A DNA stretch of 64,000 nucleotides. Origin: Actinoplanes nipponensis. Lineage in GTDB: Bacteria > Actinomycetota > Actinomycetes > Mycobacteriales > Micromonosporaceae. Of the stretch, positions 1 to 64,000 are shown one piece after another; within the stretch, counting starts at the first letter, position 1; each line of letters opens with the position of its first letter. A program made the translations under genes and the position numbers. The stretch is taken from the NCBI RefSeq assembly GCF_016862275.1, contig NZ_BOMQ01000092.1, forward strand, positions 1-64,000, written 5' to 3'. Below the pieces are notes generated by a model that was not told where the DNA came from, ran no database searches, and saw nothing but the letters and a program-made list of their open reading frames with translations.

Positions 1-405
1 AAGACCGCCTACACCGCCGTCCTGAACGCCCTCAACGCCGGCGGCACCACCAACCCGCCCACCACGCCGCCGGTGACCCCGCCGACCAGCTCGCCGACCC
101 CGCCGCCGTCCGGCTCCGGCTGCACCGCCGCCGTCTCGCTGAACAGCTGGAACGGCGGCTACGTGGCCACGGTGAAGGTCACCGCCGGGTCCTCGGCGGT
201 CAACGGCTGGACCGTCAGCGTGACGCTGCCCTCCGGCAGCGCCCTCACCGGCGCCTGGAGCGCGACCAACACCGGGACCACCGGGACGGTCAGCTTCCGC
301 AACGTCGACTACAACGGCCGGATCGCCGCCGGTGGCAGCACCGAGTTCGGCTTCCAGGGCACCGGGACCGGGCCCGGCGCCACTCCCACCTGCCGGGTGG
401 GCTGA
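1..405 (+). CDS. C-terminal end of secreted GH10-type xylanase with CBM2 (partial)
   Basis: The gene is cut by the left window edge and is open from base 1. The first residues (AYTAVLNALN followed by Gly-Gly) match the closing helix of actinobacterial GH10 endo-1,4-beta-xylanases such as XlnA. A Pro/Thr-rich linker follows (about residues 18-38), then a complete family-2 carbohydrate-binding module (about 40-134) that starts at Gly-Cys-Thr, contains the SLNSWNGGY motif and ends at a matching Cys. CBM2 modules bind crystalline cellulose or xylan through exposed Trp residues, and several Trp are present. The protein is presumably secreted. The GH10 assignment rests on about 14 residues only; the CBM2 is secure. 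The next gene codes for another plant-polysaccharide enzyme. Confidence 0.75.
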   Translation, partial: KTAYTAVLNALNAGGTTNPPTTPPVTPPTSSPTPPPSGSGCTAAVSLNSWNGGYVATVKVTAGSSAVNGWTVSVTLPSGSALTGAWSATNTGTTGTVSFRNVDYNGRIAAGGSTEFGFQGTGTGPGATPTCRVG

Positions 406-424
406 GCCCGCGCCGGTGACCCCG

Positions 425-455
425 CCCGCCGGCCCGGCCCGTCCGGGCCGGCGGG
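425..455. terminator. Strong GC hairpin between the two glycoside hydrolase genes
   Basis: A perfect 13-bp inverted repeat (425-437 with 443-455) around a 5-nt loop begins 19 bp after the first stop codon. It has no T tract, as is usual for actinomycete terminators. It ends 30 bp before the next ATG, so it separates two transcription units or attenuates read-through. Confidence 0.6.
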
Positions 456-484
456 CACCATCCCCTCCAGGCCGGAAGGACCCC

Positions 485-2209
485 ATGAAACCATCGCCGT
501 TCCGCCGGGTGCGCGCCGTGCTCGCGGTGCTGAGCCTGACCCTGCTGACCCTGCTCGCGCCGAGCCCGGCGCGGGCGGACAACCCGATCGTCCAGACCAT
601 CTACACCGCCGACCCGGCGCCGCTGGTGCACAACGGCCGGGTCTACCTCTACACCGGCCACGACGAGGACGCCTCGACGTACTTCACCATGAAGGAGTGG
701 CGGGTCTGGTCGTCCGCCGACATGGTCAACTGGACCGACCACGGCTCGCCGCTCGACCTGGCCAGCTTCAGCTGGGCGAGCAGCAACGCCTGGGCCGGGC
801 AGACCGTCGAGCGCAACGGCAAGTTCTACTGGTACGTGCCGATGACCACCCGCGCCGGCCGGATGGCGATCGGCGTCGCGGTCGCCGACAGCCCCACCGG
901 CCCGTTCCGGGACGCCCTGGGGCACCCGCTGGTCGACACCAACCAGATCGACCCGACCGTGTTCATCGACGACGACGGCCAGGCGTACCTCTACTGGGGC
1001 AACCCCGACCTGTGGTACGTCCGGCTCAACGCCGACATGATCTCCTACGCCGGCAGCCCCGCCAAGATCCCGCTCACCACCGCCGGCTTCGGCACCCGCA
1101 CCGGCGACGCGAACCGGCCCACCCTGTTCGAGGAGGGACCCTGGGTCTACAAGCGCAGCGGCCTCTACTACCTGGTGTTCGCCGCGAAGTGCTGCTCGGA
1201 GTTCATCGCCTACTCGACGGCGCCCGGACCGCTGGGACCGTGGACCTACCGCGGCACGATCATGCCCACCCAGGGCAGCAGCTTCACCAACCACCCGGGC
1301 ATCGTCGACTTCAACGGGGGCTCGTACTTCTTCTACCACAACGGCGCGCTGCCGGGCGGCGGCGGCTACACCCGCTCGGTCGCCGTGGAGAAGTTCAGCT
1401 ACCGCGCCGACGGCACCATCCCGACGATCACCATGACGGCGGCCGGCGCGCCGCAGGTGGGGACGCTCAACCCGTACGTCCGCCAGGAGGCGGAGACCAT
1501 CGCCACCGAGACCGGAGTCGAGACCGAGGCGGCCGGGACCGGCAACCGCGCGGTCAGCTTCATCGACAACGGCGACTGGATCAAGGTCAAGGGGGCCGCC
1601 TTCGGCACGGGCGCCGCGACCTTCACCGCCCGGGTCGCCTCCGCCACCAGCGGCGGCCGGATCGAGGTGCGGCTCGACGGCAGCACCGGCGCCCTGGCGG
1701 GGACCTGCACCGTCCCCGGCACCGGCGGCTGGCAGACCTGGACGACCGTGTCGTGCCCGGTGACCGCGGCCGGCCAGCACGACCTGTACCTGCGCTTCAC
1801 CGGCGGCAGCGGCAGCCTGTTCAACGTGGACTGGTGGCAGTTCTCCCCCACGGGCTCGACACCGCCGCCGAGCACGCCCCCGCCGACCACCCCTGCGCCC
1901 TCGACCCCTCCGGTGGCCGGATGCGCCGCGACCTACCGCACCACCAGCACCTGGAACGGCGGGTTCCAGGCGGAGGTCACCGTCACGGCGGGCCCGTCCG
2001 CCCTGGGCGGCTGGCGGGTGAGCTGGACGCCGGCCGCCGGACAGACCATCAGCCAGGCATGGAACGGCACGCTGAGCACCAGCGGCTCGACCGTGGCGGT
2101 GGGCAACGCCTCGTACAACGGCAGCCTGGCGGCCGGGGCCTCGACGACGTTCGGCTTCCTCGCCGGCGGCAGCGCGTCGACGCCGGCGCTGACCTGCACC
2201 CCCGCCTGA
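485..2209 (+). CDS. Secreted GH43 glycoside hydrolase with CBM6 and CBM2
   Basis: This 574-residue exported enzyme probably removes arabinose or xylose from hemicellulose. It has an Arg-rich n-region and a hydrophobic core (10-25), with likely cleavage after ARA near residue 31. The five-bladed GH43 catalytic domain covers about 35-330, with candidate base Asp43 (TADPAP), pKa-tuning Asp156 (IDPTVF) and acid Glu216/217 (LFEEGPW). A CBM6 follows (about 340-460, EAETIATETG and DNGDWIKVKG), then a Pro/Thr linker and a C-terminal CBM2 (about 480-574). The ATG is preceded by GGAAGGA at a good distance and begins the signal peptide, so longer upstream in-frame sequence was excluded. Substrate specificity (arabinofuranosidase, xylosidase or arabinanase) cannot be told from the sequence. 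Confidence 0.88.
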   Translation: MKPSPFRRVRAVLAVLSLTLLTLLAPSPARADNPIVQTIYTADPAPLVHNGRVYLYTGHDEDASTYFTMKEWRVWSSADMVNWTDHGSPLDLASFSWASSNAWAGQTVERNGKFYWYVPMTTRAGRMAIGVAVADSPTGPFRDALGHPLVDTNQIDPTVFIDDDGQAYLYWGNPDLWYVRLNADMISYAGSPAKIPLTTAGFGTRTGDANRPTLFEEGPWVYKRSGLYYLVFAAKCCSEFIAYSTAPGPLGPWTYRGTIMPTQGSSFTNHPGIVDFNGGSYFFYHNGALPGGGGYTRSVAVEKFSYRADGTIPTITMTAAGAPQVGTLNPYVRQEAETIATETGVETEAAGTGNRAVSFIDNGDWIKVKGAAFGTGAATFTARVASATSGGRIEVRLDGSTGALAGTCTVPGTGGWQTWTTVSCPVTAAGQHDLYLRFTGGSGSLFNVDWWQFSPTGSTPPPSTPPPTTPAPSTPPVAGCAATYRTTSTWNGGFQAEVTVTAGPSALGGWRVSWTPAAGQTISQAWNGTLSTSGSTVAVGNASYNGSLAAGASTTFGFLAGGSASTPALTCTPA

Positions 2210-2219
2210 CCCGTCGGAT

Positions 2220-2369
2220 CTAGCGGTCGCCCTCGTCGTCGCGCCTGCGGTCGTGCAGCTCACGCACCTTCCGCGCGACGTCGAGGGCCCCGCCGACGAG
2301 GATGACGACGGCACCGGCGGCGTTCAGGATGGCCGAGAGGTCGGACCAGGACACGGGCAGTAGGAACAT
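2220..2369 (-). CDS. 49-residue single-pass membrane protein
   Basis: This small gene has an ATG preceded by GGGGAGAG at normal spacing. It codes for a short N-terminus, one hydrophobic stretch (about residues 11-30, LSAILNAAGAVVILVGGALD) and a charged C-terminal tail rich in Arg and Asp. Codon third positions are almost all G or C. It lies convergent to the GH43 gene, and its stop is 11 bp from that gene's stop. No family was recognised and the function is unknown. The ribosome binding site and the clean membrane-segment-plus-tail layout are the reasons to call it real. Confidence 0.55.
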   Translation of the reverse strand: MFLLPVSWSDLSAILNAAGAVVILVGGALDVARKVRELHDRRRDDEGDR

Positions 2370-2530
2370 CGGAGGGCTCTCCCCGCAGAGATCGACGACG
2401 ACAGAACTCCTCCAGCCTCGGCCGATCCCCCGACAGCGTCACCCTGGCGTTACAGCCTGATACAAGGCCGCCACTTTGGACCGCCCTTGCGCGGTAGTCA
2501 CAGAGGGGTATTGCATGCCTACTATCGGTC

Positions 2531-4831
2531 ATGGCCCGTCGATCCGAGACCCCGCGAGATCCGCAGTCCATCCTACGGCTGCAGCTGCGCCTGTGCCGTG
2601 AGCACAACGGCCAACCACCCTTGCGACTGATGGCAGAACGCACCAAAGATGAGGACATCGGACACAGCTATTCGCACACCACCATCGGGAAGAAGCTCGA
2701 GGGGAACGCGCCGATCGACTGGATCTTCGTCCAGGCGATGGTCCGGGTCCTGCACCGCCTCGGTGGGCATCCCGGCGAGCCCGATCTCGCGCGGTGGCTC
2801 AAACTGTTCGAGCAGACCCTGCGGCACGACCACTGGGTAGGGTCGCCGCCGCCCCTGGCCGACGCCTACCAGAGCCGTCCCCTCGCGGACGAGCTCAGCC
2901 TCGAAGTCGCGCGCGGCCGCACGGTCGTTCTCCGCGGGTTCGGCGGGGTGGGCAAGACCCAGTTCGCCGCCGACCTGGTCTACCGGTCCTGGACGGAGCA
3001 CCTCGTCGATGTCGTCGTCTGGGTGGACGCCGCCGACCGGGCCGCCCCGCTCGCCGCCCTGAGCAAACTGGCCGGCAAGCTCGGCATCGAGGCCGACGGC
3101 GACGAGGAGGTCCTGGCCCGGCAGGTGCTGGCCCGGCTCGCCGAGCGCGGCGGCCACCGGGCGCTGATCGTTTACGACGGCGTGCGGAACCCCGCCGATC
3201 TGGACGGTCTGTGGCCGCTGCCGGGCGACACCGCGACGGTGGTAACCACCCAGTGTCGACAGGACGCGCTCGAGGGACACGGGCGGATCGTCCACACCGT
3301 CGGTGTCTTCGAGCCCGGCGAGTCCTTGGGCTACCTGCGCGAGAAGCTCGACGGCGAAGGCCTCGAGGACGCCGCCCGGCTCGCCGAGGAGCTCGGCCAC
3401 CTGCCGCTCGCCCTGTCGCTGGCCGGGGCGTACATGAAGAACTACGCGCTGGATTGCCCCGAGTATCTGCGCAGGTTCCGGGAGCTGCGGCTCGTCGATC
3501 TCTCGCCGGACCGGGACGCCGCGACCCTGGCCACGGCGTGGAACCTCGCGATCACTGCGGCCGACGAACGCCGGCCCGAGGGCGCGGCTCGGCTGCTGCT
3601 CCAGTTCGCGGCCAATCTGGATCCGCACGGCTCCCCGGCGGCACTGTTCCTGACCGAGGCCGTCCGGGCCATGCTCACGGCCCGCCGCGGCCGGGCGACC
3701 AGCGCCGACGACGCCCGCGACGGCGTGTCGAACCTGCGGCTGCTGAGCCTGTGCGAGGACCTCGACGGGCATCGCACCATCACTGTGCACCCGCTCCTGC
3801 AGCGGTCGGTACGCGAGGACGCGCCCGCGGCGGTGTGCGCACTCGCCGGCTGCGCGGCGGACGCCCTGCTGGAAAGATGGCCCACGGTCGAGGGCGACGT
3901 CGGCCTCGTCGAGCAGCTGCGCAACAACACCGAGGCCCTGCGCCGGAACGCCGATGACGCGCTGTGGCGGAACGGGCTGCACCGGGTCGTGTTTCGCGCG
4001 GGCAACAGCCTCACCGCCCAGGGGCTGCCGGTCACAGCCCTGCGATACTGGCAGGAGCTGGTGCCTTCGGCGGTCAAGCACCTCGGCGCCGAGCACGCCG
4101 ACACACTCACCGTCAGGCACAATCTCGCGTGGGCCCGGCATCGCACCGGAGACCACGCCGGCGCGCTGGACGAGATGCGCGATGTGTGGGAGATCCGCCG
4201 CCGGGTCCTGCCCGCCGAGGATCTGAACACCCTCGCCGCACTGCACGGCATCACGGTGTTCCAGCAAGCGCTGGGAAACCGCGAGGGCGCCGCGGCGTCC
4301 CTGGCGGCCCTGGTGACCCGGTACGACCGGCGGGTCGGGGCGGACGATCGCGACACGCTCAACGCCCGCAAGGATCTGGCCTGCATGCTGGGCGAACTCG
4401 AGTCCCCGGCGGTGGCGGTATCCCGGCTCCGCGCGCTGGTGGACAGATATCGCACCGTGGTCGGCGTCGATGATCCGGACACGCTGGACGTCGAGCTCGT
4501 GCTGGCCGGATGGCTGGCCGGCACGGGCGAGCTCGACGAGGCGCGGTCGCTCGTCGACCGGCTGATCGGCGACTACCGCAGGGTGCTCGGTGCGGACCAC
4601 CTCACCACGCTGCAGGTCCGCTACTACGCCGCCGATGTGCGCCGGCAGCAAGGTCAGCGGAGGCAGGCCGGGCGCGCGATGCGTGGACTCCGCCGCGAAC
4701 TGCAGCCGCTGCTCGGCGCGGGCCGGCCGGAGCTCGCGGAGCTCGACGACGAGATCGACGGCTGGCTGGCCGAGCTGCACCTCAGGCGGCGTGCGGCAGC
4801 TGCACCAGCCCGAGGCGGTACGCCGTCGTGA
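2531..4831 (+). CDS. HTH / NB-ARC ATPase / TPR regulatory protein
   Basis: This 766-residue cytoplasmic STAND-type protein has an N-terminal lambda-repressor-like region (about 10-80, including SYSHTTIGKKL). A nucleotide-binding NB-ARC module follows, with P-loop GFGGVGKT (136-143), a Walker-B-like ALIVYDGV, and a GLPL-type motif (HLPLALSLAG). The C-terminal half is a TPR superhelix with repeated LGAEH and DDRDTLNARKDLA-type units. Such proteins act as ligand-triggered switches; here the N-terminal module suggests DNA binding. The ligand and targets are unknown. The 3' end overlaps the convergent response-regulator gene by 50 bp. The 16899-18646 gene pair encodes a shorter HTH-TPR protein without the ATPase module. 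Confidence 0.8.
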   Translation: MARRSETPRDPQSILRLQLRLCREHNGQPPLRLMAERTKDEDIGHSYSHTTIGKKLEGNAPIDWIFVQAMVRVLHRLGGHPGEPDLARWLKLFEQTLRHDHWVGSPPPLADAYQSRPLADELSLEVARGRTVVLRGFGGVGKTQFAADLVYRSWTEHLVDVVVWVDAADRAAPLAALSKLAGKLGIEADGDEEVLARQVLARLAERGGHRALIVYDGVRNPADLDGLWPLPGDTATVVTTQCRQDALEGHGRIVHTVGVFEPGESLGYLREKLDGEGLEDAARLAEELGHLPLALSLAGAYMKNYALDCPEYLRRFRELRLVDLSPDRDAATLATAWNLAITAADERRPEGAARLLLQFAANLDPHGSPAALFLTEAVRAMLTARRGRATSADDARDGVSNLRLLSLCEDLDGHRTITVHPLLQRSVREDAPAAVCALAGCAADALLERWPTVEGDVGLVEQLRNNTEALRRNADDALWRNGLHRVVFRAGNSLTAQGLPVTALRYWQELVPSAVKHLGAEHADTLTVRHNLAWARHRTGDHAGALDEMRDVWEIRRRVLPAEDLNTLAALHGITVFQQALGNREGAAASLAALVTRYDRRVGADDRDTLNARKDLACMLGELESPAVAVSRLRALVDRYRTVVGVDDPDTLDVELVLAGWLAGTGELDEARSLVDRLIGDYRRVLGADHLTTLQVRYYAADVRRQQGQRRQAGRAMRGLRRELQPLLGAGRPELAELDDEIDGWLAELHLRRRAAAAPARGGTPS

Positions 4832-5480
4832 CGGCATGCGTGCGGTTGCGGACGCCCAGCTTCATGAGCACCCGCCCGACGTGCGTCCGTACCGTCAGGG
4901 AACTCAGGACCAGCGCGTCCGCGATCTCGGCGTTGGACAGTCCCCGCGCCATCAGCACCAGGATCTCGTGTTCGCGCCGGGTCAGCCGGTCCGGCGGGGC
5001 GCCGGCGAGCCCGAGGACCGGCCGGCCGGCCGCCTCCCGCAACAGGTCGCCCAGGACCGCCGGGTCGAGCCAGATGCCGGCGGCGGTGACCGTGCGGACC
5101 GCGCGGGCCAGCCGGTCGGTGGCGGTCTCCTTGAGCAGGTAGCCGGCCGCGCCGGCGAGCAGCGCGTCGCAGACCAGCCGGGGGGTGTGCCGGTCGGTCA
5201 GGACCACCACCCGGGCGGTCCCGCCCGCGACGACCTCGGCGATCACGTCGGCGCCGCCGGCCGGGAGGTCCGTCACGACCACGTCGGGGCGGAGCCCGGC
5301 GGCGGCGGCGAGCACGTCACCGGGCGTGGCCTCGCCGGCCACGCGGAGGTCCGGCGTGGCGTCCAGCACGGCCGCTACACCGGCGCGGATCAGCGGTATC
5401 TCGTCGGCGATCAGCACCCGGACGGTCGTCACGCCGTCGCGCCGGGCGGGCAGCGGGCGCACGGATGACAGCTCGGTCAC
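4782..5480 (-). CDS. Orphan LuxR/NarL-type response regulator
   Basis: The 232-residue protein has an N-terminal receiver domain (about 19-135) with acidic pair Asp26/Glu27, phospho-acceptor Asp71 (VVVTDLP) and Lys117 (YLLKE). A C-terminal LuxR HTH (about 163-225) starts at LTRREHEILVLMARGLSN. The GTG start at 5480 has GAGGGGG seven bases upstream. No histidine kinase gene is adjacent, so its partner is unknown. It lies 150 bp downstream of the RiPP genes on the same strand, so it may regulate them or simply sit next to them. Confidence 0.88.
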   Translation of the reverse strand: MTELSSVRPLPARRDGVTTVRVLIADEIPLIRAGVAAVLDATPDLRVAGEATPGDVLAAAAGLRPDVVVTDLPAGGADVIAEVVAGGTARVVVLTDRHTPRLVCDALLAGAAGYLLKETATDRLARAVRTVTAAGIWLDPAVLGDLLREAAGRPVLGLAGAPPDRLTRREHEILVLMARGLSNAEIADALVLSSLTVRTHVGRVLMKLGVRNRTHAVTTAYRLGLVQLPHAA

Positions 5481-5630
5481 GTCGTCGCCCCCTCTCGCGG
5501 TTCCGTCCTGGTCACCGGGGCCTCCTGGCTGCGCTCACTCGTCGTCGCGCTGATGCCGTTCAGCCTCGCGGGCACCGCTGGACCATCCGCTACAGCGATC
5601 TCTGCACCGCATCGCTCCGCCGGGGCCCGG

Positions 5631-6674
5631 TCAGTCGTACGAGCCGTGCCGGATCGCGTCCACCAGGCCGGCCACCGCCCGGCCGCCGGGCGTCAGGAAC
5701 GGCTCGGCGGTGCGCAGAGCGTCGATCATCGCCGGTCGGTCGAAGCCGTCGCGTGCCCGGCCGGCCAGCGCCGCGACGCGGTCGGCCGGGAACTCCCGGG
5801 CCGCCGCGGGACGCCGCCAGAACGACCACAGGGCGAACCACACGCAGCAGGCGTGCGCGAACGAGTGCAGGTGCAGCCGGCGCCCGGTCCACGGCGAGGC
5901 GACGGGCACCCGGTCGGCGGCGGCCCGGTCCCGCAGCAGCGGCTCGTCGCGTTCGACGAGGTAGAGGAACGAGTGGACGGCCTCGTGGAGCAGCCGGTCG
6001 AGGACGCCGGCCGGGTCGGCCGGCGGGCCGGCCAGGTTGCCGAAGGCGGGGCCGCCGATGCGGCGTTCGGTCGAGAACGACGTCGCGGCGTCGCCCGGGC
6101 CGCGGCGGGCCACGACGACCCGGACCGACGAGGTGACCAGGTGGTGGGCCTCGGGGCTGATCCGCCGGGCGGCGGCCAGGGCGGCGTCGGCGGCGGTCAC
6201 GACCTCGCGCAGGGCCTCCGGCCGGTACGCCACGGTCGGCCCGGCCCAGTCCAGGGCGGCGTACGGGCTGCGGGTGTCCACCGGTATGCCCGGGGCCAGC
6301 CGGGGCGCGTGGTACGCGCCGTCCGCGCCCTCCGCCGGGAACCAGCAGTCGCCCAATGCGGTCCACACCGGCCGGCCCGGCGCCCGCGCCGGGTCGAGGC
6401 GGCGGAGCTCGGCCAGCGCGCCGGTCAGGAAGAAGTGCAGGTCGTGCGGGGGTCCGTAGTGCAGCCGGCGGCCGCTCTCCGGCGCCAGCACCAGCCGCGT
6501 CGTGCTCGCCTCGGGCAGCTCGCCCACGATCGAGCGCAGCCGGTCGCCGATGTGGGCCCGCACGAACCGGTCCAGCATGGCCTCGAACCGGTCCCGGGAG
6601 GCGGCCGCGAACCGGTCGTGCAGTTCGCGGTGCCGGGCCGCCGCCGGTCGCCAGGACAGGACGTCGGCGACCAC
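5631..6674 (-). CDS. HExxH-motif protein, probable aKG-HExxH-type peptide beta-hydroxylase of a RiPP pathway
   Basis: This 347-residue soluble protein has a metal-binding HEAVH motif (His230-Glu-Ala-Val-His234) followed by a His-rich segment (RLHLHSFAH) that could give further ligands. In recent RiPP literature, proteins of this size with HExxH encoded beside radical SAM peptide-modifying enzymes form a 2-oxoglutarate/iron-dependent peptide beta-hydroxylase family rather than peptidases; that link comes from family knowledge and context. The GTG start lies 4 bp after the radical SAM stop codon, so the two genes are probably translated together. Expected role: hydroxylation of a residue in the precursor encoded at 8535-8864. 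A zinc peptidase that removes the leader is the alternative. Confidence 0.65.
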   Translation of the reverse strand: MVADVLSWRPAAARHRELHDRFAAASRDRFEAMLDRFVRAHIGDRLRSIVGELPEASTTRLVLAPESGRRLHYGPPHDLHFFLTGALAELRRLDPARAPGRPVWTALGDCWFPAEGADGAYHAPRLAPGIPVDTRSPYAALDWAGPTVAYRPEALREVVTAADAALAAARRISPEAHHLVTSSVRVVVARRGPGDAATSFSTERRIGGPAFGNLAGPPADPAGVLDRLLHEAVHSFLYLVERDEPLLRDRAAADRVPVASPWTGRRLHLHSFAHACCVWFALWSFWRRPAAAREFPADRVAALAGRARDGFDRPAMIDALRTAEPFLTPGGRAVAGLVDAIRHGSYD

Positions 6675-6678
6675 CGGC

Positions 6679-8529
6679 TCACCGTCCCGCGGTCGCGGGC
6701 AGCGCCAGGGCGAGGAACTGGTCGCCGTCGCGCATCATCAGGCCCCGGTCGCAGAACTCGGCCAGCGCGCCGGTCACCTCGTCCCGGGACGGGCCCGGGT
6801 CGAGCCGGCCGTGCATCGCCGCCGCGGTGACCGGGCGATCGGCGCAGCTCAGGTAGATCGCGGCCAGCGGGCCGTCGAAGGTGAACGTGCCCGCCTCGGC
6901 CGGCGTGCGCGCGTCCTCGATCTGCAGGAAGCCTTCCGCGTGCCGGAAGGTCAGGGTGGGCCGTTCCGGCGCGCGCCAGGCGTCCCGCCAGGCCCGCACC
7001 ACCCGCCGGGTGCCGTCCATCGTCTCCTCCGGCACCGACCCGTCGAACTCGTACTCGAAGAAGTAGGCGATCCGCTCCAGGTCGACCGACTCGGGATAGA
7101 TCTGCCCGTAGCCGCGGTGCGGGCGCCGGTAGCGGGCCGGGAACGCCGCCGGATCGGCGAAGATCGGGCTGAAGCGTTCCATCCAGATGCGGGTCGGCGC
7201 GCCGGGCGGTGATAGATGCGCCAGCAGCGGCAGGAGTGCCTCCTGGCGCTCGTAGTCCGCCGCGCGTTCGCCGGGGAAGCCGAAAAGCAGGTTCCAGTGC
7301 ACCTTGATGCCGTAGTAGCGGGCCCAGCGCAGCGTGTTGACGTTCTGGATGCCGGTGACGCCCTTGCGCATCAGCCGCAGGACCGGCGTGCTCAGCGACT
7401 CGATGCCCGGCTGCACCCGGCTCACGCCGGCCTGCCGCAGCAGCCGCAGCTGGTCGCGGGTCAGGTTGGACTTGAGCTCGTAGAAGATCTCGTAGTCGGT
7501 GCCGGCGGCGACCAGCTCGGCCAGCAGGGTACGCAGATACGCCATGTCCAGGATGTTGTCGACGGCCTCGAAGCGGAAGCTGCGGTAGCGGCGCGCCGCC
7601 TGCGCCAGCTCCTGGCGTACCCGGCCCGGCGACTTGCTGCGGAAGGCCATCCCGGTGCCGTTGAGGCCGCAGAACGTGCAGTGGTGCTTGGCGCCCCACC
7701 AGCAGCCCCGGGAGCTCTCGAACGGGATGGCGACGTCGCGCCTTGGCGCCCGGGTGAGCAGCCCGAGGCGCTCGGCCCGGTCGAAGTACTCGGTGTAGTC
7801 CGGCATCGGGAGCTCGTCCAGCCGGGTGAACGGCGGACGGTGCCCGACCGCGGTCACGCCCCCGTCGCGCCGGCACACCACGCCCGGCACGGCCGCCGGG
7901 TCGGCGCCCGTCGCCAGCGCCCGGAGGAACTCCGGGAAGGCCTCGTCGCCCTCGCCGATGACCGCGTAGTCCACGCAGCCGATCGCGCCGGTCAGCTCGA
8001 CGCCCATCTCGCCCTCGAAGTTCGCCCCGCCGAACAGCGTGACCACCGCGGGGTGGGCGGCCTTGATCCGGGCGGCCAGGGCGAACGAGGCGAGGTTCTG
8101 CTGGAACGTCGACGTGAAGCCCACGACGTCGAAGCCGCCCCACGGGATCTCGGCCATCAGGCGGTCGAGGAACCGGGGCACCTGCTCCTCGCGCACGGAT
8201 CTCAGGAACTCCAGCGGGTGTGCGACGTCGGGCAGCGCGGCGCGCAGGAACGGCTCGTCGGCCGGGACGGGCGCACCGGGTCCGGGGGCCGGGCCCGGGA
8301 ACGCGGCCGCGGCGAAGAGCCAGTCGCCGAGGAAGGACCGCCCGACGTCGCCGATCGCCTCGTAGGCGCCGGCGCCGATGAGGTCGGCGAACTCGAGATT
8401 GAGGTGGAACGTCTCGGCCGGGAACCCGTGGGCGCCGGCGATCGCCTTCAGCAGGCCCAGCTGGATCGACGGCCGGAACTGGGAGTGGAAGGGCATCGAC
8501 ACGAGCGCGACCCGCGGCGGTGAGGCCAT
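6679..8529 (-). CDS. B12-binding radical SAM RiPP maturation C-methyltransferase
   Basis: The 616-residue enzyme has an N-terminal cobalamin-binding Rossmann-like region (about 1-215, including VVGFTSTFQQNLASF and LFGGANFEGE). The radical SAM core carries Cys276, Cys284 and Cys287 in the signature RGCWWGAKHHCTFCGLN. This CX7CX2C spacing with Trp-Trp-Gly is typical of the RiPP maturation radical SAM protein 1 group (rSAM-ocin), which methylates unactivated carbons of precursor peptides. The C-terminal part (about 520-616) includes a winged-helix-like segment that may contact substrate. The start is 5 bp after the stop of the precursor gene and the stop is 4 bp before the HExxH gene, giving a three-gene operon. 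The methylated residue cannot be predicted. Confidence 0.85.
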   Translation of the reverse strand: MASPPRVALVSMPFHSQFRPSIQLGLLKAIAGAHGFPAETFHLNLEFADLIGAGAYEAIGDVGRSFLGDWLFAAAAFPGPAPGPGAPVPADEPFLRAALPDVAHPLEFLRSVREEQVPRFLDRLMAEIPWGGFDVVGFTSTFQQNLASFALAARIKAAHPAVVTLFGGANFEGEMGVELTGAIGCVDYAVIGEGDEAFPEFLRALATGADPAAVPGVVCRRDGGVTAVGHRPPFTRLDELPMPDYTEYFDRAERLGLLTRAPRRDVAIPFESSRGCWWGAKHHCTFCGLNGTGMAFRSKSPGRVRQELAQAARRYRSFRFEAVDNILDMAYLRTLLAELVAAGTDYEIFYELKSNLTRDQLRLLRQAGVSRVQPGIESLSTPVLRLMRKGVTGIQNVNTLRWARYYGIKVHWNLLFGFPGERAADYERQEALLPLLAHLSPPGAPTRIWMERFSPIFADPAAFPARYRRPHRGYGQIYPESVDLERIAYFFEYEFDGSVPEETMDGTRRVVRAWRDAWRAPERPTLTFRHAEGFLQIEDARTPAEAGTFTFDGPLAAIYLSCADRPVTAAAMHGRLDPGPSRDEVTGALAEFCDRGLMMRDGDQFLALALPATAGR

Positions 8530-8534
8530 GACGG

Positions 8535-8864
8535 TCAGCGGGGCGGCTCGGTGTCCGGCCCGGAGTGCTGGACCGAGTTCTCGACGCTCGGTCCGTCGAG
8601 GGCGTCCTGGATGCTGCCGCCCTTGGCCGACTCGGCGACGGTGCGGAACGCCGTGCCCCGGCCCCGCTCGTACGCGTCCCGGAAGCCCTCCGACAGCAGC
8701 CCGGCGCGGACGGCCGGGGCCGGTTCGGCGGCGGGCCGGCCGAACCGGTGCATGATGGTCAGCAGCACGCCGCGCTCGGTCTCCGACAGGGTCCGGGCGA
8801 ACTCGTCGAGCTTGGTGGCCAGATTGCGCAGTTCGTCCTCAGTGACGGGGAGTTCGTCAGCCAT
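8535..8864 (-). CDS. RiPP precursor peptide
   Basis: This 109-residue acidic peptide is the first gene of the operon. The ATG at 8864 is chosen because AAGGAG lies ten bases upstream; an in-frame upstream extension lacks such a site. Residues 1-42 form a helical leader-like region (TEDELRNLATKLDEFARTLS). A Pro/Ala-rich connector follows. From about residue 52 comes a second segment, with Lys-Gly-Gly at 81-83 and a polar 26-residue tail (84-109) that contains Ser, Asn, Asp and Gln and ends PDTEPPR. Cleavage after Gly-Gly is possible but not proven. Position, size and spacing to the radical SAM gene make the precursor role likely. The product is unknown; no dedicated protease or transporter is visible. 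Confidence 0.75.
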   Translation of the reverse strand: MADELPVTEDELRNLATKLDEFARTLSETERGVLLTIMHRFGRPAAEPAPAVRAGLLSEGFRDAYERGRGTAFRTVAESAKGGSIQDALDGPSVENSVQHSGPDTEPPR

Positions 8865-8922
8865 CGCCTGAGCTCCTTCGGTCCACAGGTTCCCGAGGTC
8901 ACACGCGTGCCGGGCCACCATA

Positions 8923-8939
8923 CCGCCGCACCGCGGCGG
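8923..8939. terminator. Hairpin between SARP gene and RiPP precursor gene
   Basis: A 7-bp perfect stem (8923-8929 with 8933-8939) with a 3-nt loop lies in the 92-bp gap between the end of the SARP gene and the precursor start. It could partly end SARP transcription, making the RiPP operon a separate unit. No T tract is present. Confidence 0.35.
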
Positions 8940-8956
8940 ATGTCATCGATCGATGT

Positions 8957-11851
8957 TCATCTTCCGATCGGGGCCGGCTCGACCGGTTCCAGCCGGGCCC
9001 GGATCAGGGCGTCGTCGGGATGGCGCAACTCGTCCAGGATGGTGACGGCCCGGCCCCAGGCGGCGTACGCCGCGTCTGCGTCGCCGGCCGCGTGCAGGGC
9101 GTCGCCCAGCCGGGTCAGCGAGTCGGTCTCGTTGTAGCGGTCGCCCAGGTCCTGGAAGCCCTCCAGGGCCTGCTCATAGGCGCGCACCGCCTCGTCGAAC
9201 GCACCCAGGGCGTGGTAGGCGTATCCGAGGCTGTCCCAGGTGTTGGCCTCGCCCTCGCGGTCGCCGGCCTCCTGCAGCATGGCCAGCGCCTGCCGGCAGA
9301 TGCTCAGGCTCTCCTGCGGGCTGCCCAGCCGGGCCCGGTACCAGCCCACGGCGTTGAGCGCCCGGCCCCACCCCACCTGGTGCTCGCAGGCCCGGTAGAG
9401 CTCCAGGGCCAGCTCGGCGTGCCGCAGCGCGTCCGGGTAGCGGCGCTGCTGGTCGTACATCCACGACGTGCTCAGCTGGGTGCGGGCCCGGCCGGCGCCG
9501 TCGGCCAGCCCGGTGAACAGGTCGAAGGCGAGCTGGTGATGGGCGCGGGCGTCGGCGAAGTCGCCCAGCCGGGTGCGGACCCGGGCCAGGCTGAGATGCG
9601 TGTAGGCCTGCCCGCACCGGTCACCGGAGCGCCGGGCCGTGTCCAGGGCCACCTGCGCGGTGAGCAACTGGTCGCGCAGGTGCCCCTGGTAGAACAGGAA
9701 CGTCGTCAGCGTCCACGCCAGCTGCCAGCTGTGCGCCGCGAAGTCGTGGGCCGCCGCCCGGCCGACCGCCGCGACCAGCACCGGGTGTTCGGCGGTGAAC
9801 CAGGCCAGCGCCCGGGTGCGGTCCGGGATGTCCTCGCACACCGTTCCGGGCGCCGGCGGGATCAGGGTCAGCGGGTCCTCGCGCCGGCTCAGCCGGGCCG
9901 TCGCCAGGCCCGCCGTCTGCAGGTAGTGGTCGAGCATCCGGTGGATCGCGGCGCGCCGGTCGGCCGGCGTGTCCAGGGTGGACGTCTGTTCGCCGGCGTA
10001 CGCCCGCAGCAGGTCGTGGAAGGCGAACCGGCCCGGCGCGTGCTCGGTGACCAGATGGGCCCGGGACAGCTCGGCCAGCTGCCGGCGCGCCTCGCGGATC
10101 GTGCCGCCGGTCAGCGCGGCCGCGGCGGGCACCGCGATGTCCGGGCCCGGATGCAGCGCGAGCCGGCGGAACATCCGGGCGGCGCCCCCGCTCAGCGTCC
10201 GGTACGACCACCCGAAGACCCCGCGTACGTCGGTCTCCGCGTCGCCGTCGTCGAAGGCGTCCAGGCCGGAGTACGCCGTCCGCAGCTGCCCGGCCAGCAC
10301 CGCGAGGGAGAACTTGGGGTGCACGGCGGCGCGGGCGGCGACGATGGTGAGCGCGAGCGGCAGCCGCGCGCACGCGTCGATGATGTCCTCGACCGCTCCC
10401 GGCTCGGCGTCCACCCGGGCCCGGCCGATCCGCCGGGCCAGCAGCCGGCGCGCCTCGACGGCCGACAGCAGGTCCACGGTGACCGGCCGGGCGTCCTGGC
10501 CGACGATGAGCCCGGCCAGCTGATCGCGGCTGGTGATCACGACGAGGCAGCCCGGCGCCCCGGGCAGCAGCGGCCGGACGTGCTGGGCGTCGCGGGCGTT
10601 GTCGAGCACGATCAGCACCCGCTTGCCGGCCAGCAGGCTGCGGTACAGCCCGGCCTGGGCGTCCGGGCTGATCGGGATGCGCTGGGGCGGCACGGCGAAC
10701 GCGTCCAGGAAGCCGCGGATCGCCTCGCCCGGCTGCACCGCGGCGCCGCCGGGGTCGAAGCCGCGCAGGTTGACGTAGAGCTGGCCGTCCGGGAACCGGT
10801 CGCGCACCCGGTGCGCCCAGTGCACCGCCAGGGCGGTCTTGCCGATGCCGGCGGTGCCGGAGATCGCCACGACCGGGGTGGCGGTGTCCGGGCCGCCGCC
10901 GTCGTCGAGCAGCCGGTCCAGCCGCACCAGCTCGTCGTCGCGGCCGGTGAAGTCGGGAATGTTCAGCGGCAGCTGCGCCGGTGTCTGGCCGGCCGCGGCG
11001 GGACCGCCGGACCGGTCGTCGTCCCGCGCGGGCTCCACCGGTACGGCGTCGGTCACGCCGGTCTCCCCGGCGGCGTTCTTGAGGTCCGGATCGGCGGCCA
11101 GGATCCGCCGGTGCAGCAGCCGCAGCGGCTCGGCCGGATCGATGCCGCAGTCGTCGCGCAGGCGCCGGCGCGCCTGCTGGAACACCGCGAGCGCCTCGGC
11201 CTGCCGGTCGGACCGGTACAGCGCGATCATCAGCAGCTCGTACAGGCGCTCCCGCAGGGGCTCCTCGGCGAGCAGGCGGCGCAGGGTGGCGATGTGGTCG
11301 CGGTGCCGGCCCAGCGCCAGCTCCGCCTCGATCCACTCCTCGGCCAGCCCGACCCGGCGCTCGGCCAGCGCCGCCCGCTGCTGCTGCAGGTAGGGACCGG
11401 GCAGCCCCTCGAAGCTGGGCCCGCGCCACAGCCGCACCGCGCGGGCCAGGGCCTCGGCGGCCGCCGGCAGGTCACCGCGGGCGCGGGCCACCCGGGCCCG
11501 CTGTTGCTCCGCGTCGGACACCGCGAGGTCGAGGGCGCCGGCGGCGACCTCCAGGCGGTAGCCGGCGTCCGTCCACGTCAGCCGGCTGGCCGAGGCGGGG
11601 GCGTCGTCCAGCACCCGGCGCAGCGATGACACGTGCCGCTGGAGCAGGTTGACGGCGCACCCGGGGATCGCCTCGCCCCACAGCGCCTCCACCAGCTGCT
11701 GCCGGCCGACCGGCCGGTTGGCGTTGAGCAGGAGCACCGCCAGCACGGCGCGGCGTTGCGCCGGGCCCAGCGACACCGGGGTCGGACCGCGCCAGGCACG
11801 CAGCGGTCCCAGAATCTCGAAGCGAATCCCGGCCTCTCCGTCGGGCCTCAT
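8957..11851 (-). CDS. SARP/AfsR-type transcriptional regulator (wHTH-BTAD-NB-ARC-TPR)
   Basis: This large regulator of 964 residues starts with an OmpR-like winged helix (about 5-100, LGPAQRRAVLAVLLLNANRPV). A bacterial transcriptional activation domain (about 105-255) follows, then an NB-ARC ATPase with P-loop ISGTAGIGKTALA and Walker-B-like RVLIVLDNA, and C-terminal TPR repeats (about 650-950). Proteins of this layout activate antibiotic clusters by binding direct heptamer repeats near -35. ATG 11851 is preferred to GTG 11854 because GGGAGG sits at better spacing. The gene ends 92 bp before the RiPP precursor on the same strand, so it is a natural candidate activator of that operon. This is inferred from position only. 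Confidence 0.88.
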   Translation of the reverse strand: MRPDGEAGIRFEILGPLRAWRGPTPVSLGPAQRRAVLAVLLLNANRPVGRQQLVEALWGEAIPGCAVNLLQRHVSSLRRVLDDAPASASRLTWTDAGYRLEVAAGALDLAVSDAEQQRARVARARGDLPAAAEALARAVRLWRGPSFEGLPGPYLQQQRAALAERRVGLAEEWIEAELALGRHRDHIATLRRLLAEEPLRERLYELLMIALYRSDRQAEALAVFQQARRRLRDDCGIDPAEPLRLLHRRILAADPDLKNAAGETGVTDAVPVEPARDDDRSGGPAAAGQTPAQLPLNIPDFTGRDDELVRLDRLLDDGGGPDTATPVVAISGTAGIGKTALAVHWAHRVRDRFPDGQLYVNLRGFDPGGAAVQPGEAIRGFLDAFAVPPQRIPISPDAQAGLYRSLLAGKRVLIVLDNARDAQHVRPLLPGAPGCLVVITSRDQLAGLIVGQDARPVTVDLLSAVEARRLLARRIGRARVDAEPGAVEDIIDACARLPLALTIVAARAAVHPKFSLAVLAGQLRTAYSGLDAFDDGDAETDVRGVFGWSYRTLSGGAARMFRRLALHPGPDIAVPAAAALTGGTIREARRQLAELSRAHLVTEHAPGRFAFHDLLRAYAGEQTSTLDTPADRRAAIHRMLDHYLQTAGLATARLSRREDPLTLIPPAPGTVCEDIPDRTRALAWFTAEHPVLVAAVGRAAAHDFAAHSWQLAWTLTTFLFYQGHLRDQLLTAQVALDTARRSGDRCGQAYTHLSLARVRTRLGDFADARAHHQLAFDLFTGLADGAGRARTQLSTSWMYDQQRRYPDALRHAELALELYRACEHQVGWGRALNAVGWYRARLGSPQESLSICRQALAMLQEAGDREGEANTWDSLGYAYHALGAFDEAVRAYEQALEGFQDLGDRYNETDSLTRLGDALHAAGDADAAYAAWGRAVTILDELRHPDDALIRARLEPVEPAPIGR

Positions 11852-12255
11852 CACGGCCTCCCGCGATCACGGTGCCCCTCGCCGCCAGTCCCGCGTGCCC
11901 CGGCCACTCCAGTTGTACTCCGGCGGCGCCGCGGCCAGCGACGTGATTTCCCGCGCCCGGGCGCGAATCCGCGGGTGGATCGCCCGGCGGCGGGAACTGT
12001 CGGATGGACGACGACCCCGCCCTACGGGCGCCGGCATCCGTACCGGATGGCGCGGGCAGCGCCGCCCGAGCTGAGCGTTCGTTCAGCGCGGCAAGGGACG
12101 AATCACTCAAGACCCGCTAAACGCCGGGACGAACCGTATGAAACACGCTTTCCTCCTAGTCTGCGTTACGCAGATAGCCGCACGCCGACGGCTGAGTGAT
12201 AAATGAGTCTTGCTGACAGCCGATTCAGGGCCGACCATGAGACCGGGAGGTCGGC
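11852..12255. other. 404-bp gene-free divergent promoter region
   Basis: This stretch separates the SARP gene (minus) from the DUF6232 gene (plus). No credible gene was seen on either strand. Base composition becomes more AT-rich from about 12075 onward, as expected for promoters. It contains the palindrome at 12160-12174, and GGGAGG five bases before the ATG at 12256. Confidence 0.6.
12160..12174. promoter_or_regulatory. Perfect 15-bp palindrome, candidate operator (TCTGC-N5-GCAGA)
   Basis: The arms TCTGCGT and ACGCAGA face each other around one central T. The core TCTGC-N5-GCAGA recurs at 14776-14790 upstream of the DUF5753 gene, and a partial copy lies at 13647-13661. It is 81 bp before the DUF6232 start codon. 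Likely a binding site for the XRE/WhiJ-like regulator encoded at 12705-13616. Confidence 0.5.
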
Positions 12256-12702
12256 ATGGCAGCCAACTCAGACACTTCGGCGGGGGGACGGGTCTACTAC
12301 CCCGGCCCCGGCATCGTCGTCACCCGCGCCTACATCGAGACCTCGCAGGCCCGGTACCGGATCGGCGATCTGGTCATCGACGATCCGTCCTATCTCTACG
12401 CCCACCCGGCCCGCGCGGTCGCGCTCTACTGCGCGGTGGTCGAACTCCTGCTGGCCACGGGCGTCGCCGCGCTGTACGGCTCGGCGGGGACGCTGCTCTG
12501 CGGGTCCGGCGCGGTCGCCGCGGCCGGCCTGGCCGGCGCCCTCTGGGCCGACGACCGCCGCAACCCCCGGCGCATGGAACTCACGGCGTGGTACCGGGGG
12601 CGTCGCGTGGTGCTGTTCGCCTCGGCCGACCACCGCGTCTTCGAGCAGGTACGGCGGGCCGTGATCCGCGCCCGGGAAGCCAACGAACGGCCGCAGCCCT
12701 GA
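12256..12702 (+). CDS. DUF6232 family membrane-associated protein
   Basis: This 148-residue protein opens with RVYYPGPGIVVTRAYIET, the beta-strand start typical of DUF6232 (YYxGPxVxVT). It then has two hydrophobic segments (about 57-77 and 80-97) and a C-terminal strand-helix region with a Trp-Tyr-Arg-Gly-Arg motif. The family is widespread in actinomycetes with unknown function; a PH-like fold interrupted by a membrane hairpin is plausible. GGGAGG lies five bases before the ATG. It ends 2 bp from the stop of the convergent XRE gene, which suggests the two genes belong to one locus. Confidence 0.75.
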   Translation: MAANSDTSAGGRVYYPGPGIVVTRAYIETSQARYRIGDLVIDDPSYLYAHPARAVALYCAVVELLLATGVAALYGSAGTLLCGSGAVAAAGLAGALWADDRRNPRRMELTAWYRGRRVVLFASADHRVFEQVRRAVIRAREANERPQP

Positions 12703-12704
12703 GC

Positions 12705-13616
12705 TCAGCCGCCGCGCAGCGCGTCCCGGCTCGAGCGGATGAGCTGCAGGGCCCGGTCGCCCGTCCGGCCGTAATCGACCAGGTCCTGGAAGAGGGCGTT
12801 GTGCCGGTCGGTCGCCCCGCGGTCGGTCAGCAGGAAGTCGGCTCCCGCCGCACCCTCCACGAAGAGCACGTCGGGGTGGCTGCGGCCGGCGAACTTCAGC
12901 AGCTCGAACGAGCCACCCAGGCCGGAGTGGTGCTCCAGATCCAGCGGCGTCACGCCGAGGGCGAAGGTCTCGTCGTCCTCGGCCAGCTTCAGGAGATGGT
13001 CGAGCTGGCGGGCCATGAGGTCGCGGCCGCCGATCGGACGCCGGAGCACGGCCTCGTCGATCACCGCTATCACCCGCGGCGCGTCCGGGCCGCCGAGGCG
13101 CTCGAACAGCGCCTGCTGACGATCCATCCGCAACTCGACGCGGGCCTGCACCTGCTCGTCGTTCGGATCGGCGCGCAGCGTGCGCGCGGTGACGGCGCGC
13201 GCGTAGTCCCGGGTCTGCAGCAAACCGGGAACGAACAGCAACTGCCAGGCCCGGATGACGGCGGCCTCGTTCTCGTAAGCCACGAAATCAGCATAGGCCC
13301 CGGTCAATCGATGGCGGCTGTACCACTGCCGGGAGCGGGCGGTACGGGCGAGCCGGGACAGTTCCGCGAGCACATTCTCGTCGGTTACGCCGTAGTGACC
13401 CAGCAGCGCGCGAACCTCCAAGGGCTGGATCGACACCTCGCCCTTTTCTATTCGGGTGAGTTTCGAGACCGACCAGTCCATGTCGGTGGCGACCGCGGCA
13501 ACGCTCAGGCCGGCCTCGTCGCGCAACTCCCGCAGGCGCTGGGCGACGTTCGCCTTGGCCACCTTGGGTCCCATCGGGGCCGCGGGCGTCACGAACTGCT
13601 CAGCTCCCTCCGGCAT
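12705..13616 (-). CDS. XRE-family regulator with DUF5753 (WhiJ-like)
   Basis: The protein has up to 303 residues. An N-terminal helix-turn-helix (about 20-80, VAQRLRELRDEAGLSVAAVA and VSKLTRIEKGEV) is followed by a DUF5753 domain (about 105-295, including VPGLLQTRDYARAV and ALGVTPLDLEHH). In Streptomyces, WhiJ-like proteins of this type work with small DUF397 partners in development and antibiotic control. One DUF397 gene lies divergently at 13916 and an HTH-less DUF5753 protein is encoded at 14126. ATG 13616 has only a weak GGTGAG upstream; an in-frame GTG or ATG within the next 15 codons is possible, since the HTH starts later. A palindrome sits 28 bp upstream, consistent with autoregulation. 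Confidence 0.85.
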   Translation of the reverse strand: MPEGAEQFVTPAAPMGPKVAKANVAQRLRELRDEAGLSVAAVATDMDWSVSKLTRIEKGEVSIQPLEVRALLGHYGVTDENVLAELSRLARTARSRQWYSRHRLTGAYADFVAYENEAAVIRAWQLLFVPGLLQTRDYARAVTARTLRADPNDEQVQARVELRMDRQQALFERLGGPDAPRVIAVIDEAVLRRPIGGRDLMARQLDHLLKLAEDDETFALGVTPLDLEHHSGLGGSFELLKFAGRSHPDVLFVEGAAGADFLLTDRGATDRHNALFQDLVDYGRTGDRALQLIRSSRDALRGG

Positions 13617-13644
13617 GCCTCACCGCCCGTCGACTGCCGCCATG

Positions 13645-13661
13645 AATCTGCAGATTGCAAG
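13645..13661. promoter_or_regulatory. Palindrome upstream of XRE gene, candidate operator
   Basis: AATCTGCAGATT (13645-13656) is a perfect 12-bp palindrome located 28 bp upstream of the XRE start. Read from 13647 it also gives TCTGC-N5-GCA, matching the first eight defined bases of the motif at 12160 and 14776 but not the final GA. It lies between the divergent XRE and DUF397 genes. Confidence 0.4.
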
Positions 13662-13915
13662 TGGCCGATGCCCACCCGCGAAAGCCTAGCATCGCGCTGG
13701 CGTTCCCTTGTCGACACACCACGGCGGCACATTGCCGTCGTCCATTCGGCGGATACATCACGCTCAATTTCGGGTACTGTCAGTGATTGGCCGACTCCCA
13801 TGGGCTGCCCTGTTCGCCGGCGTGGCCGGCGGCGTTCGGATATGCCGCCCCTGCCGCCCCTGAGACGTGGCCTTTCGACCGATGGGCCGATGCGAGGCCG
13901 TTCCCAGGAGGCACA

Positions 13916-14113
13916 GTGCGCAACCGGACCGAACCGGGCTGGCACAAGAGCTCGAGAAGCTCCAGCGGAAACTGCGTGGAGATCAGGAAGGAGGGCGACC
14001 GGGTGCTCATGCGCGACTCCAAGGATCGGCTCGGTCCCGTTCTCGCCTTCGACCTCGGCGCATTCCGGGCCTTCATCGCCGGCCTGACGGCCGGGGACGA
14101 CCCGGCCGCCTGA
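13916..14113 (+). CDS. DUF397 small regulatory partner protein
   Basis: This 65-residue protein is a complete DUF397 domain: WHKSSRSSSGNCVEI, then a Val-Arg-Asp-Ser-Lys turn and a closing hydrophobic helix (FRAFIAGL). GTG 13916 is chosen because AGGAGG lies four bases upstream and the resulting length is normal for the family. A TTG 129 bp upstream in the same frame would add a Pro/Ala-rich segment without a binding site. DUF397 proteins are typically encoded beside XRE/DUF5753 regulators and are thought to modulate them by direct contact. Here such regulators lie on both sides. Confidence 0.8.
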   Translation: MRNRTEPGWHKSSRSSSGNCVEIRKEGDRVLMRDSKDRLGPVLAFDLGAFRAFIAGLTAGDDPAA

Positions 14114-14125
14114 CCGAAGCGCCGG

Positions 14126-14728
14126 TCAGCCGCTGATGAGCTTGGCCATCAGGGTGCGGGCCTCCTCGCCCGAGGCCGCCGCGTCCATCAGGGAGTTCGT
14201 CAGCTCCCGGTAGAGGGCGATCCGGTCCCGGTCGCCGTCGAGGATCCGGTCGCCCTCGGCGCCCTCGAAGAAGACCAGGCTGCCGTCCGCCGCGTCGTAG
14301 AGCTCGTAGGTTCCCGCCAGGCCCCGATGCGGGCCGTGCTCCAGCGGAATCACTCCGATCCGGACGGTCGGCAGGTGCGACACCTCGATCAGGTGCTCGA
14401 TCTGGTGGCGCATCGCGGCCGACCCGGCGGGCGCCCGGCGCAGCACGGACTCGTCCAGCACCACGTGCACCTGCGGCGGGTCGTCGCTGCGCAGCCGCTC
14501 GAGGAAAGCCCCATGGCGCTCGTCGCGGACATCCCGGCGCTCGACGGCCTCGGCGTCGGCCGGGTCCAGGCCGGAGATGCCGCAGATCAGATCCTGCGCG
14601 TACGCGGGCTCCTGGAACACGCCCGGGACGTAGAGCGGGGCGTTGTAGAAGATGCTACCGGCCACCTTCTCCGTTTCGCGGAGCCGCCGGAAGGCGTCCG
14701 AATTGCGGACATCGAACATCTTCGTCAT
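14126..14728 (-). CDS. Stand-alone DUF5753 protein without DNA-binding domain
   Basis: The 200-residue protein consists of a DUF5753 domain only: VPGVFQEPAYAQDLI, VLDESVLRRAPAGSAAMRHQ, IGVIPLEHGPHRGLAGTYEL and VFFEGAEGD align with the C-terminal half of the XRE protein at 12705. The ATG at 14728 has GGAGGG seven bases upstream. The in-frame sequence above it carries no helix-turn-helix, so this is not just a wrong start. It converges on the DUF397 gene, with 12 bp between the stops. Likely role: a sensor, decoy or heterodimer partner in the same circuit. A truncated former regulator is the alternative, but the strong ribosome site and intact domain speak against decay. Confidence 0.75.
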   Translation of the reverse strand: MTKMFDVRNSDAFRRLRETEKVAGSIFYNAPLYVPGVFQEPAYAQDLICGISGLDPADAEAVERRDVRDERHGAFLERLRSDDPPQVHVVLDESVLRRAPAGSAAMRHQIEHLIEVSHLPTVRIGVIPLEHGPHRGLAGTYELYDAADGSLVFFEGAEGDRILDGDRDRIALYRELTNSLMDAAASGEEARTLMAKLISG

Positions 14729-14774
14729 GGTCCAGCCCTCCATATGGCCGATGCTAGCGCGAACGCCGCTCGCT

Positions 14775-14791
14775 ATCTGCAAAACGCAGAT
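14775..14791. promoter_or_regulatory. Inverted repeat ATCTGC-N5-GCAGAT, candidate operator
   Basis: Six-base arms around AAAAC, 47 bp upstream of the DUF5753 start at 14728. The core is the same TCTGC-N5-GCAGA found at 12160-12174. The position fits a promoter-overlapping regulator site. Confidence 0.5.
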
Positions 14792-14904
14792 TTCCAAAGG
14801 CGGACTGCAGACTACACAGGTTGACCGGAACATCCCAAAGCGATCATGTCGTGTCCCGGAGCGTCAGCCTCCGGTGCGATTCCCCGACCATGACGGCAAA
14901 CCGA

Positions 14905-14940
14905 TCGTGGGCGGGGCAGCCGCGGCCACCCCGCCCACGA
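14905..14940 (-). terminator. Terminator hairpin after S33 peptidase gene
   Basis: A perfect 12-bp stem (14905-14916 with 14929-14940) with a 12-nt loop starts 4 bp past the stop codon of the minus-strand S33 peptidase gene. Position and strength fit transcription termination. Confidence 0.65.
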
Positions 14941-14944
14941 GAGG

Positions 14945-16654
14945 TCACTTCTGCGGAAGCAGCGGCGACTCCGGGTTCACCGTGGCGACCGGCGGGCGCT
15001 GCTTGCCGGTCGGCGAGGACAGGGTGGCGACCTCACCCGGCGGCGGCAGCGGCTCGGTGAACGGCTGCGCCGAGTCGGTGCAGACCGTCCCCTTGGCCGG
15101 CGGCTTGCCGGTCAGCAGGTAGTTGTCGATCGCGGTGGTGGCGCACACGCCCGAGCCGTACGCGGTGTGGCCCCAGTTGTTGCTGGACAGCAGCCGCGAG
15201 TTGGGCAGCAGCCGGCTCGACGCGACGGCGCCCCGGTAGTTCGTCGCCGGATCCCAGAAGTTGCCCACGACCAGCACCGGAGCGACGGTCCGCCGGTTGA
15301 ACGGCCCGCGGTAGGCGTCCTCGTCCTGCACGGTCCACATCTTGTGGGCGCACTGGCTGTCGATCCAGCCCCAGGCCCGGCCGAAGTACGGCGCCTGCCG
15401 GTCGCGACGGGCCGTGGCGGCGGGCCAGGATCCCGCGTCCGCCGGGTGCCGGCCGTCGGTGCAGATCACCGCGCTGGTCGCCTCGAAGCCGTTCTCGTAC
15501 GGGAAGTCGTACCCCTGCCTGCTCGCCCGGGCGGCCCGGGCCCGCGCGGTCAGCGCGGCGGTCGAACCACCCTGCAGGGCCGCCCAGACCTCCGCGGAGA
15601 TCTCGGTGACCACCTCACCGGCGTCCGTGCCGTAGAGCGCGCCGAGGATCGCGCTGACGAAGATCGCGTACGTCACCGTGAACGTGCCGCCCTCGCCGTC
15701 GGGCAGCTGGATCGGCTCGGCGCGCAGCCGCCGGGCGATCGTCTCGAAGTTGCGGACCGGGTCACCCGCGGCGAACACGCAGTACTTCTCGCCGGCCCGG
15801 TCGCAGCGCCGCAGGATCTCGATCAGCGCCCGGTACGCGCCGTCGGAGGAGCGCAGCCGCTCGTCGAGGATCTGCCGGGTGTTGCCGACCCACGCGGTCG
15901 GGGTGAGCACGCCGTCCACGGTCAGGGCCCGGAACCGGTCCGGGAACATGTTGGCGTAGTACTGCCCCAGCGCGCTGCCGTAGCTGAAGCCCAGGTAGTT
16001 CAGCTTCTTGTCGCCCACGGCGCGGCGCATCACGTCCATGTCGCGGGCCACCTCGGCGGTGGACATCGCGCCGGTCAGCGGCCGGCCGGTGGTGGAGCAG
16101 GCCCTGCCGAGCAGCTTGGAGCCCCGCACGTACCGCTGCTCCTCGGCCCGGGTGACCGGGAACGGCACGTTGAACAGATCGAGCACCGCGGTCTGGTCCT
16201 TGACCGACTTGAAGCAGCGGACGTTCGCGCTGGCGCCGATGCCGCGGGGGTCGACCCCGACGATGTCGAAGCGATCGAGCAGCGAGTCGCTGAGGAACTC
16301 CGGCGCATAGCGGGCGAACTCGGTGGCCGAGCCGCCCGGGCCGCCCGGGTTGAGGAACAGGCTGCCGATCTTGTGCCGCTGGTCCCGGGCCCGGACCCGC
16401 AGCACGGCGATCTCGGTGGTGGCGCCGCGCGGCTGGTCGTAGTCGAGCGGCAGCCGGACGGTCGCGCACTCGGCGATCTCGTAGCACTTGTACCAGCCCA
16501 GCTTGGGCGTGGGCACCGCGTCGACCCGTTTGCTCTCGGCCGCGCTGGTGCGATCGGCGGAGACCGGGGCAGCCGAGCCGGGCGCAGCGGCCACGGCGGA
16601 CAGGACGATGCCGGCCAGCGCCGCGGTCAGTAGTCGGTGCGTCTTCAGTGTCAT
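14945..16654 (-). CDS. Secreted alpha/beta-hydrolase, S33 tripeptidyl aminopeptidase type
   Basis: This exported enzyme of 569 residues has a signal peptide (hydrophobic core about 9-24, cleavage near APGSAA). It then has the S33 proline-iminopeptidase-like fold: oxyanion region LNPGGPGG (101-108), nucleophile Ser224 in GFSYGSALG, an Asp in NFWDPATNYRGAV and a His in NNWGHTAYG near the C-terminus. Relatives such as SlpD/SlpE and tripeptidyl aminopeptidases trim peptides from the N-terminus outside the cell. ATG 16654 begins the signal peptide and has AAGGG upstream, so an in-frame extension of 24 residues was left out. A terminator follows at 14905-14940. Confidence 0.87.
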   Translation of the reverse strand: MTLKTHRLLTAALAGIVLSAVAAAPGSAAPVSADRTSAAESKRVDAVPTPKLGWYKCYEIAECATVRLPLDYDQPRGATTEIAVLRVRARDQRHKIGSLFLNPGGPGGSATEFARYAPEFLSDSLLDRFDIVGVDPRGIGASANVRCFKSVKDQTAVLDLFNVPFPVTRAEEQRYVRGSKLLGRACSTTGRPLTGAMSTAEVARDMDVMRRAVGDKKLNYLGFSYGSALGQYYANMFPDRFRALTVDGVLTPTAWVGNTRQILDERLRSSDGAYRALIEILRRCDRAGEKYCVFAAGDPVRNFETIARRLRAEPIQLPDGEGGTFTVTYAIFVSAILGALYGTDAGEVVTEISAEVWAALQGGSTAALTARARAARASRQGYDFPYENGFEATSAVICTDGRHPADAGSWPAATARRDRQAPYFGRAWGWIDSQCAHKMWTVQDEDAYRGPFNRRTVAPVLVVGNFWDPATNYRGAVASSRLLPNSRLLSSNNWGHTAYGSGVCATTAIDNYLLTGKPPAKGTVCTDSAQPFTEPLPPPGEVATLSSPTGKQRPPVATVNPESPLLPQK

Positions 16655-16773
16655 GGTGACGACCCTTCTGACGATGGATCGCGGCGTCGCGCCGCGACCC
16701 CCGGCATAGTAGGAAGTCGATGCCACGCTGAGTGATCATGACATCCGGCGACGCGTCAGCGGACACCCGGACC

Positions 16774-16809
16774 GACAGCTGTCCGATCTTGTCAACTCTG
16801 GTCAAGATC
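16774..16809. promoter_or_regulatory. Palindromes in divergent promoter region
   Basis: Two dyads lie between the S33 peptidase and the small membrane protein gene: the 10-bp palindrome GACAGCTGTC (16774-16783), and GATCTTG facing CAAGATC (16785-16791 with 16803-16809). Either could bind a regulator of the two divergent genes. No matching regulator can be named. Confidence 0.35.
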
Positions 16810-16898
16810 CGTATCGAACGCTACCGGCGATGATCCCGACGCCGCACTGTTGACCAGTACCACCGAGGGCCGCCGGCACGACCGAAGGAGACAACGTC

Positions 16899-17237
16899 AT
16901 GCGCAGCACGATCATCCCCGTTCTGATCGCCGTTCTCTCGTGGCTGATCTCCCCCTTGGCCGTCCTCGTCCTCGTCTCGACCTACGTCTGGTCGCGCCAC
17001 GATGGACACCGCCGGCGAGCGCGTGAAATGGTGGGCCTGCTCCTCCGGCGCGACCAGCCACCGCCGGTCGCCGGCCGGCGACACGTCCCGCCCAGCCGGT
17101 CCAGCCGGTCCGGCCGGCCGGGACGCGCGGGTCGGCAGCGCGTCGACACCGACCCGGCGCGGGGTCGCGTGCCATCGCTGCGCAGGCAGCGCGCGTCGAT
17201 GGAGGGCCGCCCGCCCAGGGATCGGAGGCGCGGATGA
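16899..17237 (+). CDS. Small basic membrane protein
   Basis: The 112-residue protein has one strong membrane helix at the N-terminus (about 5-31, ending STYVWSRH) and a long Arg/Pro-rich cytoplasmic tail without a recognised domain. AAGGAG precedes the ATG at normal spacing. Its TGA overlaps the ATG of the HTH-TPR gene (ATGA, 4 bp), so translation is coupled. It may anchor or signal to that HTH-TPR protein; this is inference from coupling. The low-complexity tail makes the full length less certain than the N-terminus. Confidence 0.6.
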   Translation: MRSTIIPVLIAVLSWLISPLAVLVLVSTYVWSRHDGHRRRAREMVGLLLRRDQPPPVAGRRHVPPSRSSRSGRPGRAGRQRVDTDPARGRVPSLRRQRASMEGRPPRDRRRG

Positions 17238-18646
17238 GCACGGCCGCCCGTTTGCCGGAAGCGCTGCGCGAGGCCCACATGGCATCGGGCGCGCCGAGTT
17301 GCCGAACGATCGCCCGCCGGATCAGGAAGCTCAGCGCGTCCGCCGGGCCGGGCCCGTTTCGCCACGGCGAGTTCAAGGCGCTGAGTCACACGACGGTCAA
17401 CGACGTCATCAAGGGCAAGCGGATCCCGAAGCTGGAGACGCTGCTCCTGATCGTCGACGCGCTCGGCGGCGACAAGGGGTTCTTCACGAATCTCTGGCAG
17501 GACGCGCAAGCCGGCGACGACGCTCTTCCGCGGGCCACCGGCTCGCGCACCGCGGAGCCGGCCGTCTCCTTCCTCAGCGCCGAGTACGTCGTCGAGCACC
17601 ACGCGCAGGCCGAGACCCTGTTCAAGGAGGGCTCCTACGAGGACGCCGAACGGCAGCTCGAGCTCGTGATCGCCGGGGCGCAGCACAACAAGGCTCGCGT
17701 CCTCTACACGCGGGGCCGGTGGGCGGAGGCGGAGGCCCTGTACCGGGACACACTCAAGACCCGGCGTCACCTCCTGGGTGACGAGGACGAGGAGACCCTG
17801 GCCACCCGGAACAACCTCGCCCTGGTGCTCTTCGATCAGGGCCAGGTCCACGAGGCGCAGGCCGAACACGAGGCCGTCTACCTCGCCTTCCGCAGCCTGC
17901 ACGGCGAGGACCATGAGACGACCCTCGCGTGCCGCTACAACCGGGCGCGCATCCTGCACCGCTGCGGACGCCTGGCCGAGGCCGAGGACGCCTTCCGCTC
18001 CGTACTGGAGGTTCTGCGCAGGACGGCCGAGCGTCGTGTGTCACTGATCGTGCAGAACAATCTCGGCCGGGTGCTCTACGACCGCGGGGACATGCGGGCG
18101 GCCCGCACCGAGTTCGAGGCCGTCCTCAGCGCGCAGCGCGAGCTGTTGCGCGAGGACCACCCGGATCTGCTGCGTACCCGTCACAACATCGCTCTGGTCC
18201 AGCGCGGCGAGGGCCGGAGGGACGACGCCGAGCGGGAGTTCAAGGAGGTCCTGAAGCTCCAGCGTCAGGTTCTGGGCGAGCGCCACGCGCACGTCTTCGA
18301 CACCCGCCACCATCTGGCGCTCCTCGACTACGACCGGCGCCGGTTCGGCCTGGCCGAAGAGGGGTTCCGCCAGGTGATGAAGGACCAGGCCGAGTTGCTC
18401 GGCGTCCGGCATCCGGACACCCTGCGCACCCGCCGCAACCGCGCGCTGGCCATCCGCGATCAGGGCGACCTGGACGAAGCCGCCCGGGAACTCGGCGCCG
18501 TCCTCGGCCTGCAGGAGCAGACGCTGGGACCCGATCATGACGAGACGGCGCAGACGCGCCGCAATCTCGCCGGTCTGAGGGCCGGCTCCGCCGGCGCCGA
18601 GCCGGCCCGACCGCCGCACCCCGCGTCGCCGCGGCCGACCGGCTAG
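17234..18646 (+). CDS. HTH-TPR regulatory protein
   Basis: The 470-residue protein has an N-terminal XRE-like helix-turn-helix region (about 20-85, with LSHTTVNDVIKGKRIP and LETLLLIVDALGG). Eight or more kinesin-light-chain-type TPR repeats follow (about 115-455, repeating H-P-D/D-D-E-T-L-x-T-R-x-N-x-A). It lacks the NB-ARC ATPase module of the 2531-4831 protein but resembles its two ends. TPR arrays bind peptides or proteins, so this looks like a protein-sensing regulator. It is translationally coupled to the small membrane protein upstream. A GC palindrome (18655-18668) follows the stop. Confidence 0.75.
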   Translation: MSTAARLPEALREAHMASGAPSCRTIARRIRKLSASAGPGPFRHGEFKALSHTTVNDVIKGKRIPKLETLLLIVDALGGDKGFFTNLWQDAQAGDDALPRATGSRTAEPAVSFLSAEYVVEHHAQAETLFKEGSYEDAERQLELVIAGAQHNKARVLYTRGRWAEAEALYRDTLKTRRHLLGDEDEETLATRNNLALVLFDQGQVHEAQAEHEAVYLAFRSLHGEDHETTLACRYNRARILHRCGRLAEAEDAFRSVLEVLRRTAERRVSLIVQNNLGRVLYDRGDMRAARTEFEAVLSAQRELLREDHPDLLRTRHNIALVQRGEGRRDDAEREFKEVLKLQRQVLGERHAHVFDTRHHLALLDYDRRRFGLAEEGFRQVMKDQAELLGVRHPDTLRTRRNRALAIRDQGDLDEAARELGAVLGLQEQTLGPDHDETAQTRRNLAGLRAGSAGAEPARPPHPASPRPTG

Positions 18647-18734
18647 GAAAGCGGGCCCGGATCCGGGCGACACCCGGCCCTCACCCGATCGGTCGACGGC
18701 ATGGGCATGCCGCCTCCCGGGCCACTACCTTCTG

Positions 18735-21101
18735 GTGGTGGGTGGTCGGGCGCAGGTGAGGACGGCGCGGCAGCCGCGTGGCAACCTGCCGGCGGAGCTG
18801 TCGAGCTTCGTCGGGCGTACCCGCGAGCGCGCCGAACTCAAGCGCCTGCTGGCCGTCTCGCGGCAGGTCACGATCACCGGGATCGGCGGGGTGGGCAAGA
18901 CGCGGACGGCGATCCGCCTGGCCGCCGAGGTGCGGCGCGCGTTCCCGGACGGGGTGTGGCTGGTCGACCTGTCGATGCTCACCGAGGCCGAGCAGGTCAC
19001 CGAGGCGATCACCCAGGCCCTCGGGGTGCAGGACCAGACCGTACGCCCGCCCGTGGACAGTCTCGCCGGCTATCTCGAGAACCGCCGCCTGCTGCTGATC
19101 CTGGACACGTGCGAGCACGTGGTCGAGGCCTGCGGCGGGCTCGTCGAGCGGCTGCTGCGGGCCGCGCCGGGCCTGCAGGTGCTGGCCACCAGCCGGCAGC
19201 CGCTGGGGACGCACGGCGAGCACGTGTTCCTGCTGCACCCGCTGCCCGTGTCCGGCCCGGACGGCCCGCCCGCCGACCGGGAGCAGGACGCGGCGGTGCT
19301 GCTGTTCGCCGAGCGGGCCGCCGCGGCCGCCCCGGGCTTCGCCGTCACCGCCGGGAACCGGGCCGTGGTGGCCCGGCTGTGCCGCCGCCTGGACGGGATC
19401 CCGCTGGGCATCGAGCTCGCCGCCGTCCGCACCCGGGCGCTGCCGGTCGAGCGGATCGCGAGCCTGGTCGACGAGTGGTTCGCCGACGGGGACCACCTGC
19501 TGCACCGGGCCGGCGGCGGCCGCCACGAGTCGCTGCGGACGGCCATCGACGGCAGCTACGCGCTCTGCTCGCCGGACGAGCGGGCGGTATGGGCGCGGGC
19601 CGCGGTCTTCGCCGACGGCTTCGGCCTCGACGCGGTCCGGGACATCTGCGACGGAACGCTGGAGCTGGTGGCGGGCCTGGTCGACAAGTCCGTTCTGGTC
19701 CGCGACGCGCCCGCCGGCGACCGCTACCGCATGCTCGACACCATCCGCGAGTACGGGCTGGAGATCCTGCGCGCCACGGGCGAGGAGCACGCCACCCGCT
19801 GCCGCCACCGCGACTTCTACCTGCGGCTGGCCCGCCGGTTCGACGACGAGTGGCACGGCCCCGACCAGCTCGCCTGGTTCGAGCGGCTCATCCGGGAGCA
19901 CCCCAACGTGCGCGCCGCGCTCGACTTCAGCCTGGCCGACCCGCGCGAGCGGCACGCCGGCCTGGAGCTGGCGGTGAGGCTGCGGTACTTCTGGTTCGCC
20001 TGCGGGCATCCGCGCGAGGGACGCCGCTACCTCGAGCGGGCCGCCGCGGCGGCGAGCGAGCCGGCACCGATGCTGACCGCGGCGCTCTGGCTCTGCGCGT
20101 GGCTCTGCGCCCTGCAGGGCGACCTGGACGCGGCGCTGGACCGCCTCGCGGCCTGCCGCCCGTACGCCGAGCAGCAGGGCGACGTCGCGGCGAGCGGCTG
20201 GATCGCGTACGTCACGGGCATCGTCGCGACGCTGCGCGGCGATCCGTCCGGCGCGCTGGCCGAGCTCGAGGAGGCGGTCCGCCTGCACACCGGCCAGGGC
20301 GAACCGGACGACGGCTTCTTCGTCGCGCTGCCCGGCCTGGCCGTCACGCTGGCGATCCTGGGCGACGTGGACCGGGCGGTCGCCGTCAACGACGAGAACC
20401 TTCGCCTCTGCGCGAACCGGCCCGAGTTGTGGGGGCGCTCCTACGCCGACTACGTGCGGGCGGTGATCGAGGTGACCCGGGGCGATCCGGTGGCCGCGGT
20501 CGAGCGGGGTCGCGCCGCGCTGTGGGCGAAGCGGCAGTTCGGCGACCACGCCGGCTGCGCCATGGTGGTGGACACTCTGGCCTCGGCCGCGTCGGCGCAG
20601 GGTGACGGCGACCGGGCGGCCCGGCTGATCGCCGTCGCGCACCGGATCTGGGAGAACGTGGGCCGGCCCCAGATGGGCTCGCCGTACCTGAGCGAGAGCC
20701 GGGGGTGGGCCGAGCGGCGGGCCCGGGAGCTCCTCGGCGACCGGCGCTTCGAGGCGGTCCTCGCCGAAGGGCTGGCCTACGATCCGGACACCGGCATGAC
20801 GTACGCGCTGGACGAGCCGCGGCCCGGCGCCGGCGCGGAGCCGGCGGCCGCCTGGGCCCCGCTGACCCGGCGGGAACGCGAGGTGGCCGGGCTGATCGCC
20901 GACGGGCTGACCAATCAGCAGATCGCCGACCGCCTGGTCATCGGCCGGCGCACGGCCAACACCCACGTCGAGCACATCCTCACCAAGCTCGACTTCTCGG
21001 CGCGGGCCCAGATCGCCGCGTGGGTGGGCGCCCGGCGCGGGGCCGCGGACCGGCATCGGTCAGGTGACCGATTCGCCGCGGCGACGGGGCGGCGAGGATG
21101 A
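18735..21101 (+). CDS. LuxR-type regulator with NB-ARC-like ATPase (LAL family)
   Basis: The 788-residue protein carries an AfsR-like ATPase (FVGRTRERAELKRLL, P-loop GIGGVGKT near 49-56, Walker-B-like RLLLILDTCEHV, and a GIPLGIELA motif). A TPR-like helical middle follows (about 350-680), then a C-terminal LuxR helix-turn-helix (about 710-765) starting LTRREREVAGLIADGLTNQ. This is the usual layout of large ATP-binding LuxR regulators in actinomycetes. The start is a GTG near 18735; no strong ribosome site was seen, so it is approximate. The STAS gene begins 5 bp after the stop, suggesting co-transcription. Confidence 0.87.
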   Translation: MVGGRAQVRTARQPRGNLPAELSSFVGRTRERAELKRLLAVSRQVTITGIGGVGKTRTAIRLAAEVRRAFPDGVWLVDLSMLTEAEQVTEAITQALGVQDQTVRPPVDSLAGYLENRRLLLILDTCEHVVEACGGLVERLLRAAPGLQVLATSRQPLGTHGEHVFLLHPLPVSGPDGPPADREQDAAVLLFAERAAAAAPGFAVTAGNRAVVARLCRRLDGIPLGIELAAVRTRALPVERIASLVDEWFADGDHLLHRAGGGRHESLRTAIDGSYALCSPDERAVWARAAVFADGFGLDAVRDICDGTLELVAGLVDKSVLVRDAPAGDRYRMLDTIREYGLEILRATGEEHATRCRHRDFYLRLARRFDDEWHGPDQLAWFERLIREHPNVRAALDFSLADPRERHAGLELAVRLRYFWFACGHPREGRRYLERAAAAASEPAPMLTAALWLCAWLCALQGDLDAALDRLAACRPYAEQQGDVAASGWIAYVTGIVATLRGDPSGALAELEEAVRLHTGQGEPDDGFFVALPGLAVTLAILGDVDRAVAVNDENLRLCANRPELWGRSYADYVRAVIEVTRGDPVAAVERGRAALWAKRQFGDHAGCAMVVDTLASAASAQGDGDRAARLIAVAHRIWENVGRPQMGSPYLSESRGWAERRARELLGDRRFEAVLAEGLAYDPDTGMTYALDEPRPGAGAEPAAAWAPLTRREREVAGLIADGLTNQQIADRLVIGRRTANTHVEHILTKLDFSARAQIAAWVGARRGAADRHRSGDRFAAATGRRG

Positions 21102-21105
21102 CGGC

Positions 21106-21504
21106 ATGAACGTGGACCACGCTCCGCCGGCCCTGCTGCGTGTCCGGACCACCTCGTCGGGGCCGGCCGACGTCTGCGTCGCGGTCGCCGGCGAGCTGGA
21201 CACCGGCAACGTCGGGTGGCTGCGGGCCGCGATCATCGACGTCCTGGACCGCTTCCGCCCCGCCACGCTCACCCTGGACCTCGGCGGTCTGCGCTTCATC
21301 GGGGTCGCCGGCGTACGCGTGCTCTACGAGCTGCACGAGGCCGCCGCGGCCGAAGGTTGCACGCTCACCGCCGACCCGCTGCACGAGGCCGTCTGCCTCA
21401 CCCTGGCCCGGCTGGGCCTCGAGCCGGAGTTCGCCCGGCCGGTCGCCCGGGGCCTGAGCGGAGGTGCCGTTCCGCCGCCGGACGCGGGACACGGGGGCGG
21501 GTGA
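21106..21504 (+). CDS. STAS-domain protein (anti-anti-sigma-like)
   Basis: The 132-residue protein contains a STAS domain: CVAVAGELDTGNVGWLRAAI, LTLDLGGLRFIGVAGVRVLY and a closing helix. STAS proteins of this type usually bind anti-sigma kinases and are switched by phosphorylation of a Ser in the F-(I/M)-D-S-S-G motif. Here the equivalent segment reads FIGVAG, so the phospho-Ser is missing and classical switching is unlikely. ATG 21106 with GAGG upstream is preferred over an earlier GTG inside the LAL gene. It probably belongs to the same operon as the LAL regulator. Confidence 0.8.
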   Translation: MNVDHAPPALLRVRTTSSGPADVCVAVAGELDTGNVGWLRAAIIDVLDRFRPATLTLDLGGLRFIGVAGVRVLYELHEAAAAEGCTLTADPLHEAVCLTLARLGLEPEFARPVARGLSGGAVPPPDAGHGGG

Positions 21505-21801
21505 CGGCGCGCAGGCGCCGGCCCGACCGGCCCGCGCGGTGACCGCCGGCGGCGCCCGGGCGAACGGGTCCCGGCAGACCGTCGGCCATTCCCAGACGGT
21601 GCACTTCACGCAGTCCCACCAGGTGAAACAGTCGCAGGTGGCGATGTCCGGCGGGCAGAAGTAGGCGTCCTGCAGCGTGAGCGCCGGCCCGGCGGGGCCC
21701 ACGGCGTGACGGCCGGGCGCGGCAATTCATTGCACACCCGCGGGGCCGCGCGGAAACGGGTCCTTACGTCCTTCGTGCACCGACTGATCGGCCAGGTCAG
21801 A
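21505..21801. other. Ambiguous region with possible Cys/Trp-rich minus-strand peptide (21505-21702)
   Basis: Between the STAS gene and the monooxygenase-fold gene no ordinary gene is found. On the minus strand, a frame opening with GTG at 21702 reads DAYFCPP, then CDCFTWWDC, VKCTVWEWP and TVCRDP, giving six Cys and four Trp in about 30 residues. G/C preference at the third position of this frame extends up to that GTG and then fades. It also continues past the stop (21664) of a competing plus-strand frame, which favours the minus reading. Against it: no ribosome site is visible and the frame has no stop until 20980, under the STAS gene. It may be a decayed peptide gene or chance. Bases 21703-21801 show only a short dyad (GCAAT/ATTGC at 21722-21733). 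Confidence 0.3.
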
Positions 21802-22113
21802 TCATTTCTCGGTGAAGAAGCGCAGCTCCGAGGGGGCGGCCAGAAGATCCTCCAGAATGGCGTTGCCCCGCACGTTGTACGGCTGGCCCATGTGCTCGTC
21901 CCACGCCGCGCGGGACCGGAACATCTCCAGCATCACCCAGGTGTCCGGGTCGTCCTGCGGCTGCACCAGGTGCATGAACACGCACCCCGGCTCGGTCAGG
22001 CTGTCCCGCCGCATGGACTGCAGCTGGGCCTCGGCCTCCCGCCGCCGATCCGGCCGCGGCCTGATGGTGACCACCAGGAAGAAGGCCCGGTCCTGATCGC
22101 TCACGGGTGCCAC
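21802..22113 (-). CDS. Antibiotic-biosynthesis-monooxygenase-fold (ABM) protein, putative quinol monooxygenase
   Basis: The protein has about 103 residues and a dimeric ferredoxin-like ABM fold: FFLVVTIRPRPDRRREAEA, REALLTEPG-type turn (SLTEPGCVFMHLVQ), and WVMLEMFRSRAAWDEHM with a terminal helix-strand (FFTEK). YgiN-like members oxidise quinols or polyketide aromatics without cofactor; others have no known reaction. Start is GTG 22113 or GTG 22104, with a G-rich ribosome site. It is divergent from the STAND regulator and the FAD oxidoreductase operon and may act in the same pathway. Confidence 0.75.
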   Translation of the reverse strand: MAPVSDQDRAFFLVVTIRPRPDRRREAEAQLQSMRRDSLTEPGCVFMHLVQPQDDPDTWVMLEMFRSRAAWDEHMGQPYNVRGNAILEDLLAAPSELRFFTEK

Positions 22114-22190
22114 ACCCCCTGCGGATGACCGCCGTCAATGCCTAGAACCTACGTCCGGCGCCGCGTCCGGGCCACCCCCGCGGGCTCGAT

Positions 22191-22209
22191 CATCCGGCCC
22201 GGCCGGATG
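22191..22209. promoter_or_regulatory. 8-bp inverted repeat in divergent promoter region
   Basis: CATCCGGC and GCCGGATG flank a 3-base centre (CCG), 55 bp upstream of the STAND regulator start and 77 bp from the divergent ABM gene start. Possible operator; in GC-rich DNA it could also be chance. Confidence 0.3.
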
Positions 22210-22264
22210 TCGGGCCGACGACAGGCCGGGCCCATTCCGCCGGCCGAGGGCCGAGACTGGACCG

Positions 22265-24268
22265 GTGGTGACCGGCGTCCTCGGGGACGTGATCGAGCGG
22301 GCGCGGCGGCGGAACTTCGTCGGCCGCCGCGACGAGCTGCGGGCCTTCGCCGACGCGCTGTCCGGGCGGTCGCCGCGGCGAGTGCTGTTCGTGTACGGCC
22401 CGGGTGGCATCGGCAAGACCACGCTGCTGCTGGAGATGGCCGCCCGGGCCCGGGCCGCCGGCCGGGTGCCGGCGCTGCTGGACGGCCAGGAGATGGAACC
22501 GTCGCCGGAGGGCTTTCGCCACGCGGTCCTGCGGTCCGCCGCCGGCCCCGGCCCGGTGCTGCTGGTCGACTCGTACGAGCAGCTGGGGGCCGTCGACGGC
22601 TGGCTGCGCCGGGAGTTCATCCCCGAGCTGCCGGCCGACGGGCTGGTGGTGCTGGCCGGGCGCGAGCCGCCGCCGGCCGCCTGGCGGGTGGACCCGGGCT
22701 GGCGGGCGGTGCTCGCCGTGCATCGCGTCGATCACCTCGACGAGGCCGACAGCGCGGACCTGCTCGCCCGGGCCGGCGTGGCCGGGCCGGCCCGGCAGCG
22801 GCTGGCGGCGCTGGGCCGCGGCCATCCGCTGACGCTCGCCCTGCTGGCCGACGTGGCCCGCGGCGGCACGGTGCCGGAGAGCCTGGCCGAGGTGCCCGAC
22901 CTGATCTCGGTGCTGCTGGAGTCGCTGCTGCGGGACGCGCCCTCGGAGGCGCACGTGACCGGCCTGGCCACCTGCGCGCGGGCCTGGCTGACGACCGAGG
23001 ACCTGCTGCGCAAGACGGTCGGCGCCGCCGCGCCCGAGGTGTGGGGATGGCTGCGGCAACGGCCGTTCGTCGGTTGCCGGCCCGGCGGGCTGACCCCGCA
23101 CGACCTGACCCGCGAGGTGCTCGAGGCCGAGTTCGAGCGCCGCTCGCCGGACCGGTACCGGGCGCTGCACCGGATCATCCACGACCACGTGGTGGCGGGC
23201 ATCCGGGCCACCACCGGCCTGGACCGCCAGCTGCTGGCCCAGCAGCTGGCCTATCTGCACCGGCGCAGCCCGCTGACCGGGGCCTACTTCGCGCTGCGCA
23301 GCCAGGGCTCGGCCGCGGTCGTGCCGGCCCGGCCCGAGGAGCACGCGCCGATCCTGTCGCTGATCGAGCGGAGCGAGGGCCCGGCCAGCGCGGCCCTGGC
23401 CGAACGCTGGCTCGCCGACGAGCCCGGCCACCTGAACGTGGTGCGGACCGAGGAGGGTGTCGTCGGCTTCGCGTACGGGGTCTTCTGCCCGTGCGGCTCC
23501 CCGATGGAGGAGCGGGATCCCGTCGTCCGCGCCATCCTCGAGCACGTGGCCCGCACCGCGCCGGTACGCCCCGGCGAGCGCGTCGACATCGGCCGGTTCT
23601 GGTCCGGCGTCCGCGACTTCCAGCGGGACAAGTACGCGCTGCTGGCCGGCTCGGTCACCTCGATCATGACCTGGTGCACCGAACCGGTCGCGTGGTCGTT
23701 CGTGGTGTCCAGCGATCCCGCGTACTGGGGGCCGTTCTTCGACTATCTCGGCTTCCGCCCGCTGGTCGGGCTCGACGTCGCCGGACGCCCGCACGTGGCG
23801 TACGGGATGGACTGGCGGCGCTTCCCGGTCAACGCGTGGCTCGACCTGATGAACGACCGTGAGCATCACGGCGGCACGGGGCCGCCACCGGAGTCGGCGC
23901 TGCGGCCGCCGCCGTTGTCCCGGGACGCGTTCGGCGCCGCCGTACGGTCGGCGCTGCAGCACCTGCACCGCACCGACCGGCTCGCCGGCTGCCCGCTGGT
24001 CGGCGGCGGGCTCGGCGCCGACGCCGGCGCGGTGCGCGCGAGCATCGAGGCGGCGGTCGGCCGGCTCGCCGGCGAGCCCCGGGGCGAGCAGCTGCGGGCC
24101 GTCCTGCATCGCACGTTCCTGCGCCCGGCGCCCAGCCAGGAGGCCGCGGCCGAGGTGCTCGGCCTGCCGTTCAGCACCTACCGGCGGCACCTGGGGCGGG
24201 CGGTGGAGCAGCTGACCGAGGTGTTGTGGGCGATGGAGATCGGCGCGGCGCCGGTGGACAGCGGATGA
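22265..24268 (+). CDS. STAND-type ATPase regulator with acetyltransferase-like middle and C-terminal helical region
   Basis: The 667-residue cytoplasmic protein has an N-terminal ATPase (FVGRRDELRAF; P-loop VYGPGGIGKTTLL near 43-55; PVLLVDSYEQL as Walker B). An ATPase-associated helical region extends to about 330. The segment around 350-520 (SLIERSEGPASAALAERW, HLNVVRTEEGVVGFAYGVF) looks like a GNAT acetyltransferase fold, though no CoA-binding motif is certain. The last 100 residues (SQEAAAEVLGLPFSTYRRHL) resemble a sigma-like HTH. It probably controls the FAD oxidoreductase and hydrolase genes that follow 74 bp downstream. The regulator role is inferred. Confidence 0.7.
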   Translation: MVTGVLGDVIERARRRNFVGRRDELRAFADALSGRSPRRVLFVYGPGGIGKTTLLLEMAARARAAGRVPALLDGQEMEPSPEGFRHAVLRSAAGPGPVLLVDSYEQLGAVDGWLRREFIPELPADGLVVLAGREPPPAAWRVDPGWRAVLAVHRVDHLDEADSADLLARAGVAGPARQRLAALGRGHPLTLALLADVARGGTVPESLAEVPDLISVLLESLLRDAPSEAHVTGLATCARAWLTTEDLLRKTVGAAAPEVWGWLRQRPFVGCRPGGLTPHDLTREVLEAEFERRSPDRYRALHRIIHDHVVAGIRATTGLDRQLLAQQLAYLHRRSPLTGAYFALRSQGSAAVVPARPEEHAPILSLIERSEGPASAALAERWLADEPGHLNVVRTEEGVVGFAYGVFCPCGSPMEERDPVVRAILEHVARTAPVRPGERVDIGRFWSGVRDFQRDKYALLAGSVTSIMTWCTEPVAWSFVVSSDPAYWGPFFDYLGFRPLVGLDVAGRPHVAYGMDWRRFPVNAWLDLMNDREHHGGTGPPPESALRPPPLSRDAFGAAVRSALQHLHRTDRLAGCPLVGGGLGADAGAVRASIEAAVGRLAGEPRGEQLRAVLHRTFLRPAPSQEAAAEVLGLPFSTYRRHLGRAVEQLTEVLWAMEIGAAPVDSG

Positions 24269-24342
24269 GCACCGACTGACCTGGAGAACGGGCACGCGTC
24301 GCGGCGAGGATGCCGCCATCGGCTCATCGACGGAGGTGCGAC

Positions 24343-25752
24343 ATGGCACGGATAGTGGTCCTCGGTGCGGGTCTCGGCGGCCTGGGCACGGCGCTGCTGC
24401 TGGCTCGCGACCGGCACGAGGTGATCGTCGTCGAACGCGACCCGGCCGCCCCGCCACCGCCGGAGGACACCGACACCGCCTGGAACGGGTGGCAGCGGCG
24501 CGGCGTGAACCAGTTCCGGCTGCCGCACTTCATGCTGCCGCGCTGGTGGCAGCAGGTGCGCGAGGAGCTGCCGGAGCTGGGCGCGGCGCTGCGGGCGGCC
24601 GGCGCCCGGCCCGTCAACCTGCTCGAGGAGCTGCCGGTGTCCCGGCGCGGCCCGATGCGCCCCGGCGACGAGCGGTTCGCCACCGTGACCGCCCGCCGGC
24701 CGGTGCTCGAGGCGGTCATGTCGGCCGTCGCCGAGGCCGCCGGGGTGACGATCCGGCGCGGCGTCGCGGTCACCGGCCTGACCACGGGCGGCCGCTCGCC
24801 GGCGCCCCGGGTGACCGGTGTCCTGACCGCCGGCGGCGCCGCGATCCCGGCGGACCTGGTGGTGGACTGCACGGGCCGGCGGTCGGCGCTGGGCGCCTGG
24901 CTGGCCGCGACCGGCGCCCGGGCGCCGGCCGAGGAGCGGTCGGATTCCGGCTTCGTCTACCACTGCCGGCACTTCCGCTCCGGTACGGGCGGGTCACCGG
25001 TGTTGCTGGCCAACCTGTTGCAGCACTACGACTCGCTGTCGGCCATCACGCTGCCCGGCGACAACGACACCTGGAGCGTGGTGCTGGCCACCGCGAGCCG
25101 GGACAAGGCGCTGCGGGGACTGCGCGAGCCGGACCGCTGGCACGCGGCCGTCGCCCGGTACCCCCTGCTCGCGCACTGGGCCGACGGGGAGGCGATCTCC
25201 GGCGTCGACGTCATGGCCGGCATCGAGGACCGGCACCGGCGCCTCGTGGTCGACGGCGACCCGGTGGCCACCGGCGTGGTCGAGGTGGGCGACTCCTGGG
25301 CCTGCACCAACCCCTCGGTCGGCCGGGGCGCGTCGATGGCGCTGATCCAGGGCCGCCTGCTGCGGGACCTGCTGCGCGAGACCGACCCGGCCGACCACGA
25401 CAAGCTGGCCCGGCGGTTCGACGAGGTCAGCACGCAGGTGGTCGAGCCGCTGTACCGGGCGACCCTGTGGAACGACCGGCACCGGCTCGCCGAGCTGGCG
25501 GCGGACGCCGCCGGGACGGCGTACCGCACCGACGATCCGCGCTGGCCGATCAGCAAGGCGCTGTTCGCGGCGAGCCTGACCGACCCGGAGCTGGCCCGCG
25601 GATACACCGCCGTGGCCGCCTTCATCGCCACGCCCGACGAGGTGCTCGGCGCGCCCGGGGCGGTCGACCGGGTCGTGGCGCTCGGCCGGGACGCCCCGCA
25701 GTACCCGCTGCCCGGCCCGGGCCGGGACGAGTTGCTCGCCGCGATCGCCTGA
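24343..25752 (+). CDS. FAD-dependent oxidoreductase / monooxygenase
   Basis: The 469-residue flavoprotein begins directly with an FAD-binding Rossmann motif (IVVLGAGLGGLGTALLLARD, residues 4-23). It has a middle conserved region with LVVDCTGRRSALGAW (about 165-180) and a second FAD-contact region VVEVGDSWACTNPSVGRGAS, as in squalene-epoxidase-like and aromatic hydroxylase-like enzymes. GGAGGTG precedes the ATG. The epoxide-hydrolase-like gene starts 16 bp downstream, so an epoxidation-then-hydrolysis pair is plausible. The substrate is unknown, and a halogenase-like or geranylgeranyl-reductase-like activity cannot be excluded. Confidence 0.78.
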   Translation: MARIVVLGAGLGGLGTALLLARDRHEVIVVERDPAAPPPPEDTDTAWNGWQRRGVNQFRLPHFMLPRWWQQVREELPELGAALRAAGARPVNLLEELPVSRRGPMRPGDERFATVTARRPVLEAVMSAVAEAAGVTIRRGVAVTGLTTGGRSPAPRVTGVLTAGGAAIPADLVVDCTGRRSALGAWLAATGARAPAEERSDSGFVYHCRHFRSGTGGSPVLLANLLQHYDSLSAITLPGDNDTWSVVLATASRDKALRGLREPDRWHAAVARYPLLAHWADGEAISGVDVMAGIEDRHRRLVVDGDPVATGVVEVGDSWACTNPSVGRGASMALIQGRLLRDLLRETDPADHDKLARRFDEVSTQVVEPLYRATLWNDRHRLAELAADAAGTAYRTDDPRWPISKALFAASLTDPELARGYTAVAAFIATPDEVLGAPGAVDRVVALGRDAPQYPLPGPGRDELLAAIA

Positions 25753-25768
25753 TCCCTGGAGGGACACA

Positions 25769-26656
25769 ATGGACATCACTGTGGGTGACATCACCCTGCG
25801 CGTCCGGGACACCGGCTCGGGGGTGCCCGTGATGCTGCTGCACGGCTGGCCGGACACCGGTGACCTGTGGCGGCACCAGGTGCCGGCCCTCACCGCGGCC
25901 GGGTACCGGGTCATCGTCCCCGACCTGCGCGGCTTCGGCGGGTCCGGCAAGCCGGCCGACGTGGCCGCCTACGCCTTGCCCGCGCTGATCGGCGACGTCG
26001 TCGGCCTGCTCGACGCGCTGGACGTCCGCGAGGTCCACCTGGTCGGCCACGACTGGGGCGCCGCCATCGCCTGGATGACCGCGGCGCTGGCGCCGCACCG
26101 AATCGCCTCGCTCACCGCCATGTCCGTCGGCCATCCGGCGGCGTTCCGCGCCGCCGGGCTGAGGCAGCGGGAGAAGTCCTGGTACATGCTGCTGTTCCAG
26201 TTCGCCGGGGTGGCCGAGCGGTGGCTGTCCGACGACGACTTCGGCAACCTGCGCGAATGGTCGGCGCACCCGGACATCGAGGCGGTCGTCGAGCGGCTCG
26301 CCGACCCGGCGGCGCTGACCGCCGGGCTGGCGCTGTACCGGGCGAATCTGTCGCCCGAGGCGCTGTTCGGTCCCCCGGCCCCGCTGCCGCCGGTGACCGT
26401 GCCGGCGATGGGCCTGTGGAGCAGCGGCGACTTCGCCCTGATCGAGGAGGGGATGACCGGCTCGGCCGGACATGTGAGCGGCCCGTGGCGCTACGAGCGG
26501 GTCGAGGGCGCCGGCCACTGGCTGCAGCTCGACGCCCCCGAGACGGTCAACGCCCTGCTGCTGGACTTCCTCGGCGCTCAGCCTCGTCACAGGGCAGGCC
26601 GCCCGTCGCGCTTGGTCTCACCTTCACGTCCCGATTCCCCCGTACGCTCCGCGTAA
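25769..26656 (+). CDS. Alpha/beta-hydrolase, epoxide hydrolase-like
   Basis: The 295-residue soluble enzyme has the HGWPDTGDLWRHQ oxyanion motif (27-39) and nucleophile Asp in VGHDWGAAIAW (about 92-102). Use of Asp rather than Ser fits epoxide hydrolases and haloalkane dehalogenases. A cap domain and a late Asp/His pair (SSGDFAL; GAGHWLQLDAPE) complete the triad. GGAGGGACACA precedes the ATG, and the gene is 16 bp after the FAD oxidoreductase. Likely role: opening an epoxide made by that oxidoreductase. Confidence 0.85.
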   Translation: MDITVGDITLRVRDTGSGVPVMLLHGWPDTGDLWRHQVPALTAAGYRVIVPDLRGFGGSGKPADVAAYALPALIGDVVGLLDALDVREVHLVGHDWGAAIAWMTAALAPHRIASLTAMSVGHPAAFRAAGLRQREKSWYMLLFQFAGVAERWLSDDDFGNLREWSAHPDIEAVVERLADPAALTAGLALYRANLSPEALFGPPAPLPPVTVPAMGLWSSGDFALIEEGMTGSAGHVSGPWRYERVEGAGHWLQLDAPETVNALLLDFLGAQPRHRAGRPSRLVSPSRPDSPVRSA

Positions 26657-26799
26657 CCGGGCGAGGGCGACCTGCTCCCCTGCAACGAGACCAATGGTCG
26701 TCGGCGGACCTTGTACGAAGCATGCAAGACTGGTCGCGTTCTTGTGGATATCTTGAATCTCCTGGTGGAGCGTCCGGTCGAAGGGTGTGCTGAGGTCAG

Positions 26800-29700
26800 T
26801 TGACGGCGGAGTTCGGGGTGCTGGGCGCGGTGGAGGCCCGGATCGACGGCCGTCCGGTCGCCCTCGGGCACGCCCGGCAGCGCTGCGTCCTGGGCGTGCT
26901 GCTCGTCGAGGCGGGCCGGCCGGTCACGGTCGACCAGCTGATCGACCGGGTGTGGGGCGAGGACGCGCCCCAGCGGGCCGCCGGCGCGCTCTACAGCTAC
27001 CTCTCCCGGCTGCGCAGCGCCGTCGCCGGCGCCGGCGAGGTGGAGATCCGGCGCCGGCCCGGCGGGTACGTCCTGACCGCCGACCCGCAGACGGTGGACC
27101 TGCACCGCTTCCGCCGGCTCATGACGCTGGCACGGCAGTCCGACGCGGACGCCACCGCCACGGAGCTGACCGAGCAGGCCCTCGGGCTGTGGCGCGGCGA
27201 GCCGTTCGCCGGCCTGGACACCCCGTGGCTGGCCTCGATGCGGCGCCTGCTGCTCGGCGAGCGGTTCGCCGCCGAGCTCGACCGCAACGACGGGCTCCTG
27301 CGGCTGGGCCGGCACAGCGAGCTGCTGCCGGCCCTGTCGGCCGCCGTGGCCGAGCATCCCCTGGACGAGCGGCTGGCCGGACAGGCCATGCTCGCCCTCT
27401 ACCGGTGCGGCCGGCAGGCGGACGCCGACGAGCAGTACCGGCGGATCCGCCGCTGCCTCGCCGACGAGCTGGGCAGCGACCCCGGCGCCGCGCTCCGCCG
27501 CCTGCACGAGCGGATCCTCGCCGCCGACCCGGGCCTGCAGGCTGCGGCCGGTGACGCCCGCTCCCCCGGCGTGCCGCTCACCGCCGCGACGCCGGTGCCC
27601 GCGCAGCTGCCGGCCGACGTGCGCGCCTTCATCGGCCGCACCGAGGAACTGGCCACGCTGGACAGGCTGCTGGCGCCGCCGGAGAGCGACGAGCCGCCGC
27701 TGACCGTCGCGCTGCTGTCCGGCACCGCCGGGGTGGGCAAGTCCGCCCTGGCCGTACGGTGGGCGCACCGGGTCCGCGGGTCGTTCCCCGACGGACAGCT
27801 GTACGTGAACCTGCGCGGCTACGACGCCGAGCAGCCCGTGGCGGTGGCCGACGCGCTGGCCGGTTTCCTGACCGCGCTCGGCGTCCGGGGGCCGGAGATC
27901 CCGCCGGGGATCGACGAGCGCGCCGGCCGGTACCGCTCCGAGCTGACCGGCCGCCGGATGCTGGTGCTGCTGGACAACGCGTCCTCGGTGGACCAGATCC
28001 GGCCGCTGCTGCCCGGCACCGGCTCGTGCCTGGTGCTGATCACCAGCCGCGACTCGCTGCCCGGCATGGTGGCGGTGCACGGCGCCGAACGGGTCAACCT
28101 GGATCTGCTCCCCCCGGCGGACGCGGTGGCCCTGCTGCGGCGGCTGATCGGCGCGCGGGTGGACCGGGAGCCCGCCGTCGCCGCCGCGCTGGCCGCGGCC
28201 TGCGCCCGGCTGCCGCTGGCCCTGCGGATCGCCGCCGAGCTGGCCGCGGAGCGCACCGGCGCCTCGCTGGCCGAGCTGGTCGCCGAGCTGGGCGACCACC
28301 AGGTGCGGCTCGACCTGCTGAACGCCGGCGGCGACCCGCACGCCGAGGTCCGCGCCGTCTTCTCCTGGTCCTACCAGCACCTGCCGGCCGACGCGGCCCG
28401 GGTGTTCCGGCTGCTGGGCCTGCACCCGGGCGACAACGTGCACGTCGACGCCGTCGCGGCGCTCACCGGCGCCGACGCGGGCGAGGCCCGGCGACTGCTC
28501 GGCGTGCTGGTCCGGGCCAGCCTGATCCACGTCGGCCGGGGCGGCCGGTACGGGATGCACGACCTGCTGCGGGCGTACGCCGCCGAACTCGCGGCCGCGC
28601 ACGACGCGCCGGCCGACCGCCGAGCCGCGCTGACCGGCCTCTTCGACCACTACCTGGCCGGCTCCGTCGCGGCGATGGACGCGCTTCACCCGCGCCAGGG
28701 GGCGAGCCCCGGCGACCCCGAGGCGGCCCGGAACTGGATCGAGGCGGAGCGGCCCAACCTGGCCGCCACCTGCATCTACGGTGCCGCCCACGGCTGGCCC
28801 CGGCACGCCATCGCGCTGGCCGGCACGCTGTTCCGCTACCTCGACGCCGGCGGGCCGGTGGCCGAGGCGGTGACCGTCACCGCGTCCGCCGTAGCGGCGG
28901 CCCGCGCCGTCGGCGACCGGCAGGCGCAGGCCCGGGCGCTGTCCGACCTGGGCCGGTTGCACCGGCGGCAGGGCCGCCTCGACGACGCCGCCGCGACCTA
29001 CGGGCACGCCCTGATGCTCTACGCCGACCTCGGCGAACGCGCCGCCGAGGCGGTGGCGCTGCGCAACCTGGGCAGCGTGCACTGGCGGCTGGGCGACTAC
29101 CGGCAGGCCGCGGAGCACTACCGCCGGGCGTGGGCGCACTACCAGGGGCTGGACGACGGGGCCGGGCAGGCCGACGCGCTGGTCCGGCTCGGCCTGGTGG
29201 ACGCCCGGCTGGGCGACCAGGCGGCGGCGACGCAACGGCTGCGGTCGGCCCTGGAGCTCTTCGCGCGGCTCGGTGACGGGTTCAGCGAGGCGTACGTGTC
29301 GTCCCTGCTCGCCCGGCTGTCCCATGAGCCGGCCGAGCTGGAACGGTCCGCTGTGCTGCTGGAGCAGAGCCTCGCGGTGGTCCGGCAGGCAGGCGACCGC
29401 ACCGCGGAGGCGTACGTGCTGACCGACCTCGCCGCGGTGCACGCCCGCAGCGGCCGGCTCGCCGAGGCCGCCGGTCACCTCCGCCGGGCCCTGGTGCTGC
29501 ACCGGCGGATCGGGGACCGGGCCAGCGAGGCCGAGGCGCTCAACGACCTCGGCCAGGTGCTGCACGCCGCGGGCGCCGCCGGGGAGGCCCGGGCCCAGCA
29601 CGAGCAGGCGCTGATCCTGGCCCGCGAGATCGGCGACCGCTACGAGCAGGCCCGCGCGCACGACGGTCTGGCCGCCACCGCCGAGGCGGGCGGCGACCCC

Positions 29701-29802
29701 GACGGTGGCCGGCCGCACCGGGAGCTGGCCCGGCGCGGCTTCGCCGACCTCGCCGTGCCCGCCGCGCCGGGCCTCGAGGTGCCGGCCGCCCCCGGACGGT
29801 AG
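26800..29802 (+). CDS. SARP/AfsR-type transcriptional regulator (second copy)
   Basis: The 1000-residue protein has the same architecture as the regulator at 8957-11851: winged helix (about 1-95, LGHARQRCVLGVLLVEAGRPV), BTAD (about 100-245), NB-ARC ATPase (P-loop LLSGTAGVGKSALA; RRMLVLLDNASSV), and TPR repeats (about 690-980). The start appears to be TTG at 26800 with GAGGT just upstream, because the winged helix begins immediately after it. Its TAG is directly followed by the last base of the convergent SLOG gene. The target genes are unknown; the FAD oxidoreductase operon upstream is one option. Confidence 0.87.
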   Translation: MTAEFGVLGAVEARIDGRPVALGHARQRCVLGVLLVEAGRPVTVDQLIDRVWGEDAPQRAAGALYSYLSRLRSAVAGAGEVEIRRRPGGYVLTADPQTVDLHRFRRLMTLARQSDADATATELTEQALGLWRGEPFAGLDTPWLASMRRLLLGERFAAELDRNDGLLRLGRHSELLPALSAAVAEHPLDERLAGQAMLALYRCGRQADADEQYRRIRRCLADELGSDPGAALRRLHERILAADPGLQAAAGDARSPGVPLTAATPVPAQLPADVRAFIGRTEELATLDRLLAPPESDEPPLTVALLSGTAGVGKSALAVRWAHRVRGSFPDGQLYVNLRGYDAEQPVAVADALAGFLTALGVRGPEIPPGIDERAGRYRSELTGRRMLVLLDNASSVDQIRPLLPGTGSCLVLITSRDSLPGMVAVHGAERVNLDLLPPADAVALLRRLIGARVDREPAVAAALAAACARLPLALRIAAELAAERTGASLAELVAELGDHQVRLDLLNAGGDPHAEVRAVFSWSYQHLPADAARVFRLLGLHPGDNVHVDAVAALTGADAGEARRLLGVLVRASLIHVGRGGRYGMHDLLRAYAAELAAAHDAPADRRAALTGLFDHYLAGSVAAMDALHPRQGASPGDPEAARNWIEAERPNLAATCIYGAAHGWPRHAIALAGTLFRYLDAGGPVAEAVTVTASAVAAARAVGDRQAQARALSDLGRLHRRQGRLDDAAATYGHALMLYADLGERAAEAVALRNLGSVHWRLGDYRQAAEHYRRAWAHYQGLDDGAGQADALVRLGLVDARLGDQAAATQRLRSALELFARLGDGFSEAYVSSLLARLSHEPAELERSAVLLEQSLAVVRQAGDRTAEAYVLTDLAAVHARSGRLAEAAGHLRRALVLHRRIGDRASEAEALNDLGQVLHAAGAAGEARAQHEQALILAREIGDRYEQARAHDGLAATAEAGGDPDGGRPHRELARRGFADLAVPAAPGLEVPAAPGR

Positions 29803-30276
29803 TCAGGCCCGGAACACGCCGTCCACCCACAGCACCGTGACCGGGCAGCCGTGGGCCCGGGCGTAGGCCACGACGTCCGCCGTGCCGCCCACGCCGCGGG
29901 CCGGGCGGCCGTCCCAGACGGCGAACAGGTGATCGCAGCGGTCGACCAGCGCCTGCCCGGCCGCGAGGAACGCCCGCTCGCTGGGCTCCGGGTACGGCAT
30001 CGTGGTCACCGTGGTGGCCGCGCGCCGCAGCTCCTCGAACCGCGCGCGGCTGTCGTCGGCCAGCAGTGAGCGGGCGTAGCCCCGGCACGGCAGCACCACC
30101 TCCAGGGTGCCCCCGGCCGCGAGAACCTGGGCGGCGAACAGCTGGTCGGCGCCGTCGGCCAGGTTCGACACCCCGTGCGGGGGGCCGCCGGCGGGCAGCA
30201 CCCGGCGCCAATGTCGCACCGCGCAGTCGACGATGCTCGGCGGAAGAACGCGATGACCTGTGACGCCGAACCGCAC
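29803..30276 (-). CDS. SLOG-superfamily nucleotide-ligand-binding-like protein
   Basis: The 157-residue protein is a single Rossmann-like domain with FGVTGHRVLP at the start, GVSNLADGADQLFAAQVL, VVLPCRGYARSLL and DHLFAVWDGRPARGVGGTAD. These glycine-rich turns and the AVWDG...GGTADVV pattern mark the SLOG superfamily, which binds nucleotide-derived ligands and includes the sensor part of ThsA in Thoeris defence. The GTG at 30276 has GGAGG five bases upstream. It is divergent (132 bp apart) from the TIR/WD40 gene, and TIR domains can make nucleotide signals. No effector domain such as an NADase, nuclease or membrane segment is attached here. Confidence 0.75.
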   Translation of the reverse strand: MRFGVTGHRVLPPSIVDCAVRHWRRVLPAGGPPHGVSNLADGADQLFAAQVLAAGGTLEVVLPCRGYARSLLADDSRARFEELRRAATTVTTMPYPEPSERAFLAAGQALVDRCDHLFAVWDGRPARGVGGTADVVAYARAHGCPVTVLWVDGVFRA

Positions 30277-30408
30277 GCCGACCTCCGTACCGGGGCTCGT
30301 CAAGCTGGCGAAGCACCATGACAATACGATCTTCCAGCTTTCCCCGTGGGCCCGTGGCGTGCACAATCTGTCGTCGCAGCACGCGCCGACGGCCCCGGGG
30401 GACCCGCC

Positions 30409-33400
30409 ATGACGTTCGATGGATTCATCTCGTACAGCCATGCGGCGGACGGGCGGCTCGCGCCGGCCGTGCAACGCGGGCTGCACCGGCTGGCCAAGCC
30501 CTGGCACCGTCGGCGTGCGCTGTGGATCTTCCGGGACCAGACCGGGCTGGCCGTGACCCCGGGCCTGTGGTCCTCCATCCAGACCGCTCTGGACGGTTCG
30601 GAGTACTTCGTGCTGCTGGCCTCCCCCGAGGCGGCCCGGTCGCCGTGGGTGAACCGGGAGATCGAGCACTGGATCGCCACCAAGTCGGCGGACCGGATCC
30701 TGCCCGTGGTGACCGACGGCGAGTGGGCCTGGGATCCGGAGGAGCACGACTTCGCCGAGGACTCCACGGCGGTGCCGGCGGCGCTGCGCGGGGTGTTCAG
30801 CGAGGAGCCGTTCTTCCTGGACCTGCGGTGGGCCCGCCACAGCGAGCAGCTCAGCCTCCAGCATTCCCGCTTCCGCGACGCGATCGCGCAGCTCGCCGCC
30901 CCGATGCACGGCATGCACAAGGACGAGCTGGAGGGCGAGGACGTCCGGCAGCACCGCCGCGCCCGGCGGCTGCGGTCCGGGGCCGTGGTGACGCTGGTCG
31001 TGCTGCTGGTGCTGGCCTCGCTGACCGGGCTGTCCGCGGTGCGCAACGCCGAGCGGGCGAGGGACGCGGCGGCCGAGGCCCTGCGGCAGCAGCAGGTGGC
31101 GGACGTGCAACGGGGCAGCGCCGAGCGGGCCGCGGAGGAGGCGCTGCGGCAGCAGGAGCTGGCGCAGCAGATGCAGACCCGGGCGGCGGACGCGGCGGCC
31201 GAGGCGGACCGGTCCGAGCGGCTGGCCCAGGAGCAGCAGGGACTGGCGGACCAGGCGGCCGCGGAGGCGCAGCGGCAGCAGCGGCTGGCCGATCAGGCGG
31301 CGACCCGCACCCGGGAACAGCAGCGGCGGGCGAAGGAGGCAGCGGCCCGGGCCCAGCGGCTGGACCAGGAGGCGCGGCGGCTGGCCCGCATCGCCGAGCA
31401 GCAGCACCGGCTGGCCCGGGAGGCCGCCGCGCAGGCCGAGCGGCAGCAGGCCAAGGCGGACCGGCAGCAGCGCGTCGCGGTCAGCCGGCGGCTGCTCAAC
31501 CAGGCCCGGGCGACGCTCGGCAACGACCCGAGGGCGGCCCTGATGCTGGGCGCCGCCGCCCAGTCGATCGAGCCCGGCGCCGAGACCCGCGGCGAGCTCA
31601 CCGGCCTGGTCACGGCCACCAGCTACGCCGGCACGCTCGGCGGGGTGACCTCGGCCCGGTACGCGCCCGACGGCGTCCTGGCCGCCCTGGGCGTCGACGG
31701 TCGCGTGTCGTTGTGGAACGTGGCCGACCGGACCCGGCCGGCCCGCCTCGGCACCCTCGGCGAGCCCGGTGAGCCCGGCAGCTCCCTGACCTTCAGCCCG
31801 GACGGGCGGACCCTGGCCGTGGTCGGCGCGACGGGCCGGGCGGTGCTGTGGGACGTGGCCCGCCGGTCCCGCCCGGCCCGGCTGGTCACGCTGCCGGACG
31901 ACAGCCACGTCTACGCGATCGCGTTCAGCGCGGACGGGACCACCCTGGCCACCGGTCACGGGTCGGGACACACGGTCCTGTGGGACCTGACCGACCGGCG
32001 CCGGCCCGCGCGGCTGGCCACGCTGACCGACTGGGGCGCCTATCCGGTGGACGACCTGGCGTTCAGCCCGGACGGGCGGACGCTGGTGGCCAACAAGGGC
32101 CGCTTCATCCCGGTCTACGACCTGACCGACCGGGCGGATCCCGTCGCGCTGCGCAGCCTGATCGGCTTCACCGTCGCCTCGATGACGTTCGACCCGAAGG
32201 GCTCCACCCTGGTCGTCGGCTCGTACGACGGCAAGGTGGACTTCTACGACCTGACCCGCGAGGCCGACGGGACCGACGAGGCCGACGTCCCGGGCCTGCG
32301 CGCGCTGGACGAGCCGCCGGGCGCCGGGCATCCCCAGCCGCCGCCCATGCCGGACCCCGAGCCCGACGAGAACCTGCCCTTCCGCCGGCTGGCCGGCCTG
32401 GCCGGCATCGTCGCCACGGTGACGTTCAGCCCCGACGGCGGCTTCCTGGCCGCCGGGGACGCGAGCGGAACGGCCATGGTGTGGGACACCGCCCAGGCCG
32501 GCGGTCCCGTGTTGGCCACCACGGTGCGCGCCTACGGCCGGATCGGCGCGCTGACCCTGGACCCGGACGCCGGCACTCTGGTCACCACCGACAGCTCCGC
32601 GACGGCCACGATGTGGAACGTGACCTCCCGCGGCACGCCGGACCTGCTCGCCGCGCTGCCCGTCCCGGACGGCAACCCCCTGGCCACGGCGTTCCGCCCG
32701 GACGGCCGGACGTTGCTGGCCGCGGGGTCCGGCGGCACGGCGAAGTCCTGGGGCGTCACCGACCCCGCCCGTCCCGAGCCGGGCGCCGGCCTGACCCTCC
32801 ACGGCGGGCAGCGGGTCCGGTCGGTCGCGTTCAGCCCGGACCGCCGGACCGTGGCCGCCGTCGGGGCGCAGGACGGCCGGCTGACGCTGACCGACACGGA
32901 CCGTCCAACCCGGACGGTGACGCTGGCGGCCTCGATGGCGCCCGCGCACGGCCGGAACGCGATGGCGTTCAGCCCGGACGGGCGCACGCTCGCCGTCGTG
33001 GCCGGCCCCACCACCCTTGCGCTGTGGGACGTGACCGAGCGGACCCGGCCCGTTCAGCGGGCCACGGTCGGCGGCACGATCGGCTTCCAGAGCGCGGTGG
33101 CCTTCAGCCCGGACGGGCGCACGCTGGTCACCGTCGGCGACGACCGCACGCTGACCCTCTGGAACGTGGCCGGCCGCTCCGCCCCCGGGCGGCTCGCCGT
33201 GCTGGCCGGCCACCTGGACGCCGTGCTGTCGGTGGCCTTCAGCCCGGACGGGCGCACGCTGGTGAGCGGCAGCCTGGACACCACGGCGATACTGTGGGAC
33301 GTCACCGATCGCGCGCGACCGCACCGGTTCGCCACGCTGACCGGCCACGGCGGCTGGGTCGGGTCGGTGGCGTTCAGCCGGGACGGCCGCACCCTGGCCA

Positions 33401-33717
33401 CGGCCGGGCAGGACTACGCGGTGACCCTGTGGGACACCGCCGGCCCGGCCGTGCCGATCCGGCTGACCACGCTGCGCAGCACCGCCGGCGACGGGGGACG
33501 CGCCGTGGAGTTCAGCCCGGACGGGCGCACCCTGGCGGTCACCGGCCCGGCCGGCGGCGACCACCCGACCGTCGCGCTGTGGAGCTACCGCAAGCTGAAC
33601 AGCCTCCGCGCCGACCCGGCCCGGTACGCCTGCGTCACCACCGGGCGCGGCCTGACCGCCGGCGAGTGGGCCCGCTACGTGCCCGAGTTCCCGTACCGGC
33701 GGACCTGTTCGCCCTGA
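30409..33717 (+). CDS. Membrane-anchored TIR-domain protein with coiled coil and WD40 propellers
   Basis: The 1102-residue protein has an N-terminal TIR domain (1-150: FDGFISYSHAADGRLAP, a loop at IFRDQTGLAVTPGL, and WVNREIEHW with candidate catalytic Glu84). A membrane helix follows (about 190-212), then a long Ala/Gln/Arg-rich coiled coil (about 213-360), and about twelve WD40 repeats (about 400-1070) with recurrent FSPDGRTLA and LWDV motifs. The two propellers would sit on the side opposite or equal to the TIR depending on topology; one helix predicts opposite sides. TIR domains either recruit partners or cleave NAD+. GGGGGA precedes the ATG. The 3' end overlaps the convergent acyl-CoA synthetase gene by 43 bp. 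Confidence 0.85.
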   Translation: MTFDGFISYSHAADGRLAPAVQRGLHRLAKPWHRRRALWIFRDQTGLAVTPGLWSSIQTALDGSEYFVLLASPEAARSPWVNREIEHWIATKSADRILPVVTDGEWAWDPEEHDFAEDSTAVPAALRGVFSEEPFFLDLRWARHSEQLSLQHSRFRDAIAQLAAPMHGMHKDELEGEDVRQHRRARRLRSGAVVTLVVLLVLASLTGLSAVRNAERARDAAAEALRQQQVADVQRGSAERAAEEALRQQELAQQMQTRAADAAAEADRSERLAQEQQGLADQAAAEAQRQQRLADQAATRTREQQRRAKEAAARAQRLDQEARRLARIAEQQHRLAREAAAQAERQQAKADRQQRVAVSRRLLNQARATLGNDPRAALMLGAAAQSIEPGAETRGELTGLVTATSYAGTLGGVTSARYAPDGVLAALGVDGRVSLWNVADRTRPARLGTLGEPGEPGSSLTFSPDGRTLAVVGATGRAVLWDVARRSRPARLVTLPDDSHVYAIAFSADGTTLATGHGSGHTVLWDLTDRRRPARLATLTDWGAYPVDDLAFSPDGRTLVANKGRFIPVYDLTDRADPVALRSLIGFTVASMTFDPKGSTLVVGSYDGKVDFYDLTREADGTDEADVPGLRALDEPPGAGHPQPPPMPDPEPDENLPFRRLAGLAGIVATVTFSPDGGFLAAGDASGTAMVWDTAQAGGPVLATTVRAYGRIGALTLDPDAGTLVTTDSSATATMWNVTSRGTPDLLAALPVPDGNPLATAFRPDGRTLLAAGSGGTAKSWGVTDPARPEPGAGLTLHGGQRVRSVAFSPDRRTVAAVGAQDGRLTLTDTDRPTRTVTLAASMAPAHGRNAMAFSPDGRTLAVVAGPTTLALWDVTERTRPVQRATVGGTIGFQSAVAFSPDGRTLVTVGDDRTLTLWNVAGRSAPGRLAVLAGHLDAVLSVAFSPDGRTLVSGSLDTTAILWDVTDRARPHRFATLTGHGGWVGSVAFSRDGRTLATAGQDYAVTLWDTAGPAVPIRLTTLRSTAGDGGRAVEFSPDGRTLAVTGPAGGDHPTVALWSYRKLNSLRADPARYACVTTGRGLTAGEWARYVPEFPYRRTCSP

Positions 33718-35318
33718 CCGGCCGGCAGCGGGCCGGTGGGCAGGTCGCGGCGGATCAGCTTGCCGGTCGGGTTGCGCGGCAACTCGTCGAGGAACACCAC
33801 GTCGCGCGGCACCTTGAAGCGGGCCAGGTTGGCCCGGACGTGGTCCCGGATCTCCTCGGGGTCGCGCGCCGATGCGCCGGTGGGCACGACGAACGCGCGC
33901 AGCCGCGTGCCGAACTCGGGGTCGTCGACGCCGATGACGGCCGCCTCGAGCACGTCGTCGCGCTCGGCCAGCAGGTTCTCCACCTCGAGCGGGTAGACGT
34001 TCTCGCCGCCCGAGATGATCATGTCGTCGTCCCGGCCGTCGATGAAGAGCAGACCCTCGGCGTCGAAGTGGCCGCGGTCGCCGGTGGCCATGTAGCCGTC
34101 GATGACCTGCTTGTGCCGGCCGTCGGTGTAACCCTCGAACGGGATGCCGGTGCGCACGAACACCCGGGCGATCTCGCCGGGCGCCGTGACCCGCCGGCCG
34201 TCGGCGTCGAAGAGCGCGACGTGGACGGTGACCGGGGGCCGGCCGACGGTGCCCGGGGCCCGCCGCGCCTCGTCGGGCGTGGCCACCGAGGCCACCGCCA
34301 CCTCGGTGGAGCCGTACACGTTGTGCACGACGTCGCCGAAGATGTCCTGGAACCGGTTGGTCAGCTCGGGGGCCAGCGGCGATCCGGCGACGAAGACGGT
34401 CCGCAGCGAGCTGGTGTCGTACCGGCCGATCACCTCCGGGCCGAGCGCCAGGATGCGGGTGAGCATGGTCGGCACGGCGACCAGCATCTCGGCGCGGTGC
34501 TCGGCGATGGCCCGCAGGATGCTCTCGGCGGAGAAGCGGCGCATCAGCACGGCATGGTTGGCCAGCGACAGCCCGACGGTCCAGGCCCCGAACCCGGTGC
34601 TGTGGAACAGCGGCGAGGCGATCACCACGGCGCCCCGGCGCGGGAACGGGATCCGGTCCGCGATCAGGGCGCTGGCCAGCGGCGACACCTTGGTCCGGGG
34701 AGCGCCCTTGGGCAGCCCGGTGGTGCCGCTGGTGAGGATGATGAACCCGCCGGGCCGGTCCGGCAGGGGCAGCGGCGTACGGGGATGCGCGGCGATCAGC
34801 TCGTCGATCGACGGGCCGCCGGCGCCCAGGGTGAGGTAGCGGGAGACGGTGGCCGGCAGCCCGTCGACGACGTCGGCGAACTCGCTGTCGTACAGCACGA
34901 CCCGGACCTTCTCCCGGGCCGCCACCTCGATGAGCTGCTGCTTGGCCAACCCGGTGTTCATCAGCGCCAGGCGCAGCCGGGCCCGGGCGGTGGCGCTGAT
35001 GGCCAGCAGCAGGCCGCGGTGGTCGCGGGCCAGCACGGCGACCACCGAGCGGTCCGGCAGGCCGAGCCCGTGCAGGGCGTGGGCGAGGGCGTTGGACTGC
35101 TCGTCGAGCTCGCGGTAGGTGAGGGTGCCGCGGTCGTCGGTGACCGCCGGGGCGTCGGGGTGCTCGGCGGCGGCCTTCATGATCAGCGCCGCCTGGGGTC
35201 CGAGCCGGGCGTTGTGCACGGCGGCGCGCAGCAGCCGGCCGGGGCGCAGCAGGTTGACGATGCCGATCTGGTGCATGCGGCGGACGGCCTGCGCGTGTTC
35301 GAGCGTGTTCCTGATCAT
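33675..35318 (-). CDS. Acyl-CoA synthetase (AMP-binding, FadD-like)
   Basis: This 547-residue adenylate-forming enzyme activates a carboxylic acid, probably fatty or steroid-like, to its CoA thioester. Visible motifs: P-loop-like ILTSGTTGLPKGA (about 195-207), VYGSTEV, GYMATGDRGHFD and DGRDDDMIISGGENVYP, and C-terminal PRNPTGKLIRRDL with the catalytic Lys. ATG 35318 is preferred over GTG 35327 because GAGG lies eight bases upstream. It overlaps the upstream fused gene by 4 bp (ATGA), so the two are translationally coupled in one degradation operon. Confidence 0.9.
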   Translation of the reverse strand: MIRNTLEHAQAVRRMHQIGIVNLLRPGRLLRAAVHNARLGPQAALIMKAAAEHPDAPAVTDDRGTLTYRELDEQSNALAHALHGLGLPDRSVVAVLARDHRGLLLAISATARARLRLALMNTGLAKQQLIEVAAREKVRVVLYDSEFADVVDGLPATVSRYLTLGAGGPSIDELIAAHPRTPLPLPDRPGGFIILTSGTTGLPKGAPRTKVSPLASALIADRIPFPRRGAVVIASPLFHSTGFGAWTVGLSLANHAVLMRRFSAESILRAIAEHRAEMLVAVPTMLTRILALGPEVIGRYDTSSLRTVFVAGSPLAPELTNRFQDIFGDVVHNVYGSTEVAVASVATPDEARRAPGTVGRPPVTVHVALFDADGRRVTAPGEIARVFVRTGIPFEGYTDGRHKQVIDGYMATGDRGHFDAEGLLFIDGRDDDMIISGGENVYPLEVENLLAERDDVLEAAVIGVDDPEFGTRLRAFVVPTGASARDPEEIRDHVRANLARFKVPRDVVFLDELPRNPTGKLIRRDLPTGPLPAGQGEQVRRYGNSGT

Positions 35319-38290
35319 GATCGGCACCTCTGTTCGGCGGGGTCGTGCACGTCCACCGGGCCGGTGACCTCGGCGGTGATGCCGGCGAGGCGGTCGCCCG
35401 CCGCCGCGCTGCTCCAGTCGCGATGCTCGTCGACGATGCGCCGGGCCAGGAGCGCGGCCGGCGGGGCGGTGGCGGCGATGCGGTGGGCCAGGTCGAGGGC
35501 GGCCGGCAGGGCGGCGCCGGGCGCGGTGACCCGGTTGACCAGCCCGAGCTCGTGCAGCCGGCGGGCCGGCAGGGGCTCGCCGGTGAGCGCGAACTCCAGC
35601 GCGGTGGCCCGGGGCAGGCTCCGGGCCAGCCGCAGCAGCGCGCCGGCCGCGGCGGCCGGGTCCCGCTGGACCTCGGGGAGGGCGAAGGTGGCGTCCTCGC
35701 CGGCCACGATCAGATCGGCGGCGAGCGGGAGGCCGCCGGCCGGGGCCGCGCCCTCGACGGCGACGATCAGCGGCTTGCCGGGCGGCCGGGCGGCCGGGCC
35801 GAGCGGATCACACCGGGCGGCGACCGGATCCGCGGCTGGTGTGACTGCCGGGCCGTCCGGGTCCACGCGGGACGCGGTGTCGCCGCCCGGAGCAGCGGCC
35901 GGGCCGTCCGGGTCCACGCGGGACGCGGTGTCGACGCCGGTCAGCACGGCGACCCGGGCGTCCGGGTCGGCCTCGAAGGCGTCCATCGCGCGTTCCAGGG
36001 CCCGGGCGGTCGCCGCGTCGGCGTGGGCGGCGGGCCGGCGCAGCCGGATCACGGTGACCGGGCCCTGCCACTCGACCAGCACCGGCGGCTCGCCGGGCGG
36101 AGGCAGCGGCGCGGGCGTGGTGTCGGCGACGGCGAACCCGTCGCCGGTGACGTCGATGCGCCAGCCGAGCGGGTCCTCGGTGCGGAGCCGGTCGATCAGC
36201 GCGCGGTCGCGGGTGCGGCGGACCACGCGCGCGCCGTCCGGGGTGAGGGCGGTGACGATGCCGGACTCGGGCTCGCCGTCGCGGCCGTACGCGACGGTGC
36301 AGGCCTCCAGGACCGCCGGGCCGGTCCGGGCCGGGCTGACCGCACGGACGGCGGGGCGGGGCCGGCGCAGGTCGGCGTCGAGGTCACGGTATCCGCGCCC
36401 CGGCGGGCGGGCGGAGAACACGGCGACGGCGTGCTTGGTGAGGTACCACCCGACGGCGGTGGCGAGGCCGTAGCTGTCCGGGTCGGCGCGCAGCCGGGGC
36501 ACGAGGTTCGCGACGGCATGACTCGCGTAGTTGTTGCCGGGCCCGCCGGCGAAGGTGAGTCCCCCGGTGACGGTGAGCGGACGGGCCGGGTCGTCGATCG
36601 GCAGCGCGAGCTCGGCCGCGGCGACCTCGACCGCGGAGGGGAAGCAGGCGTACAGGTCGAGGTGGCGGATGTCCTCGATGGACAGTCCGGTGTGGCCCAG
36701 CACGGCCCGTCCGGCGGCGCCGAGCGCGGGCGAGGCGGCCAGGTCGGCGCGCTCGGTGACGTACCACTCCTCGGTGGCGTGCGCGCCGGCGTGCGCGAAC
36801 ACCCACCGGTCCTGGGCGATGCCGGCCCGCCGGGCGGCGTCGGCGCTGCACACGATGATGCCGGTGGCCTGGTTCACCTGCAGGTGGGCGGTGAGCAGCT
36901 TGCGGTACGGCGCGGCGATCGGGCGGTTGGCGCCGTCCGGGGCGGCCAGCTCGTCGGGGGTGCGCCGGCCGGGCAGCCAGGCGTACGGATTCGCCGCGGC
37001 CACCTCGGACAGGCGGGACCAGAGTCCGGTGATCCGGGCCTGGTGCGCGGCCGGGGACAGCCCGAGGCGCCGGCGGACGGCGGACTCGATGAGCGCGTAC
37101 AGGTGGACCGGCGCGACCAGGCCGGCCGCGATCTCGGCCTCGTTGTTCGGCGGGGTGTGGGCGCCGAGGGTGCGGGCCGGGGCCGTGCCGTCCGGCTGCC
37201 GGGGCCAGGCCAGGTCGCGGCCCGCGCGTTCGGCGGCGGCCGCGGTGGCGGCGGCCTCGGCCCCGCCCAGCAGGGCGACCGAGACCCGCCCGGCGGCGAT
37301 CGCGGCGGCCGCGTCGTTGAGCAGCCGCAGCGAGCCGTCGCCGCCGAAGATGCCGCTCTGCACGGTCTCCGCCGGCCGGGCCCCGACCGCCTCGGCGATC
37401 AGCGCGGCGCCGTCCGGGTACTGCCAGGAGACGCTGGCGACGTAGCCGACCGCGTCGGCGCCGGCCAGCAGCTCCTCCCCCACGCCGGCGTCCCCGGCGG
37501 CCAGCCGCAGCGCGCGCACGGCCAGCGACACCGGATCGCCGCCCCGGGGCTCGGTGGAGCGTTCGCACACCTGGCCGACGCCGACCACGACCGGGGTCCA
37601 CGGGTCGAGGTCAAGGCCGGTGCGCTCGTGGCGGATCGGGGCGGGCCTGGTCCTCGGCGCCGCGGCGGTCGGGCGGTTCGCCGGGGCGGCGACCGCGGGC
37701 GGATGCGCGGCCGGGACGTCCCGCACCGCGGTGGTCAGCTGCTCCAGCGACTTCTGCACGGCTTCGGCGAGGTTGCGGGCCAGCATCGCGCCGAGCGGCC
37801 CGTCCGCGGTGCCGCCCTCGACGCCGCCGTCGCAGCGCACCACCGTGCCGGCGGCGGTGGGCGCGAGCGACAGGTAGAAGCCGACGGCGATGCCCATCGG
37901 GCCGGTGCCGTCCAGCCAGACCGTGCGTGCGGGCTCCGCGCCGGTGACCGTCCAGCGCACCTCGCTGGGCACGCCCATCAGGGCGACCCGCTGGGCGAAG
38001 CGCGCGCCGGGGACCAGCGCGGCCGGCGGAGGCGCCGGCCAGCCGGCGTGCAGCACCAGCCAGTCGCCCATCCGGGCGGGGTCGGCCAGGACCGCGAAGA
38101 CCCGCTCCGGGTCGGCGGGGACCTCGGCCGAGGCGACGCAGGGGTACGCGAAGACGCGCGGCGGCTCGACGGGGGGCGGGACGTGCCCCCGCGCCGATCG
38201 CCGGATCGCCCGGCGCAGCGTGGTGGCGGCCACCGCTCGGCCCACGGCGAGGCCGGCTCGGAGTCGCGCGTACGGTCGCGCAGCGGGCAT
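35315..38290 (-). CDS. Fused SRPBCC / thiolase-like / enoyl-CoA hydratase-like protein
   Basis: This 991-residue fusion has three parts: an SRPBCC domain (about 40-205, VFAVLADPARMGDWLVLHAG), a thiolase-like domain (about 230-700, PVVVGVGQVCERS; GGLTFAGGPGNNYASHAV), and a crotonase domain (about 735-991). The usual thiolase nucleophile position reads GGDGSLRLLNDAA with no Cys, as in SCP-x-like relatives. In the crotonase part, the loop that normally carries the F-x-A-G-x-D-L oxyanion motif is replaced by three copies of a 17-codon repeat (about 35790-35940). Catalysis by that part is therefore doubtful. GGGAGA precedes ATG 38290. It may be a scaffold in beta-oxidation with the synthetase downstream. 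Confidence 0.78.
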   Translation of the reverse strand: MPAARPYARLRAGLAVGRAVAATTLRRAIRRSARGHVPPPVEPPRVFAYPCVASAEVPADPERVFAVLADPARMGDWLVLHAGWPAPPPAALVPGARFAQRVALMGVPSEVRWTVTGAEPARTVWLDGTGPMGIAVGFYLSLAPTAAGTVVRCDGGVEGGTADGPLGAMLARNLAEAVQKSLEQLTTAVRDVPAAHPPAVAAPANRPTAAAPRTRPAPIRHERTGLDLDPWTPVVVGVGQVCERSTEPRGGDPVSLAVRALRLAAGDAGVGEELLAGADAVGYVASVSWQYPDGAALIAEAVGARPAETVQSGIFGGDGSLRLLNDAAAAIAAGRVSVALLGGAEAAATAAAAERAGRDLAWPRQPDGTAPARTLGAHTPPNNEAEIAAGLVAPVHLYALIESAVRRRLGLSPAAHQARITGLWSRLSEVAAANPYAWLPGRRTPDELAAPDGANRPIAAPYRKLLTAHLQVNQATGIIVCSADAARRAGIAQDRWVFAHAGAHATEEWYVTERADLAASPALGAAGRAVLGHTGLSIEDIRHLDLYACFPSAVEVAAAELALPIDDPARPLTVTGGLTFAGGPGNNYASHAVANLVPRLRADPDSYGLATAVGWYLTKHAVAVFSARPPGRGYRDLDADLRRPRPAVRAVSPARTGPAVLEACTVAYGRDGEPESGIVTALTPDGARVVRRTRDRALIDRLRTEDPLGWRIDVTGDGFAVADTTPAPLPPPGEPPVLVEWQGPVTVIRLRRPAAHADAATARALERAMDAFEADPDARVAVLTGVDTASRVDPDGPAAAPGGDTASRVDPDGPAVTPAADPVAARCDPLGPAARPPGKPLIVAVEGAAPAGGLPLAADLIVAGEDATFALPEVQRDPAAAAGALLRLARSLPRATALEFALTGEPLPARRLHELGLVNRVTAPGAALPAALDLAHRIAATAPPAALLARRIVDEHRDWSSAAAGDRLAGITAEVTGPVDVHDPAEQRCRS
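35847..35933. repeat. Direct repeats of 36 identical bases, 51-bp period, inside the fused gene
   Basis: The 36 bases at 35847-35882 recur identically at 35898-35933. A diverged third copy lies at about 35796-35831. The period is 51 bp, so the reading frame is kept and each unit adds 17 residues built around ASRVDPDGPA. Confidence 0.85.
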
Positions 38291-38301
38291 GGAGGTCTCC
38301 C

Positions 38302-38323
38302 TAACAGTCTGGCGTGACGGTAT
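38302..38323. promoter_or_regulatory. TetR-type operator, copy 1
   Basis: TAACAGT and ACGGTAT are separated by 8 bases, 12 bp upstream of the fused gene start. It matches the copy at 38375-38396 with one change in the arms. Likely bound by the TetR protein encoded at 38402. Confidence 0.6.
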
Positions 38324-38374
38324 GTGAGTGACCTGGGTCACGGCAAGCCCTGGCTTCGGCCTGGTGGCCCCAAC

Positions 38375-38396
38375 TAACCGTCAGGGCGTACGGTAT
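38375..38396. promoter_or_regulatory. TetR-type operator, copy 2
   Basis: TAACCGT and ACGGTAT around 8 bases end 5 bp before the GTG of the TetR gene. The inner arms ACCGT/ACGGT are perfectly symmetric. The two copies are in the same orientation, 73 bp (about seven helical turns) apart, in the 111-bp divergent intergenic region. This suggests joint control of both operons and autoregulation. Confidence 0.65.
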
Positions 38397-38401
38397 GTGC
38401 C

Positions 38402-39073
38402 GTGACAGCGGAAGCCCGCCGGCGAACCCAGGCGCAGCGCAGCGAGACCACCCGGTCCAAGATCCTCGACGCCACGGTCCAGTCCCTGGTCGAGCGCGGC
38501 TACGCCGAGACCACCACCGCCGAGGTGCTGGCCCTGGCCGACGTGCCCCGCGGCACGCTGCTGCACCACTTCCCCACCAAGGTGGACCTGCTGGTCGCGG
38601 CGGTGCAGCACCTCGCCCGGCGGCGGCTGGAGGCGCTCTCCGCCGAGATCGCCGGCGTGCGCACCACCACCACCGGCGACGGCGCCGGCCGGCTCGACGC
38701 GCTGATCGACATCATGTGGCGGCACTTCTCCTCGCCGCTGTTCTGGGCCGCGCTCGAGCTGTGGACCGCCGCCCGCACCGACGCCGAGCTGCGCGCCGCC
38801 CTGACGCCGGTGGAGAAGGAGGTCTTCGGGGTGCTGCACGAGCGCTCCCGGGACCTGCTCGAGGAGTCCGCGCCCGGCGACCCCCGGCTGGCCACCGTGG
38901 TCCAGCTCAGCTTCGAAGTGCTGACCGGGCTGGCCATGACCGGCCTGGTCAGCGGGGACCTGGCCCAACGCGAGGTGCTCATCCGGCGCTGGAAGCGCGC
39001 CGCCGCCATCCTGCTCGGCCGGCGCGACCCGCAGACGCTGGTCGAACGCGGCGCAAAGGAGATCCGACCATGA
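38402..39073 (+). CDS. TetR-family repressor of the acyl-CoA degradation locus
   Basis: The 223-residue protein has an N-terminal TetR helix-turn-helix (about 17-65: KILDATVQSLVERGYAETTT and PRGTLLHHFPTK). An all-helical ligand domain follows, similar to TetR regulators with C-terminal TetR_C-type bundles. The start is GTG 38402. Its TGA overlaps the ATG of the acyl-CoA dehydrogenase gene (ATGA), and the fused thiolase gene is divergent. The ligand is probably an acyl-CoA from the pathway, in the manner of FadR/KstR2-type regulators; this is inferred from the neighbours. Confidence 0.87.
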   Translation: MTAEARRRTQAQRSETTRSKILDATVQSLVERGYAETTTAEVLALADVPRGTLLHHFPTKVDLLVAAVQHLARRRLEALSAEIAGVRTTTTGDGAGRLDALIDIMWRHFSSPLFWAALELWTAARTDAELRAALTPVEKEVFGVLHERSRDLLEESAPGDPRLATVVQLSFEVLTGLAMTGLVSGDLAQREVLIRRWKRAAAILLGRRDPQTLVERGAKEIRP

Positions 39074-40221
39074 CCGACGACCCCTTCGAGACCACCGAAC
39101 GGGCGGCGCTGCGCGAGGCGACCGCCCGGTTCGTCCGCCGCGAGATCACCCCGCACCTCGACGACTGGGAACGCGCCGGGGAGATCCCGCGCGGCCTGCA
39201 CCGGCGCGCCGCCAAGGCCGGCCTGTACGGCATCGGCTTCGCCGAGGAGCACGGCGGCGACGGCGGCGACACCGTGGACACGGTCGTCGCCACCGAGGCC
39301 TTCCTGGAGGCGGGCGGCTCGTCCGGCTGCCACGCCGCGCTGTTCACGCACGGCATCGCGCTGCCGCACATGATCGCGGCCGGCGACTCCGCGCTGATCG
39401 ACCGGTTCGTCCGCCCGGCCCTGGCCGGCGAGGTGGTGTGCGCCCTCGGCGTCACCGAGCCGGACGCCGGGTCGGACGTGGGCGCGCTGCGCACCACCGC
39501 GGTCCGCGACGGCGAGCACTACGTCGTCGACGGGGCCAAGATGTTCATCACCTCGGGCACCCGCGCCGACTTCGTCACCACCGCGGTGCGCACCGGCGGC
39601 CCCGGCGCGTCCGGCATCAGCCTGCTCGTCGTCGAGCGCGGCACGCCCGGCTTCACGGTGTCCCGCCGGCTCGACAAGATGGGCTGGCTCTGCTCGGACA
39701 CCGCGGAGCTGTCGTTCGCCGGCTGCCGGGTGCCGGCCGGCAATCTGATCGGGGCCGAGAACTCGGGGTTCGCGCTGATCGCCCAGGTGTTCGTGCCGGA
39801 ACGGATCATCGCGGCGGTGCACGCGTACTCGGTGGCGCAGCGGTGCCTGGACCTCACGCTGGCCCACGCCCGCGCCCGCTCGACCTTCGGCAAGCCGCTG
39901 ATCGCCCGGCAGGTGGTGCGGCACAAGCTGGTCCAGATGCGCCAGCGCATCGAGCTGGCCCGCACGTACACCCGGCGGGTGGCCGCCCGGCACGCGGCCG
40001 GCGAGCTGGTCGTCGGCGAGGCCTGCCTGGCCAAGAACGCCGCGGTGGACGCCGTCAAGCACGTGGTCGACGAGGCGGTCCAGCTGCACGGCGGGATGGG
40101 GTACATGCGCGAGTCGGAGGTGGAACGGCACTACCGCGACAGCCGGATCCTCGGCATCGGCGCCGGCGCCACCGAGGTGATGACCGACCTGGCCGCGAAG
40201 ATGTTCGGCTACGACCGCTGA
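39070..40221 (+). CDS. Acyl-CoA dehydrogenase
   Basis: This 383-residue flavoprotein catalyses alpha,beta-desaturation of an acyl-CoA. Motifs: CALGVTEPDAGSDVGALRTTA, where substrate and FAD bind (about 135-155), MFITSGTRADFV, RSTFGKPLIARQVVRHKL, and C-terminal QLHGGMGYMRESEVERHYRD (about 340-360). Glu in GYMRESEVE could be the base, but the exact residue is uncertain. It is translationally coupled to the TetR gene (4-bp overlap) and probably works with the divergent acyl-CoA synthetase operon. The chain or ring substrate is unknown. Confidence 0.92.
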   Translation: MTDDPFETTERAALREATARFVRREITPHLDDWERAGEIPRGLHRRAAKAGLYGIGFAEEHGGDGGDTVDTVVATEAFLEAGGSSGCHAALFTHGIALPHMIAAGDSALIDRFVRPALAGEVVCALGVTEPDAGSDVGALRTTAVRDGEHYVVDGAKMFITSGTRADFVTTAVRTGGPGASGISLLVVERGTPGFTVSRRLDKMGWLCSDTAELSFAGCRVPAGNLIGAENSGFALIAQVFVPERIIAAVHAYSVAQRCLDLTLAHARARSTFGKPLIARQVVRHKLVQMRQRIELARTYTRRVAARHAAGELVVGEACLAKNAAVDAVKHVVDEAVQLHGGMGYMRESEVERHYRDSRILGIGAGATEVMTDLAAKMFGYDR

Positions 40222-40239
40222 CCGCCGCGGCCCGGGCCG

Positions 40240-41802
40240 TCAGGAGGTCAGGTGGAACTGGCTGATCACCGAGCGCAGGTTCGCGGCGGTCGTGGCGAGC
40301 TCCTGGGCGGCCCGCTGGGTCTGTGCCGCCGACCGGGTCGCCTCCCGGGAGGTGGTGGTGACCGCGGTGACGCGTTCGGCGATGTCGCCGGTGCGCCCGG
40401 CGGCCCGGGCCACCCGGTGGCCGATCTCCTCGGTGGAGGCCGACTGCTCCTCCACGGCGGCGGCGATGCCCTGCTGGATGTCGGCGATCTCGTTGACGGT
40501 CGACGAGATGCCGCTGATCGCGGCCGCGGCGTCGGTGCTGTCGGCCTGCAACGCGGTGATCTGCCGGGCGATGTCCTCGGTGGCCTTCGCCGTCTCGCTG
40601 GCCAGGTCCTTGACCTCGCCGGCGACGACGGCGAAGCCCTTGCCGAGCTCGCCGGCCCGGGCCGCCTCGATGGTGGCGTTCAGCGCCAGCAGGTTGGTCT
40701 GCTCGGCGATCGCGGCGATCACCTGGGCCACCTGACCGATCTGCGCGCTGGAGCCGGACAGCTTCACCACGGTGCGGTTGGCGCCCTCGGCGGCGATGAC
40801 CGCGTTGGCGACGATCGTGGTCGCCGAGGTGGCGTTGCCGGCGATCTCGGAGATCGCCGACCGCATCTCGTCGGTGCCGGTGGCGATCGCCTGCACGTCC
40901 TCGCTGACCTGGGTGGCGCTGCCGGCCGCCGCGGCGGCCTCGACCGAGGCCCGCTCCGCGCCGGCGGAGACCTCGCGGCTCACCTCGGTCAGGGCCTCCG
41001 CGGACTCGGCCAGGGTGGTGGCGTTGCGGGAGATGTCGGTGATGGCCGTGCCGACGCGGTCGACGGTGGTGTTGAGCGCGGCGCCCATCGCGCCGAGGTC
41101 GTCCTGGGCCCGCACGGTCAGCCGATGGCGGAAGTCACCGGCCGCCACCCGTTCGAGCAGCGCCTTGGTGGCCGCCACGGGCGCCGCGATCAACCGGGCG
41201 ACGAACCAGATCACGATGCCGACCAGCAGGGCGGACAGGATCGTGACGGTCGCCAGCACCAGCTTGGTGCGCGTGTCGCCGTCCTGTGCGGCCGTCACGT
41301 CCCGGGCCGCGCTCTCGCCGAGCAGCGTCTTGAGGCCGTCGCTACCGGCGTCCAGCGCGTCCCAGTGCTCCTGCGTGGTGTCGAAGGTGGCCTGCGGCAG
41401 CACCCCGGACACCTGCGCGAGCCGGGCGGCGTCGTCGAGCACCGGCTGGATCGTCGGCAGGTACCGGGCGACCGCGTCGTCGATCCCGGCGTCCAGATCC
41501 ACCGACCGCAGCGTCGCCTGCTGCTCCGCCAGCTCGCCCGCGTGCTCGGTGAGCTGGTCGATCACCTCCGCCCGCCGCTCGGCGGACACCGCCTGGGTCA
41601 GGATCGCCGCGTCGGCCAGCACCACCGAGGCGGTGTGCTGGGAGTCGATCGTCCAGGCCAGGGCCTCCGCGACCCGGAACGCCCGATCGGCGCGGTCACC
41701 GGCCGCCTCGGCCTCCACGTAGCCGATCGTGCCGACGGTCAGCGAGGCGGCGATGGCCAGCACGCCGATGGCGGCCAGGCGGCGCTTGACGGTCCATGGC
41801 AC
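40240..41802 (-). CDS. Methyl-accepting chemotaxis protein
   Basis: The 520-residue receptor has a first membrane helix (about 8-30), a four-helix-bundle-like extracellular sensor (about 31-180) and a second helix (about 185-210, LVLATVTILSALLVGIVIWF). A HAMP linker follows, then a cytoplasmic signalling domain whose hairpin tip contains AIAEQTNLLALNATIEAARA and KGFAVVAGEVKDLA, the CheA/CheW contact signature. GTG 41802 is favoured by GAGGGGG seven bases upstream. It implies that the organism makes motile cells such as zoospores, as Actinoplanes does. No other che genes are nearby. Confidence 0.93.
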   Translation of the reverse strand: MPWTVKRRLAAIGVLAIAASLTVGTIGYVEAEAAGDRADRAFRVAEALAWTIDSQHTASVVLADAAILTQAVSAERRAEVIDQLTEHAGELAEQQATLRSVDLDAGIDDAVARYLPTIQPVLDDAARLAQVSGVLPQATFDTTQEHWDALDAGSDGLKTLLGESAARDVTAAQDGDTRTKLVLATVTILSALLVGIVIWFVARLIAAPVAATKALLERVAAGDFRHRLTVRAQDDLGAMGAALNTTVDRVGTAITDISRNATTLAESAEALTEVSREVSAGAERASVEAAAAAGSATQVSEDVQAIATGTDEMRSAISEIAGNATSATTIVANAVIAAEGANRTVVKLSGSSAQIGQVAQVIAAIAEQTNLLALNATIEAARAGELGKGFAVVAGEVKDLASETAKATEDIARQITALQADSTDAAAAISGISSTVNEIADIQQGIAAAVEEQSASTEEIGHRVARAAGRTGDIAERVTAVTTTSREATRSAAQTQRAAQELATTAANLRSVISQFHLTS

Positions 41803-41908
41803 GGGAGCGCCCCCTCGTCGTCTGCCCGACGGGCGATGCATTCCCCCGTCCCCGGTGACGGTCTCACGGTGCCCGCCGGCCCGGGGCCGGAATCAGGCAG
41901 AATGCCGC

Positions 41909-42367
41909 TCAGCGCTCGGCGGCGTAGTCGCGCATGGCCCCGGCGACGTCGTGCAGGAACCGCGCGGTGGCGGCGGCCTGCTCGGGGGTCAGCTGCCCGG
42001 CCGCCTCGTCGATGCGGCCGAGCAGCGGGGCCAGGGCCGCGAAGACCTCCTCGTACGCCCGGTCGGTCGCGACCACGGACTGTCGCCGCCGGTCCGACGG
42101 GTGCGCGACCCGGCGCACGTGCCCGGTGCTCTCCAGGCGGTCGACCAGCGTGGTGGCCGACGCCGACCGGATGCCCAGGCGCTGCCCCAGCTCGCTCGGT
42201 CCCAGCCCGTCCGCGCTGGTCACGACGTGATCCAGCGCGGTGACGTCGGTGAGGCCGAGGGCCAGCCGGCGCGCCACGCTCTGCACGGCTTCGCCGTTGG
42301 CCCGCAGCATGTCCCGGACGGCGTACGCCAGCTCGCTGTGTCGTGGTGCCCGCCGCTGCCCGGTCAT
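41909..42367 (-). CDS. MarR-family repressor
   Basis: The 152-residue protein has the MarR winged helix (about 45-110: LGPSELGQRLGIRSASATTL and the wing HPSDRRRQSV) between N- and C-terminal dimerisation helices. It is divergent from an MFS efflux gene, with 59 bp between start codons that contain a near-perfect 23-bp palindrome. The arrangement is typical of a drug-responsive repressor that controls its own efflux pump. The inducer is unknown. Confidence 0.9.
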   Translation of the reverse strand: MTGQRRAPRHSELAYAVRDMLRANGEAVQSVARRLALGLTDVTALDHVVTSADGLGPSELGQRLGIRSASATTLVDRLESTGHVRRVAHPSDRRRQSVVATDRAYEEVFAALAPLLGRIDEAAGQLTPEQAAATARFLHDVAGAMRDYAAER

Positions 42368-42388
42368 GGCGCGATTCTACGGCAGGCA

Positions 42389-42411
42389 GGTAGCTAGATT
42401 CTCTAGTTACC
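42389..42411. promoter_or_regulatory. 23-bp palindromic operator between MarR and MFS genes
   Basis: GGTAGCTAGA and TCTAGTTACC flank TTC; 9 of 10 base pairs are symmetric. It sits in the middle of the 59-bp gap, 15 bp from the MFS ATG and 21 bp from the MarR ATG, so one bound dimer could block both genes. TATAAC at 42413-42418 may be the MFS -10 element, which would leave a very short leader. Confidence 0.7.
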
Positions 42412-42426
42412 TGTATAACGAGAATC

Positions 42427-44061
42427 ATGATGTCGGAGAGAAGTGACCGCCGCCGCTGGCTCGGCCTGCTCGTGGTCAGCCTCGGCGTCGCGATGATCAT
42501 CGTGGACGCGACCATCGTGAACGTCGCCGTCCCGTCGATCATCAAGGACCTCGGCGCCACCTCCAGCGACGCCCAGTGGATCCAGGAGTCGTACACGCTG
42601 GTCTTCGCCGCCCTGCTGCTGGTCGCCGGCCGCACGGCGGACCGGGCGGGACGGCGCCGGCTGTTCCTGATCGGGGTCGTGGTGTTCGTCCTGGGCAGCA
42701 TCGGCTGCGCCCAGGCGCCCGACCCGCCGCTGCTCATCGCCTTCCGCCTCGTGCAGGGCGTCGGTGGGGCGCTGATCCTGCCCGCCTCGCTGTCGCTGCT
42801 GAACGCCACCTTCACCGGCCGCGAGCGGGGCATCGCCTTCGCGGTGTGGGGCTCCACCATCGGTGGCACCGCCGCGCTCGGCCCGCTGCTCGGCGGCTGG
42901 CTGACCACCGAACTGTCCTGGCGGTGGGCGTTCGGCATCAACATCCCGCTCGGCGCCCTCATCATCGCCGGCGCCCTGCTGCTGCTCCCGGAGTCCCGCG
43001 AGCCCCGCGACCGGCGGGGCAACGACTGGGCCGGCGCCCTGATCTCCATGGTCACGCTCACCGGCATCGTCTTCGGCCTCATCGAGGGGCGCAACTACGG
43101 CTGGTTCGAGCGCACCGGCCCGGTGGACGTGGCCGGCTTCTCCTGGACGGCGCGGCTCTCCCCCGTACCGGTGGCCCTCGCCCTCGCCGTCGCCGGCGTG
43201 ATCGCCTTCGTGGTGGTCGAACGCCGCCGCAACGCCGCCGGCAGATCGGTGCTGCTCGACCTGCGGCTGTTCGCCATCCCGTCGTTCCGCAACGGGAACC
43301 TGGTGGCCGGCATCGTCAGCCTCGGCGAGTTCGGCCTGCTCTTCTCGCTGCCGCTGTGGCTGCAGAACGTGCGGGGCTACACCGCCTTCGAGGCCGGGCT
43401 GGCGCTGCTGCCGCTGGCCGCCGGCAGCTTCCTGGCCAGCGGCCTGGCCGCGCCGCTGACGGCCCGGCGGGGCGCGGTGTTCTCGGTCCGCCTGGGCATC
43501 CTGCTGGAGCTGGCCGGCGTGGCCGGACTCGGTGTGGTCGTCGCGCCGGGCACGCCGTGGTGGGCGTTCGCGCCGATGCTGTTGGTCTACGGCATCGGCG
43601 TCGGGCTGGCCACCGCCCAGATCACCGGCGTGGTGCTGGCCGACGTGCCGGTGGCGATGAGCGGCCAGGCGTCCGGCACCCAGAGCACCACCCGGCAGCT
43701 CGGCTCCGCGCTGGGCATCGCCGTGCTCGGCACCGTGCTGTTCACCACGCTGGCCGGGCACCTCGGCGCCGCGCTCACCGACCGCGGCATCCCGGCCGGG
43801 GAACGCGACGCCGTGATCACCGCGGTCAAGGACAGCGCGGGGGCGGCCATCGGCGGGCTGGCCGCGGATCCGGGCACCGCGCCGCTGGCCGACGACGCGC
43901 GCCAGGCGTTCTCCACGGCGACCCGGTGGACCGCCTTCACCGCGACCGGTTTCCTGCTGATCGGCCTGATCGCCTCGGCGCGGCTGGGCCGGGGTCGCCG
44001 GGACCCGGACCCGCCGGACGGCCGGGCCGCCGAGGCAGCCGCGGCCGGGGGCTCCGGCTAG
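42427..44061 (+). CDS. MFS drug exporter, DHA2 (14-helix) family
   Basis: The 544-residue membrane protein has about 14 transmembrane helices. The DHA2 signs are VDATIVNVAVPSI in helix 1, the loop motif GRTADRAGRRRLF after helix 2 and motif C in helix 5 (ALGPLLGGWLT). It probably exports a toxic compound by proton antiport. The start is ATG 42427 or 42430. The divergent MarR gene is its likely repressor. The stop overlaps the convergent diguanylate cyclase gene by 4 bp. Confidence 0.92.
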   Translation: MMSERSDRRRWLGLLVVSLGVAMIIVDATIVNVAVPSIIKDLGATSSDAQWIQESYTLVFAALLLVAGRTADRAGRRRLFLIGVVVFVLGSIGCAQAPDPPLLIAFRLVQGVGGALILPASLSLLNATFTGRERGIAFAVWGSTIGGTAALGPLLGGWLTTELSWRWAFGINIPLGALIIAGALLLLPESREPRDRRGNDWAGALISMVTLTGIVFGLIEGRNYGWFERTGPVDVAGFSWTARLSPVPVALALAVAGVIAFVVVERRRNAAGRSVLLDLRLFAIPSFRNGNLVAGIVSLGEFGLLFSLPLWLQNVRGYTAFEAGLALLPLAAGSFLASGLAAPLTARRGAVFSVRLGILLELAGVAGLGVVVAPGTPWWAFAPMLLVYGIGVGLATAQITGVVLADVPVAMSGQASGTQSTTRQLGSALGIAVLGTVLFTTLAGHLGAALTDRGIPAGERDAVITAVKDSAGAAIGGLAADPGTAPLADDARQAFSTATRWTAFTATGFLLIGLIASARLGRGRRDPDPPDGRAAEAAAAGGSG

Positions 44062-45629
44062 CCCGCGGAGGCCAGCCGGAACGAGCCCTTGCCGGCGCAC
44101 TTCGCCGCGTACATCGCCTCGTCGGCGGTGCTCAGCAGCATCGAGGTGTCCTGGTCCCGGCAGGTGGCCTGGGCCACGCCGACGCTGGCGCGCACCCGTA
44201 CCTGCTCGCCGCCGGGCAGCCGGCAGGGTTCGCCGACGGCCTGCACGATCCGGGCGGCCACGACGGCGACCTCGCCGGGCTGCGGCTGGTCGACCAGCAC
44301 GGCGAACTCGTCGCCGCCGAGCCGGGCGACCACGTCGCCCGGCCGCACGCTCGAGCGCAGCCGGGCCGCGGTCTCCACCAGCACCGCGTCGCCGGCCGCG
44401 TGGCCGTACGAGTCGTTGACCGGCTTGAAGTCGTCGAGGTCGATCAGCAGCACGCCGACCTGGCCGTCGCGCCGCAGCGCCGCGCCGAGCCGGTCGAGGA
44501 ACTGCGCCCGGTTGCCCAGGCCGGTGAGGCTGTCGGTGAACGCCATGACGTGCAGGCGCTCGGCCAGCGCGTCGCGCTCGCGCAGCAGCCGGGCGTTGTC
44601 GAGGAACGCGGTGAGCTGGCGGGCCACCACGATGCCGGTGATCGCGGCCAGGCCGACGATGGCCACCCAGGCGCGCAGATCGAGCCCCTTGACCGCCAGC
44701 GTGACCACGAGCAGCGCGAACGTGGCGACCAGCGCCGCGTACGGCAGCAGGCTGAAGGGGCGCTTGCGGTTCTCGGCGCGCCGGCCCCCGCCGACGTGCA
44801 GGGAACGGCACTGCGACCAGGCGGCGACCATGAGCAGGGCGTGCGAGGAGGCCGTCATCGCGAAGATGACGCCCGGGTGCCCGGCCCGGACCAGTTCGGG
44901 GCCCAGCGCGCGGGACATGCCCTCGACGGCGGCGGCCAGCGGGCCGAGGACGCCCATGTGCCACCGGAAGGGCGCCACCCCGCTCAGGAAGAGCCGGGCC
45001 ACGGCGAACGCCGTCACCATCGCCACCACCGGGCCGGCCGCGACCATGACGAGGTCGTGCGCCCGGACGGACAGGTCGTCGGTGGTGCTCGACACGGTCC
45101 AGTAGAGCCCGTACGCGCCGGCCGCCACCACCACCGTGGCCACGTCCAGCAGGTAGCAGAGCCGCTCGTGGGCCGACCGGTGCGGAATCGGGTACGTCAG
45201 CACGACGACCGTCAGGATCACGCAGCCCAGGCCGAGCGCGCCCGTGCGGACCGCCCCGGCGCCGGTCAGCGCCGCGAGCGAGAACGGCGCGCCGAAGGAG
45301 GCCGCCAGCTGGGCCCACTCCCCGGCGCTGAAGACGCAGCCCGCGACGGCCATGGCGGTCCAGAAGCGGCGGCGCGGATCGGCCCGGTCCATCTGCCGGC
45401 TGGCCCGGAACGCGTAGTACGACATCGCCGACGCGAACAGCGCTACGGCCAGCCAGCAGCTGAGCACCTGCACGCGCAGGCCGGCGGCGGTCGAGACGTA
45501 CCAGCCGGACAGGGCGAAGGCGGCGGTGACGGCGGCGCCGGGGAGCGCGGCGCTGCCGCGGGTGCGGCTCGAGCACGCTCGTAGCCGCCCGGCCCAGCCG
45601 TCGGCCGGTCCCGCCACCCGTGTCGTCAT
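44058..45629 (-). CDS. Membrane diguanylate cyclase (GGDEF)
   Basis: The 523-residue protein has eight or more membrane helices in its first 340 residues. A GGDEF domain (about 355-520) contains DSLTGLGNRAQFLDRL, LIDLDDFKPVND and an intact active-site RLGGDEFAVL. It should make cyclic di-GMP from two GTP. No RxxD inhibitory site is obvious five residues before GGDEF. No EAL phosphodiesterase domain is attached. The multi-helix N-terminus resembles an MHYT/MASE-like membrane sensor, but the family was not identified. Confidence 0.9.
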   Translation of the reverse strand: MTTRVAGPADGWAGRLRACSSRTRGSAALPGAAVTAAFALSGWYVSTAAGLRVQVLSCWLAVALFASAMSYYAFRASRQMDRADPRRRFWTAMAVAGCVFSAGEWAQLAASFGAPFSLAALTGAGAVRTGALGLGCVILTVVVLTYPIPHRSAHERLCYLLDVATVVVAAGAYGLYWTVSSTTDDLSVRAHDLVMVAAGPVVAMVTAFAVARLFLSGVAPFRWHMGVLGPLAAAVEGMSRALGPELVRAGHPGVIFAMTASSHALLMVAAWSQCRSLHVGGGRRAENRKRPFSLLPYAALVATFALLVVTLAVKGLDLRAWVAIVGLAAITGIVVARQLTAFLDNARLLRERDALAERLHVMAFTDSLTGLGNRAQFLDRLGAALRRDGQVGVLLIDLDDFKPVNDSYGHAAGDAVLVETAARLRSSVRPGDVVARLGGDEFAVLVDQPQPGEVAVVAARIVQAVGEPCRLPGGEQVRVRASVGVAQATCRDQDTSMLLSTADEAMYAAKCAGKGSFRLASAG

Positions 45630-45799
45630 CTGGTTTCCGCCCCCGCCACTGCACCGTCGACGGTGGCGGCGTCGCGGGGTTCCGCTGCGTCGACCGTCTC
45701 CCGGTGCTATCGGCCAGCCGCGGGCCCGGTTGAGGAAGTCCGCCCGCCGCGACGACTCCCGTCAAGTCGGCACACAGTCCCACTAAACCTGACCAATCA
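45630..45799. other. Gene-free divergent spacer upstream of LPMO promoter
   Basis: Between the diguanylate cyclase start and the LPMO promoter no gene or clear structure was seen, apart from increasing AT content toward 45780. Confidence 0.5.
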
Positions 45800-45828
45800 T
45801 TGAAATTGACATCCATCGATGCCATACT
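45800..45828 (+). promoter_or_regulatory. Vegetative-type promoter of the LPMO gene
   Basis: TTGAAA (45800-45805) and CATACT (45823-45828) are separated by exactly 17 bp. The cellulose operator at 45831-45844 begins 3 bp after the -10 box, where it would cover the transcription start. The TTG within the -35 box is therefore not a start codon. Confidence 0.65.
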
Positions 45829-45830
45829 CT

Positions 45831-45844
45831 TGGGAGCGCTCCCA
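45831..45844. promoter_or_regulatory. CebR/CelR-type cellulose-utilisation operator
   Basis: TGGGAGCGCTCCCA is a perfect 14-bp palindrome identical to the sequence known as the target of the LacI-family repressors CelR (Thermobifida) and CebR (Streptomyces), which cello-oligosaccharides release. It overlaps the expected transcription start of the LPMO gene. No cebR-like gene is in the window. Confidence 0.85.
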
Positions 45845-45880
45845 TTTCCCTTCCCAGCGCCGCCGAACGGAGGACGAACC

Positions 45881-46561
45881 ATACCTTCCCCCCAGCCCCG
45901 ACCCCGCGGTGGACGACCCCGGTCCGCCGCCCGTCAGCCCCTTCGAGCGCTCGTCCTGCTGCTCACCCTCGTGCTCGGCCTGCTGCCCGCGGCCGGCCCG
46001 GCCCAGGCCCACGGCACCATCGTCGACCCGGCCTCCCGCGCCTACCAGTGCTGGCGCGACTGGGGCAGCAACCACACGAACCCGGCCATGCAGCAACAGG
46101 ATCCGATGTGCTGGCAGGCGTTCCAGGCCAACCCCGACACCATGTGGAACTGGATGAGCGCGCTGCGCGACGGCCTCGGCGGCAACTATCAGGCCCGGAC
46201 GCCCGACGGCCAGCTGTGCAGCAACGCCCTCGCCCGCAACAACAGCCTGAACACCCCCGGGGCGTGGAAGACCACCACCGTCGGCCGGACCTTCACCGTC
46301 CACCTGTACGACCAGGCCAGCCACGGCGCCGACTTCCTGCGGGTCTACGTCAGCAAGAACGGGTTCGACCCCACCACCCAGCGCCTCGGGTGGGCAAACC
46401 TCGACCTGATCACGCAGACCGGCCGGTACGCGCCCGCGCAGAACATCTCGTTCACGGTCTCGACCTCCGGCTACACCGGACGGCACACCGTCTTCGTCAT
46501 CTGGCAGGCCTCGCACCTCGACCAGGCCTACATGTGGTGCAGCGACGTGACCTTCGGCTGA
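45881..46561 (+). CDS. Secreted lytic polysaccharide monooxygenase, AA10
   Basis: The mature copper enzyme begins with the required N-terminal His (HGTIVDPASRAYQCW), directly after a signal peptide with an Arg-rich n-region, hydrophobic ALVLLLTLVLGLLPAA and cleavage after AQA. The second copper His lies in ASHGADFLRVY. Cys pairs, TPDGQLCSNALAR and the ending QAYMWCSDVTF fit AA10 without an attached CBM. It oxidatively cuts cellulose or chitin; the CebR/CelR box favours cellulose. The start is unusual: GGAGG (45869-45873) is followed seven bases later by ATA, and no ATG, GTG or TTG lies between it and the hydrophobic core. The only upstream in-frame TTG is in the -35 box. Confidence 0.88.
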   Translation: MPSPQPRPRGGRPRSAARQPLRALVLLLTLVLGLLPAAGPAQAHGTIVDPASRAYQCWRDWGSNHTNPAMQQQDPMCWQAFQANPDTMWNWMSALRDGLGGNYQARTPDGQLCSNALARNNSLNTPGAWKTTTVGRTFTVHLYDQASHGADFLRVYVSKNGFDPTTQRLGWANLDLITQTGRYAPAQNISFTVSTSGYTGRHTVFVIWQASHLDQAYMWCSDVTFG

Positions 46562-46590
46562 GCGGCGGCCCCGGCGGCCCCTGCTCCACC

Positions 46591-46620
46591 CCGGCCCAGG
46601 ACCTCCGCGTCCTGGGCCGG
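46591..46620. terminator. Bidirectional terminator hairpin
   Basis: A perfect 12-bp stem (46591-46602 with 46609-46620) with a 6-nt loop lies between the convergent LPMO and WYL genes, 30 bp from the LPMO stop. Confidence 0.7.
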
Positions 46621-46642
46621 CGCCCGGTGGGTCCGGGCCCGG

Positions 46643-47608
46643 TCACCCGCCGGCCGCCAGCAGCCGCCCGGCCAGCACCCGGCACCGGTCGACCAGCTCC
46701 GGCGGATCCAGCACCTCGAAGTCGTGTCCCAGCAGGAGCACGTGCAACAGCACGAAGTCGAGGCTGCCGGCGCCGCTGAGCACCTCGCACCGCCCGTTCC
46801 CGCGCGGCCGCACGACCGCCGCGGACGCCGGCAGCTGCGCGCGTACGGTCTCGGCCGGCGCGTGCAGCAGGAACCGCGCCCGGTGCGGGTAGACCCGGCT
46901 GGCCACGCTCTCCTGCACGTACGCCGCCGCGTCGGGCGCCGGGCGGGGGCGGAAGTGCCAGGCCCGGGCGGCCACCTCGGTCATCCGGTCGACGCGGAAC
47001 GTACGCCAGTCGTCGCGGTCGAGGTCGAAGGCGACCAGGTACCAGCGCCGGTCGGAGGCGACCAGGCGGTACGGCTCGACCCGGCGCCGCCGTACCTCAC
47101 CGCCGGACGGATAGCCGAAGCCGGCCTCGGCCGCGTCGCGGCAGGCCCGGGCCAGCGTCATGAGCACCTCGGGATCGACCGGCGTCCGGCCGCCGCCGAA
47201 GGACTCCACCGAGCCGGAGAGCGCCCGGACGTCGTGCCGCAGCCGCAGCGGCAGCACCTGGTCGAGCTTGGTCAGGGCCCGCAGCGCGGCGTCCCCGGCG
47301 CCGGCGATCGCCCCGCCCGCCCCGGCCAGCAGCGAGACCGCGGTGGCGATCGCCTCCTCGTCGTCGAGCAGCAGCGGGGGCAGGTGCTGCCCGGCGCCGA
47401 GGCGGTAGCCGCCGCCGACCCCCTGCGCGGCGTGCACCGGATAGCCCAGCGTGCGCAGCCGTTCGACGTCGCGGCGCACCGTGCGCGAGGTCACCCCGAG
47501 CCGCTCGGCGAGCTCCGGGCCGGTCCAGACCTGCCGCTGCTGGAGCAGGCCCAGCAGGGTGAGCACCCGCTCGGTCGTGCCCCGTTCGCCGCCGCTCGCC
47601 CCGTCCAT
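46643..47608 (-). CDS. WYL-domain transcriptional regulator (HTH_11)
   Basis: The 321-residue protein has an N-terminal DeoR-like winged helix (about 12-70: ELAERLGVTSRTVRRDVERL) and a WYL domain (about 135-235, with EPYRLVASDRRWYLVAFDLD and TFRVDRM). A C-terminal WCX extension follows. WYL domains sense ligands such as nucleic acids or nucleotides. It is divergent from a VOC-family gene with a long dyad between the two, the usual YafY-like regulator/target arrangement in actinomycetes. Confidence 0.88.
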   Translation of the reverse strand: MDGASGGERGTTERVLTLLGLLQQRQVWTGPELAERLGVTSRTVRRDVERLRTLGYPVHAAQGVGGGYRLGAGQHLPPLLLDDEEAIATAVSLLAGAGGAIAGAGDAALRALTKLDQVLPLRLRHDVRALSGSVESFGGGRTPVDPEVLMTLARACRDAAEAGFGYPSGGEVRRRRVEPYRLVASDRRWYLVAFDLDRDDWRTFRVDRMTEVAARAWHFRPRPAPDAAAYVQESVASRVYPHRARFLLHAPAETVRAQLPASAAVVRPRGNGRCEVLSGAGSLDFVLLHVLLLGHDFEVLDPPELVDRCRVLAGRLLAAGG

Positions 47609-47616
47609 CTCTCCAC

Positions 47617-47652
47617 CCTGGCAGACATAGCGGACCGATACTGTCCGCCAGG
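47617..47652. promoter_or_regulatory. Long dyad operator between WYL and VOC genes
   Basis: CCTGGCAGACA (47617-47627) faces TGTCCGCCAGG (47642-47652), with 10 of 11 pairs matching, around 14 bases. Inside it CGGAC (47631-47635) faces GTCCG (47643-47647). It starts 9 bp upstream of the WYL gene start and would control both divergent genes. Confidence 0.6.
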
Positions 47653-47696
47653 GCTGGCAAGGTGGTCGCCATGGACCACCGAGAACGGAGAACCCG

Positions 47697-48158
47697 ATGA
47701 GCCGCGAGATCCAGGTGACCTTCGACGCCCACGACCCGGCGGCGCTGTCGTCCTTCTGGCGCGACGTGCTGGGCTACGTCCACCCCGGCCCGCCCGGCGT
47801 CGACCTGCCCGCGGGGGCCGACCCGCTCGCCGCCTGGGACGACTTCCTCGACCGCGCCGGCGTGCCGCCGGAGCAGCGCAACACCCGCTCCGCGATCGAG
47901 GACCCGGACGGCCACGGCCCGCGGCTGTTCTTCCAGCAGGTGCCGGAGGACAAGGCCGGCAAGAACCGCGTCCACCTCGACGTCCGGGCCGCCCCGGGCG
48001 TACGGGGCGAGGAGCGGATGGCGGCGCTGGAGGCCGAGTGCGACCGGCTCGTCGCGCTGGGGGCCAAGCGGGTCAGCCGGGCCGAGCCGGAGCCGCCGCT
48101 GAGCCTGGGCTTCATCGTGATGACCGACCCCGAGGGCAACGAGTTCTGCCTCGACTGA
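47697..48158 (+). CDS. VOC-superfamily (glyoxalase-like) protein
   Basis: The 153-residue protein starts with VTFDAHDPAALSSFWRDVLGY and contains LFFQQVPEDKAGKNRVHLDV and a C-terminal FIVMTDPEGNEFCLD, the two-module VOC fold with metal-site candidates His (VHLDV) and Glu (NEFC). GGAG precedes the ATG. It is probably the main target of the divergent WYL regulator. Reaction unknown; glyoxalase, dioxygenase or antibiotic-resistance roles occur in the superfamily. Confidence 0.83.
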   Translation: MSREIQVTFDAHDPAALSSFWRDVLGYVHPGPPGVDLPAGADPLAAWDDFLDRAGVPPEQRNTRSAIEDPDGHGPRLFFQQVPEDKAGKNRVHLDVRAAPGVRGEERMAALEAECDRLVALGAKRVSRAEPEPPLSLGFIVMTDPEGNEFCLD

Positions 48159-48218
48159 CGGCGTCGCGCGACTCGTCGCCGGGGTCCGGGCCTCACGCGT
48201 GCCGGTGGTGCGGTGCTG

Positions 48219-48407
48219 TCACCCGACCGGGCGTGCGGTGCCGCCCACCAGCAGCGCCAGCCCGGTGGCGACCAGCGCGGCCGGTCCGGCCCAGCTGAGC
48301 GACGGCCGCCACACGTCCAGGGCGGCCAGCAGCAGCACGGCCCCGGCCACGGCGGCGAGGACACCCATCGCGACGGCGAACGCCGTCCGTTCTCTCGGCT
48401 CACTCAT
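48219..48407 (-). CDS. Small two-helix membrane protein
   Basis: The 62-residue protein has two predicted membrane helices (about 9-29 and 39-57). Its ATG overlaps the end of the toastrack gene by 8 bp (GAGTGA shared), so it is the third gene of the PspC operon. No family was recognised. By position it is part of the same membrane complex. Confidence 0.65.
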   Translation of the reverse strand: MSEPRERTAFAVAMGVLAAVAGAVLLLAALDVWRPSLSWAGPAALVATGLALLVGGTARPVG

Positions 48408-49011
48408 GCCACACCTCGATCAGTCCGAGCCCGACCCGGGCGTCGATGTCCACCGCCGGTCCCGCGCCGGCCTGGGTCCAGCCGGCGTCGATCCCGTTGT
48501 CGACGGAACGGCCGTCCACCTCGATGTCGCCCGAGCCCACCGCCGAGACGACGCGTACCGGGCCCCCGGCCGGCACCGTCAGGGACAGCTTGCCGATGCC
48601 GACGGCGACCTCCATCCGGCCGCCGGCGGGCAGCGCCCGCTCGGTCAGATCGACCCGCAGCTCGCCGATGCCCACCACGGTGTGCACGGGCCATTCGGTC
48701 GCGGCCGGCGCGACGCTGCGCTGCCCCACCGGTCCCGCGTAGCGCCGCACCGGCAGGGCGGCCAGGATCGCGGCGATCAGCAGCAGCACGCCGGCCGCGG
48801 CCAGCGCGCCGGGGACGCGCCGGAGCACCAGGACGGCCAGCCCGACCGCGAGCAGGCCGACCGCGGGTAGGACCCGCCAGGGCACCGGTACGCCGAGCCC
48901 GTCGAGCAGCCACGCCACCCCGGCCGCGACCACCAGCAGACCGGCGATCAGCGGACCCCACCGCGGCGCGGTCCGGCCGCCCAGCCCGGCCGGGGCCGGC
49001 ACGGTGGTCAT
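48400..49011 (-). CDS. LiaF-like membrane protein with toastrack domain
   Basis: The 203-residue protein has about four membrane helices (18-100) followed by a C-terminal beta-helix toastrack domain (about 112-203). That domain shows repeats such as VGIGELRVDL, VAVGIGKLSLTVPA and VVSAVGSGDIEVDG. Such domains (formerly DUF2154 or cell-wall-active antibiotics response) partner PspC proteins in envelope stress sensing, as in LiaF. The ATG shares its A with the PspC stop (TGATG), and GGAGG lies just upstream. Confidence 0.82.
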   Translation of the reverse strand: MTTVPAPAGLGGRTAPRWGPLIAGLLVVAAGVAWLLDGLGVPVPWRVLPAVGLLAVGLAVLVLRRVPGALAAAGVLLLIAAILAALPVRRYAGPVGQRSVAPAATEWPVHTVVGIGELRVDLTERALPAGGRMEVAVGIGKLSLTVPAGGPVRVVSAVGSGDIEVDGRSVDNGIDAGWTQAGAGPAVDIDARVGLGLIEVWHE

Positions 49012-49451
49012 CACCGCCTCCGGTCACGGGTGGCGGAGATCAGCACCAGGACCCCGGCCAGAATGATGATCAGCGGCCAGACCAGGGCCACGTCGAACCA
49101 CGGCGCGACCAGGCGCAGCAGCAGCACGCCGCCGAGCGCGACCAGCACGATCCCGGCGTACCAGGACAGTGAGCCCGGGGAGGACCGGGCCGGCGCCGGC
49201 TCCGGCTCGCCGGCGTCGTCCGGGACGGCGATCCAGGCGATCACGTACGCGAGCACGCCGAGCCCGCTCGCCAGCACGAGCGCCACCGCGGCGATCCGCA
49301 GCAGCACCGGATCGACGCCGAGGTAGCGGCCCAGGCCGCCGCACACGCCGCCGATGACGCGGTCGCTGCGGCTGCGGCGCAGCCGGCGCACCGGGGACTC
49401 CGGGAGTGGCGGTGGGGTGGGTGGATAGGCACCGATGGATGGCGTAGTCAT
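49011..49451 (-). CDS. PspC-domain membrane protein
   Basis: The 146-residue protein has a PspC domain (about 25-80: LRRSRSDRVIGGVCGGLGRYLGV-type start, then a membrane helix ending VIAWIAVPDD). Two further membrane helices (about 98-142) follow. PspC proteins sense membrane damage; actinomycete versions are commonly encoded with toastrack proteins, as here. ATG 49451 has GGGAGG nine bases upstream; the longer in-frame extension overlapping the leader was rejected. No two-component genes are adjacent. Confidence 0.87.
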   Translation of the reverse strand: MTTPSIGAYPPTPPPLPESPVRRLRRSRSDRVIGGVCGGLGRYLGVDPVLLRIAAVALVLASGLGVLAYVIAWIAVPDDAGEPEPAPARSSPGSLSWYAGIVLVALGGVLLLRLVAPWFDVALVWPLIIILAGVLVLISATRDRRR

Positions 49452-49927
49452 GACGCACACCTCCCGTCTCCGAGGCTGGCCGCACCCGGCCCGGCGCGCC
49501 AGGGGCCGAGGACCCGGACGGTACGAGGCCTCCGGCCCCTGCCCGGCCGGCAGCCCGCTCCCGGTGACGTGAGCGGCCGCCGACGTCATCCGGGGCCCGG
49601 CCGGCCGACAGCCGTTCGGTCAGCGCCGCCGACCCGGACGGCGGCGGGAACGACCATAGCGTTGCGCCCCGACGTATTGAATGGCGACTTAACGAAGGGT
49701 TAAGGTGGCCGCACTGGCCACATGGGACAAGCGGGGCTCAGACGATTCCTCAGTGGCCCATTTCCGTACACGCCCACGATGATCTCCCGGCGCGCGCATG
49801 ATCCTTGTTCGCGCGGCCGGAAGGGCGTGTCCGTTACTGGCGGAAAACGGCCGGGTCGGGCGCGAATGGGTCTTGATAAACGTCGATGGCGATCGCTGTG
49901 TTACTTCGGCGAAGGGACACATTCGCA
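49452..49927. other. 476-bp gene-free divergent region
   Basis: This region lies between the PspC operon (minus) and the copper oxidase gene (plus). The half next to PspC is GC-rich; from about 49660 onward it is distinctly AT-richer. Two dyads were seen: CTTAAC/GTTAAG (49688-49704) and TGGCC/GGCCA (49706-49720), both with 5-base centres and placed almost end to end. No convincing gene was found. Confidence 0.5.
49688..49720. promoter_or_regulatory. Two adjacent inverted repeats, candidate operators
   Basis: CTTAAC-N5-GTTAAG (49688-49704) and TGGCC-N5-GGCCA (49706-49720) lie 208 bp upstream of the copper oxidase gene and 237 bp from the PspC start. Regulator unknown. Confidence 0.35.
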
Positions 49928-52024
49928 ATGCGCAGACGTCGGGCCCTCATCGTTTCCGGATCTCTTTTCGCGCTGGTGCTGTTCGCCGCGGCCGGGCCGG
50001 CCGCCGCCGGCGGGGCGGGCCACGCCCGGGCCGCGACGCAGGCCCACGCGCACGCTCCGGACCAGGACGAGCTGCGCGAGCACCTGGCCCAGGACCTGGT
50101 GGGCACGCCGATGCGGGTCATCGAGGAACGGAGCGCCCGGAACGCCGCCCGGATCGAGCGCGAGACCGGTCGGCGCCCCGGCACGGCGCGGACCCGGGCG
50201 AGCGTCGCCGACGACCCGGGTCAGTCGGGATCGTGGAGCCCGGTCATCGGCACGAGCGTCGTTCCCGTGTTCGAGGCGGTGCTGCCCAACGGCAAGGTGC
50301 TGATCTGGGACTCCGTCGGCGACAACGCCGCCGAGTCGTACCCGGACCACAGCTTCACCCGCGCGATGGTCTGGAATCCGGCCGACGACACCGCCAAGCG
50401 GGTGGATCTGCAGGGATCCAACATCTTCTGCTCCGGCTTCGCGCACCTGGCCAACGGCAACATCCTGGTCGCCGGCGGCAACGCCAACGCCAGCCTGGAG
50501 GGCACGGTCCGGACCTACGTGTTCAACTGGCAGACCGAGACGTGGACCCGCGGCAAGGACATGGCCGCGGCACGCTGGTATCCCTCGGTGGCCGAGACGG
50601 CCAACGGCGAGGAGGTCATCATCGGTGGCGGCCCCACGACCGCCGAGGTGTACCAGACGAACGGCGCCGTGCGCGCGCTGACCGGGTTCACCAAGTACAG
50701 CGCGCGGCTCTACCCGTTCCTGGGCTCGCGGCCCGACGCCCAGCTCGGGCTCGTCGGCCCGTACGCCACCGGGTACACGGTCACCACCGCGGGCAACGGG
50801 GTGATCACGGCGACCACCACGCGGGACAGCATCTCGCGGGACTACGGGAGCTTCTCCACGTACGACATCGGCAGGACCCTCGTGGTCGGCGGCGGCAACA
50901 TCACCGAGGACGGGGTCGCCAAGGTCCCCACCCGCACCGCCGTCGTGCTGGACAGCCGGACCGGCCTGGCGCCGTCCGTCGCCGCCACCGGCTCGCTGTC
51001 GACGGGACGGCGGCAGCTCAACGCGACCCTGCTGGCCGACGGCTCGGTGCTGGCCACCGGCGGCATGACCAGCACCGCCACCTCACCGCTGGTCGACCTG
51101 AACCACGCCGCGACGGCCGCGGAGCGCTGGGATCCCGCCACCGGCCAGTGGACGGTGCTGGCCGGCGCGAGCCGGGTCCGGCAGTACCACTCGACCGCGG
51201 CGCTGCTGCCGGACGGCCGGGTCATGACCGGCGGCGGCGGCATCTGCGGCATCTGCATGACCGCCGGCTACCTGGAGAAGAACATCGAGTACTTCACCCC
51301 GCCCTACCTGTACGACAAGGACGGCAGCGGGCGGCTCGCGACGCGGCCGGTCATCTCCACGGCGCCGACCGGCGTGGGCATCGGCGCCACGTTCACCATC
51401 TCCTCCGCGCAGGCGTCGAGCATCCGCAAGGTGGCGCTGGTCGGCCTGGGCGACGTGACCCACAGCGTGAACCAGGGTCAGCGCTACGTGCCCCTGACCT
51501 TCTCGGCCTCCGGCACGACGCTGACGGTCACCGGGCCGCCGAACGGTGGGGTGGCCCCGCCCGGCTTCTACATGCTCTTCGTCGTCGACGACGCCGGAGT
51601 CCCGTCCGTCGCGAAGATGGTGCAGGTCGCCAAGGGCCCGAGCCCGGTGATGAGCCAGGTCAGGAACAGCACCGGACGGTGCATCGACGTCCCGTTGTCC
51701 GCGACGGCAATTCGTACTTATGTGCAGGCCTACGACTGCAACAACAGCAAGGCGCAGGCGCTGACCCGGCTGCCCGACGACAAATCGGTGCGCGTGCTGG
51801 GCAACTGTCTCGACGTGCCGTCGCGGAATTTCGTGGCCGGCCAGAAGGTGTGGACCTACACCTGCAACAAATCAATCGCCCAGACCTGGCAATTCGGTTC
51901 GGACGGCACAATGCGGCCGACCGGCAATACCGCGGTGTGTCTCGCGGTGGCGTCCGCCGACAACAAGGCGGCGATTCTTCTCGGCACCTGCAACGGCAGC
52001 GCCGCGCAGAAATGGACGTGGTGA
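49928..52024 (+). CDS. Secreted radical copper oxidase (galactose oxidase-like, GlxA-type) with ricin-B lectin domain
   Basis: The 698-residue exported enzyme has a signal peptide (Arg-rich, hydrophobic 8-22, cleavage near PAAAGG). A seven-bladed Kelch propeller (about 100-450) and a galactose-oxidase C-terminal E-set domain (about 470-550) follow. All copper-radical ligands can be placed: Cys168 (NIFCSGFAHL), the Tyr218 partner (ARWYPS), Tyr420-His421 (RQYHSTAALLPDGRV) and His512 (GDVTHSVNQ). A Cys-Tyr cofactor is therefore expected. The last 145 residues form a ricin-type beta-trefoil (GRCIDVP, GNCLDVP, QTWQF, QKWTW). It oxidises primary alcohols, giving aldehyde plus peroxide, and may feed peroxide to the LPMO. 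Streptomyces GlxA lacks such a lectin as far as I know. Confidence 0.9.
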   Translation: MRRRRALIVSGSLFALVLFAAAGPAAAGGAGHARAATQAHAHAPDQDELREHLAQDLVGTPMRVIEERSARNAARIERETGRRPGTARTRASVADDPGQSGSWSPVIGTSVVPVFEAVLPNGKVLIWDSVGDNAAESYPDHSFTRAMVWNPADDTAKRVDLQGSNIFCSGFAHLANGNILVAGGNANASLEGTVRTYVFNWQTETWTRGKDMAAARWYPSVAETANGEEVIIGGGPTTAEVYQTNGAVRALTGFTKYSARLYPFLGSRPDAQLGLVGPYATGYTVTTAGNGVITATTTRDSISRDYGSFSTYDIGRTLVVGGGNITEDGVAKVPTRTAVVLDSRTGLAPSVAATGSLSTGRRQLNATLLADGSVLATGGMTSTATSPLVDLNHAATAAERWDPATGQWTVLAGASRVRQYHSTAALLPDGRVMTGGGGICGICMTAGYLEKNIEYFTPPYLYDKDGSGRLATRPVISTAPTGVGIGATFTISSAQASSIRKVALVGLGDVTHSVNQGQRYVPLTFSASGTTLTVTGPPNGGVAPPGFYMLFVVDDAGVPSVAKMVQVAKGPSPVMSQVRNSTGRCIDVPLSATAIRTYVQAYDCNNSKAQALTRLPDDKSVRVLGNCLDVPSRNFVAGQKVWTYTCNKSIAQTWQFGSDGTMRPTGNTAVCLAVASADNKAAILLGTCNGSAAQKWTW

Positions 52025-52044
52025 CGATGAGCTGACGGCGGCGG

Positions 52045-52452
52045 TCACCGCCGGTTCGCGGCCTCGTACCGGTCACCGGCGACCGGTTCGAGCCAGGTGG
52101 TCGGGTCGCCGCCGTCGGGGCCGGCCTCCAGCATGGCCAGGTGGCTCATGAAGGTGTCCGCGGCGGCGCCGTGCCAGTGCTCCTCGCCGGGTGGGCAGAC
52201 CACCGTGTCGCCGGCCCGGGCGCGCACCACGGCGCCGTCGCGGGTGCCGACCAGGGCGACGCCCTCGGTGACGTGCAGGGTCTGCCCCACGGCGTGGGAG
52301 TGCCAGTTCGTGTGCGCCCCCGGGGCGAACCGCACCAGCGCGACGGTCAGCCGCGAAGGGCCGGTGCCCTGCTGGATCGGCGTCATGTAGACGTCCCCGG
52401 TGAACGCCGTGGCGGGCATCTTGACGGTGGCGCTGACGGTCCTGAGTTCCAT
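52045..52452 (-). CDS. Cupin-domain protein
   Basis: The 135-residue protein forms a single cupin barrel with NWHSHAVGQTLHVTEGVALV as motif 1 (two His and Glu as metal ligands) and VVCPPGEEHWHGA as motif 2 (His). It resembles small cupins annotated as carboxymuconolactone or mandelonitrile-lyase-like proteins, which handle small molecules. AGAGGA precedes ATG 52452. It is divergent from a quinone oxidoreductase gene (120 bp), and the two may respond to the same compound. Confidence 0.83.
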   Translation of the reverse strand: MELRTVSATVKMPATAFTGDVYMTPIQQGTGPSRLTVALVRFAPGAHTNWHSHAVGQTLHVTEGVALVGTRDGAVVRARAGDTVVCPPGEEHWHGAAADTFMSHLAMLEAGPDGGDPTTWLEPVAGDRYEAANRR

Positions 52453-52572
52453 GGCGCTTCCTCTCGATCGACGTCGTCCAGCCAAGCGCACGGACCGGGC
52501 CGGCATCCAGTCCCTGCCGGTGCCGGTACCGACAGGACCCCCTTCGCGGCCGGCTGCCGTAAGTTCGGTGCC

Positions 52573-53580
52573 GTGAGGGCGATCGTGTTCAGCAGCACCG
52601 GTGACAGTTCCGTCCTGCGCCTGGCCGAGCGGGAGGTCCCGGAGCCCGGTGACGGCCAGGTCCGCGTGCGGGTGATGCGCTCCGGGGTCAACCCGACGGA
52701 CTGGAAGCGGCGCTCGGCCGGCGACCCCGGCTTCGCCGAGGTCACGCCGAACATGGACGGCGCCGGCGTGGTGGACGCGGTCGGACCGGGCGTGCTGTCG
52801 CTGCACGCCGGCGACCGGGTGTGGGTCATGCTCGCGGCGCACAGCGGTCCCTTCGGCACCGCCGCCGAATACTCGATCGTGCCGGCCGCGCACGCCTTCC
52901 CGCTGCCCGAGGGGATCGCGTACGACGTGGGGGCCGCCCTCGGCGTACCCGCGATCACCGCGCACCGGGCCCTGACGGTGGCCGAGGGCGGTCCCGCCCG
53001 GCTCAGCCCCTTCGCGATGGCCGGCCGCACCGTGCTGGTCGCCGGGGGCGCCGGCGCCGTCGGGCACGCCGCCATCCAGCTCGCCCGCTGGGCCGGCGCG
53101 ACCGTCATCACCACCGTGAGCAGCCCCGGGAAGGCCGCGCTGGCCACCGCCGCCGGGGCCCACCACGTCGTCGACTACCGGCACGGCGACGCGGCCCGGG
53201 AGATCCGCGCGGCCGCCCCGGACGGCGTGGACGTCGTCGTGGAGGTCTCCCCGGCCGGCAACGCCGAGCTGAACCGGGCGGTCGTCGCCAACCACGCCAC
53301 CATCGCGATCTACGCGAACAACGGCGGCGACACGGCCGCGTTCGACATCCGCCCGCACATGATGCTCAACACCCGGGTGCAGTTCCTCATCCTCTACACG
53401 CTGGGCGAGCCGGCGCTGCAGGCCGCGGCCGAGGACGTCGGCGCGGCGCTGCGCGACGGCGCGCTGCCCGTCGGCGAGGAGCACGGGCTGCCGCTGCACC
53501 ACTTCCCGCTGGAGCGCACCGCCGACGCCCACGACGCGGTCGAGCGGGGCGTGGTCGGCAAGGTCCTGATCACCCCGTAG
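52573..53580 (+). CDS. NADPH:quinone reductase-like MDR oxidoreductase
   Basis: The 335-residue protein is a zinc-less medium-chain dehydrogenase: GroES-like N-terminus (RVMRSGVNPTDWKRR, MDGAGVVDAVGPGV) and NADPH-binding VLVAGGAGAVGHAAIQLARW (about 156-175). The structural zinc Cys cluster is absent, as in quinone reductases. The start is GTG 52573. Likely role: two-electron reduction of a quinone or enone for detoxification. It lies divergent to the cupin and ends 8 bp from the convergent LAL gene. Confidence 0.88.
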   Translation: MRAIVFSSTGDSSVLRLAEREVPEPGDGQVRVRVMRSGVNPTDWKRRSAGDPGFAEVTPNMDGAGVVDAVGPGVLSLHAGDRVWVMLAAHSGPFGTAAEYSIVPAAHAFPLPEGIAYDVGAALGVPAITAHRALTVAEGGPARLSPFAMAGRTVLVAGGAGAVGHAAIQLARWAGATVITTVSSPGKAALATAAGAHHVVDYRHGDAAREIRAAAPDGVDVVVEVSPAGNAELNRAVVANHATIAIYANNGGDTAAFDIRPHMMLNTRVQFLILYTLGEPALQAAAEDVGAALRDGALPVGEEHGLPLHHFPLERTADAHDAVERGVVGKVLITP

Positions 53581-53588
53581 GCGGCCCG

Positions 53589-56333
53589 TCAGCGCCGCCC
53601 GACGAGCTCGCCCACCTCGGTCCGGGACGAGACGCCCAGTTTGCGGAGGATGTTGGAGACGTGCACGGCGGCGGTCTTCGGCGAGATGTACAGACGCCGG
53701 GCCAGTTCCGGGTTGGTCAGCCCGTCGCTGATCAGCACCGCCACCTCCCGCTCGCGCGGGGTGAGCGCGGCCGGGCCGGTGACCGCCGGCGGCGCGTCGG
53801 CCGGGGCCAGGCCCAGCCCGGCGCGGACCCGGGCGAGCTGGGCCACCCGCCAGCCGCCCCAGTCGGCCAGCAGGTCCGTGGCCGCCGCCACCTGCGCGGT
53901 GGCCTCCTCGCGACGGTCGCCCGCGAGGAGGCAGCGGGCGGCGCCGACCCGGACGGTGCCGCGGTTCGCCGGCCCCAGGATGTGCGCCTCGGCGACGGAC
54001 AGGTAGCCGGCCAGCGCCTCGGCGGGCCGGCCGCGCGCCTCCGCGAGCTGGGCCTCGACCAGCGTCCGGTAGGCGTCCCAGACCTCGGCGTCGAGCAGCG
54101 CGGCGGCCAGCCGGTCCAGCCGGTGCGCCGGCAGGCCGATCTCCAGCGCGGCGGAGATCAGATCGTGGGCCTGCTCCCCGCTGCGCCACGTCTCCCCGGC
54201 CAGGGCCGCGACGAGCTCGTCCAGCCCCGCCTCGGCGCGGGCCCGGTCGCCGCGGCGGCAGGCGAGGTGGAAGGCCAGGCCGGGGATGGTGGTCGGCGGG
54301 TTGTTGGGCACCGCCGCCAGGTCGGCGACGAGTTGCTCGACCCGGTCCAGCTCGCCGGCCTCCAGGTAGAGCCCGGCCAGGAAAACCCCGTGGTAGTCGG
54401 CCCAGCGGCCGCGGCGCCGGTAGCCGCGGTCCTGCTCGCGGCCCTCCTCCAGCGCCGCGATCGCGGCGCGCAGGTCGCCGGCCCGCAGCGCCAGCCGGGC
54501 CCGGCCCTGGAAGTACGTGGCCACCGCGAGCGACTCGAAGCCGGCCCGCTCGGCGTCGACCCGCATGCGTTCCAGGATCTCGGCGTGCTCGGCCGGCGAG
54601 GTGGGCGGCTCGCCCTGCACCAGGTTGCTGAGGGCGCGGGCGGCCAGCACCCACTCGCCGGCCCGCTCGGCCTCGTCGACGAGTGTGGACAGGATCTTCC
54701 GGCCGGCAGCGGCGGTCTGCGGGCGCTCGGTGAGCGTCGAGCCCTTCTCGACCAGCGCGGCCAGGCGGACGCCGGGCAGGTCGAACTCGTCGGCCAGGGC
54801 CAGCGCGCGCTCCGACCAGAGCAGCGCGGCGTCGAGGTCGTCACGCAGGTACGCCGACTGCGCGATCGCGGTCATCGCCCGCGCCTGGTCGGCGCCGGGC
54901 GGCAGCTGGGCGATCAGGGTCTCGATGTCGTGGGTCAGGGCGCGCATCTCGTCGGTCTCCCGGGACTCCCAGGCGATGCGGACCAGCAGGTACAGCGACT
55001 CGGCCCGGTCGGTGCTGGTGCCGGCGACGTCCCGCCAGCGCCGGCCGTAGCGCAGGGCGTCGTCCAGCAGGCCGGCCAGCCACGCCGCCCGGGCGGCGCC
55101 GGCGAGCAGGCCGGTGTCGTCGGGCGCCTCGTCCAGGCCGGTCTCGGCCAGCTGCAGGGCCTGGTAGGCCGAGCCGATGGAGAGGTAGAGCGCGGTGCCG
55201 CGGCGGGCCGCGGCGATCATGTCGTCGTACCGGCCGGCGCCGCGGGCGTGGTGCGCCACCATGGCGGGGTCGGGGCCGTCGTCCCCGGCGCCGCCCGGGA
55301 CCGGGCCGACGGCCGATCCCCTCCGCAGCAGCACGTCGAGGGCCGCCTCGTGCAGCCGGCGGCGCTGCCGGCTGAGCATCTGGTCGGCGATCGCCTCGCG
55401 CACCAGCGCGTGCCGGAACGCGAACTCGTCCTCGCCGGACTCGACCAGGACGCCCCGGGTGACCAGGCCGCGCAGCACGGCGATGAGCTCGTCCTCGCCC
55501 GTGCCGGTCACCTCGGCGAGCAGGTCGAACGGGATGCGCTGGCCGAGCACGGTGGCCGCCTCGACGACGCGGTGGCTGAGCGGGTCGAGGTCGTCGACCT
55601 GGCGGCGCAGGACGTCGGCCAGGCTCCACGGCAGCGGCTGCTCGACGAGCGCCTCCATGTCGTACCCGGGCAGCGCGCGCAGCAGCTCCTCCAGGAAGAA
55701 CGGGTTTCCGCCGGTGCGGTGGTGCAGCGCCGTCGCGGCGCGCAGCGGCGCCGGCGCGCCGGTGGCCGCGGCCAGGAACGCCGCGGTCTGCGCGCGGGTG
55801 AGGCGGTCCAGCCGTACGTGGGTGACGGTGTGCCGGCGTTCCATCCGGGCCAGCAGGCCGGCCACCGGCTGGCGCCGGGTCACCTCGTCCGGCCGGTACG
55901 TGCCGATGAGCAGCCGGGGCCCGCGCTGGTCGGCGATCCGTTCGAACAGCGCCGCGCTCTCCGAGTCGGCCCAGTGCAGGTCCTCGAAGAAGACGACCGC
56001 GGGCGCGTCGCCGATCAGGTCGGCCAGTAGGGCCAGACCGGTGTGCAGGCGTTCGACCGCGCTGCGCCCCGGGTCCGCGAGGGCGGCCAGCTGCTCCTCG
56101 TCGACTTCCGGGCGGCCGTCGACGGCGTCCAGGAGCACCTCGTACGGCCGGGACAGCGAGCCGGGCTCCGCCTGGCCGACCAGCACCACGGTCTCCGCGG
56201 GCAGGGTGGCCAGCAGCTCGTGCACCAGCCGGGTCTTGCCGATGCCCGGCTCGCCCGCGATGAGAGCGACGGCGGGCTCACGCGCCGCGGCGAGCCGCGC
56301 CAGCCGGCGCAGCTCGCCGTCCCGCCCGATCAT
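53589..56333 (-). CDS. LAL-family LuxR regulator with AAA ATPase
   Basis: The 914-residue protein has an N-terminal ATPase (MIGRDGELRRLARL; P-loop IAGEPGIGKTRL; AVVFFEDLHWAD as Walker B) and a helical TPR-like middle (about 400-830). A C-terminal LuxR HTH (about 850-905) starts LTPREREVAVLISDGLTN. It belongs to the MalT-like large ATP-binding LuxR family, distinct from the SARP proteins nearby. ATG 56333 shares its A with the stop codon of the small upstream gene (TGATG), so translation is coupled. A GTG 33 bp earlier is an alternative. Confidence 0.88.
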   Translation of the reverse strand: MIGRDGELRRLARLAAAREPAVALIAGEPGIGKTRLVHELLATLPAETVVLVGQAEPGSLSRPYEVLLDAVDGRPEVDEEQLAALADPGRSAVERLHTGLALLADLIGDAPAVVFFEDLHWADSESAALFERIADQRGPRLLIGTYRPDEVTRRQPVAGLLARMERRHTVTHVRLDRLTRAQTAAFLAAATGAPAPLRAATALHHRTGGNPFFLEELLRALPGYDMEALVEQPLPWSLADVLRRQVDDLDPLSHRVVEAATVLGQRIPFDLLAEVTGTGEDELIAVLRGLVTRGVLVESGEDEFAFRHALVREAIADQMLSRQRRRLHEAALDVLLRRGSAVGPVPGGAGDDGPDPAMVAHHARGAGRYDDMIAAARRGTALYLSIGSAYQALQLAETGLDEAPDDTGLLAGAARAAWLAGLLDDALRYGRRWRDVAGTSTDRAESLYLLVRIAWESRETDEMRALTHDIETLIAQLPPGADQARAMTAIAQSAYLRDDLDAALLWSERALALADEFDLPGVRLAALVEKGSTLTERPQTAAAGRKILSTLVDEAERAGEWVLAARALSNLVQGEPPTSPAEHAEILERMRVDAERAGFESLAVATYFQGRARLALRAGDLRAAIAALEEGREQDRGYRRRGRWADYHGVFLAGLYLEAGELDRVEQLVADLAAVPNNPPTTIPGLAFHLACRRGDRARAEAGLDELVAALAGETWRSGEQAHDLISAALEIGLPAHRLDRLAAALLDAEVWDAYRTLVEAQLAEARGRPAEALAGYLSVAEAHILGPANRGTVRVGAARCLLAGDRREEATAQVAAATDLLADWGGWRVAQLARVRAGLGLAPADAPPAVTGPAALTPREREVAVLISDGLTNPELARRLYISPKTAAVHVSNILRKLGVSSRTEVGELVGRR

Positions 56334-56527
56334 CACCGGGCCGGCGCCGCCGCCGAGGGTTCGCACGGCCTCAGGGTACCGGTGGGCCGGCCCCGGACGG
56401 CCGGGGCTTTGCGGGCCCGGCGGGCCGTCCGGGCGCGGGTGAGCAGGCGTGCCCGGTCGGCCTCGGCGATCAGCTCGCGGCGCCGGTCGTTCGCCAGTAC
56501 CAACAACAGGTCCGGGTGCATCCACAT
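56333..56527 (-). CDS. 64-residue basic protein, leader gene of LAL regulator
   Basis: This short gene begins MWMHPDLLLVLANDRRREL, a pattern I recognise from many tiny conserved actinomycete proteins of unknown function, followed by an Arg/Ala-rich helix. GAGGAG lies seven bases before the ATG at 56527. The stop overlaps the ATG of the LAL gene by one base, so the protein is co-translated. No function is known; it may be a regulatory leader or a partner. Confidence 0.65.
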   Translation of the reverse strand: MWMHPDLLLVLANDRRRELIAEADRARLLTRARTARRARKAPAVRGRPTGTLRPCEPSAAAPAR

Positions 56528-56672
56528 GGCTTGTCTCCTCGTCAACCGGTGATAGCTCGATCCTCGGTCGGACAGGGTTCCGCCACATCGGCCGGGCTTA
56601 CCTATCTTCGCTGGTCAGCAGCGTTCAGACGGGCCGGCGAGCGGCCTAGGCACACCTAGGCGCGGCCATCGC

Positions 56673-57050
56673 TCAGCCGTGCGGCCGGTACTCGACCGCC
56701 TGCAGCGCCCACCGGTTGCCGTCCGGGTCCCGGAAGTGGACGAAGTGGCCCCACGGGTGCACCTCGACCTCACCGGCCTCGATCCCGGCGGCCAGCAGCT
56801 GGTCCCGGGCGGCGTGGGCGTCGGCCACCACCACCTGGATCTCCTGGGTGCCCGGCGTCTTGCCGGTCACGCCCTCGCCGATCATGATGGAGCACGCCGA
56901 CCCGGGCGGCGTGAGCTGCACGAACCGCAGGCCGTCGCGGACCTGGTGGTCGTGGTCGGCGCTGAACCCGAGCCGCTGGTAGAACGCCTTGGCCCGGTCG
57001 ACGTCGGTCACCGGCACGGGGATGAGCTCGATCTTCCACGTTGGTGTCAT
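56673..57050 (-). CDS. VOC-family protein (glyoxalase/bleomycin-resistance-like)
   Basis: The 125-residue protein has the VOC pattern PVPVTDVDRAKAFYQRLGFSAD at the start and a C-terminal VHPWGHFVHFRDPDGNRWALQ with a His and a Gln typical of the metal site. ATG 57050 follows the TetR gene by 25 bp on the same strand, so the two may be co-transcribed. Activity unknown. Confidence 0.85.
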   Translation of the reverse strand: MTPTWKIELIPVPVTDVDRAKAFYQRLGFSADHDHQVRDGLRFVQLTPPGSACSIMIGEGVTGKTPGTQEIQVVVADAHAARDQLLAAGIEAGEVEVHPWGHFVHFRDPDGNRWALQAVEYRPHG

Positions 57051-57075
57051 GGGTCCATCGTGTCCGGAATTGCGG

Positions 57076-57717
57076 TCAGGTTCCGACCTGTGGGTCGGCC
57101 GGACGGTCGCCCGCCGGGCCCAGCAGGGCCCGCACGCCGGCGAGGTAGCCCTCGGTGTCGGTGCCGGCGACCAGCAGCCGTTGCAGGACGAAGCCCTGCA
57201 CCAGCCCGAGCATGGCCGCGCCCACCTGCTCGGGCACCGCGTCGGCGCCCAGGTGGCCGGCGGCCTGCCAGCGGCGGGCGGATTCGGAGAAGTATCCCCG
57301 CAGCCGCCGGTACACCTCGTCGGCGCGGGCGGCGAGCTCCGGGCTGCGCAGCGCCTCGGCCCACACCTGCACCCCGATCCGGGTGACGTCCACACCGAGG
57401 ACCGGGTGGTCGGCGATCCGTTCGCTGACCGCCTCGAGGACGGCGGTGAGCACGTCGGTGGGTGACGGGGTGGCCCCGTCGGCCAGCAGCAGCGCGAACG
57501 TCTCGTCCGCGGCCGACAGCGCCTGTTCCGCCACGGCCCCGATCAGCTCCTCCTTGCTCCGGAAGTAGCGGTACACCGCGCCGGCGGACAGCCCGGACGC
57601 GCCGATGATGTCGGCCATCGACGTGGCGTGGAACCCGTTGGCGGCGAAGAGCCGGGCCGCCGCGACCACGATCTCGCCGCGGCGGTTGGTCCGGTACTGC
57701 TCGGAGACGCGTGGCAT
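57076..57717 (-). CDS. TetR-family regulator
   Basis: The 213-residue protein has a TetR HTH (about 13-60: EIVVAAARLFAANGFHATSM and SAGAVYRYFRSKEEL) and a helical C-terminal ligand domain. It is divergent from a polytopic membrane protein gene. The 95-bp gap carries two copies of AAAGCGAAC, each part of an inverted repeat, which are its likely operators. It probably represses the membrane protein and itself. Confidence 0.88.
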   Translation of the reverse strand: MPRVSEQYRTNRRGEIVVAAARLFAANGFHATSMADIIGASGLSAGAVYRYFRSKEELIGAVAEQALSAADETFALLLADGATPSPTDVLTAVLEAVSERIADHPVLGVDVTRIGVQVWAEALRSPELAARADEVYRRLRGYFSESARRWQAAGHLGADAVPEQVGAAMLGLVQGFVLQRLLVAGTDTEGYLAGVRALLGPAGDRPADPQVGT

Positions 57718-57727
57718 GCCCCGACAG

Positions 57728-57799
57728 TAAAGCGAACGTTCATTCTTGACAAGTCGTCACGCGCCGCGCACCATCGTAAAGCGAACAACCGTTCTCTTT
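57728..57799. promoter_or_regulatory. Two TetR-type operators and a -35 box in divergent promoter
   Basis: AAAGCGAAC occurs at 57729-57737 and 57778-57786. The second copy faces GTTCTCTTT across AACC (8 of 9 pairs symmetric, 57778-57799). The first includes the palindrome GAACGTTC (57734-57741). A TTGACA at 57746-57751 could be the -35 box of the membrane protein gene; no clear -10 was found. Confidence 0.5.
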
Positions 57800-57812
57800 T
57801 GAGGGAGTCGAC

Positions 57813-58874
57813 ATGGCCGTGCCCGTCTCGCCACCAAGGGACACCTCGTCGCCGTCGTCCTGGGCCCGGGTGGCCGGCGCGGTCGCCCTGCTGACCCTGA
57901 TCATCAGTGTGTTGCTCACCGCCTTCGCCTGGCCGTCCGTACGGTCCTCGGTGCACGACATCCCGCTCGCCGTCGTCGGGCCCGCCCCGGCCGCCGACCG
58001 GGTCAGCGCGTCGCTGGCCGAGCGGATGCCGGACGCCTTCGCCGTCACCGAGGTGGCCGACACCGCCACCGCCGAACGACTCATCCGCGACCGCGAGGTC
58101 TACGGGGCGATCGACGTCAGCGCGGGCCCGCCGCGGGTGATGATCGCGTCGGCCGCGAGCGCGCCGGTGGCCCAGGCCCTGCAGGGCGTCGCGACCGCGC
58201 TGGCCCGGGCGCAGGCGCCGGCGGGCAGCCCGGCGGTCGCCGTGCGCGACGTCGTGGCCCTGCCCGCCGACGACCCGCGCGGCGCCGGCCTGGCCGCGGG
58301 CGCCCTGCCCCTGGTCATGGGCGGCCTGCTCGCCGCGGCGCTGCTGACCAGCCTCGTCCGCGGCACCGGCCGCCGGGTCACCGGCGCGCTCGCCTTCGCG
58401 GTCACCGGCGGCCTCGCCATGGCGGCGATCCTGCAGTTCTGGCTCGGCTCCCTCGACGGCGCCTACCTGGCCAACGCCGGCGCCGTCGCCCTCACCATCG
58501 CCGCCACCGCCCTGACCGTGCTCGGCCTGGAATCGCTGCTCGGCGCGGCCGGACTCGGCGCCGGCGCCGCCGTGATGATGCTCATCGGCAACCCGTTCGC
58601 CGGCACCAGCACCGCCCCCGAGATGCTGCCCGGCTGGTCCGGCGCGCTCGGCCAACTGCTCCCGCCCGGCGCGGGTGGCCATCTGCTGCGCTCCACCGCG
58701 TTCTTCGACGGTCACGACGCCGCCCGGTCCCTCACCGTGCTGACCGCCTGGGTCGTGCTCGGCGCCGCGCTGTGCCTGATCAGCGGCGTACGCGCCCGCG
58801 GGCGCAGCGGGGCGACGATCAGCGCCACGGTCGCGCCGTCGCCGTCGCCGTCGCCGTCAACCGCGGCCGCCTGA
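57813..58874 (+). CDS. ABC-2/YhgE-like polytopic membrane protein
   Basis: The 353-residue protein has one N-terminal membrane helix (about 20-43). An extracytoplasmic segment of about 120 residues with an SSVHDIPLAVVGP start, typical of YhgE/Pip or ABC-2 permease-like proteins, follows. Five or so helices (about 165-335) come next, then a Ser-Pro repeated tail. It has no ATPase and no ATPase gene is adjacent, so it is either a lone transporter-like protein or a partner of a distant ABC ATPase. It is under apparent TetR control. Confidence 0.72.
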   Translation: MAVPVSPPRDTSSPSSWARVAGAVALLTLIISVLLTAFAWPSVRSSVHDIPLAVVGPAPAADRVSASLAERMPDAFAVTEVADTATAERLIRDREVYGAIDVSAGPPRVMIASAASAPVAQALQGVATALARAQAPAGSPAVAVRDVVALPADDPRGAGLAAGALPLVMGGLLAAALLTSLVRGTGRRVTGALAFAVTGGLAMAAILQFWLGSLDGAYLANAGAVALTIAATALTVLGLESLLGAAGLGAGAAVMMLIGNPFAGTSTAPEMLPGWSGALGQLLPPGAGGHLLRSTAFFDGHDAARSLTVLTAWVVLGAALCLISGVRARGRSGATISATVAPSPSPSPSTAAA

Positions 58875-58931
58875 CCGGACCGGCCGCTTTCCACATTGAC
58901 TAATCTCGATGGCAACGGGAGGCTGGGAGAC

Positions 58932-60020
58932 ATGCCGCGCCGCCCGGGAACCACCATCGCCGCCGTCCTGCTCACCGCCGGCGCCCTGGCCGCCGGGGTG
59001 CTGACCGGCCCGGCCGCGCACGGCAGCGACCGGCCGGTCACCGCCGGCCCCTCCGCGCCCAACCCGTCGCCCTACCCGCCGACCGCGCCGGCCGGCCCGG
59101 CCGCGACCGCGGTGCACGCGGCCTCGGTGTCGCTCGCGTGGACCGCGTCCCGGCCCGGCTGCTGCCCGGTCGACCACTACGAGATCCACTACAGCCTCGC
59201 GTTCGACGACGTCGTCCGGTCGGCGGACGCCGGGAACGCCACGGCCACGACCATCACCGGCCTCGCGCCCGGCCACGAGTACACGTTCCGGGTCGCGGCC
59301 GTCGACGTCGTCGACCACCGATCGGCGTCCTCCGATCCCGTCACCGTGGTCACCCCCGCCTCCGACACCGCGGCCGACACCACCCCGCCGAGCGCGCCGG
59401 CCGGCCTCACCACGACCGCCGTCACCTCGTCCGGAGCGGTGCTCAGCTGGTCCCCGTCCACCGACGACGTCGGGGTCGTGGGCTACGACGTCTACCGGTT
59501 CGACGGGTGGTACACCTCCACCCTGCTCGGCAGCACCGCCGGCACCACCTACGTCGCCCCCACCGGCGGCGGCCGGATCCTCTTCTACGTCCGGGCCCGC
59601 GACGCGGCGGGCAACGTGTCGATCGCCTCCAACACCGTCACCACGGTGACCACCACCCCGCCGCCGACCACTCCCCCGGTGACCACCGAGCCGCCGGCGC
59701 CGGCCTGCGCCGTCGGCTACCGGGTCACCTCGGCGTGGGCCGGCGGCTTCGTGGCCGAGGTGACCGTCACCAACGCCGGCGCCGCCACGCTCGACGGCTG
59801 GAGCCTCACGTTCACGTACGGCGGCGACCAGCGCCTGACCGCGTCGTGGAACGGCGACTTCACCCAGTCCGGCCCCGACGTGACGCTGACCGGCGCGTCC
59901 TGGAACCGCACGCTGGCGGCCGGCGCGAGCACCACGGTCGGCGTGCTCGGCAGCTGGCGGGCCGGCAACGCGCCGCCCACCGGGTACGCCGTCGGCGGCC
60001 GGCCCTGCGCGGCCGCCTGA
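58932..60020 (+). CDS. Secreted Fn3-Fn3-CBM2 protein without catalytic domain
   Basis: The 362-residue protein has an N-terminal signal or anchor helix (about 8-30). Two fibronectin type-III domains follow (about 50-145, ending in a HEYTFRVAAVD strand, and about 150-240, VVGYDVYRFDGWYTS). A Pro/Thr linker leads to a C-terminal CBM2 (about 260-362, CAVGYRVTSAWAGGFVAEV). GGGAGG lies nine bases before the ATG. There is no recognisable hydrolase or oxidase domain. It probably binds cellulose or xylan to bring cells or other enzymes to the surface. Confidence 0.82.
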   Translation: MPRRPGTTIAAVLLTAGALAAGVLTGPAAHGSDRPVTAGPSAPNPSPYPPTAPAGPAATAVHAASVSLAWTASRPGCCPVDHYEIHYSLAFDDVVRSADAGNATATTITGLAPGHEYTFRVAAVDVVDHRSASSDPVTVVTPASDTAADTTPPSAPAGLTTTAVTSSGAVLSWSPSTDDVGVVGYDVYRFDGWYTSTLLGSTAGTTYVAPTGGGRILFYVRARDAAGNVSIASNTVTTVTTTPPPTTPPVTTEPPAPACAVGYRVTSAWAGGFVAEVTVTNAGAATLDGWSLTFTYGGDQRLTASWNGDFTQSGPDVTLTGASWNRTLAAGASTTVGVLGSWRAGNAPPTGYAVGGRPCAAA

Positions 60021-60033
60021 CCGCGGCCCGCCG

Positions 60034-60318
60034 TCACTCCGCGATCGTGCCCCGGTGGCGCAGGATGCGGCGCACGCCCAGGCCGGCGAGGCCGAGCCCG
60101 GCGCCGGCGACCAGGAAGCCCAGGAACAGGAACAGGTAGATCGGGCTCATCCCGAGGGTCTCCCGCTCGGTGCCCAGCACCGTGCCGATCAGGAACCCGA
60201 AGAGCGGCCCCAGGACGGCCACCCCGCCGCCGAGCACGACCAGCCACACCCCCGGGGGCACGGGCGTCAGCCGGATCCGGCGGCCGGGCTCGGGTACGGG
60301 GCCGGGATCAGTCGTCAT
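60034..60318 (-). CDS. Small two-helix membrane protein, last gene of nor operon
   Basis: The 94-residue protein has two membrane helices (about 24-48 and 60-82) and short polar ends. Its start overlaps the end of the stomatin-like gene by 11 bp, placing it in the nitric oxide reductase operon. No family was recognised; a stability partner for the SPFH protein is possible. Confidence 0.68.
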   Translation of the reverse strand: MTTDPGPVPEPGRRIRLTPVPPGVWLVVLGGGVAVLGPLFGFLIGTVLGTERETLGMSPIYLFLFLGFLVAGAGLGLAGLGVRRILRHRGTIAE

Positions 60319-61123
60319 CGCGGGTCCTTTCCGCGGGGCGGGCCGCCGGTGCGGCCCCGTTGACGCCCGGCGCCGCGCCGCCGCGGAACGCGTCGAGGAA
60401 CGGGCCGATGATGTCGATGGGCAGCGGGAAGACGACCGTGGAGTTGTGGTCCGCGCCGAGCTCGAGCAGCGTCTGCAGGTAGCGCAGCTGGAGGCTCGCC
60501 GGGCTCTCGCTGAGCGTCCGGGCCGCGTCCCGCAGTTGCGCCGAGGCCTGGAGCTCGCCGCGGGCGTTGATCACCTTCGCCCGGCGTTCCCGCTCGGCCT
60601 CCGCCTCGCGGGCCATGGCCCGCTGCATCGCCTCGGGGATCTCGACGTCCTTGATCTCCACGACCTCGACCCGGACGCCCCACGGCTCGGTCATGGCGGC
60701 GATCGACTTCGCCAGGTCCTCGTTGAGGTCCGCCCGGTGCGCGAGCAGCGTGTCGAGGTCCGCGCGGCCGACGACCGACCGCAGGGTGGTCTGGGCGATC
60801 TGGGAGGTGGCGACCGCGTGGTTCTCCACCGACATCACGGACTTCACCGGGTCGACCACCCGGAAGAGCACCACGGCGTTCACCCGGGCCGGCACGTTGT
60901 CGCGGGTGATGACCTCCTGCGGCGGAATGGTCAGCGTCACCACCCGCAGATCCACCCGGACCAGCTTGTCCAGCCCCGGCAGCAGGACCCGGACGCCCGG
61001 TCCCAGCGGCTGGCGCAACCGTCCCAGCCGGAACGCCACCCCGCGCTCGTACTCCTTCAGCACCCGCAGCGAGGCCACGACGGCCAGCAGCAGCCCGAGG
61101 GCGAGCACCGCAACGATGATCAC
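60308..61123 (-). CDS. Stomatin/slipin-like SPFH membrane protein
   Basis: The 271-residue protein has an N-terminal membrane hairpin (about 1-20) followed by an SPFH (band 7) domain: EYERGVAFRLGRLRQPLGPG, LDLRVVTLTIPPQEV-type region, AEAERERRAKVINARGELQ coiled coil and a C-terminal LLELGADHNSTVVFPLP. This fits the slipin class. SPFH proteins form microdomains and protect or organise membrane enzymes. GTG 61123 overlaps the upstream stop by 4 bp (GTGA). Position suggests a link to the nitric oxide reductase. Confidence 0.9.
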   Translation of the reverse strand: MIIVAVLALGLLLAVVASLRVLKEYERGVAFRLGRLRQPLGPGVRVLLPGLDKLVRVDLRVVTLTIPPQEVITRDNVPARVNAVVLFRVVDPVKSVMSVENHAVATSQIAQTTLRSVVGRADLDTLLAHRADLNEDLAKSIAAMTEPWGVRVEVVEIKDVEIPEAMQRAMAREAEAERERRAKVINARGELQASAQLRDAARTLSESPASLQLRYLQTLLELGADHNSTVVFPLPIDIIGPFLDAFRGGAAPGVNGAAPAARPAERTRDDD

Positions 61124-61776
61124 CGGATGGCCCCCGGCCCGCGCCGGTCCGAGCCGTAGCTCGCCCGCCGGCGCTGCGCGGCGGCCGCGGCCGCCGCGCG
61201 CTCGGCGGCGGCGTCATCGTGCGAACGGTGTCGTACGCCCTCGGGGATGAACACCGGGATGCGGCGCAGGTGGGACCAGAGCGGCAGGCTCAGCAGCAGC
61301 GCCGCGGCCATGGCCCCGACCAGCACCAGCAGGGCGTCGGGTCCCGGCCCGGTGAGCGCGGTGCCGAGCGGCCACACCAGGCCCAGCACCACCACTACGC
61401 AGGCGATCCCCCGGTGGAAGCGCGCCGCCTCGGAGGCCGGCCACGAGTCGACCAGGCGGTGCACCTCCCGCCCGGAGGCGGAGGTGGTGCAGCCGGCCTT
61501 CACCGGGCAGGCGTTGCAGACCGACGGGGTGCCGCGGTAGCGCATCACCCGGTTCCGCGCGTCGAACGACTGCGGCCACAGCCACTGGTCCTGCGGGCAC
61601 TGCCAGGCGTCGTGGTCCCGGTGATAGACGAAGCCACCGGCCGGGCCGCCCTCGGCGATCGACGCCGCCCGGCGGGCCAGCCCGTCGATGACGTACGCGA
61701 GCCCGACCAGCGCCACGCAGTAGCCGGCCGCCAGCCAGTCCTCCACCGTGACCGCGGCGGCCGAGAACCCGCTCAC
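61120..61776 (-). CDS. Membrane protein with transposase-like Cys motif
   Basis: The 218-residue protein has an N-terminal membrane helix (about 13-30), a soluble Cys-containing domain (about 45-105) and two more helices (about 118-160). The soluble part reads CPQDQWLWPQ, then CNACPVKAGCTTSASGREVH, closely resembling the Cys cluster of IS1182-like DDE transposases but without any catalytic domain. Four Cys could bind zinc or an iron-sulfur centre. GGAGGAGCC precedes GTG 61776, which overlaps the norB stop by 4 bp. Co-expression suggests an electron-transfer or assembly role in nitric oxide reduction; that is inference. Confidence 0.75.
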   Translation of the reverse strand: MSGFSAAAVTVEDWLAAGYCVALVGLAYVIDGLARRAASIAEGGPAGGFVYHRDHDAWQCPQDQWLWPQSFDARNRVMRYRGTPSVCNACPVKAGCTTSASGREVHRLVDSWPASEAARFHRGIACVVVVLGLVWPLGTALTGPGPDALLVLVGAMAAALLLSLPLWSHLRRIPVFIPEGVRHRSHDDAAAERAAAAAAAQRRRASYGSDRRGPGAIR

Positions 61777-64000
61777 GGCTCCTCCCCCTCGGTCCGCCGG
61801 TCGGAGGCGTAGCGGCTCCGCGACCGGGGCGCCTCGGCCCCGGAGCCGGTCAGGACCGGGCGGCCCGTCCGGTCCTGCGCCGCCTCCGGGGTCTCCTCGA
61901 CGTAGAGGGTCTCCGGCGGCAGCTCGGTCGCCGTCGGCCTGATGCCGTAGCGGACACCGAGCCAGGTGATCCACAGGAACGGCAGGACGCCGCCGACGAT
62001 CAGGATCAGGTCGCCGGGCATCCGCAGCCATTCGAGCACCGCGTTTCCCGGCTCGGTGAGGTAGCCGAGCGTGCGCGCCTCGAAGTACCCGTCGTCGACC
62101 GAGTGCCACAGCTGGAGGATGCCCAGCGGGAGCAGGGTGACGAAGACCATCCAGGCCAGGCCGATGTTGAGCGACCAGAACGACGTCCGCGCCAGCCGGT
62201 CGGGCCACCTCGACGCCGGGATCAGGTAGCGCAACGCGAACAGCGTCAGGCCGACCGCGAGCATGCCGTAGACGCCCATCATGGCGCCGTGCGCGTGGTT
62301 GGCGGTCAGCGCCGTGCCGATCTGGAAGTAGGACACCACCGGCAGGTTGATCAGGAATCCGAAGACGCCCGCGCCGACGAAGTTCCAGAAGCCCACGGCC
62401 ACCAGGAACATCACCGCCCAGCGGTGCGGGAACGGCGCGCTGCTGCGGGTCTGCTGCCGGGCCCCCAGCTGCAGGAACGTCCACGCCTCGACGGTCAGGA
62501 ACGTCAGCGGGATCACTTCGAGCGCCGAGAAGAACGCGCCGAGGGCCATGTGCTCCACCGGCGTGCCGGAGAAGTACAGGTGATGCATGGTGCCGATCAC
62601 GCCGCCGGCGGAGTAGAGGATGACGTCGAGGAAGATGAGCTGGATGGCGATGCGGCGCCGGACCACGCCCAGCATCACGAAGACGTAGGCCACCATCACC
62701 GTGGTGAACAGCTCCAGGAAGTCCTCCACCCAGAGGTGGACGACCCAGAACCGCCAGAACTCCGCGACGGTCAGCCGGGTCCCGGTGGAGGCGAGCATGC
62801 CGACCGCGTAGAACGCCGGGATGGCCAGGCCCGCGTAGAGGAACAGCCACGGCATGTTGAGCTTGTGCTCGGTGCGCAGCCGCGACCGGAGGCCGCGATA
62901 GACGATCGCGATCCACAGGAACAGCCCGACGGTCAGCAGCGCCTGCCAGAACCTCGGCAGGTCCAGGTACTCCCACTGCTGGTCGAACAGGATCGACCCC
63001 TTGGCCCAGCCGGCGCCGAAGATGCTGACCGCCTCGCCGGTCAGGGAGCCGACGACCACGACCACCAGCGCGCCGAGCAGACCCCAGGCCAGCCAGTGCT
63101 GCCGCCGGGGCTCACGGCCGGCGATGATCGGCGTGAGGAAGATGCCGGCGGCCAGGAACGCCGCCGCGGTCCAGAACAGCGACAGCTGCACGTGCCAGGT
63201 GCGGGCGAGGTTGAACGGCAACACCCGGGCCAGGTCGATGCCGAAGAACGTGCTGAGGTCGGCCCGGTAGTGCTCGATCGCGCCGCCCAGCAGGGACTGG
63301 GCCAGGAACAGCGCGGCCACGACGAAGAAGAACCACGCGGTGACCTTCTGCGCCCTGGTCACGGGCACCTCGCCGGGCTGGCGGAAGGCCAGGACCGGCT
63401 GCTCGGCGGCGTGCCAGCCGAGCGTCCGGCTCCAGCGCCCGTAGAGCGCGAACAGCGCGCCCAGGCCGACCAGCAGGGCCGTCAGCGACAGGCCCGACCA
63501 GACCACGATGTCGGCCGTCGGGGTGTTGTCGACGCGCGGCTCGGACGGCCAGTTGTTGGTGTAGGAGTAGTCGTGGCCGGGCCGCTCGGCGGCGCTCGCC
63601 CACGCCGTCCACGAGAAGAACGCGGTCAGCTCGTGGATCTCCCGGCGGTCGGTGATCATCCGGGGTGGCAGGCCGTACCGCGTGCTGTCCGTGCCGAAGA
63701 AGTCGGCGTAGTGCCGGGTGGCGTCCTCGAACGCCGAGACCTGCTCGGCGGTGAACACCAGCTCGCCGCTCGCCTCGTCGTACCGGTTCGCCCGCAGCAT
63801 CCGCTTGACGGCCTCCGCGGGCTCCGGCTGCCCGGCGGCGGCGAGCTCGTTCCGGATGTGGTCGGCCGAGCGGCGAAGGTAGTCCGCGGTGTAGTCGGGG
63901 CCGAGGTACCCGCCGTGACCCATCACGGAGCCGTACTGCTGCAGGCCCCGGCGCAGGAACGTCTGCTGCCCGGCGGTCACGTCCGCCCCGGTGTAGACCA
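61773..64000 (-). CDS. norB: Quinol-dependent nitric oxide reductase (qNor), N-terminus cut by window end
   Basis: This integral membrane enzyme reduces NO to N2O with electrons from quinol. About 740 residues are visible and the frame remains open at the right edge (YTGADVTAGQQTFLRR). The extracytoplasmic cytochrome-like region (1-165) includes YSYTNNWPSEP. About 13 membrane helices follow, with heme and FeB ligands in RTWHVQLSLFW, VHLWVEDFLELFTTVM, GTMHHLYFSGTP and ANHAHGAMMGVYGM. The quinol-type layout (fused N-terminal domain, no separate NorC) is clear. It is the first visible gene of a four-gene coupled operon. Confidence 0.95.
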   Translation of the reverse strand, partial: VYTGADVTAGQQTFLRRGLQQYGSVMGHGGYLGPDYTADYLRRSADHIRNELAAAGQPEPAEAVKRMLRANRYDEASGELVFTAEQVSAFEDATRHYADFFGTDSTRYGLPPRMITDRREIHELTAFFSWTAWASAAERPGHDYSYTNNWPSEPRVDNTPTADIVVWSGLSLTALLVGLGALFALYGRWSRTLGWHAAEQPVLAFRQPGEVPVTRAQKVTAWFFFVVAALFLAQSLLGGAIEHYRADLSTFFGIDLARVLPFNLARTWHVQLSLFWTAAAFLAAGIFLTPIIAGREPRRQHWLAWGLLGALVVVVVGSLTGEAVSIFGAGWAKGSILFDQQWEYLDLPRFWQALLTVGLFLWIAIVYRGLRSRLRTEHKLNMPWLFLYAGLAIPAFYAVGMLASTGTRLTVAEFWRFWVVHLWVEDFLELFTTVMVAYVFVMLGVVRRRIAIQLIFLDVILYSAGGVIGTMHHLYFSGTPVEHMALGAFFSALEVIPLTFLTVEAWTFLQLGARQQTRSSAPFPHRWAVMFLVAVGFWNFVGAGVFGFLINLPVVSYFQIGTALTANHAHGAMMGVYGMLAVGLTLFALRYLIPASRWPDRLARTSFWSLNIGLAWMVFVTLLPLGILQLWHSVDDGYFEARTLGYLTEPGNAVLEWLRMPGDLILIVGGVLPFLWITWLGVRYGIRPTATELPPETLYVEETPEAAQDRTGRPVLTGSGAEAPRSRSRYASDRRTEGEEP

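Follow-up and report, generated by a model that had tools for sequence, protein, structure and literature searches.

The three closely spaced genes for a 109-residue peptide, a B12-dependent radical SAM (rSAM) enzyme and an HExxH protein in the soil actinomycete Actinoplanes nipponensis (contig NZ_BOMQ01000092.1) are read here as a RiPP operon beside a SARP-type regulator, and I consider it fairly probable that the peptide undergoes leader-guided C-beta methylation of Ile, Leu or Val together with beta-hydroxylation in its C-terminal third. Within the window, by which I mean the whole 64,000-nucleotide stretch of DNA that was analysed, the three reading frames lie exactly where a preliminary description had placed them, all on the minus strand and separated by 5 bases (precursor/rSAM) and 4 bases (rSAM/HExxH), with third-position GC values of 0.936, 0.961 and 0.968 for precursor, rSAM and HExxH genes, similar to the 0.963 of the SARP gene alongside (Table 1). 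The compact three-gene locus of that description is therefore real, but it left out a conserved neighbour, the SARP-TPR regulator, whose gene ends 92 bases ahead of the precursor start codon on the same strand, whose product scores 132.1 bits for BTAD, 38.8 for NB-ARC and 80 for TPR_12 in Pfam, and which may control expression of the operon. The first gene downstream of the HExxH gene, after a gap of 150 bases, encodes a LuxR/NarL-type response regulator, and whether it is part of the cluster is uncertain; neither a protease nor an exporter gene was seen within the operon.

Table 1. Genes and precursor elements of the locus, in window coordinates
Feature	Position	Strand	Details
NB-ARC/TPR protein	2531-4831		FxSxx_TPR 270.4, under cut-off 300
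LuxR/NarL-type response regulator	4782..5480	-	GerE 65.3 bits, Response_reg 38.4 bits
Alpha-KG HExxH-type peptide hydroxylase family protein, TIGR04267	6674-5631	-	347 aa, GTG start
B12-dependent radical SAM enzyme, TIGR03975 (rSAM_ocin_1)	8529-6679	-	616 aa
Precursor peptide	8864-8535 incl. stop	-	109 aa, ATG start
Precursor residues 82-90, GGSIQDALD	8595..8621	-	candidate modification site (Ile85, Leu89, Asp90), from shared pattern
Precursor residues 57-74, LSEGFRDAYERGRGTAFR	8643..8696	-	from sequence comparison with relatives
SARP-type regulator (NB-ARC, TPR repeats)	8957..11854	-	965 aa
TAP-like alpha/beta hydrolase	14945-16726		nearest candidate peptidase, 6 kb off

The family calls made for all three proteins are upheld by sequence and predicted fold. 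The rSAM enzyme matches NCBIfam TIGR03975 over the complete profile (positions 1-606 of 606) at 642.7 bits against a cut-off of 281.85 (E 5.9e-193), carries the signature noted earlier as RGCWWGAKHHCTFCG, with C276, C284 and C287 spaced C-x7-C-x2-C and all three cysteines kept in 107 of 107 aligned rSAM sequences, possesses an N-terminal cobalamin-binding domain, and has a predicted fold that agrees with cobalamin rSAM enzymes. Its assignment to this RiPP C-methyltransferase family holds up and methyl transfer is the predicted reaction; the model for ApyD, a cross-linking enzyme, gives just 66.6 bits (cut-off 750). DUF5825 stands beside none of the 16 window-type rSAM places versus 26 of 30 places in the sister branch, in a count that took in the first but not the second fragment where an rSAM gene is split (one gene each in G567 and G015) and omitted one further G015 match, and PF19142 (DUF5825) found no match anywhere in the genome itself.

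The HExxH protein scores 56.1 bits in TIGR04267 (cut-off 40, E 4.5e-15), and its HEAVH motif, as described before, is intact at residues 230-234. The predicted model, of middling confidence, adopts the fold of the alpha-ketoglutarate (alpha-KG) oxygenase ChlBH and matches it with a wide lead over the zincin peptidases that were also listed, so that membership in the alpha-KG HExxH hydroxylase family holds up and Fe(II)/alpha-KG dependence and beta-hydroxylation are predicted. Alignment with ChlH suggests the His of AHAC as third metal ligand, yet two relatives have Glu or Gln there, and I make no claim for it.

The precursor comprises a leader (approximately residues 1-45), a conserved F-x3-[FY] element and a C-terminal core candidate ending in TEPPR, and the stretch listed as residues 57-74 corresponds to LSDGFRQAFEHGLGTTFR in the same-genus relative L136 and to a QFxxAFTPG element in many other relatives. 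AAGGAG stands before the ATG at 8864, and this start is favoured because the leaders of the relatives and the ribosome-binding site both point there, a longer 128-residue reading from 8921 being possible. With phmmer, the precursor finds L028 (the same place as L136) at E 5.6e-12 and the Mesorhizobium locus L059 at E 1.2e-5, while a profile of 41 other precursors, built without the window precursor and without its closest relative, recovers it at E 2.5e-10 and 36.9 bits, the top score among 1000 shuffles of the same peptide being 8.6 bits; because of this match, the peptide is, by sequence, a genuine member of the precursor family. The preliminary description would have been undone had no homologous loci shared the precursor, and profile-recognised relatives are present at 42 of 106 distinct rSAM loci, being absent at 21 of the 59 close rSAM relatives. 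Searches of Pfam and NCBIfam gave the precursor no match above cut-off, and an EspC match in Pfam to leader residues 1-29 (16.5 bits, cut-off 23.5) is taken as chance. NCBIfam includes models for nitrile hydratase-like leaders, and since no NCBIfam family matched at E 1 the peptide is not placed among the proteusins. A search of 397 genomes of the order with the single sequence returned the window itself and 20 further places (E 3.1e-5 to 0.01, 31-42% identity), mostly within long open frames and likewise read as chance.

What is conserved across genomes is the unit of SARP-TPR regulator, precursor and rSAM, a SARP homologue lying at most 1.5 kb from the rSAM gene in 51 of 59 close relatives versus 3 of 33 more distant ones. 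The three-gene neighbourhood of precursor, rSAM and HExxH implied by the preliminary description is ruled out as a conserved unit by the rarity of the HExxH gene, an add-on found at 2 of 16 rSAM places of at least 53% identity (30 genomes, under the same fragment omissions as above) and, in its window type, in 3 of 354 genomes of the family, the present one counted; for 50 other genomes, the comparison with these rSAM places was made by eye, among the matches listed. Near the close rSAM loci, window-type HExxH occurs at L136 only, where the order of rSAM then HExxH is repeated at 51-66% protein identity, and was not seen at 58 of 59 in the stretch examined, with a local HExxH profile that detects this type only and not other HExxH types beside the loci. 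An HExxH gene also follows the rSAM gene in a Sphingomonas genome (L086), whose first HExxH protein is missed by the local profile and scores 80.6 bits in TIGR04267; this is a separate gain, and the pairing is seen in one genus, with two genomes, and in this distant case. For the Sphingomonas precursor candidate, chosen by eye, membership in the window's precursor family is not supported (profile E 19).

In the proposed pathway, the ribosome would produce the 109-residue peptide and the rSAM enzyme would bind its conserved N-terminal leader and, using methylcobalamin and SAM, methylate unactivated beta-carbons of Ile, Leu or Val in the C-terminal third in the manner of PoyC. The HExxH protein would act next as an Fe(II)/alpha-KG oxygenase and hydroxylate a beta-carbon, most likely that of Asp90 in GGSIQDALD, with Asp87, Asn96, Gln99 and His100 as competing sites, after which the leader would be cut off by a protease encoded outside the operon and the product presumably exported. 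The candidate site was suggested by a GG(x)I-x4-D pattern, noticed post hoc and at small n, that reads GGSIQDALD in the window, GGAISHSID in L136 and GGIAKAKD in the Sphingomonas candidate, and occurs in 0 of 41 other precursors; shuffling produces it in 4.3% of cases for the Sphingomonas peptide, 6.1% for its C-terminal 35 residues and 0.9% for the last 45 residues of the window precursor. That the pattern marks the substrates of window-type HExxH enzymes in general is not supported: four candidate precursors encoded next to such genes, with other rSAM partners, lack it, and two of them (L185 and L186) have GGSI/GGI but no Asp.

Each of the two reactions has competitors. Biphenomycin resembles the locus in that one B12 rSAM (BipD) and one alpha-KG HExxH hydroxylase (BipH, in one cluster of this type) are described for one RiPP precursor, BipD coupling two ortho-tyrosines (PMC12707348), and the rSAM here might similarly form a C-C cross-link, or introduce some other non-methyl change, before the HExxH protein hydroxylates the cross-linked peptide; the ChlH substrate is given as an already formed cyclophane (PMC12636437), and window-type HExxH genes elsewhere accompany SPASM-type rSAM genes. 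This course is unlikely given the disparity between the TIGR03975 and ApyD scores and the absence of Phe, Tyr and Trp from the precursor's final 35 residues and from the 14 residues after TTFR in L136. BipD couples aromatic rings, whereas the window core has no aromatic motif, and genes of the MNIO, arginase, JmjC and TldD types were not found among the window genes scanned.

Turning to the HExxH protein, PflC and PosC, stand-alone enzymes of the same family by name that work on a RiPP precursor, are described as combining Gln hydroxylation with oxidative backbone cutting, and PflC as hydrolysing a truncated peptide (PMC12636437), so that the protein could conceivably, instead of hydroxylating a side chain, remove the leader or trim the C-terminus as a peptidase or cut the backbone oxidatively, the more so in an operon with no other protease gene. 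I regard this as improbable in view of the ChlBH match, the lack of an ARMD tail on the window precursor and the TAP-like hydrolase as a possible separate peptidase; PflC and PosC are set apart, by description, by an MNIO-nitroreductase partner and a Gln-tract substrate with an ARMD tail (PMC12636437). The rarity of the HExxH gene at close loci, together with three further TIGR04267 proteins above cut-off in the same genome, would also fit a passenger that serves another peptide or is decaying, the product being C-methylated only, but with a gap of 4 bases to the rSAM gene, the order repeated in a second genome, an intact metal motif and the high third-position GC already given, this is very improbable. 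A product carrying both methyl and hydroxyl groups thus remains the preferred reading, probably a short peptide with both bound to carbon, made by an enzyme pairing found in very few other genomes.

Among known systems, the clavusporin type shares with the window rSAM its NCBIfam subfamily (36-43% identity at DUF5825-linked places) and actinomycete hosts; C-methylation is reported for a B12 rSAM and DUF5825 pair (PMC12257519), and the two are annotated as an adjacent pair on a Streptomyces clavuligerus plasmid (L188). The window rSAM has a SARP-TPR neighbour and an HExxH gene in place of that partner, which excludes it from the clavusporin class. PoyC, the polytheonamide C-beta methyltransferase, has the B12 rSAM architecture and the C-x7-C-x2-C motif in common with it (PMC11285071), whereas, compared by description, the window differs from the polytheonamide system in a precursor that matches no NCBIfam model and in immediate neighbours that, as far as scanned, include neither an epimerase nor a lanthionine-type gene. 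ChlB/FxSxx (8s5f), with a cyclophane-forming rSAM and an alpha-KG HExxH domain, shares the HExxH fold and motifs, but here the HExxH protein stands alone, its partner is a B12 methylase-type rSAM and the precursor tail is not FxSxx; the scan of the immediate neighbours showed no SPASM rSAM, the NB-ARC/TPR protein stays below the FxSxx_TPR cut-off, and the triceptide class does not apply.

With its shared precursor profile and adjoining SARP-TPR gene, the window instead fits a SARP-linked, DUF5825-free class, and I tentatively suggest, at somewhat less than even chances, that this is a widespread RiPP class with its own precursor family, a DUF5825-free C-beta methylase and an exchangeable third gene (GNAT, DUF6294 or HExxH), the peptide here being C-methylated and beta-hydroxylated at GG(x)I-x4-D, a combination at such a site for which the literature searched yielded no report. 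C-methylation at unactivated carbons and beta-hydroxylation alter peptide folding and resistance to breakdown, and a compact enzyme pair modifying one short peptide both ways would, if true, be a usable tool, just as the DUF5825-free branch would mean that this methylase family can work without its partner. For learning what is required of leader and core, some 40 natural precursor-rSAM pairs are now at hand.

The preliminary description had placed a peptide, a radical SAM enzyme and an HExxH protein 4-5 bp apart, and this arrangement holds: all three lie head to tail on the minus strand, separated by 5 and 4 bases. The three reading frames fit real genes, since their third-position GC is 0.936 (precursor), 0.961 (rSAM) and 0.968 (HExxH) and AAGGAG precedes the ATG of the precursor gene.

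Features of the precursor/rSAM/HExxH locus and other genes of the window
Feature	Position	Strand	Remarks
Precursor peptide, 109 aa	8864-8535	-	ORF
Radical SAM enzyme, 616 aa	8529-6679	-	ORF
HExxH protein, 347 aa	6674-5631	-	ORF
NB-ARC- and TPR-containing SARP regulator, 965 aa	11854-8957	-	upstream; ends 92 bases before precursor start codon
LuxR-type response regulator			downstream of HExxH gene after 150 bases
TAP-like alpha/beta hydrolase	14945-16726		PF08386 73.9 bits; possible secreted peptidase, 6 kb from precursor
NB-ARC/TPR protein	2531-4831	+	nearby, opposite strand to cluster; FxSxx_TPR 270.4 bits (cut-off 300)
GH43 enzyme	332-2209		CBM6 and CBM2 modules
WD40-repeat protein, 1123 aa	30346-33714

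Relatives of the rSAM enzyme (E 1e-40 or better) occur in 90 of 354 family genomes, and 40 stretches fetched around the best of these, together with 79 loci from a second scan of named genomes (from the best 80 of 136 matches), gave 119 loci, or 106 once near-copies were removed. A precursor profile built up from six seed sequences, with members called at E < 1e-3 beside the rSAM gene, recognised a precursor at 38 of the 59 close loci (rSAM >600 bits against the window's enzyme), at 4 of 10 between 500 and 600 bits and at none of 37 below 500. A leave-out profile of 41 precursors, built without those of the window and of L136 (a same-genus locus in genome G421), still gave the window peptide 36.9 bits, an E of 2.5e-10 in a set of 1003 sequences, and the L136 peptide 54.2 bits, the best of 1000 shuffles reaching 8.6 bits. 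A leader such as MAGEIRITQDDIDSLATKLDNFSEALTNKER is common to the members, which frequently also have an F-x3-F-T-P-G element; their cores vary. Several of the 21 profile-negative close loci (L083, L064, L065, L142) carry instead a peptide whose N-terminal part is hydrophobic and which contains IREQF-x3-F-x-A-G; at others, e.g., L137, L058 and L076, no clear candidate was seen. A SARP-TPR homologue (E < 1e-20) lies within 1.5 kb of the rSAM gene at 51/59 loci above 600 bits and 3/33 at 400-600 bits.

Clavusporin C-methylations are made by a B12 rSAM and DUF5825 pair, according to PMC12257519, and a pair of this kind is annotated side by side on a Streptomyces clavuligerus plasmid. Across 30 of the 90 rSAM-positive genomes, DUF5825 adjoins the rSAM gene at 26 of 30 places in the branch at 36-43% identity, whereas it is found at neither of two places at 47-48% nor at any of 16 in the window's branch (53% or more), and the window's own genome has none. 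The window locus is not of the clavusporin type.

The slot behind the rSAM gene (first same-strand gene within 400 bases at the 59 close loci) is variable, because it holds a member of a GNAT acetyltransferase cluster at nine loci (L064:9829-10404 and eight others), one of a DUF6294 cluster at six, an HExxH protein at one (L136), something else at 21 and no gene at 22; one member of each cluster was checked with Pfam. A GNAT-type or DUF6294-type gene after the rSAM gene looks like an exchangeable third gene. TIGR04267 proteins themselves are common (65 of 80 rSAM-positive genomes searched, of 90), those among the matches listed being mostly frames of about 430-1000 aa, and the window's genome has five such places, one below cut-off; two are on contig C36, which also carries a radical SAM gene that is FxsB-like by eye (L182). 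Judged by gene places in 30 genomes, such a protein lies less than 3 kb from the rSAM gene in the window and G421 only, and HExxH proteins like the window's were found in 3/354 family genomes, its own included, and in 1/396 phylum genomes, again its own. Their other relatives, in G418 and on three Rhizobium plasmids, adjoin SPASM-type rSAM genes; for those on the plasmids the best models are FxsB/YhhB (TIGR04463 for L187), all below cut-offs. A quick rSAM tree pairs the window with L136 as its sister (support 100), close to where the close clade begins, and places the Sphingomonas locus L086 outside that clade; its well-supported branches require an HExxH neighbour to have been gained at least twice.

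The leader would probably be bound first, followed by C-beta methylation by the rSAM enzyme and then hydroxylation by the HExxH enzyme, with the leader probably removed by a protease encoded outside the operon, the nearest candidate seen being the TAP-like hydrolase. Biphenomycin likewise pairs a B12 rSAM with an alpha-KG HExxH enzyme on one RiPP, but its rSAM is a cross-linker, according to PMC12707348, whereas ours is a proposed C-beta methylase. A literature search covering few subscription journals found no report pairing a TIGR03975 C-methylase with an HExxH hydroxylase.

As to where the peptide might be modified, GG-(x)-I-x4-D, a pattern found after looking, is common to the C-terminal parts of the window precursor (KGGSIQDALDG), the L136 peptide (PGGAISHSIDGG, its end) and the Sphingomonas candidate chosen by eye (KGGIAKAKDIA), and occurs in 0/41 other precursors; in one of these, from Blastococcus (L084), Glu replaces the Asp, and no window-type HExxH was found there. 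The pattern arises in 4.3% of shuffles of the Sphingomonas peptide, 6.1% of those of its C-terminal 35 residues and 0.9% of those of the window precursor's last 45, and is absent from four candidate precursors next to window-type HExxH genes whose rSAM partner is of another type; as a modification site it is a lead only. Among known enzymes of the HExxH family, ChlH hydroxylates Asp and His, and PflC hydroxylates Gln (PMC12636437), so Asp90 would be a first guess for hydroxylation, with His100 and others as rivals.

Other RiPP-like loci were also met. At L086:5179-10794 (Sphingomonas colocasiae) the candidate precursor heads a row of FxsB-like rSAM (318.1 bits, cut-off 370), HExxH, TIGR03975 enzyme and second HExxH, and one peptide could possibly receive a cyclophane, hydroxylation and C-methylation. 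At L106:883-4594 and L116:6166-9857 the gene immediately ahead of, or overlapping, a TIGR03975-type rSAM gene encodes a protein that is subtilase-like by eye, and the protein's tail of I/V-x-P repeats (PIQPIQPIQP, ITPITPIRP), rich in Ile/Val, may be the methylation substrate. L180:4000-11276 (G418, same genus) has three HExxH-type proteins around an FxsB/YhhB-like rSAM, with YcaO- and TfuA-like genes (by eye) after the group and a small ORF at 4000 before it. L187:7249-12551 (Rhizobium etli plasmid) clusters a 77-aa ORF, a TIGR04463-like rSAM (below cut-off), HExxH, JmjC and GNAT genes and is likely another multi-enzyme RiPP locus. Finally, two Rhizobium plasmids typed as conjugative (L185:6468-10023, L186:5640-9903) encode proteins of 380 and 632 aa in which Q[TN]HS[ES] recurs 8 and 13 times, mostly inside MHDQTHSEGG. 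These proteins, each followed directly by a window-type HExxH and an rSAM that is FxsB/YhhB-like but below the cut-offs, are candidate giant multicore RiPP precursors.
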